Positions 1-64,000 of a stretch of 64,000 bases of DNA are shown here, piece after piece. The DNA is from Armatimonadota bacterium (lineage in GTDB: Bacteria > Sysuimicrobiota > Sysuimicrobiia > Sysuimicrobiales > Humicultoraceae): assembly GCA_031459855.1 (NCBI GenBank), contig JAVKHP010000001.1, positions 2,057,078 through 2,121,077 of the forward strand, in the 5' to 3' direction. The position numbers were made by a program, and so were the translations under genes. A model generated the notes under the pieces. The model was given only the letters and a program-made list of their open reading frames with translations. It was not told the DNA's origin and did no database searches. The number at the start of each line of letters is the position of its first letter. Position 1 is the stretch's first letter.

Positions 1-6
1 GGGCAT

Positions 7-94
7 GGCCCCCGGGTTCGCGGGCCGATCGGCTGGGGTCGATCGCGAACCCCGCGATGTCGCGCAGGGGCCCCCGGGTTCGTGGGCCGATCGG
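7..94. repeat. 26-bp direct repeat, two copies 62 bp apart
   Basis: Positions 7-32 and 69-94 carry the same 26-bp sequence (starting GGCCCCCGGGTTCG) with one C/T difference. They lie in the leader region upstream of the aminotransferase start at 216. The repeat may continue to the left of the window. Its function is unknown; it could be a tandem regulatory site or the edge of a repeat array cut by the window. Confidence 0.7.
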
Positions 95-215
95 TCGACA
101 TCGGGTTGCCTGTCAGACGAACAACGCATGGCGGGGGATCGACGGGCCGACGTCCGGGAGAGGAGAGGAGTCCTGCGGTGAGGAAGACCACGGGGGAGTA
201 TCCCGGGAGGGCATC

Positions 216-1463
216 GTGATCGACTACCAGGCACGCTTCGCCCGCTTGACCCGCGTCGCCGAGCGGTCGCTCATCCGCGAGCTGCTCAAGGTCTCCCGCC
301 AGCGCGACGTGATCTCGTTCGCCGGCGGGTTCCCCGACCCGTCCACGTTCCCCGTGGCCGAGATCGCCGAGGTCACCCAGGAGGTGCTGCGCACGAGCGC
401 GGCTCTGGCCCTCCAGTACGGCCCCACCGAGGGCGATCCGGCGCTGCGCGACCAGCTGGTGGCCTGGATGGCCAAGGACGGGCTCCGGGTCAGCCGCGAG
501 CAGGTGCTGGTGACCACGTCGTCCCAGCAGGCGCTCGATCTCGTCGGCAAGGTGTTCCTCGATCCCGGCGATGTGGTGGTGGTGGAACTGCCGTCGTACC
601 TGGGCGGACTGCAGGCGTTCCGCGCCTACGGCGCCGACCTGGTGGGGGTGCCCCAGGACGACGAGGGCATCGACGCCGACCGCCTGGCACAGACCCTTCA
701 TCACCTGCAGCGCGCGGGGCGCCGGATCAAACTGCTGTACGCCGTACCCGACTTCCAGAACCCCTCGGGGGTGACCTGGAGCCGGGCCCGGCGCGAGCGT
801 CTCCTGGCCCTGGCCCGCGAGGTCGACGCCCTCGTGGTGGAGGACAACCCGTACCGCGAGATGCGGTTTGCCGGTACCGCGCCGCCGCCCATCGCCGCGC
901 TGGACGACGAGGGCCGTACCCTCTACCTCTCGACGTTCAGCAAGACGCTCGCGCCGGGCCTGCGCATCGGGTGGATCGCCGGCCCCGAACCCGTGGTGGC
1001 CCAGTGCGTCACGGTCAAGCAGGCGATGGACCTGTGCAGTCCATCCCTGACGCAGGCCATCGCGGCGGGGTTGCTCCGCCGGGGCGACCTGCTGCGGCGC
1101 CTGCCCGCGACGGTGGCGCTCTATGGGCGCAAGCGGGACGTCATGCTCGAGGCGCTGGCGCGGGAGATGCCGCCGGGTGTGACCTGGACGCGCCCGGAGG
1201 GCGGCCTGTTCCTGTGGGTGCGGCTGCCCGAGGAGCTCGATGCCGGTGCGCTGCTGCCAGCGGCCGTGGAGGCGGGGGTGATGTACGTCCCGGGTCAGGC
1301 GTTCTTCGCCGACGGCACGGGGCGCAACACGCTGCGGCTGAACTTCTCCTACCCGTCCGAGGACGAGATCCGCACGGGGATCGCGCGGCTGGCGGCGCTG
1401 GTGCGTGGGGCGGTGGCGCCTGTCCACACGATCCACAGCAGGGGAACGACCGTTTCGGATTGA
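216..1463 (+). CDS. PLP-dependent aminotransferase (class I/II, LysN/2-aminoadipate type)
   Basis: The product (415 aa) is a fold-type I aminotransferase that moves an amino group between an amino acid and a 2-oxo acid. Visible family marks are AGGFPDPSTFP near residue 30, the NPSG segment of the active site (VPDFQNPSG), the DNPYREM segment, and the PLP-binding lysine in STFSKTLAPGLRIGW. This pattern is that of the LysN / MocR-catalytic-domain group (2-aminoadipate or aromatic/branched-chain aminotransferases); no GntR DNA-binding domain precedes it. I chose the GTG at 216 because GGGAGG lies five bases upstream and the family N-terminus begins here. An upstream open frame back to 57 looks non-coding. 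The exact amino acid substrate is not readable. Confidence 0.9.
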   Translation: MIDYQARFARLTRVAERSLIRELLKVSRQRDVISFAGGFPDPSTFPVAEIAEVTQEVLRTSAALALQYGPTEGDPALRDQLVAWMAKDGLRVSREQVLVTTSSQQALDLVGKVFLDPGDVVVVELPSYLGGLQAFRAYGADLVGVPQDDEGIDADRLAQTLHHLQRAGRRIKLLYAVPDFQNPSGVTWSRARRERLLALAREVDALVVEDNPYREMRFAGTAPPPIAALDDEGRTLYLSTFSKTLAPGLRIGWIAGPEPVVAQCVTVKQAMDLCSPSLTQAIAAGLLRRGDLLRRLPATVALYGRKRDVMLEALAREMPPGVTWTRPEGGLFLWVRLPEELDAGALLPAAVEAGVMYVPGQAFFADGTGRNTLRLNFSYPSEDEIRTGIARLAALVRGAVAPVHTIHSRGTTVSD

Positions 1464-1494
1464 CGCCTGGCACTGCCCGTGGTAGCGTCAGGTC

Positions 1495-1583
1495 CGTCAG
1501 CGGCTCGCCGCTGGCTGAGGTGGGAGGAGGTACTCCTTCGGGAGCAACCCGGCCTAACTCGCCGCGGGAGCCGCTGACGTTTT
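1495..1583. terminator. Long stem-loop between convergent genes, possible terminator or structured RNA
   Basis: Positions 1495-1506 (CGTCAGCGGCTC) pair perfectly with 1568-1579, and TTTT follows at 1580-1583. The 61-nt interior holds a second hairpin (CTCC-TTCG-GGAG near 1533-1544). The 5' arm can alternatively fold on itself (AGCGGC-TC-GCCGCT, 1499-1512). It lies between the convergent aminotransferase and LCP genes, so a bidirectional terminator is the simplest reading. The large internal loop is unusual for one. Confidence 0.5.
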
Positions 1584-1675
1584 GGGCGCCGCGGGATTCC
1601 ACGGCATCGGGAAGGACGTGCAGCGGCCTGATGACGGCGCGGGCGCGCCCCCGCGGGTCGTCGCAGTCGGTGGCG

Positions 1676-3010
1676 TTAGTCGGCGCGGCGCAGCGGCGTG
1701 GCGGACAGGACGCGGGACGCGTCCCTGGCGAGGACGATGGTGATCGAGGGAGGGTGGTCGGCGGGCTCGCGGCGGATCGCCGCGCGGGGCAACGCGGTGG
1801 CGATCATATGGGCGAACCCCCGACGTCCGGTCCGGTCGATGACCGTGGTGACGTCGGCGGCGCGGGCGTCGCTGCCAACACGGATCTGGGCGAAGCCCAG
1901 CGCCGCCAGGCGCTCGGCCACCTGTCGGGCCAGCCCCGAAGTCCCGCTGGCGTTGACGACCTCCACCTGGACCGCTGCCATCTCCTCCACCGTGACCCCG
2001 TAGAACAGGTCGGCGACGAGCGCGCGCACCCGCGCCCGGTCGGGCTCCCAGTACAGGGGCGCGAACGTGCCGGGCAGGGTGTGCAGCTGCAACGGGTGGT
2101 CGCGCACGCGCAGGGCGAACACGCCCAGGGTCAGCAACTCGGCGGGGCCCAGGTTGGTATCGGTGTGCGCGCTGATGGCGCGCAGCAGGCGGGGCGCCGC
2201 CAGCAGGGTGGACGGCTGGCGCAGGTGCGCCACCAGCGCGCGCAGCAGCCGCTGCTGGCGCTCGACGCGCCCGATGTCGCCCAGGGCGTCGTGCCGGAAG
2301 CGGATGTAGCCGGTGGCCTGCCGGCCGTCCAGGCGCTGGCGGCCCTTGCGCAGGTCGATGGTGTAGCCGGCCCACGAGTCGGTGTACCGCATGTCCTTCT
2401 CGACGTCGACCTCGACGCCGCCCAGAGCGTCGACGATCTTGGCGAACGACTCCGGCCCCAGCTTGACGTAGTAGGGCACGCGCACGCCCAGCAACTGCTC
2501 CACCGTCCGGATCGTCAGCCCGACCGCGCCGTACGCGTAGGCGGCGTTGATCTTGGTCTCCCCGTGCCCGGGGATCACGGCGCGGGTGTCGCGTGGGATG
2601 GAGAGGACACCGATGCGGCCGCGCTCCGGGTCGAACGTCACCAGCGCCAGCGTGTCGGCGCGCGCGACGTTCAGCACGCGACGCCGGTGGTCGAGGGTGA
2701 CGTCGGTGCCGATGACGAGGACGTTCACGCGGTCGACCAGGCGCAGCGGCCACGCGAAGGCGGGCACGCGGGGCCGCCGCGGCATCACCTCGCGTACGGC
2801 GATCTGGCTCGCCAGGTAGAGGTAGGCGCCCGCCAGGAGGCCGCCGACGATGACGACGACCGCGGGCACGCCCCAGAGCAGCCAGCGGAGCCACCGGCGC
2901 GGGACGCGCCCGGTCGCCTGCGGCGCCAGGCCGCCCGCCGGGACGAGCGCGCCCTCGTCGCGCACGGGGTCGGGCAACGGAGCGGGAGGCAGCTGCGGGT
3001 CCTGCGTCAC
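1676..3010 (-). CDS. LytR-CpsA-Psr (LCP) family cell-envelope transferase
   Basis: LCP proteins attach lipid-linked glycopolymers to peptidoglycan on the outer face of the cytoplasmic membrane. The 444-aa product has a proline-rich cytoplasmic N-terminus and one membrane helix (about residues 40-68, WLLWGVPAVVVIVGG). The LCP domain follows, with VNVLVIGTDV, ADTLALVTFDPE, the arginine-containing SIPRDTRAVIPGHG, KINAAYAYG and FRHDALGDIGRVERQQ. A C-terminal LytR_C-type domain (VEVVNASGTSGLARQVAERL) completes it. The GTG at 3010 gives a normal N-terminus; the ribosome site is weak (GGGG). The gene is divergent from ispE and convergent with the aminotransferase. Confidence 0.9.
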   Translation of the reverse strand: MTQDPQLPPAPLPDPVRDEGALVPAGGLAPQATGRVPRRWLRWLLWGVPAVVVIVGGLLAGAYLYLASQIAVREVMPRRPRVPAFAWPLRLVDRVNVLVIGTDVTLDHRRRVLNVARADTLALVTFDPERGRIGVLSIPRDTRAVIPGHGETKINAAYAYGAVGLTIRTVEQLLGVRVPYYVKLGPESFAKIVDALGGVEVDVEKDMRYTDSWAGYTIDLRKGRQRLDGRQATGYIRFRHDALGDIGRVERQQRLLRALVAHLRQPSTLLAAPRLLRAISAHTDTNLGPAELLTLGVFALRVRDHPLQLHTLPGTFAPLYWEPDRARVRALVADLFYGVTVEEMAAVQVEVVNASGTSGLARQVAERLAALGFAQIRVGSDARAADVTTVIDRTGRRGFAHMIATALPRAAIRREPADHPPSITIVLARDASRVLSATPLRRAD

Positions 3011-3121
3011 GGCCCCTATCTTACGGGAACCCCCTGCCAGGCGCAACGAACCGCGAGAGGACTTGCGGGCCGCGACACCTAAGGAGTTAGGGCCGCCGGA
3101 TCCCGCGGGGAGGCAGTCCGC

Positions 3122-3988
3122 GTGAAGGAGCTCCGTCTCAACGCCTACGCCAAGGTCAACCTGGGGCTGAACGTCTTGCACAAGCGGGACGACGGGTACC
3201 ACGAAGTAGAGGCCGTGCTCCACACCGTGGCGCTCTACGACGTGGTCGTCCTGCGCGAGGCCGGCGATGCGATCCGCGTCGTCGCCGAGGGCGAGCCGGT
3301 GCCCGAGGGCACCGCGAACCTGGTCTTCCGCGCGGCGCAGCTGCTGCGGGAGCAGTACGGCATCACCCGGCCCGTGGAGATCCACCTGCGCAAGCAGATC
3401 CCCGTCGCCGCCGGCCTGGGCGGCGGCAGCGCGGATGCCGCCGTGACGCTGTTGGGCCTTGCGCAGCTGTGGAAGCTGCGCCTGGATGGGCGCGAGTTGC
3501 GGGCGGCGGCGGCCAAGCTCGGCTCGGACGTCCCCTTCTTCCTGGAGGGAGGGTCGGCCCTGGCCCGGGGGCGTGGGGAACGCGTCCATCCGCTGCCGGC
3601 GCTGCCGACCACGTGGGTCGTGCTGGCCCGGCCCCGCATCCCGATCCTGACGGAATGGGCCTACGCCCACTTCCAGCCCGCCGAGGTCACGCGGCGCCCC
3701 GACATCCCGGCGCTCGTCGACGCCGTGCGCCGCGGCGACGTGCCGGCGGTGGGGCGGCTGATGGGCAACGTGTTCGAGGAGTTCATCGCCGCGCGCCATC
3801 CCGTCGTCGCCGAGCTGAAGCAACGGATCCTGCGGGGCGAGGCGTACGGTGCCTGCATGACCGGGACCGGTCCCACCGTGGTGGGCCTGATGGCCAACGA
3901 GGCCGCGGCCCGCCGCGTGGCGGACGACTGCGGGAGCGTCCCCGACGTGGACGTTTTCGTGACCAAGACGTTCGCGGAGGAACGATAG
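3122..3988 (+). CDS. ispE: 4-diphosphocytidyl-2-C-methyl-D-erythritol kinase
   Basis: IspE phosphorylates CDP-methylerythritol in the MEP isoprenoid pathway. The 288-aa product is a GHMP kinase of normal length. It has the N-terminal substrate motif AYAKVNLGLNV, RDDGYHEVE, the ATP-binding glycine loop PVAAGLGGGSADAA near residue 95, GSDVPFF, and the C-terminal GACMTGTGPTVVGL. The GTG start at 3122 has GGGGAGG eight bases upstream. It begins a plus-strand group (ispE, NTP transferase, purR, SUKH gene). ispE next to purR is a familiar Gram-positive arrangement. Confidence 0.97.
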   Translation: MKELRLNAYAKVNLGLNVLHKRDDGYHEVEAVLHTVALYDVVVLREAGDAIRVVAEGEPVPEGTANLVFRAAQLLREQYGITRPVEIHLRKQIPVAAGLGGGSADAAVTLLGLAQLWKLRLDGRELRAAAAKLGSDVPFFLEGGSALARGRGERVHPLPALPTTWVVLARPRIPILTEWAYAHFQPAEVTRRPDIPALVDAVRRGDVPAVGRLMGNVFEEFIAARHPVVAELKQRILRGEAYGACMTGTGPTVVGLMANEAAARRVADDCGSVPDVDVFVTKTFAEER

Positions 3989-4032
3989 GCGTGCCGTCGT
4001 CGCCGGGCCCCGCCGACAGCCGGGGGGGATAG

Positions 4033-4797
4033 GTGCCGCCCGCGGTCGTCCTCGCCGGCGGAGCGCCGGAGCCCCGGCTCGCTCCTGGCGTGCCCAACAA
4101 GGCGTTCCTGCGCCTGGGTGGGATGACGCTGGTGGAGCGGGTGGTGGCCGCAGCGCGCGGCTGCAGCGCCATCGAGCGCGTCGTGGTCGTCGGCCCCGCG
4201 CCGGCGCTGCGCGCCCTGCTGGGCACCGGTGTCGAGGTCGTGGCCGGGGATGGGGGCATGATGGACAACGTCGCCGCGGCGCTGCGGGCGCTGCCCGATG
4301 CCCCGGCTGTGCTGGCCATCGCCGCCGACCTGCCCCTGCTCACCGCCGAGGCGCTCGCTGGGTTTCTCGCGCGCTGCGAGGGTGACTACAGCCTGTTCTA
4401 CCCCATCGTGCCCCAGGCGGCGGTCGCGCGCCGCTACCCCGGGGCGCGCAAGACCTACGTGCGCGTCGCCGACGGCGTCTTCACGGGGGGGAGCGTGCTG
4501 CTGTTCGACCCATCGGCCCTGGAGCGGATCCGCGGCTTCGTCGAGCGGGTGATGGCCGCGCGCAAGAAGCCATGGCTGCTCGCCCAGCTATTCGGATGGG
4601 GGACGGTCTTGCGGTTCGCCTCGGGCGCGTTGTCCATTGCCGAGATGGAGGCTCGCGCCCGGGAGGTCACCGGCCTGCGCGCGCGGGCCGTGATCGTCGA
4701 CGACCCGTCGCTCGCCCTCGACGTGGACGCCGAGCGCCCCGAGAACCTAGCCGTGGTGCGGGCCGTCCTGGAAGGCGGTCGACCGGTGGAGCCCTGA
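4033..4797 (+). CDS. NTP-transferase-like (MobA/GT-A fold) protein
   Basis: The 254-aa product has the nucleotidyltransferase Rossmann-like fold: an N-terminal LAGG loop (VVLAGGAPEPRL), a lysine in PNKAFLRLGGMTLVERV, and the metal-site region AIAADLPLLTAEAL. Relatives transfer nucleotides to sugars, cofactors or phospho-compounds. The usual signature after LAGG (GxGxRM) is replaced by APEPRL, so the nucleotide or activity may differ. It starts with GTG at 4033, 44 bases after ispE. Its stop is one base before the purR start, so it is translationally linked to purR. Its position in place of glmU-type genes suggests a cell-wall or nucleotide-sugar role, but this is only inference. Confidence 0.75.
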   Translation: MPPAVVLAGGAPEPRLAPGVPNKAFLRLGGMTLVERVVAAARGCSAIERVVVVGPAPALRALLGTGVEVVAGDGGMMDNVAAALRALPDAPAVLAIAADLPLLTAEALAGFLARCEGDYSLFYPIVPQAAVARRYPGARKTYVRVADGVFTGGSVLLFDPSALERIRGFVERVMAARKKPWLLAQLFGWGTVLRFASGALSIAEMEARAREVTGLRARAVIVDDPSLALDVDAERPENLAVVRAVLEGGRPVEP

Positions 4798-4798
4798 C

Positions 4799-5779
4799 GT
4801 GACGACCGGGCGCCAGCACCGCGGACCGGGCCGTCGCAGGGCGCCCGGTGCCCCGGCAGCCGGGGAGCCGTGGGGCGCTCCCGCCTCGACGCCGCAGGCC
4901 AGCCAGGCGCAGCGGCCCGGCGGCCGGCTGCGCCGCGGCGAGCGCATGGTCGTCATCGCGCACACGCTGCTGCGCGCACCCCACCGGCTGATCCCGCTGT
5001 CCACCTTCGCGGACCTGCTGGGCGCCGCCCGCTCGACCATCAGCGAGGACCTGGGGTTCCTGCGGGGCGTCTGCGAGCGCTTCGGGTTGGGGCGGGTGGA
5101 GACCCTGCCCGGGGCAGCGGGCGGCGTGCGCTACAGCCCGACCCGAACGCCCGCGCAGATCGGCGCGCTGGTGGACGAGCTGTGCGCGCGCCTGCGGGAA
5201 CCCGGCCGCGTGCTGCCCGGTGGGTTCCTCCTCACCAGCGACCTGCTGGCGCTGCCGTGGCTCGTGGCCGACCTGGGCGAGGTGTTCGCCACCCTGTTCG
5301 AGGCGACCAGGCCCGACGTGGTCCTGACCATGGAGGTCAAGGGCATTCCGCTGGCGCTGATGACCGCGCGTGCGTTCAACGTGCCCCTGGTCACCGCGCG
5401 GCGCGACGGCCGGGTGACCGAGGGACCGTCCGTCAGCGTGAACTACGTCTCCGGCTCCTCGCGCCTCGTGCAGTCCATGACGCTGCCGCTGCGCGCCGTG
5501 CCGCCCGGCGCCCGGGTGCTCTTCATCGACGACTTCCTCCGGGGCGGCGGCACCGCTCGAGGCGTGTACGACCTCATGCGCGAGTGCCGGGCTGAAGTCG
5601 CCGGCATCGGGGTATTAGTAGAAGCGGAGCAGCCCGCGGAGAAGCTGGTGGAGCGCTACGTCGCGCTCGTCACCTATGCCGGAGCGGGAGCCACGGGCGA
5701 GGCGATCGTGCGGCCAAGCCGGTGGATCCGTGCCTACCTCGAGACCGCGGGCACCCATGGCGCAGAGGAGCGGCAGTGA
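4799..5779 (+). CDS. purR: Pur operon repressor PurR (Gram-positive type)
   Basis: PurR of the Bacillus type represses purine synthesis genes and is released by PRPP. The product (326 aa from the GTG) has a basic, probably disordered N-terminus of about 45 residues. A winged-helix domain follows (PLSTFADLLGAARSTISEDL), then a type I phosphoribosyltransferase domain with the PRPP loop VLFIDDFLRGGGTARG and MEVKGIPLALMTARAF. The real start may be downstream near residue 45, because the family usually begins close to the helix-turn-helix. It overlaps the next gene by four bases (GTGA). Confidence 0.92.
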   Translation: MTTGRQHRGPGRRRAPGAPAAGEPWGAPASTPQASQAQRPGGRLRRGERMVVIAHTLLRAPHRLIPLSTFADLLGAARSTISEDLGFLRGVCERFGLGRVETLPGAAGGVRYSPTRTPAQIGALVDELCARLREPGRVLPGGFLLTSDLLALPWLVADLGEVFATLFEATRPDVVLTMEVKGIPLALMTARAFNVPLVTARRDGRVTEGPSVSVNYVSGSSRLVQSMTLPLRAVPPGARVLFIDDFLRGGGTARGVYDLMRECRAEVAGIGVLVEAEQPAEKLVERYVALVTYAGAGATGEAIVRPSRWIRAYLETAGTHGAEERQ

Positions 5780-6378
5780 CCCTCGACGACATCTGGGCGG
5801 CGTTGGGCTACTTTGGCCCCGGCGTCGTGCGCCTGAACCCGCCGGCCGCGGAGCGCGACATCCGCCGGGCCGAGCGCGAGTTGAGCGTGCGACTGCCGCG
5901 CTCGATGCGGATGGTGCTGCTCGCCTTCAACGGCGGCTTTCTGATCACCGACCCCCTCCACGGCGTGCCACCGGTGCAGTCGGCGCTGGACCTGGTGTTC
6001 GCCACCCGGCAGGCGCGGGCCTACTGGGGCCCGTTGGGGTGGGCGCAGGAGTTCGTGGAGGTGGGCAACGACGGCGCGGGCAACCCCTACGTGCTGCTGC
6101 TGGACCGCACCGATCCCTACGGCGAGTCGCCGGTGGGCGTGTTCGATGCAGGGGTGATGGACGTGTGCGAGGTGGTGGCGTCGTCCTACCTGCACTTCGT
6201 CTGGTTCCTCATCGAGGATCTCAAATGGCGCCACCTGCCCGACGGCAGGCCGCACCCGCGGGAAGAGGTCGTCTGGACCAGCACCCGGGTCGTGGTGCGG
6301 CCGGAGGCGCTGTCACCCTGGCGGTTCAACGAGGCCTGGATGCTCGCCCACGATCCGGGGCTGGCGCGCTGGCGCTGA
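5776..6378 (+). CDS. SMI1/KNR4 (SUKH) family protein
   Basis: The 200-aa product shows the SUKH pattern near its N-terminus: an alpha-helical AERDIRRAERELSVRLPRSM followed by VLLAFNGGFL. SUKH proteins are often immunity proteins against bacterial toxins, but many are housekeeping or unknown. The GTG at 5776 overlaps the purR stop (GTGA) with GAGGAG just upstream, so I prefer it to an earlier in-frame GTG at 5722. No toxin gene is adjacent. Translational coupling to purR suggests a housekeeping link. Confidence 0.75.
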   Translation: MTLDDIWAALGYFGPGVVRLNPPAAERDIRRAERELSVRLPRSMRMVLLAFNGGFLITDPLHGVPPVQSALDLVFATRQARAYWGPLGWAQEFVEVGNDGAGNPYVLLLDRTDPYGESPVGVFDAGVMDVCEVVASSYLHFVWFLIEDLKWRHLPDGRPHPREEVVWTSTRVVVRPEALSPWRFNEAWMLAHDPGLARWR

Positions 6379-6577
6379 GACCGGAGCCGCGCAGGCGTGG
6401 CGGGGCGCGGGAGCCGTCAGGCCCCGCGGCGCGCTGCACACGATCCTGTGGGCTTCGTCCGCCGTCCCCAGACGGCGTCGTGAGCGCGTCTGCCCCGCTG
6501 CGCCGTCGCCGGGTGTTCGCCGATCCTGCGCGACCGGCGCCAGCCGGCCGCGCGCTGTCTGGGAGGAGGTCGTCGCG

Positions 6578-7948
6578 ATGAACGTCCGTGTGGCCGCGCA
6601 GCGCCCCGTGCTGCTCGGCCTCGCTGTGGGTGTGGCTGCCGCGCTGGTCCCCGCGCCGCCGGCGTCCGCCCAGGCCGCCCGGCCGATCACGCTGGCCGAG
6701 GTGCTGACGCTGGCCGCGCAGCACAGCCCGGCGCTGCGCGTCGCTGCGTTCGAGGTCGCAGTCGCCCGGGCGCAGCTGGCGCAGGCCGAAGCCGCCCGCA
6801 ACGGCACCCTGGTGCTGACCGGGTCGTACACGCGGCTCAACGAGCGGGAAGGCGGTGCCATCGTCATCCCGGGCGGCACCATTCCCGGCGTGCCCACGCC
6901 CATCACCATCCCGTTGCCGCCACCCACCGCCGACCTCTACACCACGGCGCTCACCGTGCAGTACCCGCTCCACACCGGCGGGCGCATCGAGGCGGCCGTA
7001 ACACTGGCCCGCGCCAACGTCCAGGGCGCCGAGGCGGCGCTGGAACGCGCCAAGCAGCAGCTGATCCTGGAGGCCAAGCAGGCCTACTACCAGATGCTCC
7101 TGGCCCAGGCCGGGGTCGAGGTGGCGCAGCGCGCGCTGGCCGCAGCCGAGGAGAACCTCCGGGTGGCGCGGGCGCGCGTCGCGGCCGGGACCTCGCCGCG
7201 CTTCGACGAGGTGTCCGCCGAGGTGAACGCCGCCAACGCCCGACAGGGCGTCATCCGCGCGCGCAACGCCCTGGCCCTGGCGCAGCACGCTCTGGCCGCG
7301 CTCGTGGGCCAGCCGCTGGACACCCTGCTGCAGCCGCGTGAGACCATGACCGTCGTGCCGGTGCGTACCGCGGCGGAGGCGCTGGTGCGCCGCGCCCTGG
7401 ACGCGCGCCCCGAACTGGCCGAGCACCGGGCGCGGATCGCGGCGGCTGCCGCCGCGATCGAGGTGGCCCGGGCCGGGGCGCGCCCGGCCCTGGTGCTGAC
7501 CGGCGGGCCCACCTGGGGCAACACGACCGCCGCGGGCCTGGGGACGTCGGCGGCGTTCGGGTGGAGCCTGACGCTGGCCGCCACCGTGCCCCTGTTCGAC
7601 GGCGGCCTGACTGCACACCGCATCCGCGAGGCCGAGGCGCGCGTGGCGCAGCTGCGGGCCGCCGAGGTCCAGCTGCGCCAGACCATCGAGCTGGACGTAC
7701 GCCGTGCGCTCCTGACTCTGGCGTCGGCCGCGGAGGAGGTGGCGGCCGCGGAAGCTACCGTGCAGCAAGCCATGGAAGGGCTGCGCATCGCGAACGTGCG
7801 CTTCGCAGCCGGCGTGTCCACCAACCTGGAGGTCATCACCGCGCAGGCGGCGCTCGCGCAGGCCGAGGCCAACCGCGTGCAGGCGCTGTTCAACGTCAAC
7901 GTGGCGCGGGCGCAGCTCGAACGCGCCGTCGGCGGCCCGGTCGAGTAG
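6578..7948 (+). CDS. TolC-family outer membrane efflux protein
   Basis: The 456-aa product has a Sec signal peptide (about residues 1-31, ending ASAQA) and two outer-membrane-efflux repeats rich in alanine and glutamine heptads. ITLAEVLTLAAQHSPALR is the typical start of repeat one. Trimers of this family form a beta-barrel in the outer membrane with a periplasmic alpha-helical tunnel. The ATG at 6578 is preceded by GGGAGGAGG. It is the first gene of a five-gene export operon. Its presence is direct evidence that the organism is diderm. Confidence 0.93.
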   Translation: MNVRVAAQRPVLLGLAVGVAAALVPAPPASAQAARPITLAEVLTLAAQHSPALRVAAFEVAVARAQLAQAEAARNGTLVLTGSYTRLNEREGGAIVIPGGTIPGVPTPITIPLPPPTADLYTTALTVQYPLHTGGRIEAAVTLARANVQGAEAALERAKQQLILEAKQAYYQMLLAQAGVEVAQRALAAAEENLRVARARVAAGTSPRFDEVSAEVNAANARQGVIRARNALALAQHALAALVGQPLDTLLQPRETMTVVPVRTAAEALVRRALDARPELAEHRARIAAAAAAIEVARAGARPALVLTGGPTWGNTTAAGLGTSAAFGWSLTLAATVPLFDGGLTAHRIREAEARVAQLRAAEVQLRQTIELDVRRALLTLASAAEEVAAAEATVQQAMEGLRIANVRFAAGVSTNLEVITAQAALAQAEANRVQALFNVNVARAQLERAVGGPVE

Positions 7949-7958
7949 GAGGGACGGC

Positions 7959-9278
7959 GTGGCCGGGGCCCGGCGAGGGCACCTGCCGATCGTGCTCGTG
8001 GCGCTGGCGGCGGCGCTGGCCGTCTACGCCGCGAGCCGCGCAGTGGCGGACCGGCGCGCGGCGAACGCGCCGTACGTCGAGGGCTCGGGCACGATCGAGG
8101 CCACGCAGGTGCAGATCGCGGCCAGGATCGCCGGCCGCGTACGCGACGTCACCGTCGACGCCGGGGACGCCGTCCGCGCCGGGCAGGTGCTGGTCCGCCT
8201 CGATGCGGCCGAGCTGGACGCCCAGGTAGCGCAAGCGGATGCCGGCGTGGCCGCGGCGCGCACGCGGCTCGCGCAGGCGCAGGCGGCGCTGCGCGCCCAG
8301 CGTACGCAGACCGCGGCCGCGCTGGCCCAGGCCGAGGCTGCCGTGCAGGCCGCAGCCGCCCGGGTGGGCCAGGCCCGCGAGGCATTGCGGCTCCAGGAAG
8401 ACCAGGCGCGTCAGCAGGTCGCACAGGCACAGGCTGCCGTGGCGGCGGCCGAGGCCGCGCGCCAGGCGGCCCGTGCCGCGCGCGACGCCGTGCGCGCGAA
8501 CCTCGAGAAGGCCCGACGAGACCTGGTTCGGGCGCAGGCGCTCTTCCGCGAGGGCGCAGTCGCCGCCCAGGCCGTGGACGCGGCCCGGGCGGCGGTCGAC
8601 GCCCTTGCGGCGCAGGAGGCCGCCGCAGCCGCGCAGGAAGCGGCGGCGGCGCAGCAGGTCGAGCAGGCCCGCGCGGCGCTGGCGCTGGCCGAGGCCGCCC
8701 GGCGCCAGGTGGCCATCCGTCGCCAGGACCTGGCAGCGGCGCTGGCCCAGCGGGAGCAGGCCGATGCTGCAGCGGCGAGCGCCCGCGCCGGCCGTGACCT
8801 CGTGGCCCAGCGCCAGGAGGAGGTGGCGGCCGCGGCGGCGGCGGTCGCCAGCGCCGAGGCCGCGCTGCGGCACGCGCTGGCCCTGCGGGCCAACACCGTG
8901 CTGCGCTCGCCCATCGACGGCGTGGTGCTGGCGCGGACGGTAGAGCCAGGCGAGGTGGTCGGCGCGGGCATCCCCCTGCTCACCGTGGCCGACCTGCGCC
9001 GCGTGTGGCTGCGCGTCTTCGTGCCGGAAGCGCAACTCGGCCGGTTGCGGCCCGGTGCCCCGGCGCAGGTCTTCGTGGACGCGTTCCCCGGACGGCCGTT
9101 CCCGGGCACCGTCACCGAGATCGCCAGCCAGGCGGAGTTCACGCCCCGCAACGTGCAGACCCGTGAGGAGCGGGTGAAGCTGGTCTTCAGCGTGCGCATC
9201 ACGCTGGAGAACCCCGCCGGGCTGCTCAAGCCCGGCATGCCCGCCGATGCCCGGATCACACTGGCCGGGCCGCCATAG
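7959..9278 (+). CDS. HlyD/YbhG-type membrane fusion protein
   Basis: This is the periplasmic adaptor that joins the ABC exporter to the TolC channel. The 439-aa product has an N-terminal anchor helix (residues about 8-27, LPIVLVALAAALAVYAA). The first half of a lipoyl/barrel-sandwich domain follows (GRVRDVTVDAGDAVRAGQVL). A very long Ala/Gln-rich coiled coil runs from about residue 75 to 300. The second lipoyl half (LRSPIDGVVLARTVEPGEVV) and a beta-barrel (FVPEAQLGRLRPGAPAQVFV) end the protein. The coiled coil is longer than in many RND adaptors, as expected for ABC-2 (YbhG/MacA-like) partners. It starts with GTG 10 bases after tolC and overlaps the next gene by one base. Confidence 0.92.
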   Translation: MAGARRGHLPIVLVALAAALAVYAASRAVADRRAANAPYVEGSGTIEATQVQIAARIAGRVRDVTVDAGDAVRAGQVLVRLDAAELDAQVAQADAGVAAARTRLAQAQAALRAQRTQTAAALAQAEAAVQAAAARVGQAREALRLQEDQARQQVAQAQAAVAAAEAARQAARAARDAVRANLEKARRDLVRAQALFREGAVAAQAVDAARAAVDALAAQEAAAAAQEAAAAQQVEQARAALALAEAARRQVAIRRQDLAAALAQREQADAAAASARAGRDLVAQRQEEVAAAAAAVASAEAALRHALALRANTVLRSPIDGVVLARTVEPGEVVGAGIPLLTVADLRRVWLRVFVPEAQLGRLRPGAPAQVFVDAFPGRPFPGTVTEIASQAEFTPRNVQTREERVKLVFSVRITLENPAGLLKPGMPADARITLAGPP

Positions 9279-10270
9279 TGGGGCACCTGACCGCAGCTCG
9301 TGTTCCGGCGTCTGGCGGCGGCCCGGTGCCACCGGCCGTCGAGGCGCAAGGGCTGACGCGGGTCTTCGGTACCGTGACGGCCGTGGCGGGGCTCGACCTG
9401 CAGGTGTCCGCGGGCGAGGTGTTCGGGCTGGTGGGTCCCGACGGCGCGGGCAAGACGACCTTCTTCCGGATGCTGGCCGGCGTGCTCGACCCCACCGCAG
9501 GGCGCATCCGGATTGCGGGGTGTGACCTCGCCACAGCGCCCGAGGTCGCGCGGTCCCAGCTGGGGTACATGCCCCAGGCGTTCGCGCTCTACCGCGACCT
9601 CAGCGTCGTCGAGAACCTCCGCTTCTTCGCCGAGGCCTACCAGGTGCCCCCACGCGCCATGGCCGCCCGCTTCCAGCGACTCCTGGCCTTCGCACGGCTG
9701 GAACCGTTCGCGGACACGCTGGTCGAACACCTCTCCGGCGGCATGAAGCAGAAGCTGGCGCTGGCCTGCGCGCTCCTCCACGAGCCCCAGGTGCTCGTGC
9801 TGGACGAGCCGACGACCGGCGTCGACCCCGTGTCGCGCCGCGAGTTCTGGGACCTGCTCTACGACCTGAACCGGCGCGGCGCCACCGTACTGGTCGCGAC
9901 GCCCTACATGGACGAGGCCGAGCGGTGCACGCGCATCGGCCTCCTCTACGGCGGACGGCTGCTCGCCGTCGATACCCCCGACGCCCTGAAGGCGCAGGTC
10001 GCTGGCGAGCTCCTCGAGGTGCGGGCCGAACCGCGGCGGCGGGCGCTGGCCGTGGCCCGCGCGCTGCCGGAGGTCCGCACCGGCAGCATCTTCGGCGACG
10101 CGCTGCACCTGACGGTTCCCGACGCCGCCAGGGCGGCACCGCGCGTCCGGGCGGCGCTCGAGGCCCAGGGCATCGCCGTGGCAGCGGTGGCGCCAGCAGC
10201 CCCGTCGTTGGAGGACGCCTTCATCGCGCTCCTGGCCGCTGCGCCCGCCGGGCCGGACGGCCACTCGTGA
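9278..10270 (+). CDS. ABC-2 exporter ATPase, first (degenerate H-loop)
   Basis: The 330-aa product is a nucleotide-binding domain for the efflux operon. It has Walker A (GPDGAGKTTFFRML), Q-loop region (GYMPQAF), signature LSGGMKQK and Walker B VLVLDEPTTGVDP. The H-loop, normally TTHYMDEAE, reads ATPYMDEAE here, so the switch histidine is proline. The following gene is a second ATPase with intact motifs. Together they match the two halves of E. coli YbhF, here as separate polypeptides. The GTG start overlaps the TAG of the adaptor gene by one base. Confidence 0.92.
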   Translation: MGHLTAARVPASGGGPVPPAVEAQGLTRVFGTVTAVAGLDLQVSAGEVFGLVGPDGAGKTTFFRMLAGVLDPTAGRIRIAGCDLATAPEVARSQLGYMPQAFALYRDLSVVENLRFFAEAYQVPPRAMAARFQRLLAFARLEPFADTLVEHLSGGMKQKLALACALLHEPQVLVLDEPTTGVDPVSRREFWDLLYDLNRRGATVLVATPYMDEAERCTRIGLLYGGRLLAVDTPDALKAQVAGELLEVRAEPRRRALAVARALPEVRTGSIFGDALHLTVPDAARAAPRVRAALEAQGIAVAAVAPAAPSLEDAFIALLAAAPAGPDGHS

Positions 10271-10289
10271 GACCGTGCGTTCCCGGCCT

Positions 10290-11309
10290 ATGAGCGAGCC
10301 GGCCGTCGTCGCCCGGGGGTTGACCAAACAATTCGGGGCCTTCGTCGCCGTGGACCACATCGACCTGGAGATCCGACGGGGCGAGGTGTTCGGCTTCCTG
10401 GGTCCCAACGGCGCGGGCAAGTCCACCACGATCCGCATGCTGTGCGGGCTCCTCGATCGCTCCGCGGGGGAGGTGCAGGTGCTGGGGTACGATCCGGCCC
10501 GCGAGCCCGAGCGACTGCGGCCCCGCATCGGCTACATGAGCCAGCGGGCGAGCCTCTACGGCGACCTGACCGTCGTCGAGCAGCTGGAGTTCTACGCGCG
10601 CGTCTACGGGCTGGACTCCGCGACGCGACGCCGCAAGGTGCGCGACTGGATCGCCATGGCGGGACTGGCCGGCCGCGAGCGCGACCTGGTGGCCACCCTC
10701 TCGGGCGGCTGGCGGCAGCGGCTGGCCATGGGCTGCGCCATCCTCCACCGGCCCGAGCTGCTGCTGTTGGACGAGCCCACCGCGGGCGTGGACCCGCTGT
10801 CCCGCCGGCAGTTCTGGGACCTGATCTACCGGTTCGCGGAGGACGGGACGACGGTCATGGTCACCACGCACTACATGGACGAGGCCGAGCACTGCGACCG
10901 GCTGGCCTTCATCCACGGCGGCCGCATCGTGGCCCAGGGCGCGCCGGCCGAGCTGAAGCGACGGCACCTACCCGGCGCGCTGCTGCGGGTCGAGGCCGAC
11001 CCCTGGGCGCGCGCCCTCGACGTCGTGCGCACCTCCCCGCTCGTCACGGATGCCGCGCTCTACGGCACCGCGATCCACGCGCTGGTGGCCGACCCCCACC
11101 GGGCCGCGCCGGCCCTGGCCGACGCCCTGGCCGCGGCCGGGGTGCGCGTGCGCGCGGTCGCACCACGCGCGCCCGCCCTGGAGGATGTCTTCGTGGCCCT
11201 GGTAGCGGGCCGGCACACCGAGGCAGCGGCCGGGCCGCAGGCCGCGGGGCAGGACCACAGGACGGCCCCGCCCCGTCCCGCCGGGCAGCGATCGGAGGGC
11301 GCGCGGTGA
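10290..11309 (+). CDS. ABC-2 exporter ATPase, second (intact)
   Basis: This ATPase (339 aa from the ATG) has all catalytic motifs: GPNGAGKSTTIRML, GYMSQRASLYGDLTV, LSGGWRQRLAMG, LLLLDEPTAGVDPLSRRQF and the H-loop VTTHYMDEAEH. It resembles the C-terminal half of YbhF-type tandem ATPases and probably pairs with the preceding degenerate ATPase as a heterodimer. A GTG at 10275 is also in frame; I prefer ATG 10290 because the N-terminus then matches the family (MSEPAVVARGLTKQFG). Its stop overlaps the permease GTG. Confidence 0.92.
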   Translation: MSEPAVVARGLTKQFGAFVAVDHIDLEIRRGEVFGFLGPNGAGKSTTIRMLCGLLDRSAGEVQVLGYDPAREPERLRPRIGYMSQRASLYGDLTVVEQLEFYARVYGLDSATRRRKVRDWIAMAGLAGRERDLVATLSGGWRQRLAMGCAILHRPELLLLDEPTAGVDPLSRRQFWDLIYRFAEDGTTVMVTTHYMDEAEHCDRLAFIHGGRIVAQGAPAELKRRHLPGALLRVEADPWARALDVVRTSPLVTDAALYGTAIHALVADPHRAAPALADALAAAGVRVRAVAPRAPALEDVFVALVAGRHTEAAAGPQAAGQDHRTAPPRPAGQRSEGAR

Positions 11310-12424
11310 CCCGGCGGTTGGGGGCCATCGTCATGAAGGAGTTCATCCAGCTCGTGCGCGACCGGCGCACGCTGGCCATGGCGCTGCTGCTGCCCGTGAT
11401 CCAGCTGCTGCTGTTCGGGTACGCCATCACCACCGACGTCCAGCACCTGCCCGCGGCGGTCGTGGACCACTCGCGGACCCCCGAGAGCCGGGCGCTGCTG
11501 CAGCGGTTCGCGAACACCCGGTACTACGCGCTGCGCTACCACCTCGACCGGCTCGCCGACGCCGAGGTGCTGGTGCAGCGGGGGCGGGCCCGGGTGATCA
11601 TCGTCGTGCCGCCCGACTTCGCGGTGCGCCTGCGGCGCGGGCTGGGCGCCTCCGTGCAGGTCATCGTAGACGCGTCCGATCCGCTGGTGGCCAGCAGCGC
11701 GCTGGGCGCCGCCGAAGCCCTGGGTCGGGTGGCGTCGCTGGAGATCGTCGGCCGCCAGCTGGGCGGGCGCGGGCTCCAGGCGCCCATCGAGGTGCGGACC
11801 CGCGCCTGGTACAACCCCGACCTGCGCAGCACGTACTTCATGGTACCCGGCCTGCTGGCGGTGGTGCTGCAGAACATCACCCTGAGCCTCACGGCCATCG
11901 CCATCGTGCGCGAGCGGGAGCTCGGCACCATCGAGCAGCTGGTGGTGACGCCCATCCGCCGCGGCGAGCTGATGCTGGGGAAGATCCTGCCCTACGTGGT
12001 CGTCGGGTACGCCGACATCACGCTGGCGCTGCTGATCGCCGCCTTCTGGTTCCAGGTGCCGATCCGTGGCAGCCTGGCCCTGCTCTACCTGGTGACGTTC
12101 TTCTTCTACTTCTCGAGCCTGGGCCTCGGGATCTTCGTCTCCACGGTCTCGCGCACCCAGCGCCAGGCGATGCAGGCGTCGTTCTTCGTCCTGCTGCCCA
12201 CGCTCATCATCTCGGGGTTCATGTTCCCGCGGGAGGGCATGCCCCCGTTCCTGCAGTGGCTCTCCTTCGGGTTGCCCATCACGTACTTCCTGGTGATCGT
12301 GCGCGGGGTGATCCTCAAGGGCGCGGGGCTGGCGGACCTGTGGGACCAGATCCTCCCCATGGCCGCCCTGGGCGTGCTCTTCTTCATGGTGAGCGTGGCT
12401 CGCTTCCAGAAGAAACTCGACTGA
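11306..12424 (+). CDS. ABC-2 type permease (YbhS/YhhJ-like)
   Basis: The 372-aa inner-membrane protein has an N-terminal helix (AMALLLPVIQLLLFGYAI), a large periplasmic domain of about 150 residues, then five C-terminal helices. The ABC-2 motif region IVRERELGTIEQLVVTPIRR lies between the first two of these. This is the ABC2_membrane_3 architecture. Only one permease gene is present, whereas E. coli ybhFSR has two, so a homodimer is expected. The GTG at 11306 overlaps the ATPase stop (GTGA). Confidence 0.92.
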   Translation: MTRRLGAIVMKEFIQLVRDRRTLAMALLLPVIQLLLFGYAITTDVQHLPAAVVDHSRTPESRALLQRFANTRYYALRYHLDRLADAEVLVQRGRARVIIVVPPDFAVRLRRGLGASVQVIVDASDPLVASSALGAAEALGRVASLEIVGRQLGGRGLQAPIEVRTRAWYNPDLRSTYFMVPGLLAVVLQNITLSLTAIAIVRERELGTIEQLVVTPIRRGELMLGKILPYVVVGYADITLALLIAAFWFQVPIRGSLALLYLVTFFFYFSSLGLGIFVSTVSRTQRQAMQASFFVLLPTLIISGFMFPREGMPPFLQWLSFGLPITYFLVIVRGVILKGAGLADLWDQILPMAALGVLFFMVSVARFQKKLD

Positions 12425-12453
12425 GCCGCTCCGGACCCTTGCGCCCGCGGCGC

Positions 12454-12478
12454 GGCCCCGGGCCCCAGGCCCGGGGCC
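12454..12478 (+). terminator. GC-only hairpin after the efflux operon
   Basis: Positions 12454-12464 (GGCCCCGGGCC) and 12468-12478 form a perfect 11-bp stem with a 3-nt loop, 30 bases after the permease stop. No T-tract follows, so it may act with Rho or as an RNA 3'-end stabiliser. Confidence 0.5.
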
Positions 12479-12488
12479 AGGGGCCCAA

Positions 12489-12590
12489 CCGGGATCGCCA
12501 TGCGACGCCCTGGGTCGATGATGAAGGTCCCCGCGCCGTCATCATGGGGGACGCGAAGGCCCGGCCGGATCGCCGTGCGACGCCCCGGTC
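12489..12590. repeat. Imperfect direct repeat, two copies in intergenic DNA
   Basis: A 26-28-bp sequence containing GGATCGCC(A/G)TGCGACGCCC occurs at 12489-12516 and 12565-12590. Between them an inverted ATGATGA/TCATCAT pair can form a small stem. The second copy runs into the stop codon of the minus-strand gene ending at 12589. Its role is unknown. Confidence 0.5.
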
Positions 12591-13041
12591 AGATGCGGAT
12601 GTCCACGATGGCCGAGACGCCCACGCCGGGCACGCGCCGGAACGCCTCCCACGGTTTCAGGTTGTCGACGGGCACGTAGGCCTTGATGCGAAACGCCGTC
12701 TGGAAGTCGGCTTCGAGCAGGGCCACGGCCTGGACGCGATTGACCGCCGCGGCCGGCCCCGAGACCTGTGCCGCCCCGATGTAGGCGCCGCCCGGGTTGC
12801 CCACGCCGATGGCGAGGCTCAGGATGGGCACCACCTTCGTCTGCTGGCGCACGGCGACGCCGCGGTTCTGCAGCAGGTCGTTGATGAAGTTGTTGATCTG
12901 CGGCGCGAACTGCCGTACGGCGTACCCGATGCCCAGGGTCTTGATGATGCCAAAGAGGTCCTGGGCGTAGGCGCCGGCGGTGACGCCGGTCGCAACCAGG
13001 ACGACGGCCACACAGACTGCGACGAACCGGGTGCTGCGCAT
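12589..13041 (-). CDS. Small exported protein of unknown function
   Basis: I do not recognise a family. The 150-aa product has a clear Sec signal peptide (FVAVCVAVVLVATGVTAGAYAQ) followed by about 125 residues with an amphipathic helical start and a beta-rich, Gly/Ala-containing second half. The ATG at 13041 sits behind GGGAGGGAGA, a strong ribosome site. It is 24 bases downstream of the DUF72 gene and probably co-transcribed with it. It lacks cysteines in the mature part. Confidence 0.75.
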   Translation of the reverse strand: MRSTRFVAVCVAVVLVATGVTAGAYAQDLFGIIKTLGIGYAVRQFAPQINNFINDLLQNRGVAVRQQTKVVPILSLAIGVGNPGGAYIGAAQVSGPAAAVNRVQAVALLEADFQTAFRIKAYVPVDNLKPWEAFRRVPGVGVSAIVDIRI

Positions 13042-13065
13042 CTCTCCCTCCCGTATCATCAGGAC

Positions 13066-13929
13066 CTACCGGAGCGGCGTACCCTTCCGGGCTCCTCTAC
13101 GCACCCTGCCGCCTTTCGGTTCCCTTGTATGGTGCCCGGGCGCGCCCGCCGGTGCCGGGCGTGGCGGCCCGCCGCCACCGCCGGTGCTGTCGGTGCCGGC
13201 AGACCCGCCGGCGGTACCCCGCATCTGTGCGACACGGCGGGCCAGCGCCTGCGCGTAGGCCGGCGCCGGTGCCCCGTCCTCGTGGGTGAAGTAGGCGTAG
13301 ACGTCCCTGCCCTGGGCGAGCAGGTCGACCACCCGCGCTGCCCAGGCGGCCATCGCGTCGTCACCATAGCCGGACCGGTGGAGGCGCAGGTACGCGAACG
13401 GTCCGACGAAGCGCAGCACCGGCGGGTCGTCGTCGGCCTCCATGACGACCAGCGCGGCCTGCGCGTCGTCGAGCGCCGTGTAGACCTCGTCCGTGTGCCA
13501 CGACGCGTGGCGGAACTCCACGGCCAGCGCCATGGGCGGGAAGAGCGCCAGGAACGCGCGCAACAGCGGCAGGTCGCGCCGCAGCGACGGCGGGAGCTGC
13601 ACCAGCAGCGGGCCCAGCCGATCGTCGAGCCATCGGGCGCGCTCCAGCTGCACGCTCACCAGCTCGTCCACGTCGCGCAGCCGCTTGAGGTGCGTGATGG
13701 TGCGGTGGACCTTGACGGCGAAGCGGAAGCCGGGGGGCGTGGCGAGGCGCCAGGCGTCCACCTGCGCGCGGCGCGGGAACCGGTAGAAGGTGGTGTTGAG
13801 TTCGACCGTGGGGAAGGCGCGGCTGTAGAACGCCAGCATCTGGTCGGCGGGGAGGTCGGCCGGGTAGAACGTCCCGCGCCACTCGGGGTAGCTGAACCCC
13901 GACGTGCCGGCGTAGAGAGCGCGGCTCAT
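13066..13929 (-). CDS. DUF72 (YecE-like) TIM-barrel protein
   Basis: The 287-aa product starts with the family hallmark YAGTSGFSYPEWRGTFYP. It continues with AFPTVELNTTFYRFP, FAVKVHRTITHLKRL, LVQLPPSLRRD, AVEFRHASWH and a C-terminal YAYFTHEDGAPAPAYAQAL. DUF72 proteins adopt a TIM barrel with a probable metal site; their reaction is unproven. The last 35 residues are Gly/Pro-rich and probably disordered. Confidence 0.9.
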   Translation of the reverse strand: MSRALYAGTSGFSYPEWRGTFYPADLPADQMLAFYSRAFPTVELNTTFYRFPRRAQVDAWRLATPPGFRFAVKVHRTITHLKRLRDVDELVSVQLERARWLDDRLGPLLVQLPPSLRRDLPLLRAFLALFPPMALAVEFRHASWHTDEVYTALDDAQAALVVMEADDDPPVLRFVGPFAYLRLHRSGYGDDAMAAWAARVVDLLAQGRDVYAYFTHEDGAPAPAYAQALARRVAQMRGTAGGSAGTDSTGGGGGPPRPAPAGAPGHHTREPKGGRVRRGARKGTPLR

Positions 13930-14041
13930 GAAAACGCCCGTACCCGCACCTCACGGTCTCCGGCATGCGGGGTGTCCGGGCCTCCGCGGCGCACGCCCCT
14001 GGGTGCGCGCCATGCGGGGCACGGTCTGTACGGGCGACGCG

Positions 14042-15424
14042 TCATGTCTGCGGCCGCACCCACTGGCCCCAGCCTGGCTCGCCGACCACCTGGCCGTCGC
14101 GCATCACCACGCGCCCGCGCACGAGCGTAGCCACCGGCCGGCCGCGCAGGCGGAGTCCGTCGTAGAGCAGGGCCACGTCGCGGGCCTTCGTGTAGAGGGT
14201 GCGGTGGTCGTGCACCCACTCCGCCTGCAGGTCGACCAGCACGACGTCGGCGTCGGCGCCTGGGACCAGGGCGCCCTTGCGCGGCCACAGGCGGAACAGC
14301 CGGGCGGGGTTCTCGCTGGTGAGGCGCACCAGGCGCGGCAGGTCCAGCTGGCCGCGCGCGACGGCGGTCAGCAGCAGCGGCGCGAACTCCTCCAGCCCCG
14401 GCAGGCCGGCCGCGGCGCCCCAGATGTCGTCGACGTAGGGCGCCTTCTCCTCGGGCAGGTAGGGCGCGTGATCGGTGCCCAGCACGTCGATCACCCCGCT
14501 GCGGACGGCCTCCCACAGGCGCTGCTGCGTCTCCAGCGGCCGCAGCGGCGGGTTGCACTTCGCAAACGGGCCCCACTGGGCCAGGGCGTCGTCGGTGAAC
14601 ATGAGGTAGTGCGCGCACGTCTCGGCGGTCACCGGCAGGCCTGCCTCCTTGGCCCGCGCCACCCACGCCGCGGCGGTGGCCGTGCTGAGGTGCACGACCT
14701 GCAGGCGCGCGCCGGTGGCCTGCGCCAGGGCGATGCACTGGGCGACGGACGCCACCTCCGCCGCCTCGGGCCGGGCCAGGGCGTGCGCACGGCCGTCGTG
14801 GCGCCCCGCGGCACGCACGGCCGCCTCGGCCACATCGAGGATCTGCTGGTCCTCGGCGTGCACGGCGTGCAGCAGCCCCGTGCGCGCGGTCCGCTCCATG
14901 ACCCGCAGCATCTGCCCGGCGTCGGGGCAGCAGATGCCGGTGAACTCGTGCTCGCGGCCGGCCGGCGCGCGGGTGCGGAAGGTCTTGAAGGCCACGGCGC
15001 CCGCGGCGGCCATGGCCTCGAGCTCGTCGAGGTTGTCGCCGCTGGCAGCGCCGTAGAGGGCGAAGTCCACGATCGAGCGGGGTTGCACGTGCGCCGCCCG
15101 CGCCTGCAGGAGCGCCGCGCTGTGCACGGGCGGGATCGCCAGGGGCATCTCCAGGATGGTCGTGATGCCCCCCGCCGCCGCGGCACGGGTGCCCGACAGC
15201 CAGTCCTCGCGCTCGGTCCGCCCCGGGTCGCGCAGGTGCACGTGCGTGTCGATGATGCCCGGCAGCACGTGCAGGCCCGTGGCGTCCAGGACCTCGCGGG
15301 CTTCGGGCATGGCGTCGTCGCGATCGACGGCGACGATGCGCCCGTCGGCGATGGCGACCGCGCCGCGGCGCGCACCCGCCGCGGTGACCAGCGTGCCCCC
15401 GCGAATGACCAGGTCGGCGATCAT
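14042..15424 (-). CDS. Dihydroorotase/allantoinase-type amidohydrolase
   Basis: The 460-aa product belongs to the cyclic amidohydrolases that open hydantoin, allantoin or dihydroorotate rings. Metal-site motifs are all present: DTHVHLRDPGR near residue 58, the carboxylated lysine in AVAFKTFRTR near residue 150, HAEDQ, VVHLST, ETCAHYL and the aspartate in LGTDHAPY. It has the length of AllB and hydantoinases. The KTF context is closer to allantoinase/hydantoinase than to PyrC of pyrimidine operons, and no pyr genes are nearby. The exact ring substrate is uncertain. It is divergent from the tRNA-fMet gene. Confidence 0.85.
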   Translation of the reverse strand: MIADLVIRGGTLVTAAGARRGAVAIADGRIVAVDRDDAMPEAREVLDATGLHVLPGIIDTHVHLRDPGRTEREDWLSGTRAAAAGGITTILEMPLAIPPVHSAALLQARAAHVQPRSIVDFALYGAASGDNLDELEAMAAAGAVAFKTFRTRAPAGREHEFTGICCPDAGQMLRVMERTARTGLLHAVHAEDQQILDVAEAAVRAAGRHDGRAHALARPEAAEVASVAQCIALAQATGARLQVVHLSTATAAAWVARAKEAGLPVTAETCAHYLMFTDDALAQWGPFAKCNPPLRPLETQQRLWEAVRSGVIDVLGTDHAPYLPEEKAPYVDDIWGAAAGLPGLEEFAPLLLTAVARGQLDLPRLVRLTSENPARLFRLWPRKGALVPGADADVVLVDLQAEWVHDHRTLYTKARDVALLYDGLRLRGRPVATLVRGRVVMRDGQVVGEPGWGQWVRPQT

Positions 15425-15537
15425 GGCAGGGATCGCCTTCGTCGCGCGGTCGTCCGCGTCCTACCGCCGACCTCCCGGGGGCGGTGCCCGGTGTCCGAGG
15501 CGTCGAGGACGGGCGCAGGTGCACCGCCATGCGCGCG

Positions 15538-15567
15538 TTGACACCGCTGCGGCGGGTTGGCTATCAT
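15538..15567 (+). promoter_or_regulatory. Strong sigma-70-type promoter of tRNA-fMet copy 1
   Basis: A perfect -35 TTGACA (15538-15543), an 18-bp spacer and a -10 TATCAT (15562-15567) precede the mature tRNA 5' end at 15579. Transcription would begin only a few bases before the tRNA. Confidence 0.85.
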
Positions 15568-15578
15568 AGGTGGTGCGA

Positions 15579-15655
<77 letters not shown>

Positions 15656-15660
15656 AGCGC

Positions 15661-15697
15661 GACGCCCGAAGCTCTTCCCCCCTGCGCTTCGGGCGTC
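15661..15697 (+). terminator. Terminator of tRNA-fMet copy 1
   Basis: A perfect 12-bp stem (GACGCCCGAAGC, 15661-15672, with 15686-15697) and 13-nt loop start five bases after the tRNA CCA, followed by the T-rich ATCTCTTC. Confidence 0.8.
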
Positions 15698-15827
15698 GAT
15701 CTCTTCGGTGGCCGGCTAGTCCGTCAGGCCAGGGAGCGCCAGTGCGACCCGTGTGGGAGGAGGAGTCCTCTCCTCCAGCGCGAAGGCTCACCCACTTTTG
15801 CTACCTGCGGTGCAGGCGGGTGCGCCA

Positions 15828-18800
15828 ATGGCAGAGCGGGCTCTCCGGATCGAACTGCTCGGCGGCTTTCGCCTGACCAGCGACGGGCGGCCGGTCACAG
15901 ACGTGCGGACCGTCCGGCAGCAGTCTCTGTTGGCCTACCTGCTTCTCACCCGGCATCAACCCCAGTCACGGCAGCGGATCGCGTTCGTCGTCTGGCCCGA
16001 CTCGACCGAGGCGCAGGCGCTCACAAACCTGCGCCGCGAACTGCACCATTTGCGCCGTGCCCTGCCAAATGCCGAGCGCTTCCTCGACGTGGAAGGAAAA
16101 GTGCTGCGGTGGCGAACCGATGCGCCGTTTACGTTCGACGTGGCAGAGTTCGAAGACACCCTGGCGTGCGCCTACGCCACCCAACCACCGGCGCGAGGGA
16201 AACTGGAGGAAGCCGTCGCGCTGTGTCATGGCGATCTGCTCCCTGAGTGCTACGACGAATGGATCCTGCCCGAGCGCGAACGATTGCGGCAGCGCTATCA
16301 CAAAGCGTTGGAGGATCTCGCCGAGGCCCTCGAGTACCGCAGGGAGTTCGCGGCCGCGATCCGTCACGCGCGCGGCCTCCTGCAACTGGACCCGCTGCGT
16401 GAAGCGACCTATCGCCGCTTGATGCGGCTCTATGCCCTGAGCGGTGAACGCGCCGCGGCACTCCACGTGTACCACACGTGCGTAACAGTCCTGCGGCACG
16501 AACTGGGCGCGGAGCCCGATCCCGCCACGCAGGACATGTACAGGCGCCTGCTCGAGGTGGAGGCAGGAGAGGTCAGGCCCCCCGGGCTGGCAGCCAGTTT
16601 TCCACTCGTCGGTCGGGAGCAGGAGTGGCAGCGGCTACTCTCGATCTGGCACGGCGCCGCGAACGGCCATGCGCAGTTGGCGATCATCTCCGGTGAGGCT
16701 GGGATCGGCAAGACGCGGCTGGGGGAGGAGTTGCTGGCCTGGTGCGCCGGACAGGGCATTGCCGCCGCACGGACGCGCGCGTACGCGACCGAAGGCCGCC
16801 TTGCGTACGCGCCCATCACCGACTGGCTGCGCTCCGAGGCGCTGCGGCCTGCGCTGCCACGGCTGGAGCCCATCTGGCTCGCCGAAATTGCGCGGCTTCT
16901 CCCTGAACTTCTGACCGAGCGCCCGGACCTGCCACATCCAGAGCCGCTCACCGAAGGCTGGCAGCGCCGGCGATTCTTCGAGGCGCTGGCCCGGACCGTC
17001 CTGGCGGCCGGACCGCTCCTGCTGCTGATCGATGACCTGCAGTGGTGCGACCGCGACACGCTGGAGTGGCTGCACTACCTGCTGCGATTCGACCCTCGGG
17101 CCCGCCTCCTGATGGTGGGCACCCTGCGCACCGAGGAGCAGGTGGACAACCCGGCTCTCGCGCCACTGCTCCTCGAGCTGCGTAACCTGGAACAACTCGA
17201 AGAGATCGAACTGGGCCCCCTGGGCGAAGACGGGACCGTCGCGCTCGCCCAACACGTCGCCGAGCGCACCCTGGACGCGCAGGCCCGCGCGGACCTGTTC
17301 CGGCAGACCGAGGGCCATCCGCTCTTCGTCATCGAGATCGCCCGGGCCGGCCTGCCGCTCGGCGACGATGCCCTCCGCAGACCCGGTGCGACGGCGTTGC
17401 CTCCGAAAGTCCAGGCCGTCATTGCGGCGCGGCTCACCCAGCTGACGCTGTCAACCCGTGAACTCGCGCATCTCGCGGCCGCGATCGGGCGCGATTTCGG
17501 ATTCGAACTGCTCCGTGAAGCCAGCGACCTCGATGAGGCAGAGCTGGTCCGCGCGCTCGACGAACTGTGGCAACGCCGTATCGTCCGGGAGCATTCAGGC
17601 GACGCCTACGACTTCAGCCACGACCGCATCCGCGAGGTCGCCTACGCGGAAGTGAGCCCCCCCAGGCGCCGCTTGCTGCACCGGCGGATCGCGCAGGCGC
17701 TGGAGATCCTGCACGCGTCCGACCTGGATCGCGTCAGCGCGCATCTCGCCGCGCATTGGGAACACGCGGGGCAGCCGACGAGGGCGATCGAGTTCTACGA
17801 GCGCGCGGCCAGGATGGCGAACAACGTGTGCGCCAGCGAGGAGGCGATCCGCGACTACGGGAAGGCGCTTGCGCTCCTCCAGCAACTCCCCCAGAGCCTG
17901 GAGCGCGATCGGCGAGAACTCGACCTGCACCTCGCCCTCACCTCGCCGCTCAATGCTGCCCGCGGGTACGCCGCGCCCGAACTGGAGTCGGTCCTGGAGC
18001 GCGTCCGCGTGCTCGGCGAGCGCTTCGGAGACGCTCAGGCCGTCGTGCGATGCTTGTGGGGCCTGTGGGCAGTCAATTTCGTGCGGGGAAACATCCGTAG
18101 ATCTCTCGAGATCGCCGGAACGTTGCACGAGCTGACCGAGAGGAAGGCGACCCGGCTTTCCGAAGGCCGCCACGCCTTCGGGGGAAGCCTGACGAGCATA
18201 GGCGCCCTGGAACGCGGGCTGCACATGTTCGAGCAGGCCGTCGCGCACCACGACTTCGAGCACCATCATCCGTCGCTCTACGGATCGGACCTCGGCGTAT
18301 TCACCCTCGCCTGGCAGGCGCACACCCTGTGGCTATCGGGCTATCCCGATCGGGCCCGCGAGCGCAGCCTGCGGGCCATCGCTCTGGCCGAGCGGTTCGG
18401 GCATCCCTACAGCCAGGCGCTCGCCTATGCGCACGCCGTCGTGCAGTTCCAGCTGCGGCGCGATCTGGAAGCGATCTGGCGATACGCGGACGCACTCCTG
18501 GAGATCTGCGGGAAGTACGGCTTCGCCTACTACGGCGAGTGGGGGCGGATCATCCGCGGCTGGGCCGTGGCGGAAACCAGTCCGGGCGAAGGGGCCGTCG
18601 CGGAAATCCGGCGGGGCATGGACAACCTGCGGGCTATCGGCGCGGAGACGCGGCGGCCCTACTATCTCTCGCTGCTGGCCTGGGCCCATGCGCGGGCCGC
18701 ACAGATGGATCAGGCAGGAGCAGTGCTCGACGCCGCGCTGGCTACGGCCGCGGGAAACCACGACCTCTGGTGGAGCGCGGAACTCCACCGGCTCAAGGGC

Positions 18801-19130
18801 GAGTTCGGCCAGCCCGATGCCGCGGAGGCCTGGTTCGGCAGGGCGCTGGAGATCGCCCGGTCGCAGTCCAGCCGTTCCCTTGAACTGCGGGCCGCTGCGA
18901 GCCTGGCCCGTCTCTGGGCGGCGCGGGGCCAGGCCCGCGCCGCGCGGGACCTGCTGGCGCCCATCTACGCGCGCTTTACGGAAGGCCTGGATACCCCCGA
19001 TCTGCTGGACGCCCGGGCCATCCTGGACGGCCTGGACCGGCCGACGCCGAACGCCGGCGCGAACGGTTTGCGAACGCCCCTCCCGATACGCTTCCCTCAC
19101 AACACTCGAGGGGGGGAACGTTCATCATGA
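15828..19130 (+). CDS. BTAD/SARP-type transcriptional regulator with AAA ATPase and TPR
   Basis: This 1100-aa cytoplasmic regulator has, in order, an OmpR-like winged helix (LRIELLGGFRLTSDG...RQRIAFVVWPD, residues about 5-90) and a bacterial transcriptional activation domain (about 95-245). A STAND-like ATPase follows, with Walker A GEAGIGKTRLGEELL near residue 288 and Walker B LLLIDDLQWCDRDTL near 398. A long helical TPR region fills about 640-1090. Such proteins sense signals through the TPR/ATPase part and activate nearby genes. ATG 15828 gives the normal N-terminus. The stop overlaps the cupin gene (ATGA), so the adjacent cupin and oxidase are likely targets. Codon use looks less GC-biased than the neighbours. 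Confidence 0.9.
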   Translation: MAERALRIELLGGFRLTSDGRPVTDVRTVRQQSLLAYLLLTRHQPQSRQRIAFVVWPDSTEAQALTNLRRELHHLRRALPNAERFLDVEGKVLRWRTDAPFTFDVAEFEDTLACAYATQPPARGKLEEAVALCHGDLLPECYDEWILPERERLRQRYHKALEDLAEALEYRREFAAAIRHARGLLQLDPLREATYRRLMRLYALSGERAAALHVYHTCVTVLRHELGAEPDPATQDMYRRLLEVEAGEVRPPGLAASFPLVGREQEWQRLLSIWHGAANGHAQLAIISGEAGIGKTRLGEELLAWCAGQGIAAARTRAYATEGRLAYAPITDWLRSEALRPALPRLEPIWLAEIARLLPELLTERPDLPHPEPLTEGWQRRRFFEALARTVLAAGPLLLLIDDLQWCDRDTLEWLHYLLRFDPRARLLMVGTLRTEEQVDNPALAPLLLELRNLEQLEEIELGPLGEDGTVALAQHVAERTLDAQARADLFRQTEGHPLFVIEIARAGLPLGDDALRRPGATALPPKVQAVIAARLTQLTLSTRELAHLAAAIGRDFGFELLREASDLDEAELVRALDELWQRRIVREHSGDAYDFSHDRIREVAYAEVSPPRRRLLHRRIAQALEILHASDLDRVSAHLAAHWEHAGQPTRAIEFYERAARMANNVCASEEAIRDYGKALALLQQLPQSLERDRRELDLHLALTSPLNAARGYAAPELESVLERVRVLGERFGDAQAVVRCLWGLWAVNFVRGNIRRSLEIAGTLHELTERKATRLSEGRHAFGGSLTSIGALERGLHMFEQAVAHHDFEHHHPSLYGSDLGVFTLAWQAHTLWLSGYPDRARERSLRAIALAERFGHPYSQALAYAHAVVQFQLRRDLEAIWRYADALLEICGKYGFAYYGEWGRIIRGWAVAETSPGEGAVAEIRRGMDNLRAIGAETRRPYYLSLLAWAHARAAQMDQAGAVLDAALATAAGNHDLWWSAELHRLKGEFGQPDAAEAWFGRALEIARSQSSRSLELRAAASLARLWAARGQARAARDLLAPIYARFTEGLDTPDLLDARAILDGLDRPTPNAGANGLRTPLPIRFPHNTRGGERSS

Positions 19131-19609
19131 GGAACCGGAGCTGGAGAGGCGTTGCGTTGGTCGTGGCCAGCGTGGTAATCGGCGTAGTCGGCTGGTCAAC
19201 CGTTGTCGCGCAGAGTCGCCATGTCATGCTTACGCCGGATGAGATGACGTGGGCGGCCGGCCCGCCGTCGCTCCCACGCGGCGCACAGATCAGCGTCCTG
19301 GAGGGGGATCCTGCAAAGGCCGAGCCGATCACAATGCGGCTAAAGTTTCCCGCGGGCTATGAGATCGCTCCACACACGCATCCCGCCATCGAACATGTCA
19401 CGGTGCTTTCCGGCACGTTCCACATCGCCGCGGGTGAAAAGATGGACAAGACGCTCGGGAAGCGACTTCCCGCCGGCAGTTTTGTCGTGATCCCGACGGG
19501 CAGCCCGCATTTCGCGTGGACCTCTGAGGACACTGTCTTGCAGCTCCACAGCGTCGGCCCGTGGGGTATCACGTACCTCAATCCGGCGGACGACCCGAGG
19601 CGGCGCTAG
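19127..19609 (+). CDS. Exported cupin-domain protein
   Basis: The 160-aa product has a signal peptide (about residues 1-29, VVIGVVGWSTVVAQS). A single cupin barrel follows: motif 1 PAGYEIAPHTHPAIEHVTVLSG, with two histidines and a glutamate as metal ligands, and motif 2 PAGSFVVIPTGSPHFAWT. It resembles small periplasmic cupins of unknown activity. The ATG overlaps the regulator stop by four bases (ATGA), so it is translated with the regulator. A role in binding or modifying a small extracytoplasmic molecule is inferred. Confidence 0.85.
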   Translation: MRNRSWRGVALVVASVVIGVVGWSTVVAQSRHVMLTPDEMTWAAGPPSLPRGAQISVLEGDPAKAEPITMRLKFPAGYEIAPHTHPAIEHVTVLSGTFHIAAGEKMDKTLGKRLPAGSFVVIPTGSPHFAWTSEDTVLQLHSVGPWGITYLNPADDPRRR

Positions 19610-19639
19610 AGCCAGAACGTAACGTATGGAAGAGATGCC

Positions 19640-21058
19640 ATGAGCTACACACCCGGCCCCGGCGGACGGGCCACCCGGCCAGATCCATCCGCCGTCAGCG
19701 CCTTCAAGGCTGGGCTGCGCGGCCAGCTCGTCCAGCCGGCCGACGACGGCTATGACCAGGCGCGCAAGGTCTACAACGCCATGATCGACAGGTTCCCCGC
19801 GCTGATTGTCCGCTGCGCCAACGTGGCCGATGTCGTCCGGGCCGTGCACTTCGCCCGCGACCAGGGGCTACCGGTCGCAATCCGTGGCGGCGGGCACAAC
19901 GGCGCCGGCCTGGGGACCTGCGACGACGGGCTGGTCATCGATCTCTCGCGCATGAAGGGCATCCGCGTTGATCCCCGGGCCCGCACAGTTCTGGTCGAAG
20001 GCGGCTGCACCTGGGGCGACGTCGACCACGCGACGCATGCGTTCGGTCTGGCGGTGCCCTGCGGGATCATTTCCACCACCGGGGTTGGAGGGCTCACGCT
20101 TGGCGGCGGGCTCGGCCATCTGACGCGTAAGTACGGCCTCACCATCGACAACCTGCTCGCGACCGACATGGTGCTGGCCGATGGGAACCTGGTGACCGCC
20201 AGCGCCGATGAGCATGCGGATCTGTTCTGGGCGATACGCGGCGGCGGCGGCAACTACGGCGTGGTGACCGCCTTTCTCTTCCGGGCGCACCCGGTCAGCA
20301 CTGCTGTTGTCGGTCCGACGCTGTGGGAGTTGGACAAGGCCGTCGACGTGCTCCGCTGGTATCGCGAGTTCATTCCCCAGGCCCCGAACGACCTCAACGG
20401 CTTCTTTGCGTTCGTCACCGTACCACCGGTACCGCCGTTCCCGGAGCACCTGCATCTCAAGAAGATGTGCGGCGTGGTGTGGTGCTACACGGGGCCCGAG
20501 TCGCAGGCCGACGAGGTGTTCAGGCCCGTTCGCGAGTTCGGGCCGCCGGCCCTGTACGGTATCCACCCCGCGCCGTTTCCGGCCCTACAGACCGCGTTCG
20601 ACGGGCTCTACCCGCCCGGACTGCAGTGGTACTGGCGCGCCGACTTCTTCACGGAGCTCCCCGATCGGGCCGTCGAGGTGCACGCCGAGCATGGCTCGCA
20701 GCTGCCCACGCTGCAATCCACCATGCATCTCTACCCTGTTGACGGCGCCGCGCACCGGGTCGGGAAGCATGACACGGCCTTCAGTTACCGGGATGCCCGG
20801 TTTGCAGGGGTCATCGTTGGCGTCGATCCCGATCCCGCCAATGCCGGGCGGATCAAGGACTGGACCGTTCGCTATTGGGAAGCACTGCACCCGTACTCGG
20901 CGGGCGGCGCGTACGTGAACTTCATGATGGATGAGGGACAGGAGCGCATCAGGGCGACCTATCGCGATAACTACGAACGGCTCGGGAGGATCAAAGCGAA
21001 GTACGACCCGAAGAATCTCTTTCGCGTGAACCAGAACATCAAGCCTCAGGGACAGTAG
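19640..21058 (+). CDS. FAD-linked oxidase of the berberine-bridge-enzyme type
   Basis: The 472-aa product has an FAD_binding_4 domain (LIVRCANVADVVRAVHFARD, GGGHNGAG, ISTTGVGGLTLGGGLGHLTRKYGL) and a C-terminal BBE motif (YDPKNLFRVNQNI). His in GGGHN and Cys in AVPCGII are placed like the residues that bind FAD bicovalently in this family. Such enzymes oxidise sugars, alcohols or secondary metabolites with oxygen. No signal peptide is seen. It lies 30 bases after the cupin gene with GGAAGAG as ribosome site, in one apparent operon with the BTAD regulator. Confidence 0.9.
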   Translation: MSYTPGPGGRATRPDPSAVSAFKAGLRGQLVQPADDGYDQARKVYNAMIDRFPALIVRCANVADVVRAVHFARDQGLPVAIRGGGHNGAGLGTCDDGLVIDLSRMKGIRVDPRARTVLVEGGCTWGDVDHATHAFGLAVPCGIISTTGVGGLTLGGGLGHLTRKYGLTIDNLLATDMVLADGNLVTASADEHADLFWAIRGGGGNYGVVTAFLFRAHPVSTAVVGPTLWELDKAVDVLRWYREFIPQAPNDLNGFFAFVTVPPVPPFPEHLHLKKMCGVVWCYTGPESQADEVFRPVREFGPPALYGIHPAPFPALQTAFDGLYPPGLQWYWRADFFTELPDRAVEVHAEHGSQLPTLQSTMHLYPVDGAAHRVGKHDTAFSYRDARFAGVIVGVDPDPANAGRIKDWTVRYWEALHPYSAGGAYVNFMMDEGQERIRATYRDNYERLGRIKAKYDPKNLFRVNQNIKPQGQ

Positions 21059-21103
21059 GTCTCCGACGAGTCTCGAGTCCTGACGCTCTGGAACGGACAG
21101 TAG

Positions 21104-21137
21104 ACGGGCGCCTCCGAGCCACCGTGGAGGCGCCCGT
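21104..21137 (+). terminator. Hairpin after the FAD oxidase gene
   Basis: ACGGGCGCCTCC (21104-21115) pairs perfectly with 21126-21137 around a 10-nt loop, 45 bases after the oxidase stop. There is no T-tract, so termination efficiency is uncertain. Confidence 0.65.
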
Positions 21138-21267
21138 GTGCTCCAGCCAGGCGGGGATGGCGATGTGATGCCGCCGGCGGAACGCCTCCATCCTGCTAGC
21201 TCCGAAGATGGGTCAGGGGGTGGGAAGTTTTCGACCCAAGGAGGATGCTCCCGCACCGCCATGCACG

Positions 21268-21297
21268 TTGCCACCGCTGCGACGGGTTGGCTATCAG
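21268..21297 (+). promoter_or_regulatory. Weakened promoter of tRNA-fMet copy 2
   Basis: The position homologous to the copy-1 promoter reads TTGCCA (21268-21273), an 18-bp spacer and TATCAG (21292-21297). Each hexamer has lost one consensus base, including the highly conserved last T of the -10 box. Confidence 0.7.
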
Positions 21298-21307
21298 AGG
21301 TGCGCGA

Positions 21308-21384
21308 TGCGGGGTGGAGCGGTCTGGTAGCTCCTCGGGCTCATAACCCGAAGGTCGGAGGTTCAAATCCTCCCTCCGCTACCA
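21308..21384 (+). tRNA. tRNA-fMet (initiator, CAT), copy 2
   Basis: This 77-nt gene is nearly identical to copy 1 with CAT anticodon, GGG/CCC anticodon stem, TTCAAAT T-loop and encoded CCA. The first pair is U1-U72, still a mismatch as initiator tRNAs need. One acceptor pair is a G-U wobble. Confidence 0.95.
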
Positions 21385-21395
21385 CGTGAAGACCC

Positions 21396-21433
21396 GGGAA
21401 CCCGTCTGGAAAGCGCATTCCAGGCGGGTTTCC
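21396..21433 (+). terminator. Terminator of tRNA-fMet copy 2
   Basis: A 16-bp stem with two G-U pairs (21396-21411 with 21418-21433) and a 6-nt loop begins 11 bases after the tRNA. The remainder of the gap up to 21658 shows no further gene that I can support. Confidence 0.75.
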
Positions 21434-21658
21434 GCCTATCTGACCCGGCGAACAGGACAGTTCCCGGTGGGCGGCACTCTCCGGTTTTTGGTGTAACGTC
21501 GGTGTCAGCAGGAACCACGCGATGGCAGTGGAAAGCCACCGGCCGGGAGCACGCCAATGGAGGCGATCGAAACGCTCGATGTGAGGCCGAGCAGGGCGTG
21601 CAGGGGCGGGTCGCCTGCCGGCCTGCGGTGACCGGCGTGATGCACGTCCACGGTTGAG

Positions 21659-23275
21659 ATGCCACTAACAAACGCAGAGGTCGTGGCCAGGACCCTGGCG
21701 GACGAGGGTGTGCAATACGCCTTCGGCCTTCCCGGCGGTGAGGTGGTGGTGCTCGTCGACGCCCTGCGCCGCGCCGGGATCAGGTTCCTCCTCGTTGGCC
21801 ACGAGGCCAGCGCAGCATTCATGGCGGACGTCACGGGCCAGATCACGGGGCGGCCGGGCGTATGCGTCTCGACGCTTGGACCGGGCGCGGCCAACCTCAC
21901 CACCGGGATCGCCAGCGCGTACCTCGAGCGCTCGCCGCTGCTGGCCCTCACCGCGCAGATCCCCCAGGACCTCTATTCCAGCTTCACGCACCAGCGGCTG
22001 CCCCTCGACCGGGTGTTCGCAGGCATTACGAAGCAGAGCCTCGTCCTCGACGGCGTCGACACGCGGGCGAAAGTTGAAGCCGCTCTGCGCCTGGCCACCA
22101 GTGGGCGGCCCGGCCCCGTCCACTTGGCGCTGCCGGGTGACGTGGCCGCCGCTGCCCCCCGTGTCTCCGACACGTCCTCGTCCACCGCTGGCCTGGCTTC
22201 CGCGGCACCGCGCGTGCCGGCGTCGGGCGATCGCGCAGCCGACGAGGCAAGGCAGGCGCTCCAGGAGGCGCGCCGTCCTCTCCTGCTGGTAGGCCTGGGC
22301 GCCCGACCCGAAGATGCCCCGGCCGTTCGCCACCTGCTCGATGTGACCCACTGGCCCTGGATGACGACCCCGAAGGCCAAGGGAATCGTCTCCGAGCTGC
22401 ACCCGCGCTTCCTGGGCGTGGCTGGCGGTATGGCACTCGACCGTGTCGTGCTGGAGACCCTTGAGCTGAGCGACCTGATCGTCGGGATCGGATTCGATCC
22501 GGTCGAGTGCGACAAGCCGTGGTTCGTGGATCGCCGCATCGTGAACGTCTCGCGCTGGCCCACCGCGGAAGGCGCCTACCGGCCTATCGAGATCGTGGGA
22601 GCGATCGGTGCCGAAGTCAGCGCGCTGGCTGCCCACCTGGCTCCGCAGCCGTGGCCGCAGCCTCTGGTGGACGAACGACGCAGGGCGATCCTGCGCTCCC
22701 CAGCCCCCGCGGGTCCCTCTCCTGCCGAAGCGCTCTCGCCGCTGGCGGCCCTGCACGCCCTTCGCAGCGTCCTGCCCGAGGAGACCGTGGTCGCGGTCGA
22801 CGTCGGTTCTCACAAACTGCTGGCCGGTCAGTGCTGGCCGACCACTGTGCCCCACACGTTCTTCGTCTCCAACGGGCTCTCGTCGATGGGATACGGGCTG
22901 CCCGCCGCCATTGCCGCCTCCCTGCACTTCCCCGGCCGGCCCATCGCCGCCCTGATAGGCGACGGCGGGATGCTCATGATGGCGCACAACCTTCCTCTGA
23001 TCGCCTCGCTCCGGCTCCCGATCGTGACCGTCGTCTTCGTCGATGGCAGCCTCAGCCTGATCCGGCTTGCCCAGGCCCGCCGGGGTCTGCTGCCGTACGG
23101 GGTGGACTTCCCCCCACCGGACTTCACCCGGTTTGCGTCGGCGTGCGGGATCGAGGCCGCGCGGGCGGAGAGCCTGGATGCGCTCAAGATGCATGCGGCA
23201 CGCGCGGTCTCGATGCGGGTCCCGTGTCTGCTCGAGATCCCGGTGAACCTCCATGACTACGAGGACCTGATCTGA
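21659..23275 (+). CDS. ThDP-dependent enzyme of the acetolactate-synthase large-subunit type
   Basis: The 538-aa product has the three domains of ThDP-dependent decarboxylases/synthases. The N-terminal pyrimidine domain carries the catalytic glutamate in VGHEASAAF and GPGAANLTTG. The central domain follows, and the C-terminal PP domain has GDGGMLMM. At the position of the second Mg ligand, usually Asn, there is Asp (VFVDGSLSL). The product resembles IlvB, benzoylformate decarboxylase and related carboligases; no small IlvN subunit is near, so valine synthesis is unlikely. It stands just upstream of a TctCBA transporter, suggesting a 2-oxo or sulfo-acid substrate, but this is inference. Confidence 0.85.
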   Translation: MPLTNAEVVARTLADEGVQYAFGLPGGEVVVLVDALRRAGIRFLLVGHEASAAFMADVTGQITGRPGVCVSTLGPGAANLTTGIASAYLERSPLLALTAQIPQDLYSSFTHQRLPLDRVFAGITKQSLVLDGVDTRAKVEAALRLATSGRPGPVHLALPGDVAAAAPRVSDTSSSTAGLASAAPRVPASGDRAADEARQALQEARRPLLLVGLGARPEDAPAVRHLLDVTHWPWMTTPKAKGIVSELHPRFLGVAGGMALDRVVLETLELSDLIVGIGFDPVECDKPWFVDRRIVNVSRWPTAEGAYRPIEIVGAIGAEVSALAAHLAPQPWPQPLVDERRRAILRSPAPAGPSPAEALSPLAALHALRSVLPEETVVAVDVGSHKLLAGQCWPTTVPHTFFVSNGLSSMGYGLPAAIAASLHFPGRPIAALIGDGGMLMMAHNLPLIASLRLPIVTVVFVDGSLSLIRLAQARRGLLPYGVDFPPPDFTRFASACGIEAARAESLDALKMHAARAVSMRVPCLLEIPVNLHDYEDLI

Positions 23276-23331
23276 ACGAAGCCGCCGGGGCACGCCAGGG
23301 CCTCGAGCTGAAGAACGTCACCAAACGCTAG
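23272..23331 (+). pseudogene. N-terminal remnant of an ABC transporter ATPase gene
   Basis: Read from a CTG at 23272 overlapping the ThDP-enzyme stop, this frame gives LNEAAGARQGLELKNVTKR and then TAG at 23329-23331. The segment LELKNVTKR is the classic first beta-strand of ABC ATPases, normally followed by F-G and Walker A, both absent here. The likely reading is a gene whose body was deleted or replaced by the tctCBA block. It is only 20 codons, so chance resemblance is possible. Confidence 0.4.
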
Positions 23332-23372
23332 AATTTTACCGAAAGAGGTTTCAGCGCTCCGGAGGTGAGATC

Positions 23373-24323
23373 GTGCGCAGCGTGCTGGCCATCGTCGTGC
23401 TCGTCTCGCTCGTCGTGCCCGCCGCGGCGGGTGCGGCAGCGTGGCCGGAGGGGCGTCCCGTCACCATCGTCGTCCCCTTTGCCGCGGGAGGCGGTACCGA
23501 CATCATCGCCCGCCAGTTGCAGCGGGCGATGCAGCGCTTTCTGGAAGTCCCCGTCGTCATCCGGAACATCCCTGGCGCGGGCAGCGGCATCGGGACCAAC
23601 GAGGTGCTGCGCGCCCGGCCGGACGGCCACACGCTGCTGCTCTCGGGGACGCACACGGTGACGGCGTCCCTGCAGGGGCTGACCGCTGGATCTGTCGCCC
23701 AGCTGGATCACATCGCCAGCCTCAACTGGGACGCTTTCGTCATTGGCGTCCTGGACGGCACGCCGTACACCACCCTCAAGGACCTCGTGGAGGCAGGGAA
23801 GCAGAGTCCGGGCAAGGTCACCATCGGCCATGCAGGTGTGGGAGCGCTCACCCACCTGACGGCCGAAGCCCTCAACCGCGCCGCCGGGACTCCCTGGACC
23901 GTGGTCCCCTTCGAAGGTGGAGCGCGCCTCATCGCGGGCGTACTGGGGAACGTCGTCACCGCTGGGGTCTTCTCGCAGTCCGAGGTCGTGGGGCAGGCTG
24001 GCCGGCTGCGCCCCCTGGCGGTCACCAGCCAGCGCCGCTCGCCGCTCTTCCCGCAGACGCCGACGCTGGAGGAGCTGGGGTTCAAAGGGATCCCCCAGGG
24101 GAGCTTCAGGGCCATTAGCGGCCCCAAGGGCATCCCCATAGAGACGCGCCGGGCCATCGCCGCCGCCGTGGCCCGGGCGATGAACGATCCCGAGTGGATC
24201 GCCTTCAGCCGGCAGAACGGGCTGGTGAAGACCTATCTGGCCAACGAGGACCTGGAGCGCTACTTCGGGGTCTTGACCATTGAGCTGTCCCGGCTGCTGC
24301 GCCAGGTCGGACTGATCAGGTGA
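23373..24323 (+). CDS. Tripartite tricarboxylate transporter substrate-binding protein (TctC/Bug family)
   Basis: This periplasmic receptor delivers a carboxylate to TctAB. The 316-aa product has a signal peptide (about residues 1-23, VVPAAAGAAA) and Bug-family marks: PVTIVVPFAAGGGTDIIAR, NIPGAGSGIGTNEVLRARPDGHTLL, TIGHAGVGALTHL and PTLEELGF. The binding-loop sequence gives no clear ligand. GTG 23373 follows GGAGGTGAG. A TAGAAT -10-like box (23329-23334) may belong to a promoter for this operon. The stop overlaps tctB. Confidence 0.92.
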   Translation: MRSVLAIVVLVSLVVPAAAGAAAWPEGRPVTIVVPFAAGGGTDIIARQLQRAMQRFLEVPVVIRNIPGAGSGIGTNEVLRARPDGHTLLLSGTHTVTASLQGLTAGSVAQLDHIASLNWDAFVIGVLDGTPYTTLKDLVEAGKQSPGKVTIGHAGVGALTHLTAEALNRAAGTPWTVVPFEGGARLIAGVLGNVVTAGVFSQSEVVGQAGRLRPLAVTSQRRSPLFPQTPTLEELGFKGIPQGSFRAISGPKGIPIETRRAIAAAVARAMNDPEWIAFSRQNGLVKTYLANEDLERYFGVLTIELSRLLRQVGLIR

Positions 24324-24766
24324 GCCGCGCTGCACGTCTGGCCGTCGCTACCGCCATCGCCGGCCTGGGAGTGCTGGCTCTGCTCCTGGCAGGGCGCATC
24401 CCCGTCCTGCACGTTCGTGGCGATCCCGGCCCGCGCGCCGTGCCCGTAGCCGCTGCGGTGGTGGTCGTTGCCGGCGCCGCCGGGGCCGCGGCGGCGGACC
24501 TGCGCCTCCCTCAACGCGAACGGATCGCTCGCGCATCGCTCGTGGTAGCCCTGGCGACCGTGGTCTGCGTGCTCCTCCTGCCACGCCTGGGGTTTGTGGT
24601 GGCTACCGTCCTGTTCCTGTTCGTGGTCTCGCTGTACCTCGACCGGCCGCGGCGCCATCCGCCGGCTGCACACCTGGCAGTGGCGACGGGCGCAGCGGTG
24701 GGGTTGTGGGTGATCTTTGGCCGTCTGCTCGGGGTGGTGCTGCCTGCCGGCCCCCTGGGCTTCTAA
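24320..24766 (+). CDS. Small membrane subunit TctB of a tripartite tricarboxylate transporter
   Basis: The 148-aa product has four predicted membrane helices (for example LAVATAIAGLGVLALLLAG and ATVLFLFVVSLYL) with the fusion-free layout of TctB. It overlaps tctC by four bases (GTGA) and precedes tctA, which is the main support, because TctB sequences are poorly conserved. Confidence 0.85.
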   Translation: MSRAARLAVATAIAGLGVLALLLAGRIPVLHVRGDPGPRAVPVAAAVVVVAGAAGAAAADLRLPQRERIARASLVVALATVVCVLLLPRLGFVVATVLFLFVVSLYLDRPRRHPPAAHLAVATGAAVGLWVIFGRLLGVVLPAGPLGF

Positions 24767-24801
24767 AGGGCTACCCCTCCTGAGGCGGACACGCTGCTGA
24801 G

Positions 24802-26289
24802 ATGGATGCCGTCCTGAAAGGGCTGGCCTTCGTCCTCCAGCCCACCACGCTGCTGTGGATCGTGGTGGGCGACATCGTGGGCATCTTCATTGGCGCCCTG
24901 CCGGGCCTGACCGCGACCATGGGGCTGGCCCTCCTCCTCCCCATCACCATCCAGCTGGACAGCCTGACGGGCATTGCCCTGATGCTGGGGCTCTACTTCG
25001 GTGCGGTGACGGGCGCGTCTATCCCGGCGATCCTCTTTGGCATTCCCGGAAACCCCAACGCCATCGCCACCGTGCTGGACGGCCTGCCCCTGGCGCGGAA
25101 GGGGCAGGCCGGGGTGGCTCTGGGCGGGGCGGTGATCGCGTCCCTGATCGGCGGGCTGATCAGCACGGTCGCCCTCCTGGTCGCCTCCCCGGCGCTGGCC
25201 CGCTTCTCCCTGCTCTTCGGGCCGGCCGAGTACTTTGCCCTGGCCGTCGCCAGCCTGACCATCATCGCCAGCGTCTCGGGGACCTCGCTGCTGAAGGGGC
25301 TGGTGATGGGGGCGGTGGGAGTCCTGCTCTCCACGGTGGGCATCGATACCATGACCGGCGCCAAGCGTTTCATGTTCGGCAACCCTTACCTTGCCAACGG
25401 GATCGGCCTGGTGCCGGTGCTCATCGGGATGTTCGGGATCACCCAGGCGCTGGAGGACGCGGCCCGCCCCGGCGGGGTGGGCGAGATGGTCACCCAGCGG
25501 CTGGGCCGCCTCTTTCCTCCGCTGGCACAGCTACGCCGCATGTGGCGCATCATCCTGGAGTCGAGCTGGATCGGCACGCTGGTGGGCATCCTCCCGGGGG
25601 CGGGGGCGAGCGTGGCCGTCATGCTCGCCTACGAGCGCGCCAAGCAGCTCTCGGAGCGGCCGGACGAGTTCGGCAGCGGCAGGCTGGAAGGAGTCATCGC
25701 GCCCGAGGTCGCCAACAACGCCTGCATCGGTGGAGGGCTCATCCCCACGCTGACCCTGGCCCTGCCCGCTGAGTCCGCCGCCGTCCCCATCCTGGCCGCG
25801 CTGGTCATCCACGGAATCACGCCAGGGCCGCTGCTCTTCTCGTTCCAGCCGCACTTCATCTACGCCGTGGTCTTCACCATGATCGTGGCCAACGTCACCA
25901 CCTGCATCTTTCAGCTGGGTGGCATCCGCCTGTTCGTCAAGGCGCTAAGCGTGCCTCCGGCCACGCTGACTCCGCTGATCATCGTCCTCTCGGTGCTGGG
26001 CGCGTATGCGCTGAACGGATGGCTCTTCGACGTAGGAGTGGCAGTGGCCGCCGGCGTGGGCGGGTTCTTCCTGAAGCGCGCCGGGTACCCCCTGATCCCG
26101 CTGATCCTGGGCCTGGTGCTGGGCGGGATGCTGGAATCCGAGTTCCGCCGGATGATGATCATCACCGGAGGCGACCTCACGGTCTTCGTCAGCCGGCCGC
26201 TGGCTGCGCTGCTGCTGGCCGTTGGCGCGATTTCGCTGGTCCGCCAGCTCGCGGCGCAGCGTCGTAGGGCTGCGGGGCATGGGCAGTGA
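24802..26289 (+). CDS. Large membrane subunit TctA of a tripartite tricarboxylate transporter
   Basis: The 495-aa product has about twelve membrane helices and TctA signatures: GIFIGALPGLTATMGLALLLP near residue 30, GASIPAILFGIPGNPNAIAT near residue 75, and the inverted-repeat counterpart GTLVGILPGAGASVAVML in the second half. It is the cation-coupled transport channel for the ligand delivered by the TctC-type protein. ATG 24802 lies 35 bases after tctB. Its end overlaps the HAD phosphatase gene. Confidence 0.94.
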   Translation: MDAVLKGLAFVLQPTTLLWIVVGDIVGIFIGALPGLTATMGLALLLPITIQLDSLTGIALMLGLYFGAVTGASIPAILFGIPGNPNAIATVLDGLPLARKGQAGVALGGAVIASLIGGLISTVALLVASPALARFSLLFGPAEYFALAVASLTIIASVSGTSLLKGLVMGAVGVLLSTVGIDTMTGAKRFMFGNPYLANGIGLVPVLIGMFGITQALEDAARPGGVGEMVTQRLGRLFPPLAQLRRMWRIILESSWIGTLVGILPGAGASVAVMLAYERAKQLSERPDEFGSGRLEGVIAPEVANNACIGGGLIPTLTLALPAESAAVPILAALVIHGITPGPLLFSFQPHFIYAVVFTMIVANVTTCIFQLGGIRLFVKALSVPPATLTPLIIVLSVLGAYALNGWLFDVGVAVAAGVGGFFLKRAGYPLIPLILGLVLGGMLESEFRRMMIITGGDLTVFVSRPLAALLLAVGAISLVRQLAAQRRRAAGHGQ

Positions 26290-26888
26290 GCCGGGCAGTG
26301 ACGCGGTCTGTCGTCGTCTTCGACTACGATGGGACGCTGGTGGACACCTTCGCCGCCAAACAGGCAGCGTACACGCGGGCGGTGCTGGAAACGCTGGCCC
26401 TGGACGAGTCTGCCCGGGCGCTGGTCGAGGCGTCCTACGCCCGCACCAGCGGCGCGCACCGTTTCACCCAGCTGGCGGAGACGGCCCGGGAGCTCGGGGT
26501 GCCTGTGACGGACGCGCAGCGAGAGGAGTTCTCCCGCCGCTTCTCCGCCTACAATGCCGCGCTGGCCGACGCCATGCCGGAGTTCCCCTCCGCCCGCCGC
26601 GTCCTTCAGGGGCTGGCCGCGCGGTACGACCTGGTGCTCACCAGCGGCATGCCCCAGGACGTGCTGGTGGCGGACGTCAGGCGGCGCGGTCTGCTCGCAT
26701 ACTTCACGCGGGTGGAGGGTGGGGACAAAGCCGCCACGTTGGACCGCCTGCGCGCGGAGGGCCGGCGCGTGGTGCTGATGGTCGGTGACACCGCCCATGA
26801 TGCATCGGTGGCCGGCTCGCGGGGAGTGCCGTTCTACCGCGTGGGTAGCGACGCCGACCTGGCCCGCCTCCTGGAGATCCTTGCATGA
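26286..26888 (+). CDS. HAD-superfamily phosphatase (phosphoglycolate-phosphatase-like)
   Basis: The 200-aa product has HAD motif I FDYDGTLVDTF (nucleophile Asp and acid Asp), motif II LTSGM, motif III lysine in VEGGDKAATL and motif IV GDTAHDAS. The alpha-helical C1 cap is typical of Gph-like phosphatases. The GTG overlaps the tctA stop (GTGA), placing it in the transporter operon. It may hydrolyse a phosphorylated metabolite of the imported acid. The specific substrate is unknown. Confidence 0.85.
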   Translation: MSRAVTRSVVVFDYDGTLVDTFAAKQAAYTRAVLETLALDESARALVEASYARTSGAHRFTQLAETARELGVPVTDAQREEFSRRFSAYNAALADAMPEFPSARRVLQGLAARYDLVLTSGMPQDVLVADVRRRGLLAYFTRVEGGDKAATLDRLRAEGRRVVLMVGDTAHDASVAGSRGVPFYRVGSDADLARLLEILA

Positions 26889-26948
26889 GCCGCCTGGCCA
26901 GTAGTGCCAGGCGCGGCCGGGACGCCGCGCAGGGTTATCGGCGCGCCG

Positions 26949-27437
26949 TCACGTTGTCTCAATCCGGCGTACGCGCTGCCTGTTCCCCAGGGCATGCAGC
27001 AGCTCGGTGACGCTGCGCCCGTCGGGCAGCCGCAGGGTGGGATCGAGGTCGGCCAGGGGCAGTAGCACGAAACGTCGGCGCGCGAGCTCGGGGTGCGGCA
27101 GCGACAGGCGCGGCGAGGCCACGACCTCACGGTCGTACAGCAGGATGTCGATGTCGATGGTGCGCGGGCCCCAGCGGGCCTCCCGCGTGCGCCCCAAGGC
27201 CGCCTCGACCTGCTGGACCGCGTCCAGGAGGGCGTGGGGGTCGAGGGTGGTCTCGACGAGCAGGACCTGGTTGAGGAACCAGGGCTGGTCGACCGGGCCG
27301 ACGGGCTCGGTCTCGTAGACCGCGGAGCGCGCCAGCACCCGAATCCCCGGCGTCGCACGCAGGCGCGCCTCGGCCTCGCGCAGCAGCGCCAGACGGTCGC
27401 CCAGGTTGGAGCCGAGGCCGAGGTAGGCCCGCGCCAT
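26949..27437 (-). CDS. folK: 2-amino-4-hydroxy-6-hydroxymethyldihydropteridine pyrophosphokinase
   Basis: FolK transfers pyrophosphate from ATP to the pterin in folate synthesis. The 162-aa product has YLGLGSNLGDR at the N-terminus, YETEPVGPVDQPWFLNQV, and the metal-binding GPRTIDIDILLYD followed by LPHPELARRRFVLLPL. ATG 27437 follows GAGGTGAG. It lies about 50 bases downstream of folP on the same strand. Confidence 0.96.
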   Translation of the reverse strand: MARAYLGLGSNLGDRLALLREAEARLRATPGIRVLARSAVYETEPVGPVDQPWFLNQVLLVETTLDPHALLDAVQQVEAALGRTREARWGPRTIDIDILLYDREVVASPRLSLPHPELARRRFVLLPLADLDPTLRLPDGRSVTELLHALGNRQRVRRIETT

Positions 27438-27486
27438 GCTCACCTCGTCGGCGCGCGCCGCACACCGTGCACGTCCATGCCCGCGG

Positions 27487-28308
27487 TCACGCCTCGCGCA
27501 CGATGGCATCGGTCATCCGTGCCACCCGGACCATGGCCCGTACGTCGTGCACCCGGACGATGTCGGCCCCAGCGGCGATGGCGAGCGCGACGGTCGCTGC
27601 CGTCCCTTCGAGGCGGTCCTCGACGGGCAGACCACCCAGCACCTTGCCGATCGTACCTTTGCGCGACGTCCCCACGAGGATGGGACAGCCCAGGGCCCGC
27701 AGCTCGCCGAGGCGGCGCAGCAGCTGCAGGTTCTCCGCGAGGGTCTTTGCGAAGCCGAATCCGGGGTCCACGATGATACGGTCCCGGGCGATGCCGGCGG
27801 CGGCCGCCGCCGCGATCCGCTCGCGGAGGAACGCCACCACCTCGGCGACGACGTCCCGGGCCGGGGCGCCATCCGCCGGCGGGGGGGCCCAGTGCATGAG
27901 CACCACCGGCACCTGGGCCTCGGCGAGGACGCCGGCCATCGCGGGGTCGGCCCGCAGCGCGCTCACGTCGTTGACCATGGCTGCGCCGGCTCGGAGCGCT
28001 CGCCGGGCGACCTCCGCCTTGCGGGTGTCGATGGAGACCGGCGCGCCCAGGTCGGCGGCCAGCCGTTCGACCACCGGCAGGACCCGCCGCAGCTCTTCTT
28101 CGAGAGGGACGGGGCTGGCGCCGGGCCGCGTGGACTCGCCGCCGACGTCGATGAGGTCGGCACCCTCGGCCAGCATGGCCTGCGCCCGGGCCACGGCCGC
28201 GTTGACGTCCGTCACGCCGTCCCCCGCGAACGAGTCGGGCGTCACGTTAAGGATGCCCATGACGTAGGTCCGCCGCCCACGCTCGAGGAGGAGCGTTCCG
28301 ATGCGCAT
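27487..28308 (-). CDS. folP: Dihydropteroate synthase
   Basis: FolP condenses the pterin pyrophosphate with p-aminobenzoate. The 273-aa TIM-barrel product has all family motifs: GILNVTPDSFAGDG, DLIDVGGESTRPGA, PVSIDTRKAEVA, INDVSA-like MVNDVSAL, VDPGFGFAKTLAEN and VGTSRKGTIG. I place the start at the ATG at 28308 because the conserved N-terminus begins there; an in-frame ATG at 28350 adds 14 residues without a better ribosome site. It is divergent from the LLM oxidoreductase gene. Confidence 0.95.
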   Translation of the reverse strand: MRIGTLLLERGRRTYVMGILNVTPDSFAGDGVTDVNAAVARAQAMLAEGADLIDVGGESTRPGASPVPLEEELRRVLPVVERLAADLGAPVSIDTRKAEVARRALRAGAAMVNDVSALRADPAMAGVLAEAQVPVVLMHWAPPPADGAPARDVVAEVVAFLRERIAAAAAAGIARDRIIVDPGFGFAKTLAENLQLLRRLGELRALGCPILVGTSRKGTIGKVLGGLPVEDRLEGTAATVALAIAAGADIVRVHDVRAMVRVARMTDAIVREA

Positions 28309-28571
28309 TGCCGCCACCGGTCGCGATCGTCCGGAAGGTGTTTCGAGCATAGCGATCAGCGCCCCGGACGTCAAATTGGCACACGGCCCACGCGGCGGCG
28401 CTGGCGCAGCGCGAGGCGCGCGAGGGCAGGGCCCCCGAGGGCAGGGCGTGCGAGGGCCAGGCGCGCGCGAGGCTGAGGTGTCTGGCGCACCCGTCCGGGC
28501 CGTAGGCTGCATGACGCCATCCTGCGCGACCCCCGGGGACCACACCCGTTGCCGCAAAGGAATATCTGATC

Positions 28572-28581
28572 TAGACGTCTA
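28572..28581. promoter_or_regulatory. TAGACGTCTA palindrome, possible operator
   Basis: A 10-bp perfect palindrome sits in an AT-rich stretch 100 bases before the LLM oxidoreductase start. GntR-family and related dimers bind sites of this size; a GntR-type gene lies at 35826-36539. The link is an inference. Confidence 0.35.
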
Positions 28582-28592
28582 ATCACTTCTCG

Positions 28593-28610
28593 ACACACAC
28601 ACACACACAC
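28593..28610. repeat. (AC)9 dinucleotide tract
   Basis: Nine uninterrupted AC units lie 72 bases upstream of the LLM oxidoreductase start codon. Such tracts are prone to length change and are rare in GC-rich bacterial genomes. Confidence 0.9.
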
Positions 28611-28681
28611 GCTCTCGAGGAGGCGTCGGTCCTCGCGCGCCGGCCGCTGGAGTCTACCCGCGGCGGGCGCAGGACCCACCC

Positions 28682-29698
28682 ATGAAGTTCGGCGTCGGCC
28701 TGCCCACCTGCACCGAGGGCATGATGTACCCCGTGCCGTTCGCGGCCCCGGCGGACGTCGTGCGCATCGCCGTCGAGGCCGAGGCGCTGGGCTACTACGC
28801 GGTGATGGGCAACGACCACATGACCACGCAGCGGTACGTGCGCGCCGAGTTCGACGTGCCGCCCAACTTCTACGAGCCGCTGGTCACCTACGCGGTGCTG
28901 GCGCCGCAGACGTCGCGCATCCGCCTGATGACGGGCGTGATCGTGCTGCCGATGCGCACACCCGTGGTGCTGGCCAAGCAGGTGGCGACCCTCGACCAGT
29001 TCTCCGGCGGCCGGGTGCTGCTGGGCGTCGGCGTGGGGGCCTACCGGGAGGAGTTCGAGGCGCTGGCCCCGGGAGCCCAGGCGCAGCGGGGCGAGATGCT
29101 GGAAGAGGGGATTGCGGCCCTGCGGCTGCTGTTCACCGAACGGCGTGCCACGTTCCGCGGCCGCTACTACGCGTTCGCCGACGTGGAGATGTACCCGAAG
29201 CCCCTGCAGCGGCCGCTGCCGATCTACGTCGGGGGCAACTCGCCGCGCCACCACCGCCGGGTGGTGCAGTACGCCGACGGCTGGCTCCCCGCGGCGCTGA
29301 CCCCCGCCGAAGTGGCGGCCGGCCTGGCCCGGATCAGGGCGTACGCGGCCGCAGCCGGCCGCGAGCTCACCCGTCTCGACGTGGCCCTGCAGGTGGGCGT
29401 GAGCATCGCGCCCACGCGCGAGGCGGCGGTCGAGCGCTTCCTGCGCTCGCAGCTGTACAAGCACCTGGTCTCGCTGCGGGGCTCGACGATGCGGGGCCTG
29501 GCCGTGGAGTCGTTCGCCGAGCGCAACCTCCTGGGCACGCCCGAGGACATCCGCCGGCAGGTCGAGGCCTACCGGGACGCTGGGGTGACGCACCTGGCCG
29601 GGCTGCTGTTCGTGGCCAACACCGTCGCCGAGTTCCTGGAGAGCATGCGGCTGTTCGCCCGCGAGGTCATCGCAGCGTTCCCGGAGGCAGCGCCGTGA
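28682..29698 (+). CDS. LLM-class flavin/F420-dependent oxidoreductase
   Basis: The 338-aa product is a luciferase-like monooxygenase TIM barrel. It shows MKFGVGLPT, IAVEAEALGYYAVMGNDHMTT, RIRLMTGVIVLPMRTPVVLAKQ, LDQFSGGRVLLGVGVGAYREEF and PLPIYVGGNSPRHHRRVVQYADGW. Members use FMN or F420; which one cannot be told here. ATG 28682 gives the exact family N-terminus. The stop overlaps the M24 peptidase start (GTGA). It opens the plus-strand catabolic region and probably oxidises the imported compound or a derivative. Confidence 0.9.
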   Translation: MKFGVGLPTCTEGMMYPVPFAAPADVVRIAVEAEALGYYAVMGNDHMTTQRYVRAEFDVPPNFYEPLVTYAVLAPQTSRIRLMTGVIVLPMRTPVVLAKQVATLDQFSGGRVLLGVGVGAYREEFEALAPGAQAQRGEMLEEGIAALRLLFTERRATFRGRYYAFADVEMYPKPLQRPLPIYVGGNSPRHHRRVVQYADGWLPAALTPAEVAAGLARIRAYAAAAGRELTRLDVALQVGVSIAPTREAAVERFLRSQLYKHLVSLRGSTMRGLAVESFAERNLLGTPEDIRRQVEAYRDAGVTHLAGLLFVANTVAEFLESMRLFAREVIAAFPEAAP

Positions 29699-30897
29699 CC
29701 GGCCCGCTGCTGCACGCCGCCCGGGCCGAGGCGCTGATGGCCGCGCAGGATCTGGACGCGCTGGTGGCCACCACCTACCAGAACGTCTACTACGCCAGCG
29801 GGTTCTGGAGCTTCACCCAGCCACTCCTGCGCACGGCCCAGGTGTACGCGGTGTTGCCCCGCGGCGCGCCAGACCGGGTCGCCGTGGCCTTCCCCGTGGG
29901 CGAGGCGGACATGGTGGCCGAGTGCCCGCCCCATGCGGCGCAGCTGATCCCCTTTGGGGTGTTCTACGTGGAGCGCGGCGACGGGCCGCTTGGGGGCGCT
30001 GGCGACGCGCGCCTGCTGCAGCTGGGCGTCGAGGCGGTGCCGGAGCCCACGGCCGCCGACGCGCTGGTGGCGGCGCTGGCCGCCGCCGGGGTGACCGCGG
30101 GGCGCGTGGGCATCGACGAGATCGGGATCGCTCCCGACGTGCTGGAGCGCGTGCGCGCGCGGCTGGATCGGCTGACGTTCCTCCCGGCCGCACGCACCTG
30201 GCGCGCCGTCCGCGCGGTCAAGACGCCGGAGGAGGTCGTGCGCCTGCACCGTGCCGCCCGCATCGTGGAGGGCGCGATCGACGCGGCGCTGCAGGCCGCC
30301 CACGCCGGGATGACCGAGCGCGCCATGGCCCGGGTGTTCGACGAGGCGGTCCTGGCTGCTGGCGCGCAGCCGCTGTTCGCGGTGATCGCGTTCGGCGCGC
30401 ACGCCGCGTACCCCAACGCGCGCCCGGGCGACCGACGGCTGGAGGCTGGCGATCTGATCCGGTTCGACGTGGGCTGTCTCTTCCAGGGGTACTGCGCCGA
30501 CATCGCCCGCACGGCTGTGTTCGGTGCCCCGTCGCTGCGCCAGGCCGCCGTCTACCGGGCCTTGCTGGCCGGGTTGGACGCTGCGCTGGACGCGGTGCGC
30601 CCGGGGGCGAGCGCGCAGGACGTGTTCGAGGCGGCCATGGCGGCGGCCCAGCGCGCCGGGCTGCGGCACTACCGGCGGCACCACGTCGGCCACGGCGTCG
30701 GGCTGGAGATCTACGACGAGCCGCTGCTCGGGCCGGGGCAGGCCATCCCGTTGGAGGCCGGCATGGTGCTGGAAGTCGAGACACCGTACTACGAGCTGGG
30801 GTTCGGCGGACTGCAGGTGGAGGAGACGGTCCTGGTCACCGACGGCGGTTGCCGGCTGCTGACCGAGAGCGACCGCAGCCTGCGGCAGGTGGGGTGA
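29695..30897 (+). CDS. M24-family peptidase (Xaa-Pro aminopeptidase/creatinase type)
   Basis: The 400-aa product has an N-terminal creatinase domain and a C-terminal pita-bread domain. The dinuclear metal ligands are visible: Asp in RFDVGC, Asp in CADIART, His in HHVGHGVGLE, Glu in LEVETP and Glu in LQVEETV. It cleaves Xaa-Pro peptides or related C-N bonds; creatinase-like members lack metal ligands, so this is the peptidase type. It overlaps the LLM gene and is followed two bases later by the lyase gene. Confidence 0.92.
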   Translation: MTGPLLHAARAEALMAAQDLDALVATTYQNVYYASGFWSFTQPLLRTAQVYAVLPRGAPDRVAVAFPVGEADMVAECPPHAAQLIPFGVFYVERGDGPLGGAGDARLLQLGVEAVPEPTAADALVAALAAAGVTAGRVGIDEIGIAPDVLERVRARLDRLTFLPAARTWRAVRAVKTPEEVVRLHRAARIVEGAIDAALQAAHAGMTERAMARVFDEAVLAAGAQPLFAVIAFGAHAAYPNARPGDRRLEAGDLIRFDVGCLFQGYCADIARTAVFGAPSLRQAAVYRALLAGLDAALDAVRPGASAQDVFEAAMAAAQRAGLRHYRRHHVGHGVGLEIYDEPLLGPGQAIPLEAGMVLEVETPYYELGFGGLQVEETVLVTDGGCRLLTESDRSLRQVG

Positions 30898-30899
30898 CC

Positions 30900-32186
30900 A
30901 TGGGACGGGTCGTCGGCCTGCGCTGCCTGCGTTGCGACGCCGCCTTCCCGCCGCAGGAGATGCCCCGCGGCTGCCCGCTCTGCGCCGACGACCGCGGCGC
31001 CAGCAACGTGACGCCCGTGTACGCGGTGGACCTGCGGGGTGACGCGCTGCGCGCGGCGTTCGCCGCGGGCCCCCGGTCGATGTGGCGCTATGCGCCGCTG
31101 TTGCCCGCCGACGGCCCGCCGGTCACCCTCGAGGAAGGGTGGACGCCGCTCGTGCGACTGGAGCGGCTGGGCGACGCGTGGGATCTGCCCGGGTTGTGGG
31201 TGAAGGACGAGACGCGCAACCCGACGGGGTCGTTCAAGGACCGCATGGCCGCCGTGGCGATCACGCGGGCGCGTGCCGCCGCTGTCGACGTGGTCACCCT
31301 GGCGTCGTCGGGGAACGCCGGCGCGTCCGCCGCAGCCTACGCCGCCCGGGCCGGCCTGCGGTGCGTCGTCTTCACCACCCCGCAGGCCCCGGAGGCGGTA
31401 CGGCAGCAGATGCAGGCGCTGGGCGCGCTGCTGGTGGCGACGCCCACCGCTGCCGAGCGATGGACGCTGCTGCGGGCGTGCGTGGAGGAGCTCGGCTGGT
31501 ATCCGTTGACGAACTTCCTCACACCGCCCGTGGGGAGCAACCCCTTCGGCGTGGAGGGCTACAAGACCATCGCGTTCGAGATCTGCGAGGCGTGCGACTG
31601 GGAGCCGCCCGCGTGGGTGATCGTGCCCACCTGTTACGGGGACGGGTTGTGGGGGATCGTCAAGGGGTTCCTGGAGCTGCGCGAGCGGGGGCTGATCGCG
31701 CGCACGCCGCGGGTCGCGGCCGCCGAGGTGTTCGGGCCGTTGCACGCGGCGCTGGCCGCTGGCGCCGATGCCGTGGGGGCTGTCCCCGCGGGTCCCTCGG
31801 TGGCCTGGTCGATCGCAGCGGGCGTCAGCACTTACCAGGCGCTGCACGCGCTGCGCGCCGCCGGGGGCTGCGCCGCCGTCGTCGACGACGCCGCCATCCT
31901 GGAGGCTCAGGCGCAGCTGGCTGCCGCAGAAGGGCTGTTCGTCGAGCCGTCGTCCGCCGCCGCGCTGGCGGCGGCTCGCGCGCTGCGGCGCCAGGGCGCG
32001 CTGGCCCGCACGGATCGGGTGGTGGCGGTCCTGACGGCGACCGGCCTGAAGGATCCGGGGCCTGCCGCGCGCCCGCGTCCGTCGGTGCCCGTGGTGGCGC
32101 CCCGCGTGGACGCGCTGGTGCAGGCGCTGGCGGAGCACTATGGGGTCGTTGTGGAGCCGCCACGCGCACGGCCCGCCACGGAGTAG
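30900..32186 (+). CDS. Threonine-synthase-like PLP enzyme (fold type II)
   Basis: The 428-aa product starts with a short zinc-ribbon-like segment (CLRCDAAFPPQEMPRGCPLC). A fold type II PLP domain follows: the lysine in NPTGSFKDRM, SSGNAGASAAAYAARAGL, and a phosphate/PLP loop region near ATGLKDPG. The ribbon plus body matches ThrC-type and cysteate/threonate-like lyases. No thrA or thrB gene is near and the context is catabolic, so beta-elimination or replacement on an imported amino acid is as likely as threonine synthesis. Its start is two bases after the M24 stop. Confidence 0.85.
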   Translation: MGRVVGLRCLRCDAAFPPQEMPRGCPLCADDRGASNVTPVYAVDLRGDALRAAFAAGPRSMWRYAPLLPADGPPVTLEEGWTPLVRLERLGDAWDLPGLWVKDETRNPTGSFKDRMAAVAITRARAAAVDVVTLASSGNAGASAAAYAARAGLRCVVFTTPQAPEAVRQQMQALGALLVATPTAAERWTLLRACVEELGWYPLTNFLTPPVGSNPFGVEGYKTIAFEICEACDWEPPAWVIVPTCYGDGLWGIVKGFLELRERGLIARTPRVAAAEVFGPLHAALAAGADAVGAVPAGPSVAWSIAAGVSTYQALHALRAAGGCAAVVDDAAILEAQAQLAAAEGLFVEPSSAAALAAARALRRQGALARTDRVVAVLTATGLKDPGPAARPRPSVPVVAPRVDALVQALAEHYGVVVEPPRARPATE

Positions 32187-32318
32187 CCCGACGCGGATGC
32201 ACCACGTGTGCTGGTGGGCGAGGCCGGTTCGCCGTCCGGCCGTGTGAGGGTGGTCCGGGGACGCGGATGCGTTGCGTACGTGGGCGGGCGAGGAGGAGGG
32301 GGCACATCGTCCGGCGCT

Positions 32319-32378
32319 CGCGTGTCCAGTGAGGAGAGCGCAGTGTCCCGCGTGTCCAGTCAGGAGAGCGCAGTACCC
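32319..32378. repeat. Two tandem 30-bp units upstream of the ABC binding protein
   Basis: Units at 32319-32348 and 32349-32378 share CGCGTGTCCAGT(G/C)AGGAG and the following GCGCAGT, differing at a few positions. They lie directly before the ribosome site of the substrate-binding protein, so they sit in its leader RNA. Confidence 0.85.
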
Positions 32379-32400
32379 ATGGCGTGGAGGTGGTGATGCG

Positions 32401-33930
32401 ATGCGACGTCTGCACCGGCTCGTGGTGTTGACGGTAGGCGCGGTCCTGCTCGCGGGCGGGCTGGCGCCCGGTCCGCAGGTGGCAGCCCAGGCACCACGCC
32501 GCCTCGTGATCGGGATCGGCTCGATTCCCAACACGCCCGACCCCCACCTGGACAGCACGGCCAATGCGCTGCCGGCCTACGCCACCATGTTCGAGAAGCT
32601 GGTAGCGAGCGACGGGAAGGGCGGGTTCCGCGGCGTGCTGGCCCGGTCGTGGCGGCTGGTGGATCCCACCACGTGGGAGTTCACGCTCCAGTCGGGCGTG
32701 CGCTTCCACAACGGCATGACGCTGACGCCCGAGGACGTCAAGTTCACCATCGAGCGGATCCTCGACCCTGCGACGCGCTCGCCCTGGCTGGGGCGCATCT
32801 CCGCCATCGAGCGCGTCGACGTCACCGGGCCCCAGACCCTCCGCATCGTCACCCGGGGCCCCTTCGCGCCGCTGCTGCAGGGCCTGACGGTGGTGGACAT
32901 CCTGCCCGCGGCGTACTTCCAGGAGCGCGGGGCCGCCGGGTTCGCCGCGGCGCCGGTGGGGACCGGGCCCTTCGTCTTCGGCGAGTGGCACCGGCAGGAT
33001 CGCATGGTCGTGCGCGCCAACGCGGGCTACTGGCGCGGCCGCCCGCGCCTGGACGAGATCGTCTTTCGCGCCATCCCCGAGGACTCGACCCGCGTGGCGG
33101 GGCTGGAGACCGGCGAGCTGGACGTGGGCGTGCTGGTGCCCCCCGAGCAGGTCGACCGGCTGAAGGCGCGCGGCCTGCAGGTGGGGACGGTGGACCTGGC
33201 GCAGGGCATGGTGGTGAACCTGCGCTCCAACGTGCCCGGGCCCCTGCAGCACCGCAAGGTGCGTCAGGCCCTCAACTATGCCGTGGACAAGGAGGCGATC
33301 CTGCGGTCGATCCTGCGCGGCCACGGCCGGATCCTCAACGGACAGGTGGTGGGGCCCGATGCGTTCGGCCACAACCCGAACCTGGCGCCCTACGCCTACG
33401 ACGTGGCGCGAGCGAAGCGGCTGCTGGCCGAGGCGGGCTACGGCGGTGGGTTCGAGGTGACGTTCCACGGCACCATCGGGCGCTACACCAAGGACAAGGA
33501 GATCGAGGAGCTGATCATCGGGCAGCTGGCCGAGGTGGGCGTGCGCGCCCGCCTGGAGATCGTCGAGGGCGGTGTGTACATCCAGCGACACATCGCGCGC
33601 CAGCTGGGACCGCTGTGGATCTGGGCCTGGCAGTACTTCCCCGCCATGGACGCCGACCTGCCGCTCAACTTCTTCACGTGCGCAGGGGTCGGGAACTTCT
33701 TCTGCAGCCGTGACTTCGACGACCTGTTCGCGCAGACACGGCGCGAGATGGACCCAGGCCGGCGCCGGGCGCTGTTGCAGCGGCTCGCGCTGCTCGTGCG
33801 GGAGGAAGCGCCGGTCATCTTCCTGGTGCAGACGCCGGGCATCTACGCGGCGCAGCCGCGGGTCACGGGCTTCACCTGGCGGTCCGACTACCTGATGGAC
33901 CTGCACCGCGTGGACCTGCAGCGGCGGTAG
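32401..33930 (+). CDS. ABC transporter substrate-binding protein (SBP family 5, peptide type)
   Basis: The 509-aa product has a Sec signal peptide (about residues 1-30, ending QVAAQA) without a lipobox. An SBP_bac_5 domain follows: WEFTLQSGVRFHNGMTLTPEDVKFTIERI, GTGPFVF and the ADKEAI-like YAVDKEAILRSIL. Family members bind oligopeptides, nickel, opines or sugars. ATG 32401 follows GGAGGTGGTG. It is the first of a receptor-permease-permease set. No ATPase gene follows, so the ATPases must lie elsewhere. Confidence 0.93.
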   Translation: MRRLHRLVVLTVGAVLLAGGLAPGPQVAAQAPRRLVIGIGSIPNTPDPHLDSTANALPAYATMFEKLVASDGKGGFRGVLARSWRLVDPTTWEFTLQSGVRFHNGMTLTPEDVKFTIERILDPATRSPWLGRISAIERVDVTGPQTLRIVTRGPFAPLLQGLTVVDILPAAYFQERGAAGFAAAPVGTGPFVFGEWHRQDRMVVRANAGYWRGRPRLDEIVFRAIPEDSTRVAGLETGELDVGVLVPPEQVDRLKARGLQVGTVDLAQGMVVNLRSNVPGPLQHRKVRQALNYAVDKEAILRSILRGHGRILNGQVVGPDAFGHNPNLAPYAYDVARAKRLLAEAGYGGGFEVTFHGTIGRYTKDKEIEELIIGQLAEVGVRARLEIVEGGVYIQRHIARQLGPLWIWAWQYFPAMDADLPLNFFTCAGVGNFFCSRDFDDLFAQTRREMDPGRRRALLQRLALLVREEAPVIFLVQTPGIYAAQPRVTGFTWRSDYLMDLHRVDLQRR

Positions 33931-33942
33931 GCCGCCCAGGGC

Positions 33943-34860
33943 ATGGTGTCGTACGTCGCCCGCCGCCTGCTCGACGCCGTGCTGGGCGTGCTGGGCGTCA
34001 CCACCATCGCCTTCCTGGCCATCCGGCTCTCGGGCGATCCGGTGGCGCTCCTGGTCACCGAGTACGCGACCCCCGAGGACATCGCGCGGGTCCGGCGCGT
34101 CCTGGGGCTCGACCAGCCGCTGTGGGTGCAGTACGGGCGGTTCCTCGGCGACGTCCTGCGGGGCGACTTCGGGGAGTCGCTGCGCTTCATCAAGCCGGCC
34201 GCGCCCCTGGTCTACGGAGCGCTCCCGGCGACGCTGACGCTGGCGGTCGCGGCACTGTTCATCGCGCTGGCGCTGGCCCTGCCGCTTGGCCTGCTGGCCG
34301 GCATGCGGCGCGGCTCGGTGCTCGACGGGGCCGCGATCGTGCTGGCCACCCTGGGCCAGTCGGTCCCCTACTTCTGGCTGGGCATCCTGCTGATCATGGC
34401 CTTCGCGGTGCGCCTGCAGTGGCTGCCGGCGTTCGGCAGCGAGAGCTGGCGCCACCTGATCCTCCCCGCCCTGACCTTGGCCATGACGCCCATGGCCCGT
34501 ATCGCGCGCATCGTGCGGGCGGGCATGGTCGAGGTCCTGACGCAGGACTACATCAGGACCGCGCGCGCCAAAGGTCTGCCCGGCGGCGCCATCGTGCTCC
34601 GCCACGCCTTGCCCAACCTGGCCATCCCGCTGGTGACGATCCTGGCGCTGGACTTCGGCACGCTGCTGGGCGGTGCCGTGGTCACCGAGACGATCTTCGC
34701 GTGGCCGGGGGTGGGTCGGCTGGTGGTACAGGCGATCCAGAGCCGCGACTACCCGGTGGTGCAGGCCGCGGTGTTCTACCTGGCTACGAGCGTCGTGCTC
34801 CTCAACCTGGCGCTGGACGTGCTGTACGCGCGGCTCGACCCGCGCATTCGCTATGCCTAG
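33943..34860 (+). CDS. ABC transporter permease, DppB type
   Basis: The 305-aa product has six helices and DppB hallmarks: YVARRLLDAVLGVLGVTTI at the N-terminus, LGLDQPLWVQYGRFLGDVLRGDFG, and the EAA loop DYIRTARAKGLPGGAIVLRHALPN. It pairs with the DppC-type protein downstream and the receptor upstream, starting 12 bases after the receptor gene. It overlaps the next gene by eight bases. Confidence 0.94.
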   Translation: MVSYVARRLLDAVLGVLGVTTIAFLAIRLSGDPVALLVTEYATPEDIARVRRVLGLDQPLWVQYGRFLGDVLRGDFGESLRFIKPAAPLVYGALPATLTLAVAALFIALALALPLGLLAGMRRGSVLDGAAIVLATLGQSVPYFWLGILLIMAFAVRLQWLPAFGSESWRHLILPALTLAMTPMARIARIVRAGMVEVLTQDYIRTARAKGLPGGAIVLRHALPNLAIPLVTILALDFGTLLGGAVVTETIFAWPGVGRLVVQAIQSRDYPVVQAAVFYLATSVVLLNLALDVLYARLDPRIRYA

Positions 34861-35764
34861 GGCCGTCGCCGAGGTCCGCGTGCGGCCGGCGCGCCTCGTG
34901 CTGGCGCCGGTCGGGGCCCCGGGCCGCCGGCGCGGGTGGCGCCGCCACCACCACGTGGCAGCACTCGCGGCAGCGTTCCTCGCGGTGGTCGCCATGGTCG
35001 CGCTGCTGGCGCCCTGGGTCGCACCCCACCCGCCGACGCGCCAGCGGATCGCGCAGCGGCTGCTCCCACCGTCCTGGGCCGGCGGGCGCCCCGAGCACGT
35101 GCTCGGCACCGACCAGCTCGGCCGGGACATCGCCAGCCGGATCGTCTACGGCGCCCGGGTGTCGCTCGCCGTGGCGGTGGTGGCCGTGGGGCTGGCGGCG
35201 GGCACCGGCGTGACGCTGGGCGTGACCGCCGGCTACTACGGGGGGCGCCTGGAGCGGGTGCTGACGCGCCTGGCCGACGTCCAGCTGGCGTTCCCGCTCA
35301 CGCTGCTGGTGATCACGCTCATCGCCATCCTCGGCCCGGGGCTTGGCAACGTGGTGCTCGCCATGGCCCTCGGCGGCTGGGCGACGTACTTTCGGATGGC
35401 GCGGGCGCAGGTGCTGGCGTTGCGCGAGGCCGAGTACGTGATGGCTGCCCGGTGTCTGGGCGTGCCCGATCGCCGCATCGCCTTCCGGCACATCCTTCCC
35501 AACGCGCTCTCGCCGCTGGTGGTGCTGGCCTCGTTCTCGGTCGCCCAGGTCATCATCCTCGAATCGGCCCTCAGCTTCCTCGGCCTGGGGGTGCAGCCCC
35601 CGACGCCGACGTGGGGGGGCATGCTCGCCGACAGCCGCGACTACCTGGCCGTGGCGTGGTGGCTGGCGGCCTTTCCCGGCCTCGCCCTGACGCTGACGGT
35701 GCTGGCGATCAACGTGCTGGGGGACTGGCTGCGGGACCTGCTCGATCCGCGGCTCGTGATGTGA
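34853..35764 (+). CDS. ABC transporter permease, DppC type
   Basis: The 303-aa product has an N-terminal helix (ALAAAFLAVVAMVALLAPWV), the DppC motif HVLGTDQLGRDIASRIVYGARVS, and the EAA loop EYVMAARCLGVPDRRIAFRHILPN. ESALSFLGLGVQPPTPTWG lies near the C-terminus. The first 35 residues are basic and longer than usual. It completes the importer core, which lacks dedicated ATPase genes in this region. Confidence 0.94.
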   Translation: MPRAVAEVRVRPARLVLAPVGAPGRRRGWRRHHHVAALAAAFLAVVAMVALLAPWVAPHPPTRQRIAQRLLPPSWAGGRPEHVLGTDQLGRDIASRIVYGARVSLAVAVVAVGLAAGTGVTLGVTAGYYGGRLERVLTRLADVQLAFPLTLLVITLIAILGPGLGNVVLAMALGGWATYFRMARAQVLALREAEYVMAARCLGVPDRRIAFRHILPNALSPLVVLASFSVAQVIILESALSFLGLGVQPPTPTWGGMLADSRDYLAVAWWLAAFPGLALTLTVLAINVLGDWLRDLLDPRLVM

Positions 35765-35825
35765 GCGGTGTAGGTGGTGCGAGCTGGATGGGAATGCCCA
35801 TAGGAAGGAGACGAGCCGGGCCGTC

Positions 35826-36539
35826 ATGATGCGCCTGTCGCTGTCGAAGCAACTCTACCGACGGCTGCGTCACGAGATCCTGGCCGGCCGGTTCGCTGAC
35901 GCCGACCGTCTGCCCTCGGAAGCCGCCCTGGCCCGGAGCTTTGCGGTGAGTCGCATGACGCTGCGCGAGGCGCTGCGCGCGCTCGAGGAGGATGGCCTGC
36001 TCGTCCGGCGGCACGGGGTCGGTTCGTTCATCACCCGGGAGGTCACGGCCGGCCTCGAGCGGTTGGAAAGCTTCACCGAGACGATCCGCCGCGCCGGACG
36101 CCAGGCCCGCGACCGCGTCCTGGCCATCCGCCCGGTACCGCTCACCGCCCCCGATGCCCGGGCCCTGGGCCGTACGCCAGGCAGCCCCGGCGTGCTGGTG
36201 GAGAGCCTGCGCTACGCCGATGGCGTGCCCGTCATCTACTGTGCAGACCTGCTGCCCCTCGACGTCGTCGGCACCGCCGAGGCGGTGCAACAGCGCCGGG
36301 AGCGGGAGTCGCTCCAGGAGTTCCTGGAGCGCGACGTCGGCGTGGTGCTGCGGCGCGCGGTGCTGGCGCTGCGCGCGGTCGGCGCGCCCGCCCGGGTGGC
36401 GCGGCACCTGGGCGTGGCGCGCGGGCGTCCGGTCCTGCTCCTGCACGGCACGGCGGTGGACGTGACGGGCCGCCCGGTCTACCTGTCCACCAACTACGTG
36501 CGCACCGACCGGTACGTCTTCACCGTGGTGCGGCGGTGA
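35826..36539 (+). CDS. GntR-family transcriptional regulator (HutC/UTRA type)
   Basis: The 237-aa product has an N-terminal winged helix (LPSEAALARSFAVSRMTLREALRALEEDGLLVRRHGVGSFI is the canonical region, residues about 30-70). A UTRA ligand-binding domain follows (about 95-235). UTRA regulators sense sugars, amino acids or other pathway intermediates. It lies between the importer and the amidase genes on the same strand and is the obvious candidate regulator of both. ATG 35826 is followed directly by a second ATG at 35829. Confidence 0.92.
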   Translation: MMRLSLSKQLYRRLRHEILAGRFADADRLPSEAALARSFAVSRMTLREALRALEEDGLLVRRHGVGSFITREVTAGLERLESFTETIRRAGRQARDRVLAIRPVPLTAPDARALGRTPGSPGVLVESLRYADGVPVIYCADLLPLDVVGTAEAVQQRRERESLQEFLERDVGVVLRRAVLALRAVGAPARVARHLGVARGRPVLLLHGTAVDVTGRPVYLSTNYVRTDRYVFTVVRR

Positions 36540-36631
36540 CGAGACGTCGCCCGCCGTGACGTCCGGGAGGGTCCAGGGCTGCCGTGCAGGGGTGCCGGAT
36601 CCAGCCGGGCAACGCCCGAGCCTCGCGGGCT

Positions 36632-36721
36632 CCACGGGCGCAGCAGGATCGTCCGCGGCGAACGTCGATGTCCCTGCGGACGGGGCGGATGCGACCACGG
36701 GGGCAGCAGGACCGCCCGCGG
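36632..36721. repeat. 27-bp direct repeat, 63-bp period
   Basis: Copies at 36632-36658 and 36695-36721 (CCACGGG, then GCAGCAGGA, then CCGCGG) match at 24 of 27 positions. They lie in the leader of the amidase operon, between the GntR gene and the AtzG-like gene. Confidence 0.75.
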
Positions 36722-36814
36722 GCGTCCGCGAACGCGGGGCACGGGTGTGGTGGAGACGTGGACGCGTCCCATCCACCGACCGTGTCGCACACCCGCACGA
36801 CGAGGAGGCGCCGC

Positions 36815-37024
36815 ATGTACGTATCCGATGAGCAGGCGCTGGCGACCGCGCTGGTCACCCTCGCGCACTGGGCTGGCCAGCCGCTCGACGACGACCTCGC
36901 CAGCCAGGTGGTGCCGATCGTTGCCGGCGCGCTGCGCGACTGGATTCCCCTGGCGCGCGCCGTCGCCCCCGAGGCCGAGCCGCTGTGGTACGGGCGGTGG
37001 CCGGAGGAGGCCGGCGATGACTGA
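36815..37024 (+). CDS. AtzG/GatC-like small amidase subunit (DUF4089-like)
   Basis: The 69-aa product is helical and acidic. Its length, composition and position immediately before an amidase match AtzG, the small subunit that stabilises carboxybiuret hydrolase AtzE, and more distantly GatC. GAGGAGG stands seven bases before the ATG. The stop codon overlaps the amidase start (the ATG at 37017 lies inside this gene), so the two are made together. Similarity is judged by eye only. Confidence 0.6.
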   Translation: MYVSDEQALATALVTLAHWAGQPLDDDLASQVVPIVAGALRDWIPLARAVAPEAEPLWYGRWPEEAGDD

Positions 37025-38519
37025 CGGCGACCTGGACGGCTTCACGCTGGCCACCCTGGCCAGGGCGCTGCGCCGGCGGGTGGTATCGCCGGTCGAGGTG
37101 GCGCAGGCAGCTCTTGCGCGCATCGAGCGGCTCGATCCCGTCCTCAACGCCTTCATCACCCGCACGCCCGAGCGCGCCCTCGCCGATGCGCGCCGGGCAG
37201 AGCAGGAGATCGCGCAGGGCGGCTGGCGTGGCCCGCTCCACGGCGTGCCGATCGCCCTGAAGGACATCTTCGCGACCGCCGGCATCCGGACGACGTGCGG
37301 CTCTCCGGTGCTGCGCGACTGGGTGCCCGCGCACGACGCGACCGTGGTGCAGCGCCTCAGGGCCGCGGGCGCCGTGCTGCTCGGCAAGCTCAACATGAGC
37401 GAGTTCGCCTACGGCGAAGTCCACCCCGCCTTCGGGGCACCGCGCAACCCCTGGCACCTGGAGCGGTTCACGGGCGGGTCGAGCAGCGGGTCGGCCGCGG
37501 CGGTCGCCGCCGGGCTGTGCTTCGGATCGCTGGGCACCGACACCGGCGGCTCGATCCGGGGGCCTGCCGCGCACTGCGCGATCGTCGGCCTCAAACCCAC
37601 CTACGGGCTGGTGAGCCGGGCGGGCGTGGTACCGCTGTCGTGGTCGCTGGACCACGTGGGGCCCATGGCGCGCACGGCCGAGGACGCAGCGCTCCTCCTG
37701 GACGCCATCGCAGGGGTCGACCCGGCCGACCCCACGTCCACCGCCCCGCCGGCGCCAGTGCGACGACAGACCCTGCGCGGGCTGGCGCGGACCCTGCGCA
37801 GGCTGCGCGTCGGCGTGCTCACCCAGTTCCTCGACGGCGGCACCGCCCCTGAGGTCGCGGCCCGCGTCCGCGAGGCCATCAGGGTGCTGGAGCCCCTGGT
37901 GGGGGCGGTGGAGGAGGTCGTCCTGCCGCATGCTGACGAGATCGTCCCCACGTGGTGGACGATCTGCCTGGCGGAAGCCGCCGCCTACCACCAGCCGACG
38001 CTGGCGCGGCAGCCCCAGGACTACAGCGACCGGGTCCGCGCGCGGCTGCTGGCGGGCCTGGCGATCCCCGCCGCGCAGTACCTGCAGGCGCAGCGCCTGC
38101 GGCGGGCCGTCGTGGTCGCGTGCGCCGGGCTGTTCCGGCGCGTCGACCTGCTGGTGGCGCCGGCGGCGCCCGCCGAGGCGCCGTCCCTCTCCGCCGTGTA
38201 CAGCGGCGGCCCGTGGGATGCGATGCGGGAGCGGATCCGCCTGACCGCGCCGTTCAACCTGACCGGACTGCCGGCGGTATCGGTCCCGTGCGGGTTCACG
38301 GCGTCGGGGTTGCCGGTGGGGCTCCAGCTCGTGGGGCCACGGTTCGCTGACCGCACGGTGCTGGCCGCAGCCCACGCCTACGAGCGTGCCGCGGGCTGGC
38401 GGACGCGCCGGCCGCCGGTGGTGGCGGCGAGCGTCGCTGCCGCGGGGCGACCGCGGCCGGGCGACGCCGCGGACGTCACCGCGCCGTCCGCGGCCGGCGG
38501 CGTGCCGACGCGCCCCTAG
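37017..38519 (+). CDS. Amidase-signature hydrolase (AtzE-like)
   Basis: The 500-aa product has the full amidase signature: catalytic lysine in GVPIALKDIF near residue 83, KLNMSEFAYG, the serine-rich GGSSSGSAAAVAAG with the cis-serine, and the nucleophile in GTDTGGSIRGPAA. HGVPIALKD and GVPIALKD-type N-terminal regions fit AtzE, GatA and indole-acetamide hydrolases. Coupling to a tiny AtzG-like protein favours a carboxybiuret-type or ureido-amide hydrolase over GatA. The C-terminal 40 residues are Ala/Pro-rich and variable. Confidence 0.9.
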   Translation: MTDGDLDGFTLATLARALRRRVVSPVEVAQAALARIERLDPVLNAFITRTPERALADARRAEQEIAQGGWRGPLHGVPIALKDIFATAGIRTTCGSPVLRDWVPAHDATVVQRLRAAGAVLLGKLNMSEFAYGEVHPAFGAPRNPWHLERFTGGSSSGSAAAVAAGLCFGSLGTDTGGSIRGPAAHCAIVGLKPTYGLVSRAGVVPLSWSLDHVGPMARTAEDAALLLDAIAGVDPADPTSTAPPAPVRRQTLRGLARTLRRLRVGVLTQFLDGGTAPEVAARVREAIRVLEPLVGAVEEVVLPHADEIVPTWWTICLAEAAAYHQPTLARQPQDYSDRVRARLLAGLAIPAAQYLQAQRLRRAVVVACAGLFRRVDLLVAPAAPAEAPSLSAVYSGGPWDAMRERIRLTAPFNLTGLPAVSVPCGFTASGLPVGLQLVGPRFADRTVLAAAHAYERAAGWRTRRPPVVAASVAAAGRPRPGDAADVTAPSAAGGVPTRP

Positions 38520-38524
38520 AGGCC

Positions 38525-39472
38525 ATGCGCACCCAGCCCCTGGACGTCTGCGTCGTGGGCAGCCTCAACATGGACCTGGTCGTCAAGGCCCCGCGGCTGC
38601 CCGAGGTGGGCGAGACCGTAACCGGCGGCACCTTCGCCACGTTTCCAGGCGGCAAGGGCGCCAACCAGGCGGTGGCCGCCGCGCGGTTGGGCGCGCAGGT
38701 GGCCATGGTGGGGCGCGTGGGGGCCGACGCCTTCGGCGCGCAGCTGGTGGACGGGCTGCGCCGCGAGGGGATCGACGTCACCCACGTGCGCATCGATGCC
38801 GACGCCGCCACCGGGGTGGCGTTCATCACCGTCGACGGCGCGGGGAAAAATACGATCGTCGTCGCGTCGGGCGCGAACATGCGACTGACCCCCGCCGACG
38901 TCGACGCTGCCGCTGCCGTGCTGATCCGCGCCCGCGTGCTGCTGGTGCAGCTCGAGGTGCCGGTCGACACCGTGCTGCACGCGGCCCGGCTGGCCCGCGC
39001 CCATGGTGCGCTCGTCTGCCTCGACCCGGCGCCGGCGGCGCCGCTGCCCGACGAGCTCTGGGGGCTGATCGACGTCGTCAACCCCAACGAGACCGAGGCG
39101 CGGGCACTCACCGGCATCCCGGTGACCACCGTGGACGACGCCCGCCGCGCCGCCGAGGCACTGCTGGCCCGGGGCGCACGCGCAGCGGTCGTCAAGTTGG
39201 GCGAGCGCGGGGCGTACTACCTGGCGAACGGTGGCGGCGGGCACATGCCCGCACGCCCGGTGGCGGCCGTGGACACCACCGCCGCCGGCGACGCGTTCGC
39301 CGCCGCGCTGGGGGTCGGGCTGGGCGAGGGCCGACCGCTCCCCGAGGCGGTGGCGTTCGCCACGTGGACGGCGGCGCTGAAGGTGACGCGCCTGGGCGCG
39401 CAGTCGCTGCCCACGCGCGCCGAGGTCGACGCCGCCATGGCACGCGACCGCGCACCCGCAGGCCCCCCGTGA
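38525..39472 (+). CDS. rbsK: Ribokinase-like PfkB sugar kinase
   Basis: The 315-aa product shows PfkB signatures. These include GSLNMDLVVKAPRLPEVGET, FPGGKGANQAVAAARLG, GRVGADAFG, VNPNETEA and the ATP/anion-hole DTTAAGDAF (usually DTTGAGDAF) with its catalytic Asp. The overall pattern is that of RbsK, which phosphorylates ribose at C5. It suggests that a ribose- or nucleoside-related sugar is released in this pathway. It starts five bases after the amidase and overlaps the oxidase gene. Confidence 0.88.
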   Translation: MRTQPLDVCVVGSLNMDLVVKAPRLPEVGETVTGGTFATFPGGKGANQAVAAARLGAQVAMVGRVGADAFGAQLVDGLRREGIDVTHVRIDADAATGVAFITVDGAGKNTIVVASGANMRLTPADVDAAAAVLIRARVLLVQLEVPVDTVLHAARLARAHGALVCLDPAPAAPLPDELWGLIDVVNPNETEARALTGIPVTTVDDARRAAEALLARGARAAVVKLGERGAYYLANGGGGHMPARPVAAVDTTAAGDAFAAALGVGLGEGRPLPEAVAFATWTAALKVTRLGAQSLPTRAEVDAAMARDRAPAGPP

Positions 39473-40620
39473 CCGCTGCTTTCGCCGTGGTCGTGGGTGC
39501 CGGGGCCACCGGCCTGAGTGTCGCCTACCACCTCGCCCGGCGCCGTGCGGGCCGCGTCGTCGTGCTCGAGCGCGATGCGATCGCCAGTGGCGCCACGGGG
39601 AAGAGCGTCGGGGGGATCCGCCAGCAGTTCTCCGACGAGCTCAACATTCGGCTGGCGCAGCGCAGCGTGGCGGTCTTCGAGCGGTTCCGCGACGAGTTCG
39701 GGGTCGACTGCGACTTCCGCCAGTACGGCTACCTGATGCTGGCCACGACGCCCGAGGAGCAGGCGCTGTTCGAACGGAACGTGCGCCTGCAGCGGTCGCT
39801 GGGTGTACCCGTCGCCCTGGTGGAGCCCGACGAGGCCGCGCGGATCGTGCCCGGCCTGCGCACCGACGACGTCCACGTCGCCACCTTCTGCCCCCGCGAC
39901 GGCTACGCCGACCCCTACAGCGTGGCCATGGGTTACGCCGCCGCAGCACGGCGCCTTGGCGTGCAGATCCTGGAAGGCACCGCGGTGGTCGGGTTCGAGG
40001 TCCACGCCGGCCGGGTGCGTGGCGTCGTCACGCCGGCCGGGACGATCGCCGCCGAGGTCGTGGTCAACGCCGCGGGGGCCTGGGCCGCGCAGGTGGCAGC
40101 CCTGGCCGGGGTGATCCTGCCCATCCAGGCCTACCGCCGGCAGGTGTTCGTCACCGGCCCCACCGATGCGGTGCCCCTGCGCTGCCCCCTGGTCATCGAC
40201 TTCCGCACGCACTTCTACTTTCGGCGGGAAGGCGCCGGCGTGCTCGTGGGGATGAGCGACCCCGAGGAGCCGCCGGGCTTCCAGACGCACGTGGACTGGA
40301 GTTTCGCCGAGCGCGTGCTGGCCCACGCGGTGTACCGCATGCCACCCTTGGCCGACGCGCAGCTCCTGCGCGGGTGGGCGGGGCTGTACGACACGACGCC
40401 GGATGGCAACCCGATCCTGGGTCCCGTTCCGGAGGTCGAGAACTTCGTCGTGGCCGCAGGGTTCTCGGGCCATGGGTTCATGCAGTCGCCGGCGGTAGGG
40501 GAGGCGATCGCCGACCTGATCGTGGCCGGGCGGCCCAGCGCGCCGGACCTCGACGTCGCGCCCTTCGGCCCCGCACGGTTCGCCGCGGGAACGCTGCGCC
40601 GGGAAGCCAACGTGATCTGA
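39469..40620 (+). CDS. DAO-family FAD-dependent oxidoreductase (sarcosine-oxidase-beta/glycine-oxidase-like)
   Basis: The 383-aa product has an N-terminal dinucleotide fold (VVVGAGATGLSVAYHLARR), an acidic end of beta-2 (VVLERDAIASGATGKSVGGIRQQFS) and the C-terminal FAD motif DTTPDGNPILGPVPE with GFSGHGFMQSPAVG. Members oxidise N-methyl or primary amino acids such as sarcosine, glycine or opines. The GTG at 39469 overlaps the kinase stop (GTGA). It is the last gene of the catabolic plus-strand run. Confidence 0.9.
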   Translation: MTAAFAVVVGAGATGLSVAYHLARRRAGRVVVLERDAIASGATGKSVGGIRQQFSDELNIRLAQRSVAVFERFRDEFGVDCDFRQYGYLMLATTPEEQALFERNVRLQRSLGVPVALVEPDEAARIVPGLRTDDVHVATFCPRDGYADPYSVAMGYAAAARRLGVQILEGTAVVGFEVHAGRVRGVVTPAGTIAAEVVVNAAGAWAAQVAALAGVILPIQAYRRQVFVTGPTDAVPLRCPLVIDFRTHFYFRREGAGVLVGMSDPEEPPGFQTHVDWSFAERVLAHAVYRMPPLADAQLLRGWAGLYDTTPDGNPILGPVPEVENFVVAAGFSGHGFMQSPAVGEAIADLIVAGRPSAPDLDVAPFGPARFAAGTLRREANVI

Positions 40621-40893
40621 AAGCTTCAGCGCGCCGCCCGGCCGCGCCGTCCCCCCATGTGCCTGGATGGGCCGCCCAGACGAAAGAGGCCCGACGCACC
40701 GCCCGGTCCCGGGGGCTCGGATGCCGGCTTCGCGCGGGGCAGGCGCGGCCCACGACGTGTCAGGACCGACCGTGGCCGCTGCCGGTGAGCCCGCGGCGCC
40801 GTGTCGAGAGGCACACGGCACCGACGTCTTCGGCGCCAGGTTCCACACCTCACCCTGCGCCGTATTGGAGGGCGCATGGTCCCGACATCGCGG

Positions 40894-41550
40894 CTAGAGC
40901 ACTCGTTCCCCCAGGCGCCCGATGCCAACCAGCAGCCCGATCGAGACCAGGCTCAGCACGACCGCCAGGGTCGTGGCGACGTCCCAGCGCCCCGCCTGCA
41001 CCGCATCGTAGATCGCGATCGGCATCGTCTGGGTCTTGCCGGGGATGTTGCCTGCCACCATCAGGGTCGTGCCGAAGTCGCCCAGCGCGCGGGCGAACGC
41101 CAGAGCCAAGCCGGCGGTGATGCCGCGACGCCCCAGCGGCAGGAGGATGAAGAGCAGCTGGTGGAGCCGGCTACCGCCGTCGATGCGGGCGGCTTCCAGC
41201 ACGGCGGGATCGACGTCCTCGAACGCCGCCCGGGCCGGGCGCACCACGAGCGGCAGCGACGGGATGGTGGCCGCCACGACCGCACCCTGCCAGGTGAAGA
41301 CCAGCGGCGACCCCGTGACCGCTTCGATCCACCCGCCCAGCGTGCTGCCACGCCCCAGGACCACCAGCAGGTAGTACCCCAGGACCGTGGGCGGCAGCGT
41401 CAGGGGCAGCGACGCGATGGCCTCGAGCAGCCGTCGGCCGGGAAAGCGGCCCATGGCCAGCGCGTACGCCAGGGCGACGCCAAGGCTCCCGGCTGCCAGG
41501 GTGGCCACGGTGGCCACGCGCAGCGACAGCAGCAGCGGGAACCAGTCGAT
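40894..41550 (-). CDS. modB: Molybdate/tungstate ABC permease ModB (apparent ATC start)
   Basis: The 218-aa product has five membrane helices and the ModB EAA region (DGGSRLHQLLFILLPLGRRGI, FARALGDFGTTLMVAGNIPGKTQTMPIAIYDAV). The normal family N-terminus DWFPLLLSLRVAT is encoded only if translation starts at ATC 41548-41550. This lies one base after the modA stop and nine bases after GGGGAGG. The first standard start in frame, GTG at 41517, has no ribosome site and would trim the first helix. No modC gene is present here. Confidence 0.85.
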   Translation of the reverse strand: MDWFPLLLSLRVATVATLAAGSLGVALAYALAMGRFPGRRLLEAIASLPLTLPPTVLGYYLLVVLGRGSTLGGWIEAVTGSPLVFTWQGAVVAATIPSLPLVVRPARAAFEDVDPAVLEAARIDGGSRLHQLLFILLPLGRRGITAGLALAFARALGDFGTTLMVAGNIPGKTQTMPIAIYDAVQAGRWDVATTLAVVLSLVSIGLLVGIGRLGERVL

Positions 41551-41551
41551 G

Positions 41552-42340
41552 TTAGGGTCCCTCCCCGGGCAGGACGAAGCCGTACCGCCGCATCACGGGC
41601 CGCCCGACGGGGCCGGTGACGAAGGCGAGGAAGGCCCGGGCCTCCGCCTGCCGAGCGCTGCGCGCGGTGACCGCGGCGGCCTGGCGGATCGGTGCGTGAA
41701 GGGCCTGGGGGATCAGCCAGTACCGGCCCTGGGGCGCGACCGGTGGCGCCAGGGCGAGCGAGAGGGCGACCAAGCCGACGTCGGCGTTGCCGGTCTGCAC
41801 CAGCTGGAGCGCATGCCCCACGTTCTCGCCGTAGACGAGCTTCGCCCGCACGTGTAGCCAGCGCCTGTCTGCTATCAGGGCCTCGCGGGCCGCGGCGCCA
41901 TAGGGCGCATGGTCGGGATGGGCGATGGCGACGAAGCGGACCCGTGGATCGTCCAGCAAGCGGAGCCCCCGCGCGGGGTCGAGGGGCGCATCGCGCCGTA
42001 CCCACAGCACCAGGCGGCCTACCGCGTACAGGCGCACCGACGCCGCCACCACGGCACCACGACGAGCCAGGCGCTCGACGAACTCCTCGTTGGCCGAGAA
42101 GAAGACGTCAAAGGGCGCGCCGTAGGCGATCTGCGCCGCCAGCTGCCCCGACGAGCCGAAGGAGAACCGCAGCCGGACGCCCTCCTGACGTTCGAAGGCC
42201 GGCGCCAGCTCCTCGAACGCGTACCGCAGGTCGGCTGCCGCCGCCACGTCGAGCAGGCGCGCCGGGGGCGCACCGCCGTACGCTGCAGACGGCTGCACGA
42301 CCACCAGCCACGCCGCGAGCCAGAGCCAGCGGATGCACAC
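41552..42340 (-). CDS. modA: Molybdate/tungstate-binding protein ModA
   Basis: The 262-aa product has a signal peptide (about residues 1-22, WLAAWLVVVQPSAAYG) and ModA features. These include LLDVAAAADLRYAFEELAPAFERQ, RLRFSFGSSGQLAAQIAYGAPFDVFFSAN and HPDHAPYGAAAREAL. NADVGLVALSLALAP and the C-terminal AFLAFVTGPVGRPVMRRYGF complete the fold. It binds molybdate or tungstate in the periplasm. I chose the GTG at 42340; an upstream in-frame ATG at 42442 would put 34 residues before the signal peptide. It is divergent from the DUF3054 gene. Confidence 0.92.
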   Translation of the reverse strand: MCIRWLWLAAWLVVVQPSAAYGGAPPARLLDVAAAADLRYAFEELAPAFERQEGVRLRFSFGSSGQLAAQIAYGAPFDVFFSANEEFVERLARRGAVVAASVRLYAVGRLVLWVRRDAPLDPARGLRLLDDPRVRFVAIAHPDHAPYGAAAREALIADRRWLHVRAKLVYGENVGHALQLVQTGNADVGLVALSLALAPPVAPQGRYWLIPQALHAPIRQAAAVTARSARQAEARAFLAFVTGPVGRPVMRRYGFVLPGEGP

Positions 42341-42341
42341 A

Positions 42342-42429
42342 TCGTCTATTCTACTCACCCGTCCGTCCAGCGCGATGAGGCGCTCGCACGCACCCCATAG
42401 CCTGCACGTGCGCGCGTCGTCTATGCTAC
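42342..42429. promoter_or_regulatory. Divergent promoter region with a repeated 13-bp motif
   Basis: The motif TCGTCTAT(T/G)CTAC occurs at 42342-42354 and 42417-42429 in the same orientation, one copy next to each divergent start (modA leftward, DUF3054 gene rightward). On the minus strand the first copy contains TAGAAT, a possible modA -10 box. It does not resemble the E. coli ModE site. Confidence 0.5.
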
Positions 42430-42440
42430 GGGGGGTTGCC

Positions 42441-42842
42441 ATGAACGCGCGGACCCGGACCTACGTCGTTGCCGACATCGCCGCGTTGCTGGCGTTCGTG
42501 GGCGTGGGCCTCGTCACCCACGGGGTGCCGGTGTCCGCCGGAGCGGTCCTGCGCACGGCGCTGCCGCTGGGGGTCGCCTGGTTCGCGCTGGCACCGGCCT
42601 GCGGGACCTACCGGCGCCCGGGCTGGCGCACCCTGCTGGTAACCTGGGCCGTGGCCGTGCCCGCGGGGGTGCTCTTGCGGCAGTGGTGGCTGGCACGCCC
42701 GCTCGGTGTGGCCACGCTGGTCTTCCTGCTGACGGCGTGGCTGCTCACCCTCGTGTTCCTCGCGGCGGGACGGCTGGTCGCGGGGCGCGCCGCGGCCCAC
42801 CGCCAGGGTGGTACCGAGAGGTTGCCGTGGTCTCGGCGGTAG
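42441..42842 (+). CDS. DUF3054-type membrane protein
   Basis: The 133-aa product has four membrane helices (for example VADIAALLAFVGVGLVTHG and ATLVFLLTAWLLTLVFLAAG) with the WFALAPACGTYRRP-type loop. DUF3054 proteins have no known role. ATG 42441 follows GGGGGG. It is divergent from modA. Confidence 0.75.
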   Translation: MNARTRTYVVADIAALLAFVGVGLVTHGVPVSAGAVLRTALPLGVAWFALAPACGTYRRPGWRTLLVTWAVAVPAGVLLRQWWLARPLGVATLVFLLTAWLLTLVFLAAGRLVAGRAAAHRQGGTERLPWSRR

Positions 42843-43154
42843 CCGCAACAGCAGCAGGGAGCCGCGGTCCCGCAGGGAGGCGCAACCCCCGCAGCGCGCC
42901 GTGGCCGGCGGCCGCGCCCGGCGGCGGAACATCGGCAGGGGCAAACAAACCACCCGGGCGGCCCACCGGGGCCCCACGGGACCTCGAGGTCGAACAGCGG
43001 CGGGTACTGCTGCGACCCGAAGACGTCGGTCTCGCCTGGCGACCCGCTCGGCCGCGGCCGTCGCAGGGTGAACTTGATGGCGCAGGCCGCGTCCGCCGTC
43101 ACGAAGTGCGTGACCCTAGTGGCTATCTGTGAGGCCGGAAGGAGGGAAGAGTGC
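42843..43154. other. 312-bp region without a supported gene
   Basis: This stretch between the DUF3054 and DUF1028 genes is GC-rich with a short CAAACAAACC tract near 42952. It ends in the ribosome site GGAGGGA (43141-43147) of the next gene. An upstream in-frame ATG for the DUF1028 gene exists at 43068, but its extension does not look like the family. I see no RNA gene or terminator. Confidence 0.5.
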
Positions 43155-43895
43155 ATGCTGCACCTCACCACGTTCTCCATCGCCGCACGATGCGAGCGCA
43201 CGGGCATGCTGGGTGTTGCGGTCTCCACGGCCGTCCCGGGGGTCGGCAGCCTCTGCCCGTTCGTCCAGGCCGGGGTCGGTGCCATCGCGACGCAGTCCTG
43301 GGTGAATCCCTACCTGGGCATCGATGGGCTCAAGTTGCTGGCGCAGGGGGTGAGCGCGCAAGAAGCACTCGCCCAGCTGATGGAGGGCGACCCGGGCCGC
43401 AACGTTCGGCAGGTGGGCATCGTGGATCGCGAAGGCCGCAGCGCGGCGTGGTCCGGTCCCGAGTGCGTGCCGTGGTTCGGGCACGTGACGGGTCCGAACT
43501 TCGCGGTGCAGGGAAACATGCTGGTGGGTGAGGAGACCGTACGGGCCATGGCGGCCGCCTTCCAGCAGGCCGCGGCCCTGGAGCTGCCCGAGCGCCTTCT
43601 GGTGGCGCTGGAAGCAGGCCAGGCTGCCGGCGGGGACAAGCGCGGGCGGCAGTCGGCCGCGCTCGTGGTCATGGACACCGAGGAGTACCCGTATTGCGCC
43701 CTCCGGGTGGACGAACACCGGTATCCCGTGGCCGAACTCCGGCGCGTGTTCGAAGTGGCCCGGCACCAGCTCCTGCCGTTCGTCCGCGGGCTGCCATCGC
43801 GGCGCAACCCGCTGGGCGGCATCGGGCAGGACGTGGCCGCGATGCTCCTCACGCCCCCGCCGTACCGTCCCGGCGGCGGGGGCAGCGCTCCCTGA
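43155..43895 (+). CDS. DUF1028 family protein (Ntn-hydrolase-like)
   Basis: The 246-aa product matches DUF1028 from its start: LTTFSIAARCERTGMLGVAVST, VPGVGSLCPFVQAGVGAIATQSWVNPYLG, GRNVRQVGIVDREGRSAAWSG and NFAVQGNMLVGEETVRAMAAAF. These proteins have an Ntn-hydrolase-like fold and unknown substrates; many occur near amidases and transporters. ATG 43155 follows GGAGGGA. It precedes a beta-lactamase-like hydrolase by nine bases, so the two are probably one operon. Confidence 0.88.
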   Translation: MLHLTTFSIAARCERTGMLGVAVSTAVPGVGSLCPFVQAGVGAIATQSWVNPYLGIDGLKLLAQGVSAQEALAQLMEGDPGRNVRQVGIVDREGRSAAWSGPECVPWFGHVTGPNFAVQGNMLVGEETVRAMAAAFQQAAALELPERLLVALEAGQAAGGDKRGRQSAALVVMDTEEYPYCALRVDEHRYPVAELRRVFEVARHQLLPFVRGLPSRRNPLGGIGQDVAAMLLTPPPYRPGGGGSAP

Positions 43896-43904
43896 GGCAC
43901 CGTG

Positions 43905-45323
43905 ATGACCGACGTGCCGTTGGACCAGCTCGATCGCTTCATCCAGCAGCGTCTGGCCGAGACGCACCTGCCCGGCCTCAGCCTGGCCCTGGTGGCCGGC
44001 GGCCGGCTGGTCTACGCGCGGGGCTACGGGTTTCGCGACCTCGAACGGGGCCGGCCGATGACCCCGGACACGCTGGTGGGGGTCGGCAGCCTCACCAAGT
44101 CGTTCACCTGCCTGGCCCTGCTCCAGCTGCAGGAGCGCGGAGCGCTGTCGGTCGACGACCCGGTGGAGCGCTACCTCCCGCTGCCCCTGCGGCCGCATGG
44201 CGAGCCGGTACGGATCTGGCACCTGATGACCCACACGAGCGGCCTGCCGGCGCTGGCCTACGCCGAGGCGCTCATCCGCCACGGTGTCGGCGCGGCCGAC
44301 GCGTGGGTGCCGGTGGCCACCGCGCAGGACATGGTGACCTTCCTGCAGGGGGCGGAGGCGTGGGTGCACTGCCGGCCCGGGGAGCGGTGGTTCTACTTGA
44401 ACGAGGGCTACGTGCTGCTGGGGGCGATCATCGAGCAGGTCAGCGGCCTTCCCTACCCGGCCTACGTGCGTCAGCACATCCTCGAGCCTCTGGGGATGCG
44501 CCGGTCGCTGTTCGAGGCCGACCGGTTCGCGGCGGATGACGACACGGCGGTGCCCTACGCCGTGGATCGCACGGGGCGGGCCTATCCGTCGCGGTACCTG
44601 TTCGGACAGATCTCCAGCGACGGGGGGTTGATCAGCAGCGCAGCGGAGATGGCCCGCTACGTGCTCATGTACCTGCTCGAGGGCACGCTGGACGGCGTCC
44701 GGGTGGCTACGGCCGCCTCGGTGGCCGCGATGCACGAGCCGCGGGTCGCGCTCCCGGTCCGCCAGCGGGCCGCCCGCGGTCACGGCGCTGCCGCTGCGCC
44801 CGACGGCCAGCCGGCGGGCTTCTACGGTTACGGGCTCCACATCTTCCCCGGCCTGCTGGGTGGACGTGTGGTCGGCCACGGCGGCAGCGTACGCATCGCC
44901 ACGGCACACATGGCCTGGGTGCCCGAGGCCGGCGCAGGCGCGGTGGTGCTCGCCAACGGCACGGGCTATCCCCTCAACCAGATCGCCCTGTACGCCCTGG
45001 CGGTCCTCCTGGGTCAGGACCCCCGGCGTCTGCCGTTTTTTGAGGTCGAGGCGGTCCTGCGGTCGCTGGAAGGAGTGTACGAGACGTATCGTGGCACGAT
45101 GCGGGCGACGGTGCGCCGGGACGGCGACTACCTGCGGTTGGAGATGGGAGACCGCCTCAACGATCTGACGGTGGTGTTGGTCCCACGCGACCTGGACCCG
45201 GCCCGCCCGCGCTTCACCGCCTTCGCAGGCGGCTACGAACTGGACGCGACCTGCCGCATTGACGGCGACGACGCCGAGATCGTCTACGAGCGGTACACGT
45301 TCCGGCGGGTGGGGCGCCTGTGA
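43905..45323 (+). CDS. Serine hydrolase of the class C beta-lactamase family
   Basis: The 472-aa product has the penicillin-binding fold with SxxK (VGSLTKSF near residue 65), YxN (FYLNEGY near residue 165) and HGG in place of KTG (VVGHGGSVR near residue 330). A C-terminal lipocalin-like beta domain follows (YETYRGTMRATVRRDGDYL). No signal peptide is evident, so it is probably cytoplasmic and acts as an esterase or peptidase rather than a resistance enzyme. The start at ATG 43905 is preceded by an in-frame GTG at 43902. Confidence 0.88.
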   Translation: MTDVPLDQLDRFIQQRLAETHLPGLSLALVAGGRLVYARGYGFRDLERGRPMTPDTLVGVGSLTKSFTCLALLQLQERGALSVDDPVERYLPLPLRPHGEPVRIWHLMTHTSGLPALAYAEALIRHGVGAADAWVPVATAQDMVTFLQGAEAWVHCRPGERWFYLNEGYVLLGAIIEQVSGLPYPAYVRQHILEPLGMRRSLFEADRFAADDDTAVPYAVDRTGRAYPSRYLFGQISSDGGLISSAAEMARYVLMYLLEGTLDGVRVATAASVAAMHEPRVALPVRQRAARGHGAAAAPDGQPAGFYGYGLHIFPGLLGGRVVGHGGSVRIATAHMAWVPEAGAGAVVLANGTGYPLNQIALYALAVLLGQDPRRLPFFEVEAVLRSLEGVYETYRGTMRATVRRDGDYLRLEMGDRLNDLTVVLVPRDLDPARPRFTAFAGGYELDATCRIDGDDAEIVYERYTFRRVGRL

Positions 45324-45574
45324 GCCCGGCCCAGCCTGCGCGCGAGCCCCGCGCCTAGGTGACGGGCCGATCGCGCGGCGTCCGTTCTCGGCGACTCCAA
45401 GCCTGCGCATCCTGCTTGTGCGCAAGGGAATTCCGTCGTGGCCGTGAAACGTGCTTTGGAAGGCCACACCGGTCGCGCGAGTCGGCAGGTCATGCGTGAG
45501 GGCCTGCAGCGCGTCGGTGCGCCAGGAGCATCCCCGGGGGTGTGGGCGCAGGTCGGGAGGATGTCGGTGCGGGC

Positions 45575-46714
45575 ATGACGCTGCTGGAGCGGTCGGTCTA
45601 CGGGAACCCGGTGGGCACGTGGCTGCTGGCGGTCGCAGTCGGGGCCGGGCTCTTGGCGGTCCTGTGGGCGCTGCGTCGCTACGGCCTGGCCGCGCTGGGC
45701 CGGCGGGCGGCGGCGACCCCCAGCGACCTGGACGACCTCCTGGTGGCCTTGCTGGCCCGCACCCGGGGTTTCTTCCTGCTGGCGCTGGGCGTCCACGCGG
45801 CGGCCACGGTGCTCACGCTGCCGCCGCGCGTGGGCCGCGCGCTCGGGGTGGCCGTGGGGCTGCTGGTGCTGCTCCAGATCGGGCTGTGGGGCAGCGCCGT
45901 CATCGGATTCTACATCGGCCGTGCCGTGCGGCGCACGGTGGAGCAGGACGCCGCGGTCGCCACCACGCTCAGTGCCTTCGGCTTCCTCGCCCGCCTGGTG
46001 CTGTGGACGCTCGTGGCGTTCGTGGCGCTGGACAACCTGGGCGTCAACATCACGGCGCTGGTGGCCGGGCTGGGCGTGGGCGGGATCGCGGTGGCGCTGG
46101 CCCTCCAGAACGTGCTGGGCGACCTGTTCGCATCGTTCTCGATCGTGCTGGACAAGCCGTTCGTGATCGGCGACTTCATCGTCATCGACGGGTTCGCCGG
46201 CACGGTGGAGCGCATCGGGCTGAAGACGACGCGCGTGCGCAGCCTCTCGGGCGAGGAGATCGTCTTCAGCAACGCCGACCTGCTCAAGAGCCGCGTGCGC
46301 AACTACAAGCGCATGCAGGAGCGCCGGGTGGTGTTCTCGTTTGGCGTCGTCTACGAGACCCCGCCCGAGACCCTGGCCCGCATTCCGGCCATGGTCCGGG
46401 CGATCGTCGAGGCGCAGCCGCTGGCCCGCTTCGACCGGGCGCACTTCGCCGCCTACGGCGAGTTCGCGCTGACCTTCGAGGTCGCCTACTACGTGCGCAC
46501 ACCCGACTACGCGGCGTACATGGACACCCAGCAGGCGATCAACCTCGAGCTGTACCGGCGCTTCCAGGCCGAGGGCATCGAGTTCGCGTACCCGACACGG
46601 GTCGTCTACGTGCGGGTGGCGCCTGAGGCTGCGCTGAGCCGGCGCCACATGCCTGTGGTGCAGGATCCGGCACCCGGCGAGGCACCCGACAGCGAGACCG
46701 CCACGCCGCGTTGA
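45575..46714 (+). CDS. MscS-family mechanosensitive ion channel
   Basis: The 379-aa product has about four membrane helices and the MscS pore helix NITALVAGLGVGGIAVALALQNVLGDLFASF. A soluble beta domain follows (VIGDFIVIDGFAGTVERIGLKTTRVRSLSGEEIVFSNADLL) and a C-terminal alpha/beta domain. It releases solutes on osmotic downshock. It is longer at the N-terminus than E. coli MscS, as in YbdG/YnaI types. An upstream GTG at 45542 is in frame, but ATG 45575 is the more likely start. Confidence 0.92.
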   Translation: MTLLERSVYGNPVGTWLLAVAVGAGLLAVLWALRRYGLAALGRRAAATPSDLDDLLVALLARTRGFFLLALGVHAAATVLTLPPRVGRALGVAVGLLVLLQIGLWGSAVIGFYIGRAVRRTVEQDAAVATTLSAFGFLARLVLWTLVAFVALDNLGVNITALVAGLGVGGIAVALALQNVLGDLFASFSIVLDKPFVIGDFIVIDGFAGTVERIGLKTTRVRSLSGEEIVFSNADLLKSRVRNYKRMQERRVVFSFGVVYETPPETLARIPAMVRAIVEAQPLARFDRAHFAAYGEFALTFEVAYYVRTPDYAAYMDTQQAINLELYRRFQAEGIEFAYPTRVVYVRVAPEAALSRRHMPVVQDPAPGEAPDSETATPR

Positions 46715-46906
46715 CGCTGGCATCGGCCTGACGCCTGGCGAGCAGGTGGAGCGCGCCACGGGCTAGCCCCGGCGAGGGCCGGGAAGCCGCCAGGGCCGCG
46801 CCGTCGGGGTCACGCGTCAGAGGGTGGGCCGTAGCGTCGCGGGACCGGAGGCAGGGCCGCCGACCGGCCGCAGGCGCCGCCCGCCGGCGCGGAGTACCTC
46901 TTCCTC

Positions 46907-48691
46907 ATGGGACCTGGACCATCGCTGGAAGAACGCCGCGCGCAGGTGGCCGTCGCCCTGGGCCGCCGGCCTGCGGATCTGGTCGTCCGCAACGCCCGCT
47001 TGGTCAACGTCTACACCGCCGAGGTCCTCCACGATAACGAGGTCGCCACGAGCGGCCGGTGGATCGCCTACGTCGGGCCCGATGCGAGGTTTGCGATCGG
47101 AGCGGACACCCAGGTCGTCGACGCCGGAGGGCGGTGGCTGGTGCCGGGGTTGATCGACGGCCACACGCACGTGGCCACCCGCTATGCGCCCGCCGAGTTC
47201 GTGCGCTACGCGGCGCCAGGCGGCACGACGACGGTCGTCACCGAGCTCGTCGAGCTGGCCTCGATCCTGGGCACCGACGGCATCCAGCTCATGCTCGACG
47301 CGCTGGCCGACCAGCCGATCGCCTTCTTCGGCACGGTGCCACCGCTGGCGGCGCTGGCGCCGTTCATGGAGGAGGTGGCACCGCCCGTTGCGGTGTACCG
47401 GGCACTGCTGGCGCGCGACGACGTCGTCGGCCTGGGCGAGGTCTACTGGAACACCCTGCTGCTACGCCCAGACGGCGAGGACCGGCTGCTTGGGCTCATG
47501 GTCGACGCGCAACGGGCGGGCAAGGTGGTGGAGGGGCACGCCGCCGGCGCCCGCGGTCAACGGCTGGCCGCCTACGCGGCAGCGGGCGTGACCTCGTGCC
47601 ACGAGCCGATTACCGCAGCGGAGGGGCTGGAGCGCCTGCGGCTGGGCTTCCACTGGATGGCCCGGGACGGCGAGACCCGGCAGGACCTCGAGGCGTTCGC
47701 GCCGCTGTGGCGGGACGGGACGATCGACCTGCGCCGGCTGATCCTGGTGACCGACTCGGTCGGCCCACGCCGGTTGCTGCGCGCCGGGTACCTCGACGAG
47801 ACCCTGCGCCGCGCCATGGCCCTGGGCCTGGACCCGATCGCGGCGATCCGCGCAGCGACCCTCAACGTCGCCGAGCACTTTCGGCTCGACCACCTGATTG
47901 GCGGCATCGCTCCCGGGCGGTGGGCCGACCTGGTGCTGGTGGACGACCTCCGCGCGTTTCGCCCCTGGCGGGTCTACAGCCGTGGACGGTTGATCGCCGA
48001 GGAGGGACGGCTGGTGGTGGCGCCCCGATCACCGACCTTTCCGGCGACGGCCATGACGTCGGTGCGCTGGCCGGCCGCGCTTGGGCCCGACGTCTTCGTC
48101 GTGCCGGCACCCGTGGGATCGATGTCCAGCGAGAGGGTCCGCGTGCGCGTCATCGAGATGGTCACGCACCTGGTCACGCGGGAGGGCGACGCGCTCCTGC
48201 CGGTGCGTGACGGTGCGGTGCAGGCGGACCCCGCAGGCGACGTCGTGAAGGCCGCAGCGCTCGACCGGTCGGGGCGCTCGGCCGACCGGTTCGTGGGCTT
48301 CGTGCGCGGCTTTGGGCTGCGCCGCGGGGCGGTGGCCACCACGATGGCGTGGGACTCGCAGTGCATGGTGGTCGTGGGCGCCGACGAGCGCGACATGGCC
48401 GTCGCCGCCCGCCGGCTGCTCGACCTGCAGGGCGGTGCCGCGGTCGCCGTCGACGGGCGCGTCGTGGCCGAGTTCGCCGCGCCCATCGGCGGGATCATGA
48501 GCGCCGCGCCCCTGCCCGAGATCGCCGCGGCGCTGGAGCGGATCGACGGCGTCCTGCGCGACCTAGGCAGCCGGCTCGACGATCCGCTGCTGGCGGCCGA
48601 CGTGCTGACCACCGCGGCGATCCCGCACGTGCGGCTGACGCCCCGCGGCTACGTGCGGCTGCGGGACGGGCAGCTCCTGGGGCTGGTGTAG
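46907..48691 (+). CDS. Divergent adenine-deaminase family amidohydrolase
   Basis: The 594-aa product has the adenine deaminase architecture: a composite beta/TIM-barrel amidohydrolase domain and the Ade C-terminal domain (RGFGLRRGAVATTMAWDSQCMVVVG). Metal ligands are recognisable as DGHTH, VVGLGEVYWN, EGHAAG, SCHEP and VTDS. Two highly conserved Ade sites differ: the IESS after DGHxH is VATR, and DPHE is ELVE. The substrate may therefore not be adenine. It stands alone between the MscS gene and two minus-strand peptides. Confidence 0.82.
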   Translation: MGPGPSLEERRAQVAVALGRRPADLVVRNARLVNVYTAEVLHDNEVATSGRWIAYVGPDARFAIGADTQVVDAGGRWLVPGLIDGHTHVATRYAPAEFVRYAAPGGTTTVVTELVELASILGTDGIQLMLDALADQPIAFFGTVPPLAALAPFMEEVAPPVAVYRALLARDDVVGLGEVYWNTLLLRPDGEDRLLGLMVDAQRAGKVVEGHAAGARGQRLAAYAAAGVTSCHEPITAAEGLERLRLGFHWMARDGETRQDLEAFAPLWRDGTIDLRRLILVTDSVGPRRLLRAGYLDETLRRAMALGLDPIAAIRAATLNVAEHFRLDHLIGGIAPGRWADLVLVDDLRAFRPWRVYSRGRLIAEEGRLVVAPRSPTFPATAMTSVRWPAALGPDVFVVPAPVGSMSSERVRVRVIEMVTHLVTREGDALLPVRDGAVQADPAGDVVKAAALDRSGRSADRFVGFVRGFGLRRGAVATTMAWDSQCMVVVGADERDMAVAARRLLDLQGGAAVAVDGRVVAEFAAPIGGIMSAAPLPEIAAALERIDGVLRDLGSRLDDPLLAADVLTTAAIPHVRLTPRGYVRLRDGQLLGLV

Positions 48692-48707
48692 GAAGTGGCG
48701 GGGCCCG

Positions 48708-48851
48708 CTACTGCACGACCACCCGCCGGCCCGCCAGGATCAGGATCAGGATGAAGATCGCCAGCGCGACGACGAAGGCGTCGGCCTGGCCATCTTCGCT
48801 ACCCGCGCGCCGTACAAGCCCGCGGATCGCGTCGAGCATCCAGATGGGCAT
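48708..48851 (-). CDS. 47-residue single-pass membrane peptide, paralogue A
   Basis: The peptide has an amphipathic N-terminus (MPIWMLDAIRGLVRR), an acidic hinge (SEDGQADAF), one membrane helix and a fixed tail LAGRRVVVQ. ATG 48851 follows GGAGGTGAGCCCG. A second gene at 49010-49153 encodes a peptide of the same length, layout and tail with the same ribosome site, which strongly supports that both are real. The GQ before a hydrophobic helix recalls class III (Flp-type) pilin signal segments, but the usual Glu is missing. The role is unknown. Confidence 0.65.
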   Translation of the reverse strand: MPIWMLDAIRGLVRRAGSEDGQADAFVVALAIFILILILAGRRVVVQ

Positions 48852-48927
48852 CGGGCTCACCTCCGGACCACCGCGGGCCGGACCTCCGTGGGCGGGACCT
48901 CCATCGGCCGTCCACCGGTCGGCCCAC

Positions 48928-48943
48928 GAGCACACGTGTGCTC
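48928..48943. promoter_or_regulatory. 16-bp perfect palindrome GAGCACACGTGTGCTC
   Basis: The palindrome lies 77 bases upstream of peptide gene A and is followed at 48947-48956 by a partial copy (GGCACACGTG). Such spacing fits a dimeric repressor or activator site for the minus-strand peptide gene. A similar ACCACGTGTGCT stands at 32201-32212. Confidence 0.5.
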
Positions 48944-49009
48944 TCGGGCACACGTGGACTCTCGGTCAGTCTGTTGTGCGTGGCACAGGGCGGCTACAGC
49001 GGTTCCCGT

Positions 49010-49153
49010 TCACTGCACGACCACCCGCCGGCCCGCCAGGATCAGCCAGAGGACGAAGAGCACCAGCAGCCAGGTGAGGACTTCCTGCCCGCGCTCGTCG
49101 CGATGGAAGCGCACCAGCCCTGCACGCACGACCTGCTGCAGCCAGAGGATCAA
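49010..49153 (-). CDS. 47-residue single-pass membrane peptide, paralogue B (TTG start)
   Basis: This peptide has the same plan as paralogue A: an amphipathic head (ILWLQQVVRAGLVRF), a charged hinge HRDERGQE, one membrane helix (LTWLLVLFVLWLI) and LAGRRVVVQ. The start is TTG at 49151-49153 behind AAGGAGGTGAGGCCG, directly alignable with the leader of paralogue A (GGAGGTGAGCCCG-ATG). The last 27 or so coding bases of the two genes are nearly identical, so a recent duplication or strong selection on the tail is likely. Confidence 0.6.
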   Translation of the reverse strand: MILWLQQVVRAGLVRFHRDERGQEVLTWLLVLFVLWLILAGRRVVVQ

Positions 49154-49728
49154 CGGCCTCACCTCCTTCGACCTTCGACGCTTCGACACTACTCTACCCG
49201 GTTCGGGCGTTCGCGCAAACATGCACCGCGCTGGCGGACACCGCACCACCAGACGCACGGTCATGGGAGCGCAGGCGACCGTAGCCCCGCCAGGCTGCAA
49301 GGGGGCGTCGGCCTCCAGCCACGGGCCGGGAACAGACGACACGACGCCGCGGTGTCCTGGCCGCCTGCGTGCCCGGCCCGCTCCTCATACGGGCAGGCGG
49401 CCGCGGGGGTTCCCGGGAGCAAGGCGCAGGAGGACGTGATCGTGTGGGATCCGTCGCCGAATTGCAGCTCGTGGGCGATGAGCCTGCCGTCCAGCGGGAG
49501 CCCGCACAGCGCGCATGGCCGTGTAGGATCGGCCATCGCTCGGGTTGCGGAGACCGGTGGGTCCGCGTCCGCGCCCGGTCAGGTGTGGGTTTCCCTGCGG
49601 TACCGTGCCCCGTTGCAGGGATCGGCAGGCTGTGCGCAGGAGATATGGCGCACTGACAGTGTGCCCGGCTGCGACGGCGAGGCGGGCGCCGTGCGTCGGT
49701 TGGGGATCCTTGCGTCGGTAAGGGATCC
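49154..49728. other. 575-bp region between peptide B and the M20 peptidase
   Basis: It holds the leader of peptide B, one doubtful minus-strand reading frame (49261-49536) and the tandem repeat that runs into the M20 start. No RNA gene or clear terminator is visible. Confidence 0.5.
49261..49536 (-). CDS. Possible small cysteine-containing protein (doubtful)
   Basis: The 91-aa frame begins with PCALCGLPLDGRLIAHEL, which looks like the knuckle of a small zinc ribbon, and continues FGDGSHTITSSCALL. The second half is Ala/Pro-rich and unconvincing. No ribosome site precedes the ATG. It lies upstream of peptide B on the same strand. It may be a real short gene, a gene remnant or chance coding in GC-rich DNA. 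Confidence 0.25.
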   Translation of the reverse strand: MADPTRPCALCGLPLDGRLIAHELQFGDGSHTITSSCALLPGTPAAACPYEERAGHAGGQDTAASCRLFPARGWRPTPPCSLAGLRSPALP

Positions 49729-49729
49729 T
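49692..49729. repeat. Two tandem 19-bp units at the start of the M20 peptidase gene
   Basis: Units at 49692-49710 and 49711-49729 (TGCGTCGGT, two variable bases, GGGATCCT) match at 17 of 19 positions. The second unit supplies the AAGGGA ribosome-like site and ends at the first base of the proposed TTG start. Confidence 0.85.
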
Positions 49730-50922
49730 TGCGACAGCAGTGGAACGCACCGGAGGTGGGAGCGCTGCTCGAGAGCCCCGAGCTGGTTAGGCATCTCGCC
49801 GCCCTGGAGGCGCACGTCGCCGACGTCGTCGAGGACGCCATCAAGATCTGCGAGGTCCCGGCCCCGCCGTTTGGGGAGGAGGCGCGCGCCGCGTACGTGG
49901 CCGCGCGGATGGGGGCCCTGGGGCTCCCGGCGCCGCACCGCGACGCGGTGGGCAACGTGATCTGCGAGCTGCCGGGGGTGCCCGATGCGCCCGTCGTGGT
50001 GCTGTCGGCGCACCTCGATACGGTGTTTGGCCCCGAGGTGCAGATCCGGGTGCGCCGGGAAGGCCCGCGGCTCGCGGCGCCGGGGATCGGCGACAACAGC
50101 CTCGCGGTGGCCGCGCTCCTGTGGCTGGGTCGTGTCCTTGCGGACGTGCCCGGGCGGGGCACGCTGGTCCTGGCCGCCAACGTCGGGGAAGAGGGGCTGG
50201 GCAATCTCCGCGGCATGCGGGCGCTGTGGGACCGGTACGGCGCGCAGGCCGCGGCCTGGATCGTGCTCGAGGGCGCCATGTTCAACCAGCCATCGTGCAC
50301 GGGCATCTGCGTGCGGCGGCTGGAGGTGACTTACCGGGCGGCGGGCGGCCACTCGTGGAGCGACTTCGGGCATCCCAGCGCGGTCCACGCGCTCGGCCGG
50401 CTGATCGATCAGATCGCGCAGGTGCGCGTGCCGTCGTCGCCGCGGACGACCTACAACGTCGGCGTCGTGCGCGGGGGACGCACGGTCAACACCATCGCCC
50501 CTGAGGCGTCGCTGCTGTTGGACATGCGCTCGGAGGCCCCCGAGGCGCTGGACGATCTGGACCGTGTCGTGCGCGGGCTCGTCGCCAGCATCGCTGCGGC
50601 CGCAGGGGTCACCCACGAGGTGACCGTGGTCAGCGACCGGCCGGGCGGGCGGCTGCCATCAGACCATCCGCTCGTGCGGCTGGTGGAGGAGGCCGCGGCG
50701 GCGGTGGGGGTGCCTCCCGAGTGGAAGTCGGCCAGCACCGACGCCAACGTGCCGCTCAGCCACGGCGCGCCCGCGGTCTGCCTCGGGCTCGCGCGCGGCG
50801 AGCACTTGCACTCCGAGCACGAGACCCTGGACGTGACGCCGCTGCCCCGCGGGCTGCGGCAGGCCTTCCTCGTGGCCGCCGCGCTGCTGCGCGGCGCGCT
50901 GACGACCGCTGCGGGGGGCTAG
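49729..50922 (+). CDS. M20-family metallopeptidase (ArgE/DapE/carboxypeptidase G2-like)
   Basis: The 397-aa product has the dizinc peptidase motifs. They are the histidine and aspartate in VVVLSAHLDTVF, the bridging aspartate near GIGDNSLAV, catalytic Glu and ligand in ANVGEEGLGNLRG, a dimerisation domain beginning RRLEVTYRAAGGHSWSDFG, and the last histidine in GLARGEHLHSEHE. It removes amino acids or acyl groups from small amides. The start is uncertain: TTG 49729 has AAGGGA upstream, and GTG 49756 is an alternative. Its 3' end overlaps the antisense end of the PPOX gene. Confidence 0.9.
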   Translation: MRQQWNAPEVGALLESPELVRHLAALEAHVADVVEDAIKICEVPAPPFGEEARAAYVAARMGALGLPAPHRDAVGNVICELPGVPDAPVVVLSAHLDTVFGPEVQIRVRREGPRLAAPGIGDNSLAVAALLWLGRVLADVPGRGTLVLAANVGEEGLGNLRGMRALWDRYGAQAAAWIVLEGAMFNQPSCTGICVRRLEVTYRAAGGHSWSDFGHPSAVHALGRLIDQIAQVRVPSSPRTTYNVGVVRGGRTVNTIAPEASLLLDMRSEAPEALDDLDRVVRGLVASIAAAAGVTHEVTVVSDRPGGRLPSDHPLVRLVEEAAAAVGVPPEWKSASTDANVPLSHGAPAVCLGLARGEHLHSEHETLDVTPLPRGLRQAFLVAAALLRGALTTAAGG

Positions 50923-51370
50923 GCGGGGCGCCCCGGCGCGGCGTCGCGCCCACGGCGCCCCACGCGCCGGCGCGCGCGACGTCGACGGCGATCACCGGCC
51001 GTCCGCGCAGGTCCATGCGGCGGTACTGCGGGTACTTGCGGCGCAGCCGCTCGAGCGCCCGCCGGTACTCGGCGCCCGCCTCCAGCAGCCGCGCGGTGCC
51101 CTGGACCCAGACGAATCCCAGGCGGCGCCAGTCCTCCCGGTAGATGTCGGCGGTGACGGCGACGCGGGGGTTGGCCAGCAGGTTGCGCACGCGGCGGAGA
51201 CGGCGCGGGCCGACGCGCTTCGGTTTGCGGTCGATGGCGATGTAGAGCACGTCGCCCGCCAGCGCGAAGCAGACGGGCACGACGTGCGGCTGCCCCTGCG
51301 CGTCGGCGGTGGCCAGGTGCGCGACGCGCCGGGCCGCCAGGAACCGTCGCATCGCGGCCGTCAGCACCAT
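50756..51370 (-). CDS. PPOX-fold F420/FMN-dependent oxidoreductase with extended C-terminus
   Basis: Residues 1-138 are a pyridoxamine-oxidase split-barrel of the type annotated as PPOX-class F420-dependent enzymes: MRRFLAARRVAHLATADAQGQPHVVPVCFAL, IAIDRKPKRVGPRRLRRVRNLLANPRVAV and FVWVQGTARLL. The family normally ends about there. Residues 139-204 are an Arg/Ala/Pro-rich tail that runs 167 bases antisense into the M20 gene, so the original stop was probably lost or a frameshift occurred (real or sequencing). ATG 51370 begins MVLTAAM. Confidence 0.8.
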   Translation of the reverse strand: MVLTAAMRRFLAARRVAHLATADAQGQPHVVPVCFALAGDVLYIAIDRKPKRVGPRRLRRVRNLLANPRVAVTADIYREDWRRLGFVWVQGTARLLEAGAEYRRALERLRRKYPQYRRMDLRGRPVIAVDVARAGAWGAVGATPRRGAPPSPPQRSSARRAAARRPRGRPAAARGAAASRPGSRARSASARRARARGRPRARRG

Positions 51371-51824
51371 GCGACACGCAGCGCGCGGCAGGGGCCCGGA
51401 CCCAAGAGCAACGCCGTGGTCGCGCGCGCACGCCGCCAGCAGCAGACCGCCGACGGGGCTTCCGCGCGATGACGAGCATTCGCGCGACGGCGGGCACCGG
51501 CGGTCCGAAGACGGAGGGGGACCAGCCCCGCCCGCCGAACCGATCGGCGCCTCATCCCGGGTAGGGGTTCACCGGGATTTTGGCGTGCCGGTGCGGGAGC
51601 TCGACTGGGATGCGTGCCATGCGCGGTGCACATGGGACCTGCCTGCCAGGCTGAGGATGACATCCGAGCGCCCGCCCGCCTCCGGCGCCGTCCGATCGCG
51701 CGCGGGCTGTGGGCCGGACGAGCCGGTCGTGGCCGCGCAAGGGGACCGCATCGTTCGATCCCGCGCGGCCTGTGGGTGCGGGCTCGCGCTGTCCTTCCAC
51801 CTGAAGGCGTCAAGGCTGAAAGCA
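51371..51824. other. Region without a supported gene, between the PPOX gene and the cold-shock terminator
   Basis: About 450 bases with several overlapping frames but no recognisable protein, RNA or long repeat. It must carry the promoter of the PPOX gene (leftward). Confidence 0.5.
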
Positions 51825-51854
51825 TCAGGGAGGCCGCAGGACCGGCCTCCCTGA
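51825..51854 (-). terminator. Terminator of the cold-shock gene
   Basis: TCAGGGAGGCCG (51825-51836) pairs perfectly with 51843-51854 around a 6-nt loop, 35 bases after the cold-shock stop. On the minus strand the T-containing TGCTTTCAG follows. Confidence 0.75.
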
Positions 51855-51889
51855 GCCAGGCGGCACGTTCTGGACCGGTTTGCGACCTG

Positions 51890-52096
51890 CTAGCTCAACG
51901 GCCTGACGTTTGCGGCCTGCGGGCCCTTCTGGCCCTGCACGACCTCGTACTCGACCTTCTGGCCCTCGTTGAGGGTTCGGTAGCCTTCCTGCTGGATGGC
52001 AGAGTAGTGGACGAAGACGTCCTTGCCGCCCTCGTCCGGCGTGATGAACCCGTACCCCTTCTCCGCGCTGAACCACTTCACAGTTCCCATCGGCAT
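51890..52096 (-). CDS. Cold-shock protein, CspA family
   Basis: The 68-aa product is a single cold-shock domain with both RNA-binding motifs, KGYGFITP (RNP1) and VFVHYSAI (RNP2), beginning [11 protein letters not shown]. It acts as an RNA chaperone. ATG 52096 follows AGAGGTGG; a second ATG two codons later is also possible. The gene stands alone with its own terminator. Confidence 0.97.
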
Positions 52097-52366
52097 GCCC
52101 AGCCCACCTCTTTCATGTCACGCCCGTCCGTCGATGCCGCCTGACGGCCGTTCCAGATTGCCTACTGTCATTGGCCGCCCGGGGGCCGATTCCTTCTGGC
52201 CGGCTGGGGCCCCCAGGGGCGCCTGCAAGCCCCTCCCGCCGCCGGCTCTGGCGGCCACCCCGGCCACGCCGTGCGGCGCGGCTCGTCCGGTGATGGGTGT
52301 CCCAGGCATGGAGAGTAGGGCGGTGGCGTGTCCACCCAGAGCCCGGACACACGGGACGGGGAGAGG

Positions 52367-53716
52367 ATGAGCGGCAGGGCATCGGGTAGGTGGACCCTGG
52401 CGGCCGCGGCATGCGTGCTGGTCCTCGCGGCCGCCTCTGCCCGTGCCGCCCAGCCTCCGGCAGTCTCCGGTCAGCGCATCGCGGGCCCGCTGGTGGCGCG
52501 TCTGCCCAACGGGCTCCAGGTCGTCGTCGAGGAGCAGCCGCATACCGATCTGGCAGCCCTCTACACCTGGGTGCGGGTCGGGTCCAAGGACGAGGACGAC
52601 GAGAGCAACGGCGCAGCTCACTTCCTGGAGCACATGCTGTTCAAGGGCACGGCGCGGCGGGCTCCCGGTGCGGCGTGGCGGGAGGTCGACGCCATGGGTG
52701 GGGTGATGAACGCCGCGACGTCGGTCGACTGGACCGCCTACTACATCGTGGCGCGTGCCGTGGACCTGCCGCGGATGGTCGACCTGCAGGCCGACGCGCT
52801 GTTCCACTCGACGCTGGACGCCGACGAGGTGGAGCGCGAGCGACGCGTCGTCATCGAGGAGATCAACCGCCGCGACAACTTCCCGGCGACCCGCGCCTTC
52901 GAGGCGCTGCGCGCGACGGCGTACGCGGTGCACCCGTACCGCCGCTCGGTGCTGGGCACCCGGGCCGGCATCGAGCGCATGAGCCGCGACGTGCTGGTGC
53001 GGTTCTACCGCACGCACTACGTGCCCGAGCGGATGACGGTGGTGGTGGTCGGCGGCGTGCGGGCGCAGGAGGCCCTGGCGCTGATCCGGCAGGCCTACGG
53101 CAGCGGGGGGCGCGCGGCGCCGCCGCGCGCCCCCCGCCCGGCCGAACCCCCGCTGGAGGGGATCCGCCGCGCCACGCTCGCCCAGGAGGTGCGCGCAGCC
53201 TACCTGGTCATGGGGTTTCCCGCGCTGGCGGCGGCCGATCCCGACTTCCCCGCCGCCAGCGTGCTCGCGGCGGCGCTCGGGATGGGGCTGGGCAGTCGCC
53301 TGCGCCAGGCCCTCGTGGACCGGGCCCGCCTGGCGCAGAGCGTCGGCGCCTTCCTGCCCGCGTGGGAGGACCCGGCGCTCTTCGTGGTGTCGGCGGTCAC
53401 CGCCCCCGATCAGGCGGAGCGCGCCGAGGCGGCCATCCTCGCCGAACTCGACGCCGTGCGCGAGCGCGGGCTGGGCGATGCCGAGCTGCACCGGGCCCGC
53501 AGCGCGGTGGAGGGGGCACAGCTGTACGAGGCCCACACGGTGCGCGGCCGCGCCTTCGAACTGGGCTTCGCCGCCACGGTCACCGGCCTCGAGGTCGGAC
53601 TGGCCTACGTCGAGCGCGTGCGCCGGGTCACGGCGGACGACGTGCAGCGCGTGGCCCGACGCATCCTCGATACGCGTCGCTACGCCGTCGCCGTACTCCG
53701 CCCGGCATCTCCGTGA
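52367..53716 (+). CDS. M16-family zinc peptidase, active subunit
   Basis: The 449-aa product has a signal peptide (about residues 1-29, CVLVLAAASARA). An N-terminal M16 domain follows with the inverted zinc motif HFLEHMLFKG (HxxEH) near residue 88 and the distal glutamate in ERERRVVIEEI about 75 residues later. The C-terminal M16 half contains RAAYLVMGFPAL and GMGLGSRLRQALVDRARLAQSVG. It is exported and probably periplasmic. ATG 52367 follows GGGGAGAGG. It overlaps its partner gene by four bases. Confidence 0.93.
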   Translation: MSGRASGRWTLAAAACVLVLAAASARAAQPPAVSGQRIAGPLVARLPNGLQVVVEEQPHTDLAALYTWVRVGSKDEDDESNGAAHFLEHMLFKGTARRAPGAAWREVDAMGGVMNAATSVDWTAYYIVARAVDLPRMVDLQADALFHSTLDADEVERERRVVIEEINRRDNFPATRAFEALRATAYAVHPYRRSVLGTRAGIERMSRDVLVRFYRTHYVPERMTVVVVGGVRAQEALALIRQAYGSGGRAAPPRAPRPAEPPLEGIRRATLAQEVRAAYLVMGFPALAAADPDFPAASVLAAALGMGLGSRLRQALVDRARLAQSVGAFLPAWEDPALFVVSAVTAPDQAERAEAAILAELDAVRERGLGDAELHRARSAVEGAQLYEAHTVRGRAFELGFAATVTGLEVGLAYVERVRRVTADDVQRVARRILDTRRYAVAVLRPASP

Positions 53717-55200
53717 GCCAGCTGGTCGCCGTGTCCCGGCGCCCTGCGGCCTGGCGCGCGCCGCGCTTCCCGCGGCATCAGCGCAGGGGCGGGGCAGTCG
53801 CCGTCTTCCTTGGGCTCCTGACAGCGCTCGCGGTTGGTGTGGCGGCCGCGCCGGGCACGCCGCTCACCGGTGGGGCAAGACCGCGGGACGTCGTGGCCGC
53901 GCCAGCTCCGCCGTCTCCTGGCGGGACCGGACCGCGGAACGGTGCGGCCCCGCCGACGCGCGCGGTCCTCGAGAACGGCCTGGTGGTGATCGTCAGGGAG
54001 CGGCCGGCCCGCGGGCTGGTGGTCGTGGAAGCACTGGTGCGCGCGGGTCCCCGCACCGAACCGCCCGATGACGCGGGAGTCGCCGCGCTGGTGCGCAGCC
54101 TGCTGCCGCGCGGTACGCACCGGCGCACCGCCCAGGAGATCGCCGCAACCATCGAAGCGGCCGGGGGCTTCCTGGGCGGGAGCACGTTCCCGGACGTAAC
54201 CTCGCTGTACGCGGTGGTCCCGGCGGTGCGCGCCCAGGTGGCCTTCGATCTCGTCGCAGACCTGTTGGCCAACGCCCGGTTCGATCCCGAGGAGGTGGAG
54301 AGTCAGCGCCGCCTGGCCCTGGCGCGCATGCAGCAGGTTGCGGATCAGCCCCTGCAGCGCGCGGTGGAGCTGTCCAACGCGGCGCTCTACCCCTACCATC
54401 CCTATGGCCGGCCACTGGCGGGCACGCCGGCGACCGTGAGTGCGCTTGCGCGCGACCAGCTCCTGGCGTTCTACCGCACCCACTACACCGCGGCCAACGC
54501 CGTGGTGACGGTCGCCGGCGAGCTGCCGGCAGCCGACGCGCTCGCCCACGCGCGGCGCGCCTTCGGGACGCTGCCGCCAGGGACGTTGCCACCCCGCCTG
54601 CGGTGGCTGCGCGCCGTCGAGCGCGCGCTCGCACCGCCGCCAGTCCCCCAGCAGGTGCGCGAGGTCCAGGCCACCGCGGCCGCGTGGATCGTCGCCGCCT
54701 ACCTGACGGTGCCGGTAGGCCACCCGGACTTCGCTGCGCTGCGCGTGCTCAACGCGATCCTGGGCGAGGGCGCGGCCTCCCGGCTGTGGGTCGAGGTGCG
54801 TGAGCGGCGGGGTCTGGCCTACCAGGTGGGATCGGTGCTCGCAGCGCGGGCCGGTCCGGGGTTCCTGCGCCTGATCGCCGGAACGGACCCGCCGAACCTC
54901 TCGACCGTGCTCGCCATCCTCGAGGCCGAAGTGGCGCGGCTGCGCGACGCGGCGCCGGCACCGGGCGAGGTCGACCTGGCCAAACGCAGCATCGCCGGTC
55001 GGACCGCGCTGGCGCGCCAGGACCTGGAAGCCGAGGCGTACGCCCTGGGGTGGCAGGAACTCCTGGGCCTGGGCGTGGACTACGAGGCACGCTTCCTGGC
55101 CCAGGTCGCCCGTATCACGCCCGACGACGTGCACCGGGTGGCACGCCGGTACCTGGCCGGCGGGGTGGTCGCGATCGTCGCCCCGGCGTCGGCGCGCTGA
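53713..55200 (+). CDS. M16-family partner subunit lacking the zinc motif
   Basis: The 495-aa product has a long basic N-terminus with one hydrophobic segment (AVFLGLLTALAVGVAAAPG, about residues 35-53). An M16 pair of domains follows: VLENGLVVIVRERP, FYRTHYTAANAVVTVAGEL and GEGAASRLWVEVRERRGLAYQVGSV. Where HxxEH should be, it reads VAALVRSLLPRG, so it cannot bind zinc. Such subunits form heterodimers with an active M16 partner, here the overlapping upstream gene (GTGA). Confidence 0.9.
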   Translation: MSQLVAVSRRPAAWRAPRFPRHQRRGGAVAVFLGLLTALAVGVAAAPGTPLTGGARPRDVVAAPAPPSPGGTGPRNGAAPPTRAVLENGLVVIVRERPARGLVVVEALVRAGPRTEPPDDAGVAALVRSLLPRGTHRRTAQEIAATIEAAGGFLGGSTFPDVTSLYAVVPAVRAQVAFDLVADLLANARFDPEEVESQRRLALARMQQVADQPLQRAVELSNAALYPYHPYGRPLAGTPATVSALARDQLLAFYRTHYTAANAVVTVAGELPAADALAHARRAFGTLPPGTLPPRLRWLRAVERALAPPPVPQQVREVQATAAAWIVAAYLTVPVGHPDFAALRVLNAILGEGAASRLWVEVRERRGLAYQVGSVLAARAGPGFLRLIAGTDPPNLSTVLAILEAEVARLRDAAPAPGEVDLAKRSIAGRTALARQDLEAEAYALGWQELLGLGVDYEARFLAQVARITPDDVHRVARRYLAGGVVAIVAPASAR

Positions 55201-55209
55201 GGCCCGTAC

Positions 55210-56049
55210 TCACACGCGCCTGCCCACAGCGCGTTCGGTGCGCCGGGACGCCTGGGGCCGGAGTCCTGCGGCCACCAGGCGGCGGTGCAGCTCCCGAAGG
55301 TCGCGCACCACGAGGTCGGGGCGCGGTCCCCGCGGGCGCCGGCCGGTGGCCCCGACGCCCGTGCGGACGAGGATGGTGTAGAGGCCCGCGGCACGGCCGG
55401 CCGCCACGTCGGTCGCGACCTGGTCGCCCACGATGGCGCTCTCGGCCGGCGCGACGCCCAGGCGGGCCAGCGCTTCGCGCAGCAACCGCGGGTGGGGCTT
55501 GCCGATGACCGTGGGCCGCCGGCCGGTGGCCGCCTGCAGGGCCGCGGCCAGCGACCCGGCACCGGGGATCACGCCGGCGTCGGTGGGCAGCAGCAGGTCG
55601 GGGTTGGTGAGCACGAAGCGCGCGCCGTCCAGCAGGGCCTGCGTCGCCGCCGCCAGCTTCCGGTACGAGACGCGCCGGTCGAGGCCGACCACCACCGCCG
55701 CCGGGCGTTCGCCCGCCGGCGCGAATCCCGCATCGACCAGGGCGCGGCGCAGGGCCGCTTCGCCCACCACCAGCACGCGCGCGCCGGGCCGGAGCACCCG
55801 GCGCAGGTACGCCGCGGTGCTGGTCGCCGACGTGACGATCCGCGCCGCCGGCACCCGCATGCCCATCTGCGCCAGCAGACGGGCATACTGCCGCGGCGTG
55901 CGCGTGCTGTTGTTGGTGACCAGGGCGTACGGCACGCGCGCTCCGTCGAGGTACGACAGCAGCGCGGCGGCCCCGGGTAGCGGCGTCCGCCCCCGGTACA
56001 GCACGCCGTCCATGTCGAACAACAGCGCCCGCAGGCGCGACAGCCGCAT
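55210..56049 (-). CDS. HAD-IIA family sugar/nucleotide phosphatase (NagD-like)
   Basis: The 279-aa product has HAD motif I LLFDMDGVLYRGRTPLPGA, the subclass IIA motif II VTNNSTRTPRQY, a C2 cap with VVVGLDRRVSYRKLAAA, motif III lysine in VIGKPHPRLL and motif IV VGDQVATDVAAGRAAGL. NagD, AraL and glycerol-1-phosphatase-like enzymes share this pattern. It lies 10 bases downstream of the aldehyde dehydrogenase gene. The substrate is unknown. Confidence 0.9.
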   Translation of the reverse strand: MRLSRLRALLFDMDGVLYRGRTPLPGAAALLSYLDGARVPYALVTNNSTRTPRQYARLLAQMGMRVPAARIVTSATSTAAYLRRVLRPGARVLVVGEAALRRALVDAGFAPAGERPAAVVVGLDRRVSYRKLAAATQALLDGARFVLTNPDLLLPTDAGVIPGAGSLAAALQAATGRRPTVIGKPHPRLLREALARLGVAPAESAIVGDQVATDVAAGRAAGLYTILVRTGVGATGRRPRGPRPDLVVRDLRELHRRLVAAGLRPQASRRTERAVGRRV

Positions 56050-56059
56050 CGCGCGCCCG

Positions 56060-57517
56060 CTACATCCCGATGGAGATCGACTTGACCTCCATGTACTCCT
56101 CGATGCCCTGATGCCCGCCTTCCCGGCCCAGCCCGCTCTCCTTGAAGCCCCCGAACGGGATCTCGTGGGTGTAGCCGCTGGCGTCGTTGACGCCGACCAT
56201 GCCGTACTCCAGCGCCTCGGCCACGCGGATGGCACGGCGCAGATCGCTGGTGTAGAAGTAGGCGGCCAGCCCGTAGGTGGTGGCGTTGGCCCGGGCGACC
56301 GCCTCGGCCTCGTCACGGAACGTCATCACCGGCGCCACCGGGCCAAAGATCTCCTCCCGCGCCACGGCCATCTCCTCGCGCACGTCGAGCAGCACCGTGG
56401 GCGCGTAGAACAGCCCCCGGCCCAGTACGCCCTCGGTGAGCCGCCGCCCGCCGGCCACGATGCGCGCGCCGTCGGCCACCGCCGCCTGCACCAGGCCGTC
56501 GACCTTCTCGAGGATCTCGGTGTTGATGAGCGGTCCGATCTGGGCCCCGGGGTCGAACCCGGGCGCCACCTTCAGCCCTTTGACCTTCTCGATGAACAGG
56601 GGCAGGAAGCGGTCTGCGACCCTCTCCTGCACGTAGACGCGGTTGGCGCAGATACACGACTGGCCCGCCACCCGCAGGAACTTGATGGCCACCGCGCCCT
56701 CGGCCGCGGCGGCCAGGTCGGCGTCGTCGAAGACGATGAACGGGGCGTTCCCGCCCAGCTCGAACGAGACGCGCTTGAGCTGGGCGCTGGCCGCGGCCAT
56801 CAGGCGCTTGCCCACCTCGGTCGAACCGGTGAAGGCGATCTTGCGGACGGCCGGGTGGTCGAGGAAGACCTGACCGATCAGGCCCGCCCGCGCGCCGGTC
56901 ACGACGTTGAAGACCCCGGCCGGCAGCCCCGCGTCCGCGCACAGGCGCGCCAGCGCCAGGGCGGTGAGCGGCGTGGCGCTGGCGGGCTTGAGCACCACGG
57001 TGCAGCCCGCGGCCAGGGCTGGCGCGATCTTGCGGGTGACCATCGTGGCCGGGAAGTTCCACGGGGTGATGGCCGCCACGACGCCCACCGGCTGGCGCAG
57101 CACCCACAGCCGCTTGCCGGGCACCGGCGGCGGCACGATCGCGCCGTAGACCCGTCGCGCCTCCTCGGCGAACCACGAGAAGTACCCGGCGGCGAACGCC
57201 ACCTCGCGCCGCGCTTCCTCGAAGGGCTTCCCGTTCTCCTGGGTCACCAGGCGCGCCAGGGCATCCCGGTGCTCGGTCATCAGGTCGAAGACGCGGCGCA
57301 GGATGCGCCCGCGCTCCACGGCCGGCGTGGCCGCCCAGGCGGGTTGTGCAGCGGCCGCAGCGTCCACCGCGCGCCAGACGTCCTCGCGGCCGGCGTCGGG
57401 CACCTCGGCGAGGGTCTCGCCGGTGGCGGGGTCGACCACCGTCGTGGTCGCGCCGTCCTGGGCACCGACCCAGGCGCCTCCCACGAACATCCGTGATCGC
57501 TCTGCGACCAGACTCAT
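56060..57517 (-). CDS. NAD(P)-dependent aldehyde dehydrogenase (succinate-semialdehyde type)
   Basis: The 485-aa product has AITPWNFPATMVTRK, FTGSTEVGKRLM, the general-base Glu in FELGGNAPFIVF and the catalytic Cys in AGQSCICANRVYV. It ends with PFGGFKESGLGREGG. This pattern is that of GabD/SSADH and related semialdehyde dehydrogenases. ATG 57517 follows AGGTGA; an in-frame GTG at 57526 is also possible. It lies downstream of the TetR regulator and upstream of the HAD gene. Confidence 0.92.
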   Translation of the reverse strand: MSLVAERSRMFVGGAWVGAQDGATTTVVDPATGETLAEVPDAGREDVWRAVDAAAAAQPAWAATPAVERGRILRRVFDLMTEHRDALARLVTQENGKPFEEARREVAFAAGYFSWFAEEARRVYGAIVPPPVPGKRLWVLRQPVGVVAAITPWNFPATMVTRKIAPALAAGCTVVLKPASATPLTALALARLCADAGLPAGVFNVVTGARAGLIGQVFLDHPAVRKIAFTGSTEVGKRLMAAASAQLKRVSFELGGNAPFIVFDDADLAAAAEGAVAIKFLRVAGQSCICANRVYVQERVADRFLPLFIEKVKGLKVAPGFDPGAQIGPLINTEILEKVDGLVQAAVADGARIVAGGRRLTEGVLGRGLFYAPTVLLDVREEMAVAREEIFGPVAPVMTFRDEAEAVARANATTYGLAAYFYTSDLRRAIRVAEALEYGMVGVNDASGYTHEIPFGGFKESGLGREGGHQGIEEYMEVKSISIGM

Positions 57518-57669
57518 GCGGGTCACCTGCCTTCGGCGTGGGGTCCTGCCCGTCGTTCGCGGCCCCCGACGCGCACCCCTGCTGCGACGGTGCGGGGGAC
57601 GCTCTGCGGGACGACGCCGGCGGGCGGTGCGCAGTGCGCCCGATGCCGCCTGGGGCTGGACCCTGCCGG

Positions 57670-58311
57670 CTACCGGGGCGCGCCCCGCAGGTAGCCCAGC
57701 ACCGCCTGCAGGCAGCGCTCACGGGTCGAGGCGTGCCGGGCCTCCCAGTCGGGTTCCTGCAGCCACTGGAGGAAGAGGCCGTCGACGATGGCGCGCACCA
57801 CCGAGGCGGCCGCCGCCACGTCGGGCACCTGGAAGACGCCTTCGCGCAGGCCCTCCTCGATGATGTGGGCGTACGCGGCGTCCACGATCCCGCGGAACGT
57901 GGCGCTGAGCTCGTCGAACCGATCGTGGCGCGCTGCGGCGCCCAGCAGGTCGAGGAAGACCAGGTAGAAGTCACGGTTGGCCCGCGGGTCGACGAAGATG
58001 GCGTCGACCATGGCCGCCACCTTCGCTTCGGCGGTCGGGGCCCGGTGGACCGCGGTGTGGATCCGACGCGCCACACGCGCCAGGACCCACCGCATCGTGG
58101 CCAGGACGAGGTTCTCCTTGGTGCCGAAGTAGTACAACAGGATCCCCTTGCTGACGCCCGCCCGGTCCGCGACCCGCTGCAGCGAGAGCCGCCGCAGACC
58201 CTGCTCCACCAGCACCCGGTACGTGTGGCGGAGCAGGTGGGCGTGCCGCGCGGACCTGGGCTCGTCGAGCCCGGTGGCGTCCGCCGGGGGCGCGGTGCGC
58301 AGCGTGCTCAC
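57670..58311 (-). CDS. TetR-family transcriptional regulator
   Basis: The 213-aa product has the TetR helix-turn-helix LQRVADRAGVSKGILLYYFGTKENLV at about residues 38-63 and an all-helical ligand-binding C-terminus. The GTG at 58311 follows AGGAGG and overlaps the hemerythrin gene stop (GTGA). It is oriented with the aldehyde dehydrogenase and hemerythrin genes. The ligand is unknown; control of the dehydrogenase is a fair guess. Confidence 0.92.
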   Translation of the reverse strand: MSTLRTAPPADATGLDEPRSARHAHLLRHTYRVLVEQGLRRLSLQRVADRAGVSKGILLYYFGTKENLVLATMRWVLARVARRIHTAVHRAPTAEAKVAAMVDAIFVDPRANRDFYLVFLDLLGAAARHDRFDELSATFRGIVDAAYAHIIEEGLREGVFQVPDVAAAASVVRAIVDGLFLQWLQEPDWEARHASTRERCLQAVLGYLRGAPR

Positions 58312-58853
58312 GACGGTCCTCCTGCAAGACGCTCGGCCAGGGTGGTCGCCGCCTGGTGCACCCCGTGGCCGAGCTGGTGCTCCACCCCATCGTAGCACGC
58401 GCCGGTCGCAGTGTCGTCGGCGGGCTGCAGCACGACCTCGCCCATGGGGAACAGGACCTCGTTCTCCTTGGCGATGTGCGCCCGCAGCAGGTCCAGGTAC
58501 TGGCGACAGGGCTCCAGCACGGCGCGGGCCGGGACGGCGCCCTGTGCGTAGCGGTCCAGCTGCGCGGCGATCTCCCGCACCAGCCGGCGGCCCGCCTCAT
58601 GCTCCTCCAGCATGACGCCGATCGGTCCGCCCTGGCGGGGAATGCCGCGGCGCTCCAGGCACGGGAAGAGACACGCTTCTTCCTTGCCGTGGTGGCACCG
58701 GTCGACGAACGTCTGGCTGAACGTCACCAGGTCGCGCAGGAACGCCACCGGCACGTCGCCGCCGGCGTCGGCGGCCGCCAGCGCGCGCTCGAGCCCATCG
58801 AGCACGCCCAGGATGACGCGGTGCTCCTCGATCAGGTCGTGCGTGGACCGCAT
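58308..58853 (-). CDS. Hemerythrin HHE-domain protein
   Basis: The 181-aa product is a four-helix HHE cation-binding protein with iron ligands in THDLIEEHRVI, CHHGKEEACLFP, MLEEHEAGRRL and HIAKENEVLFPMGE. Such proteins bind a di-iron centre and sense or buffer oxygen, NO or iron. It is translationally coupled to the TetR gene and lies 112 bases downstream of the benzoyl-CoA-reductase-like cluster on the same strand. A link to oxygen sensitivity of those enzymes is inference. Confidence 0.9.
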   Translation of the reverse strand: MRSTHDLIEEHRVILGVLDGLERALAAADAGGDVPVAFLRDLVTFSQTFVDRCHHGKEEACLFPCLERRGIPRQGGPIGVMLEEHEAGRRLVREIAAQLDRYAQGAVPARAVLEPCRQYLDLLRAHIAKENEVLFPMGEVVLQPADDTATGACYDGVEHQLGHGVHQAATTLAERLAGGPS

Positions 58854-58965
58854 CGCCGTCGCGTCCCTCCGTTCCTTCCGGGGGTGCCGGCCTGCCGCCC
58901 CGAACGGATGCCCGCGCGCCCACGCTCCAGCGCCTGCGCGGGCCCGGGACGCACCGGCCGGGATC

Positions 58966-59718
58966 CTACACCATGGTCAGCCCGCCGCCCACGCTGAGGG
59001 TCTGGCCCGTGATGAACGAGGCGCGCTCCGACGCCAGGAAGAGGACGGCGTCGGCGATCTCCTCGGGCCGGGCCAGCCGCTGCAACGGCGTGGCGCGCAC
59101 GATGGCCTGGACGAGCTTCTCGTGGCCGTCGTCGATCAGCTGGCGCAGGAGCGGGGTGTCGGTGAGCCCGGGGGCCACGACGTTGACGCGGATGCCGTAT
59201 CGGGCCACCTCGCGCGCCAGCGCCTTGCTGAAGGCGATGACCGCGCCCTTGGCGCCCGAGTAGACCGCCTCGCCCGACGAGCCGGCACGCCCCGCCTCGG
59301 ACGCGATGTTCACGACGACGCCCGTGCCGCGGGCGATCATGTGCGGGAGCACCACGTGGCAGGTCGCCAGCACGCCGCGGTAGTTGAGGGCGATGACACG
59401 GTCCCAGAACTCCTCGGTCGTCTCCACGAAGGGCATGATGCGGTCCCAGCCCGCGGCGTTTACCAGCAGGTCGATCTGCCCCCACGCCGCCAGCACCTGC
59501 TCGATCCCGGCGGCCACGCTGGCCCGGGACGTCACGTCCATGGCCACGGCCAGCTCCTCGCCACCCGCCGCCCGGATCTCGTCGGCGACGGTGGCGGCCC
59601 CGGGGGCGTTGATGTCGGCCACGGCCACCCGGGTGCCTTCCCGGGCAAGCGCCAGGCAGACGGCGCGCCCGATGCCGCTGGCGCCGCCCGTCACCACCGC
59701 CACGCGTTCGCTGCTCAT
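58966..59718 (-). CDS. Short-chain dehydrogenase resembling BadH
   Basis: The 250-aa SDR has TGGASGIGRAVCLAL (NAD-binding), VNAAGWDRIMPF, the Ser in NIASEAGRAG, catalytic YSGAK and C-terminal GQTLSVGGGLTMV. NAAGWDxxxPF plus SSGEAVYSGAK and the GGLTM ending are close in memory to 2-hydroxycyclohexanecarboxyl-CoA dehydrogenase (BadH) of anaerobic aromatic degradation. FabG-like activity on another hydroxyacyl-CoA is possible. Its ATG overlaps the amidohydrolase stop (ATGA). Confidence 0.88.
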   Translation of the reverse strand: MSSERVAVVTGGASGIGRAVCLALAREGTRVAVADINAPGAATVADEIRAAGGEELAVAMDVTSRASVAAGIEQVLAAWGQIDLLVNAAGWDRIMPFVETTEEFWDRVIALNYRGVLATCHVVLPHMIARGTGVVVNIASEAGRAGSSGEAVYSGAKGAVIAFSKALAREVARYGIRVNVVAPGLTDTPLLRQLIDDGHEKLVQAIVRATPLQRLARPEEIADAVLFLASERASFITGQTLSVGGGLTMV

Positions 59719-60605
59719 CGGCTGGCCCCCTGACCGGCTGGCGCGCCCACGTCCAGCCGGAACAGCTCCATGGCGTTGTCACGTACCAGCCGGCGGTACG
59801 CCTCGGGCCGCAGGCCCAGGGCCCGCAGCTGCGCCAGGCTCTCCTTCCAGGGCAGGCCGTTGGTGCCCCACAGGCAGCGGTCCTGCCCCAGCCGGCTGTT
59901 CATGAACTGCACCAGCTCGGGCTTGAGGTACTTGGGCATCCAGGCGTCGACGCCCAGCCACACGGTGTCCCATTTGTAGCACACCGAGATCAACTCCTCC
60001 ACCCAGGGCCAGCCGGTGTGCGCGCCGATCACCTTCAGGGTGGGGAAGTCGCACAGGATGCGGTCGAGGTAGATGGGGCGCCCGTGCTCGGAGGGCATCC
60101 CCTCCAGCACGTGCCCGACCTGCATCGAGACCGGCACGTCGAGCTCCACGCACTTGGCGTACAGCGGGTACATCCGGCGGTCGTGCAGCGGGATGTCGAA
60201 GCCGTAGACGTGGACGTAGACGCCGCGGAAGCCGAAGTCGCGCACGGCCCGCTCGATCTCCTGCAGGCTCTCGGGAATGCGGAAGGGGTTGTAGCCGGCC
60301 AGGCCCACGAACCGGTCGGGGTAGCGCGTGGTGTACTGCGCCACCTCTTCCAGCGCGGTGTCCATGTACATCCAGTGGTTGCGGTACGACCACATCTTGC
60401 ACTGGGTGATGCACACCCGCTCCACGCCCGCGTCGTCCATGGCCGCCACCATCGCCTCCAGGCTGGGGAAGCTGGGCAGGCTGCCGCCCAGCGCCCGCTC
60501 CATGCGGCAGACCAGCTCCCCGCGCTTGGCGGCGTTCCAGCGCTCGATGAACTCGGGGGTGGCCACGTAGTACATGATGTCGATGGCGCCGATCTGTTCC
60601 TCCAT
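59715..60605 (-). CDS. Amidohydrolase-2-fold protein with lost metal ligands
   Basis: The 296-aa product aligns with the ACMSD/amidohydrolase_2 family over its length: MVAAMDDAGVERVCITQCK, RYPDRFVGLAGYNP, DFPTLKVIGAHTGWPWVEEL and a C-terminal YRRLVRDNAMELFRL. The metal site is mostly gone. The N-terminal DxHxH reads DIMYY, the VHxG site reads MQVG, and the final GTD reads GTN; only the AHTGWPW histidine remains. It is probably metal-independent, or a binding or structural partner. GGGAGGG precedes ATG 60605. It is embedded in the reductase-like cluster. Confidence 0.85.
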   Translation of the reverse strand: MEEQIGAIDIMYYVATPEFIERWNAAKRGELVCRMERALGGSLPSFPSLEAMVAAMDDAGVERVCITQCKMWSYRNHWMYMDTALEEVAQYTTRYPDRFVGLAGYNPFRIPESLQEIERAVRDFGFRGVYVHVYGFDIPLHDRRMYPLYAKCVELDVPVSMQVGHVLEGMPSEHGRPIYLDRILCDFPTLKVIGAHTGWPWVEELISVCYKWDTVWLGVDAWMPKYLKPELVQFMNSRLGQDRCLWGTNGLPWKESLAQLRALGLRPEAYRRLVRDNAMELFRLDVGAPAGQGASR

Positions 60606-60622
60606 GGGTGCCCTCCCGCGGG

Positions 60623-61432
60623 TCAGACGGACGCGCGCTCGCGCACCCGGCGCAGCCGCTCCGCGGCCAGCCGCGCCGCGCCCAGCGCGCCGGCGTAGAC
60701 GCCCAGCTCGTCGGGCGGCACCCGGAACGGCACCCGCAGCGTCTGCTCCAGGGCGCGCTGCATCAGGGGCACGCGGGTGAGCCCGCCGGTGAGGGCGTAG
60801 GCCGGCTCGGCCCGCAGCCGCTTGACGAGCTGCGCCGCGCGCTCGGCCAGCGCCACCAGGGCGCCGGCGCAGACGTCCTCGGGGCTGCGGCCCGAGACCA
60901 GGTGGTTGATGACCTCGCTCTCGGCGAAGACGGCGCAGATGCTGGAGACCACAGCGGGCTCCCGTGCGGCCTCGGCCAGGGCGGCGATGGCGCCGGGCTC
61001 GTAGCCCATGTACCGCACGGTCTTCTCCAGGAAGGCCCCGCTCCCGGCCGCGCACTTGTCGTTGAGCCGGAAGGTCTTGACGCGGCCCCGCTCGTCGAGG
61101 CGGATGGCCTTGACGTTCTGCCCGCCGATGTCCAGCACGGTCCGAACGTCGGGGTAGAGCCCGTGGATCGCCCAGGCGTGGGCCGTGAGGTCGGTGACCG
61201 CCACGTCGCGTAGCGGCACCATGTGCCGGCCGTACCCGGTGGCCGCGACGTAGGCCACGTCCTCGCGCCGGCATCCCGCCGCCGCGACAGCGGCATCCAG
61301 CGCCCGCTCGGCGGCCCGGGCGAAGTTGAAGCCGCTGGGGACGATGGCGCGGCCGGCGATGGCCCCCGCGCCGTTGGCCAGGACGACCTTGGTGTACGAC
61401 GCGCCGGCGTCGATGCCCGCGACCAGCGTCAT
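60623..61432 (-). CDS. ASKHA activator ATPase, BcrA/BadF-BzdP/Q type (second)
   Basis: The 269-aa product is an ASKHA ATPase that drives low-potential electron transfer to a CoA-thioester reductase/dehydratase. It has [27 protein letters not shown], the iron-sulfur ligand Cys in [13 protein letters not shown], the second Cys in [10 protein letters not shown] and [10 protein letters not shown]. The dimer interface normally holds one [4Fe-4S] cluster. Its sequence differs clearly from the next activator, so a heterodimer as in benzoyl-CoA reductase is likely. Its ATG overlaps the preceding activator stop. Confidence 0.9.
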
Positions 61433-62268
61433 GGCGTCTCCCCTCCTGCGACCGCGGCGGCGACACCCGGGGGCGCCTGCGCGCCGCCACCCAGCACGTG
61501 GTCCAGCGCGAACAGCGCGGCGCCGATCGCCCCGCAGAAGTGCGACTCCTCGCTCACGTTCACCGGACCGCCCACCAGCTCGCCGATGAGCTTCACCATG
61601 GCCACGTTGCGCGCGACCCCGCCGGTGAAGGTCAGCTCGGGCTCGATGCCCACGCGGCGCACCAGCGAGATGCTGCGGGAGGCGATGGCGGCATGGACGC
61701 CCATCAGCACGTCCTCGACCCGCCGGCCGCGCGCCAGCCACCCCAGGATCTCGGACTCGGCGAACACGGTGCAGGTGTTGGTGATCGCCACCGGGTGGCG
61801 CGCGGTGAGGGCCAGGGGCCCCAGCTCACCCAGGGGCAGCTCCAGAGCGGCCGAGGCGGCGCCCAGGAACCGGCCCGTCCCGGCCGAGCACTTGTCGTTC
61901 ATGCAGAAGTCCAGCACCTGCCCGTCAGGGCCCACGCGGATCGCCTTGGTGTCCTGGCCCCCGATGTCGAGGACCGTGCGCGTGTTGGGGAAGAGGAAGA
62001 CCGCGCCCCGAGCATGGCAGGAGATCTCGGTGACCTGCGTGTGCCCGAACTCGACCCGGAAGCGGCCGTAGCCGGTGCCGACGATGTAGGCCACGGTGCG
62101 CTCGCTCACGTCGGCGTCCTCCAGGGCCAGCTGGAACGCCTGCCGGGCGGCGTCAGTCAGGCGGGCGCCCGTGTCCACGATGGCCCGGCCCAGGATGCGT
62201 CGCTCCGGATGCAGGATGACCGCCTTGGTCTGCGTGGACCCCACGTCGACCCCGGCGACCACGGTCAC
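61429..62268 (-). CDS. ASKHA activator ATPase, BcrD/BadG-HgdC type (first)
   Basis: The 279-aa product has [40 protein letters not shown], the cluster-ligand Cys in [14 protein letters not shown], the second in [13 protein letters not shown] and [12 protein letters not shown]. It matches HgdC/BcrD-type archerases. I chose the GTG at 62268; its ribosome site GGAGGTGA overlaps the stop of the catalytic-subunit gene. The C-terminal 20 residues are Ala/Gly-rich. Length (279) is like BzdP/Q or BcrD, shorter than BcrA of Thauera. Confidence 0.92.
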
Positions 62269-62273
62269 GCTCC

Positions 62274-63563
62274 TCACCTCCCCGCGCCGGCCTTGCGGGC
62301 GGCCAGCGCCTCGAAGAATGCGTCGACGCGGTTCTTGATCTGCGCGTCCGACCACAGCCGGGCGTCGACCAGGTCGGACTGGATGAACAGCCCCGGCACG
62401 TCGCGCTGAGTGCGCAGCCACTCGCGCACGTCGGGCAGGCCCGTGGAGGTGGTCCGGCACGACTTCACCCCGTGGAGGCAGATGCCGTCCACGCCCCAGT
62501 CCCGCACCGCGTTCGCCAGCCACTCCTGGGGGTAGAACATCGAGCCGGTGAAGCCCCACCAGGCCGCCTGCAGCATCTGCTCGGCCAGGCTCTCCAGCGG
62601 CCGGGTCAGGTCGTAGCCGAAGCCCGGCACGAACCCGCCGCCGGCGAAGATCATGTAGGTGCTGAGCACGAACACGCCGCCCCACGACTCGAACAGCTCG
62701 ACGAACCGCTTGAAGTGGGTGTAGCAGGCGGTGCCCGCCAGCAGGAGCCGGAACTTCTCGTCGGGCACCGTGCCCAGGCCCAACCGGATCCGCTCCCGCA
62801 GCTCGTCCCGGGCCAGGGCGAAGAACTGGGTGCCCTCCGGCGCACCCCGGTAGAGGTTGGCGATGCCCTGGTAGGTGATGCCCTCCCGGGCGGCGTTGAA
62901 CGGCGCCGGCCGGTGGCGGTTGAGGGCCAGCACCTCGTGGTAGACGGCGGCCATGCGGTTGGTCTCCGCCATGCTCTCCCGCAGCCGATCGATGTCGAAG
63001 GGCCGGCCGGTGATGCGCTCGCACAGCGCGATCAGCTCGCGCAGCTGCCCTTCCACGTAGCGACGGTCGCGCTCGAAGGCCGGGTCGGCGGGATCGGGGG
63101 CCGCGCCGGCCCCACGCCAGGCGGGCAGGTCCAGCACGAACACCGGGCACCCGTAGTGGTGCTCCCAGAACTCCGCCCACTTGACGTAGGTGTTGCACAT
63201 GTTGGTGGCCAGGGCCAGGGCCGGCCGCGGCACGCGGCCGTGGGGATGCTCGCCGCCTTTGAGCTGCAGGCCGACGTCGACCTTGACGTAGCCGCAGATG
63301 TCCGGCGAGAAGCCATAGTCCTCGGCGGCCTGCAGGTAGGCCATCGACTGCCCGCGCACGGCGGTCTGCAACGCGGTGATCTCCGGGAAGTTGATCACGA
63401 AGTCGAAGACCCGCAGGAGCTCGTTGAACGAGCCCATGACGAAGACGTAGGCGGTGGGCCGGCCGTCGCCGGCGGCCGCCGTCATCTCCTGCCACCAGCT
63501 GTCGAACAACCGTCGGCTCTCCTTGCGGGTGGCGCCGACCAGGTCCTGCGCCTGCGCGGTCAT
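62274..63563 (-). CDS. 2-hydroxyacyl-CoA dehydratase D / benzoyl-CoA reductase BcrB-like subunit
   Basis: The 429-aa product belongs to the HgdB/BcrB family. It shows [72 protein letters not shown] and [16 protein letters not shown], with cysteines placed as [4Fe-4S] ligand candidates. In class I benzoyl-CoA reductase the two such subunits (B and C) form the catalytic heterodimer that binds the CoA ester. It follows the partial partner gene by about 25 bases. Confidence 0.88.
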
Positions 63564-63588
63564 CGTCGGGCCTCCTGCGGCGTGCGCG

Positions 63589-64000
63589 TCATGCGAACTC
63601 GAAGAGCAGCGACTCGGCGAACGTCTCGACCTGGATGCCGACCTGCTCGAAGGTCGTCATCGTCTCCTCGAACTCCAACACCAGGTAGGGGATCCCCGCC
63701 GCCTCCAGCGTCCGGGTGTAGTGGACCTGCTCTTCCAGCCCGGGCTCGCACATCTTGGGCGCGGCCACGATGGCGGCGTCGGCACCGGCCGCGCGCAGGC
63801 GGCGCAGCAGCATCTCGGCCCTGGGCTTGCGGGGGTCGTGCTGCACGGGGCTGTAGCTGGAGGCGTTGAGGTAGGCCCAGGCCAGGTTGGCCAGCGGGTC
63901 CCCGTCGGTGGCGACGTCGTCGACCAGCCACCGCAGCCCGATCAGCAGGTCGTCGTCGACGATGTAGCAGGCGTCCTGGATCACCGCCAGCATGTCCAGC
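63589..64000 (-). CDS. 2-hydroxyacyl-CoA dehydratase / BcrC-like subunit, partial (5' end outside the window)
   Basis: Only the C-terminal 130-odd residues are present; the gene continues past the right edge. The end has the family hallmarks AAIVAAPKMCEPGLEEQVHY and AGIPYLVLEFEETMTTFEQVGIQVETFAESL. This is the C-terminal domain shared by HgdA/HgdB and BcrC/BcrB, with the conserved Cys in KMCEP. It is probably the second catalytic subunit of the reductase-like complex. Confidence 0.85.
   Translation of the reverse strand, partial: LDMLAVIQDACYIVDDDLLIGLRWLVDDVATDGDPLANLAWAYLNASSYSPVQHDPRKPRAEMLLRRLRAAGADAAIVAAPKMCEPGLEEQVHYTRTLEAAGIPYLVLEFEETMTTFEQVGIQVETFAESLLFEFA

Follow-up and report, generated by a model that had tools for sequence, protein, structure and literature searches.

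Small membrane proteins are a known kind of gene product, and several described groups resemble the peptides considered here in size or in build. CydX and KdpF are small accessory subunits of membrane complexes, and the SRPBCC proteins of the CoxG type are membrane-associated. Known type I toxins are hydrophobic, shorter than 60 aa and present as tandem and relocated copies (PMC8309996), and Flp or type IVc pilins are defined by the processing motif GXXXXEY (PMC10934763). The two peptides presented here belong to a new, unnamed family of small membrane proteins restricted to the little-studied bacterial lineage CSP1-3. That this family is genuine is firmly established; its mechanism is only weakly so.

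Two co-linear genes in the window

The window, i.e. the whole 64,000-nt stretch of DNA that was analysed, carries on its minus strand two open reading frames of equal length, referred to as peptides A and B. They lie where an earlier note on this DNA had placed them, and the TTG start that it ascribed to one of the two belongs to A. The features are as follows, in minus-strand order.

49154..49168, minus strand: ribosome-binding region of peptide A, GGAGGTGAGGCCG preceding TTG
49010..49153, minus strand: peptide A gene, 47 aa, TTG start, MILWLQQVVRAGLVRFHRDERGQEVLTWLLVLFVLWLILAGRRVVVQ
48922..48949, minus strand: palindrome between A and B, centre ~GAGAGCACACGTGTGCTCGTG, possible hairpin after A
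48852..48866, minus strand: ribosome-binding region of peptide B, GGAGGTGAGCCCG preceding ATG
48708..48851, minus strand: peptide B gene, 47 aa, ATG start, MPIWMLDAIRGLVRRAGSEDGQADAFVVALAIFILILILAGRRVVVQ

The matched leader GGAGGTGAG-CCG and the identical tail LAGRRVVVQ, both described earlier, are indeed common to A and B. At the DNA level, the tails form a 56-nt repeat (88%) and the leaders a 29-nt repeat (79%), each with a spacing of 302 nt, and this equal offset identifies A and B as co-linear copies. The statement that such genes fall below usual annotation limits was too strong, since common gene callers take genes from ~90 nt upward. The palindrome has no T-run and is not called a terminator; a promoter and terminator scan of the window returned no hit. 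On either side of the pair lie an adenine deaminase gene and an M20 peptidase gene. An M20 neighbour is absent from the loci of the adenine deaminase relatives (flanks of ~1.5 kb), so the flanking gene order of the window was not seen elsewhere.

Upstream of the pair, a 91-aa cysteine-containing frame (49261-49536, minus strand) has no relatives in 42 related genomes and no Pfam or NCBIfam match, and is thus probably not a conserved gene.

A family confined to one order

Peptide A as the only query retrieved peptide B (4.6e-5) and a series of relatives, the best of them at 1.1e-13; by tblastn, the relatives lie in genomes of the family and order of the window genome. A profile built from 18 sequences, both window peptides among them, was searched in 386 genomes. 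It is positive in 22, all inside the 43 genomes of the order (the CSP1-3 lineage), and in none of the 343 genomes outside it. The window peptides match this profile with E values of 3e-18 and 3e-19, both being among its building rows. Neither Pfam, NCBIfam nor PADLOC gives a family match to the peptides, and PHROGs gives matches at chance level only; sub-threshold Pfam, PHROGs and NCBIfam matches were dismissed as weak and inconsistent.

Most relatives keep a common frame, with the stop directly after the tail. A GGAGG lies upstream of 20 of the 25 copies, against a window background of 2.0% among start-like codons. Each of the 13 orthologous pairs compared has a dN/dS below 1 (0.04 to 0.55), although some pairs share genomes and are not all independent; third-position changes predominate in most pairs. 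Taken together, the common frame and stop, the GGAGG sites, the dN/dS values and the third-position changes lead to the conclusion, drawn from sequence comparison, that A and B are in all probability translated and selected proteins. Between A and B themselves, dN (0.67) exceeds dS (0.27), which is read as near-identical tails plus diverged heads; positive selection is not claimed.

Small open reading frames are common in high-GC DNA, and the pair could in principle consist of chance frames or belong to a conserved RNA element. The codon-position pattern, the shared stop position, the ribosome sites and the tail conserved in 25 copies all speak against this, as does the lack of an Rfam match. 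The dN/dS pattern and the shared frame ends weigh so strongly against it that the reading can practically be set aside. The earlier view of A and B as real, conserved small membrane peptides is borne out: in the related genomes probed by tblastn, as that note had advised, the frame is kept under purifying selection, and the profile has relatives in 22 of the 43 genomes of the order.

Peptide architecture and the pilin reading

Family members have 42-51 aa and a single hydrophobic helix. The best 17-residue mean hydropathy, measured on the relatives, is 2.6-3.2, with one strongly hydrophobic segment per peptide, in agreement with the single membrane helix proposed earlier. A short charged break, D/N-E-x-G-Q, and the tail (G/N)RR-V-V-V/I-Q at the stop complete the family pattern, and the window peptides have both the G-Q break and the one helix. 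The end of the peptide hardly varies: R42 is invariant, and V45 and Q47, like G22 in the break, are each conserved at 90% or more. An AlphaFold model of peptide A (49010-49153) has helices at 2-16 and 23-46 separated by the break HRDERGQ, with modest confidence (pLDDT 70). The amphipathic character attributed to the head is not significant when compared with shuffled sequences. In one locus (L035, G001:C33, after 8357), a second-position copy near the contig end appears truncated and lacks GRRVVVQ, by loss or at an assembly edge.

The break before the helix recalls pilin leaders, and the earlier note had put forward Flp-like pilin precursors. What stood of this proposal is a short resemblance: the leader W-L..RLHRDE.GQ is similar to that of genuine Flp pilins found in this order (hhalign probability 36-80% over only 14-17 columns), and pilus or secretion ATPases occur in nearly all genomes. 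GXXXXEY, however, is absent from all 25 copies, none of which has E at +5 after the G (0/25), and in the orthologue of G014 not even the -1 glycine motif is present. The Flp_Fap model (PF04964) matches 0 of 18 members and has 0 matches in G000, the window genome. Nor did the check for linked prepilin peptidase or tad genes that the note had advised bring any to light near the peptide loci: where Peptidase A24 and the peptide share a contig (G004, G006, G020), they are 29-81 kb apart, and the distance to the window pair is ~665 kb. Finally, we know of no mature pilin as short as the ~25 aa that cleavage would leave. That the peptide is a relic or minimal pilin or pseudopilin of the Flp/type IVc kind, cleaved at G|Q, is accordingly improbable.

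Peptidase_A24 is undetected in three peptide-bearing genomes of genus g19 (G024, G027, G030), owing to a diverged peptidase or shared assembly gaps; this non-detection weighs little, because T2SSE-type ATPases are present there. Weak tblastn matches in family f7 of the order (G028) proved to be genuine Flp pilins and were not counted as family members. Locus L054 of that genome (C11, ~8600-9400, minus strand) holds a tandem array of four such genuine pilin genes (HRDEQGQGTVEYVLLIL...).

The SRPBCC locus and its exceptions

In 20 of the 22 genomes, across several families, the peptide gene lies directly behind a gene for an SRPBCC/START-like lipid-binding protein of ~155 aa, which matches Pfam Polyketide_cyc/Polyketide_cyc2 (cyclase / lipid transport) and has 2d4r (TTHA0849) as its nearest solved chain. 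The two genes overlap or are up to 57 nt apart, except in G004, where the gap is 130 nt. Where the contig continues, the usual order is SRPBCC, peptide, a DegT-type aminotransferase and what we take, on reading its sequence, to be a Gfo/Idh-type oxidoreductase. Several peptide copies have a stable hairpin on their 3′ side. A contig collection was also searched with the SRPBCC alignment, i.e. via SRPBCC loci; in 59 SRPBCC loci of other lineages, no hydrophobic small ORF lies behind the SRPBCC gene.

The association has exceptions. In sixteen genomes of the order, the SRPBCC gene is present but no peptide was detected; G013, which is 100% complete, has an unlinked peptide copy and no SRPBCC match; and G004 has a second, unlinked copy besides the SRPBCC-linked one. 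In the window genome G000, the SRPBCC locus at 2.74 Mb is intact, in the ancestral gene order, and without peptide (presumably a mutase, as named from its sequence, then mutase small subunit, a 262-aa gene, SRPBCC, DegT and Gfo/Idh), ~640 kb from the peptide pair. G007, of the same family, has A followed by B between SRPBCC and DegT at the corresponding locus. In a tree of the short peptides, A of G000 joins the copies that stand first in G001, G004 and G007, and B joins the second-position copy of G007 (0.86); the supports for these groupings are 0.85-0.89, only moderate because the sequences are short. On the simplest reading, an old tandem pair would have been transferred together to its present site in the window.

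Near the orphan peptide of G013 (L210, G013:C15), ORFs that we read as IS110-like transposase, primase-like and integrase-like occupy 174-3645, a few kb away, which hints that mobile DNA may carry orphan copies along.

Relocation of this kind also bears on a type I toxin-like, membrane-damaging peptide maintained as tandem copies. With 42-51 aa, one helix and a hydropathy of 2.6-3.2, the family has the size and the helix of such toxins, and its tandem and relocated copies recall the behaviour of known examples (PMC8309996). The position of the G013 copy, some kb from ORFs that we read as IS110-like and integrase-like, also counts in favour of this reading. The family is nevertheless under purifying selection at a conserved operon position, and PADLOC has no match. 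The window locus itself has neither a sigma-70-like promoter, although promoters of this lineage may differ, nor an antisense RNA family or Rfam match. A toxin is an unlikely identity.

A possible membrane dock for an SRPBCC protein

The most specific mechanistic reading is that the peptide is a lineage-specific, single-pass membrane microprotein, an accessory that would give the SRPBCC protein a docking site at the membrane. Because of the separable cases, its probability is put at about one in three. The N-terminal helix would lie on the cytoplasmic face and the second helix would span the membrane, with the RR-VVVQ end as a putative recognition or positioning element. As a small accessory subunit, the peptide might act by contacting a partner in the membrane or a lipid carrier, docking the SRPBCC protein for pickup or delivery of a lipid or quinone. 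The operonic bias (20/22), the fixed tail, dN/dS below 1, the confinement to 22 of 386 genomes and the GGAGG sites (20/25) argue for this; the G013 peptide without SRPBCC, the 16 genomes with the reverse and the ~640 kb separation in G000 argue against it. In G000, the pair would have left the SRPBCC operon to be encoded on its own, and, being outside that operon, the peptide there would have to work in trans.

Those same separable cases (the relocated pair of G000, the extra orphan of G004, the G013 peptide without SRPBCC match) place on a level with it a small regulator that works autonomously on some other membrane protein, be it a transporter, a sensor or a protease, and for which the SRPBCC operon would be only the ancestral transcriptional host. 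The small regulators of membrane proteins named in the earlier note are compatible with the data in this sense. Against such a regulator, 20 of 22 genomes from several families keep the SRPBCC adjacency, a higher share than expected if the host gene were neutral. Our best guess is a small accessory or tether at the membrane that originated in the SRPBCC operon but is separable from it. A bolder version of the docking reading, in which one lineage evolved a split, detachable tether for a START/SRPBCC lipid carrier, a peptide of its own of ~47 aa that brings the carrier to the membrane and was then duplicated and relocated, is rather doubtful.

The lineage, which is known from environmental genomes, thereby gains a well-supported unnamed microprotein family with a candidate partner, the SRPBCC protein, and a fixed C-terminal motif open to mutation. 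Natural experiments are at hand: one genome has the peptide without SRPBCC, many have the reverse and one has a relocated tandem pair.

Comparison with known systems

Membrane-associated type I toxins of the Ldr, ZorO, Fst and SprG types share with the family a length below 60 aa, a single hydrophobic helix and tandem copies. They differ from it in that the peptide family has a conserved operon position, a strict C-terminal motif and no antisense RNA evidence. Flp or type IVc pilins (PF04964) are likewise small, with one helix and an RDE-x-GQ leader before the hydrophobic stretch, and true pilins with this leader occur in the same order (family f7, L054). The peptides, in contrast, lack GXXXXEY and a tad operon, carry a fixed GRRVVVQ directly after the helix and are SRPBCC-linked. 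CydX and KdpF are also single-pass peptides, usually operonic with their partner, but no sequence relation to them was seen, and the candidate partner here is a soluble-type SRPBCC protein. The CoxG-type proteins combine an SRPBCC lipid- or quinone-binding domain with a membrane anchor; in the present family, the helix and the SRPBCC domain are encoded by separate genes as putative partners.
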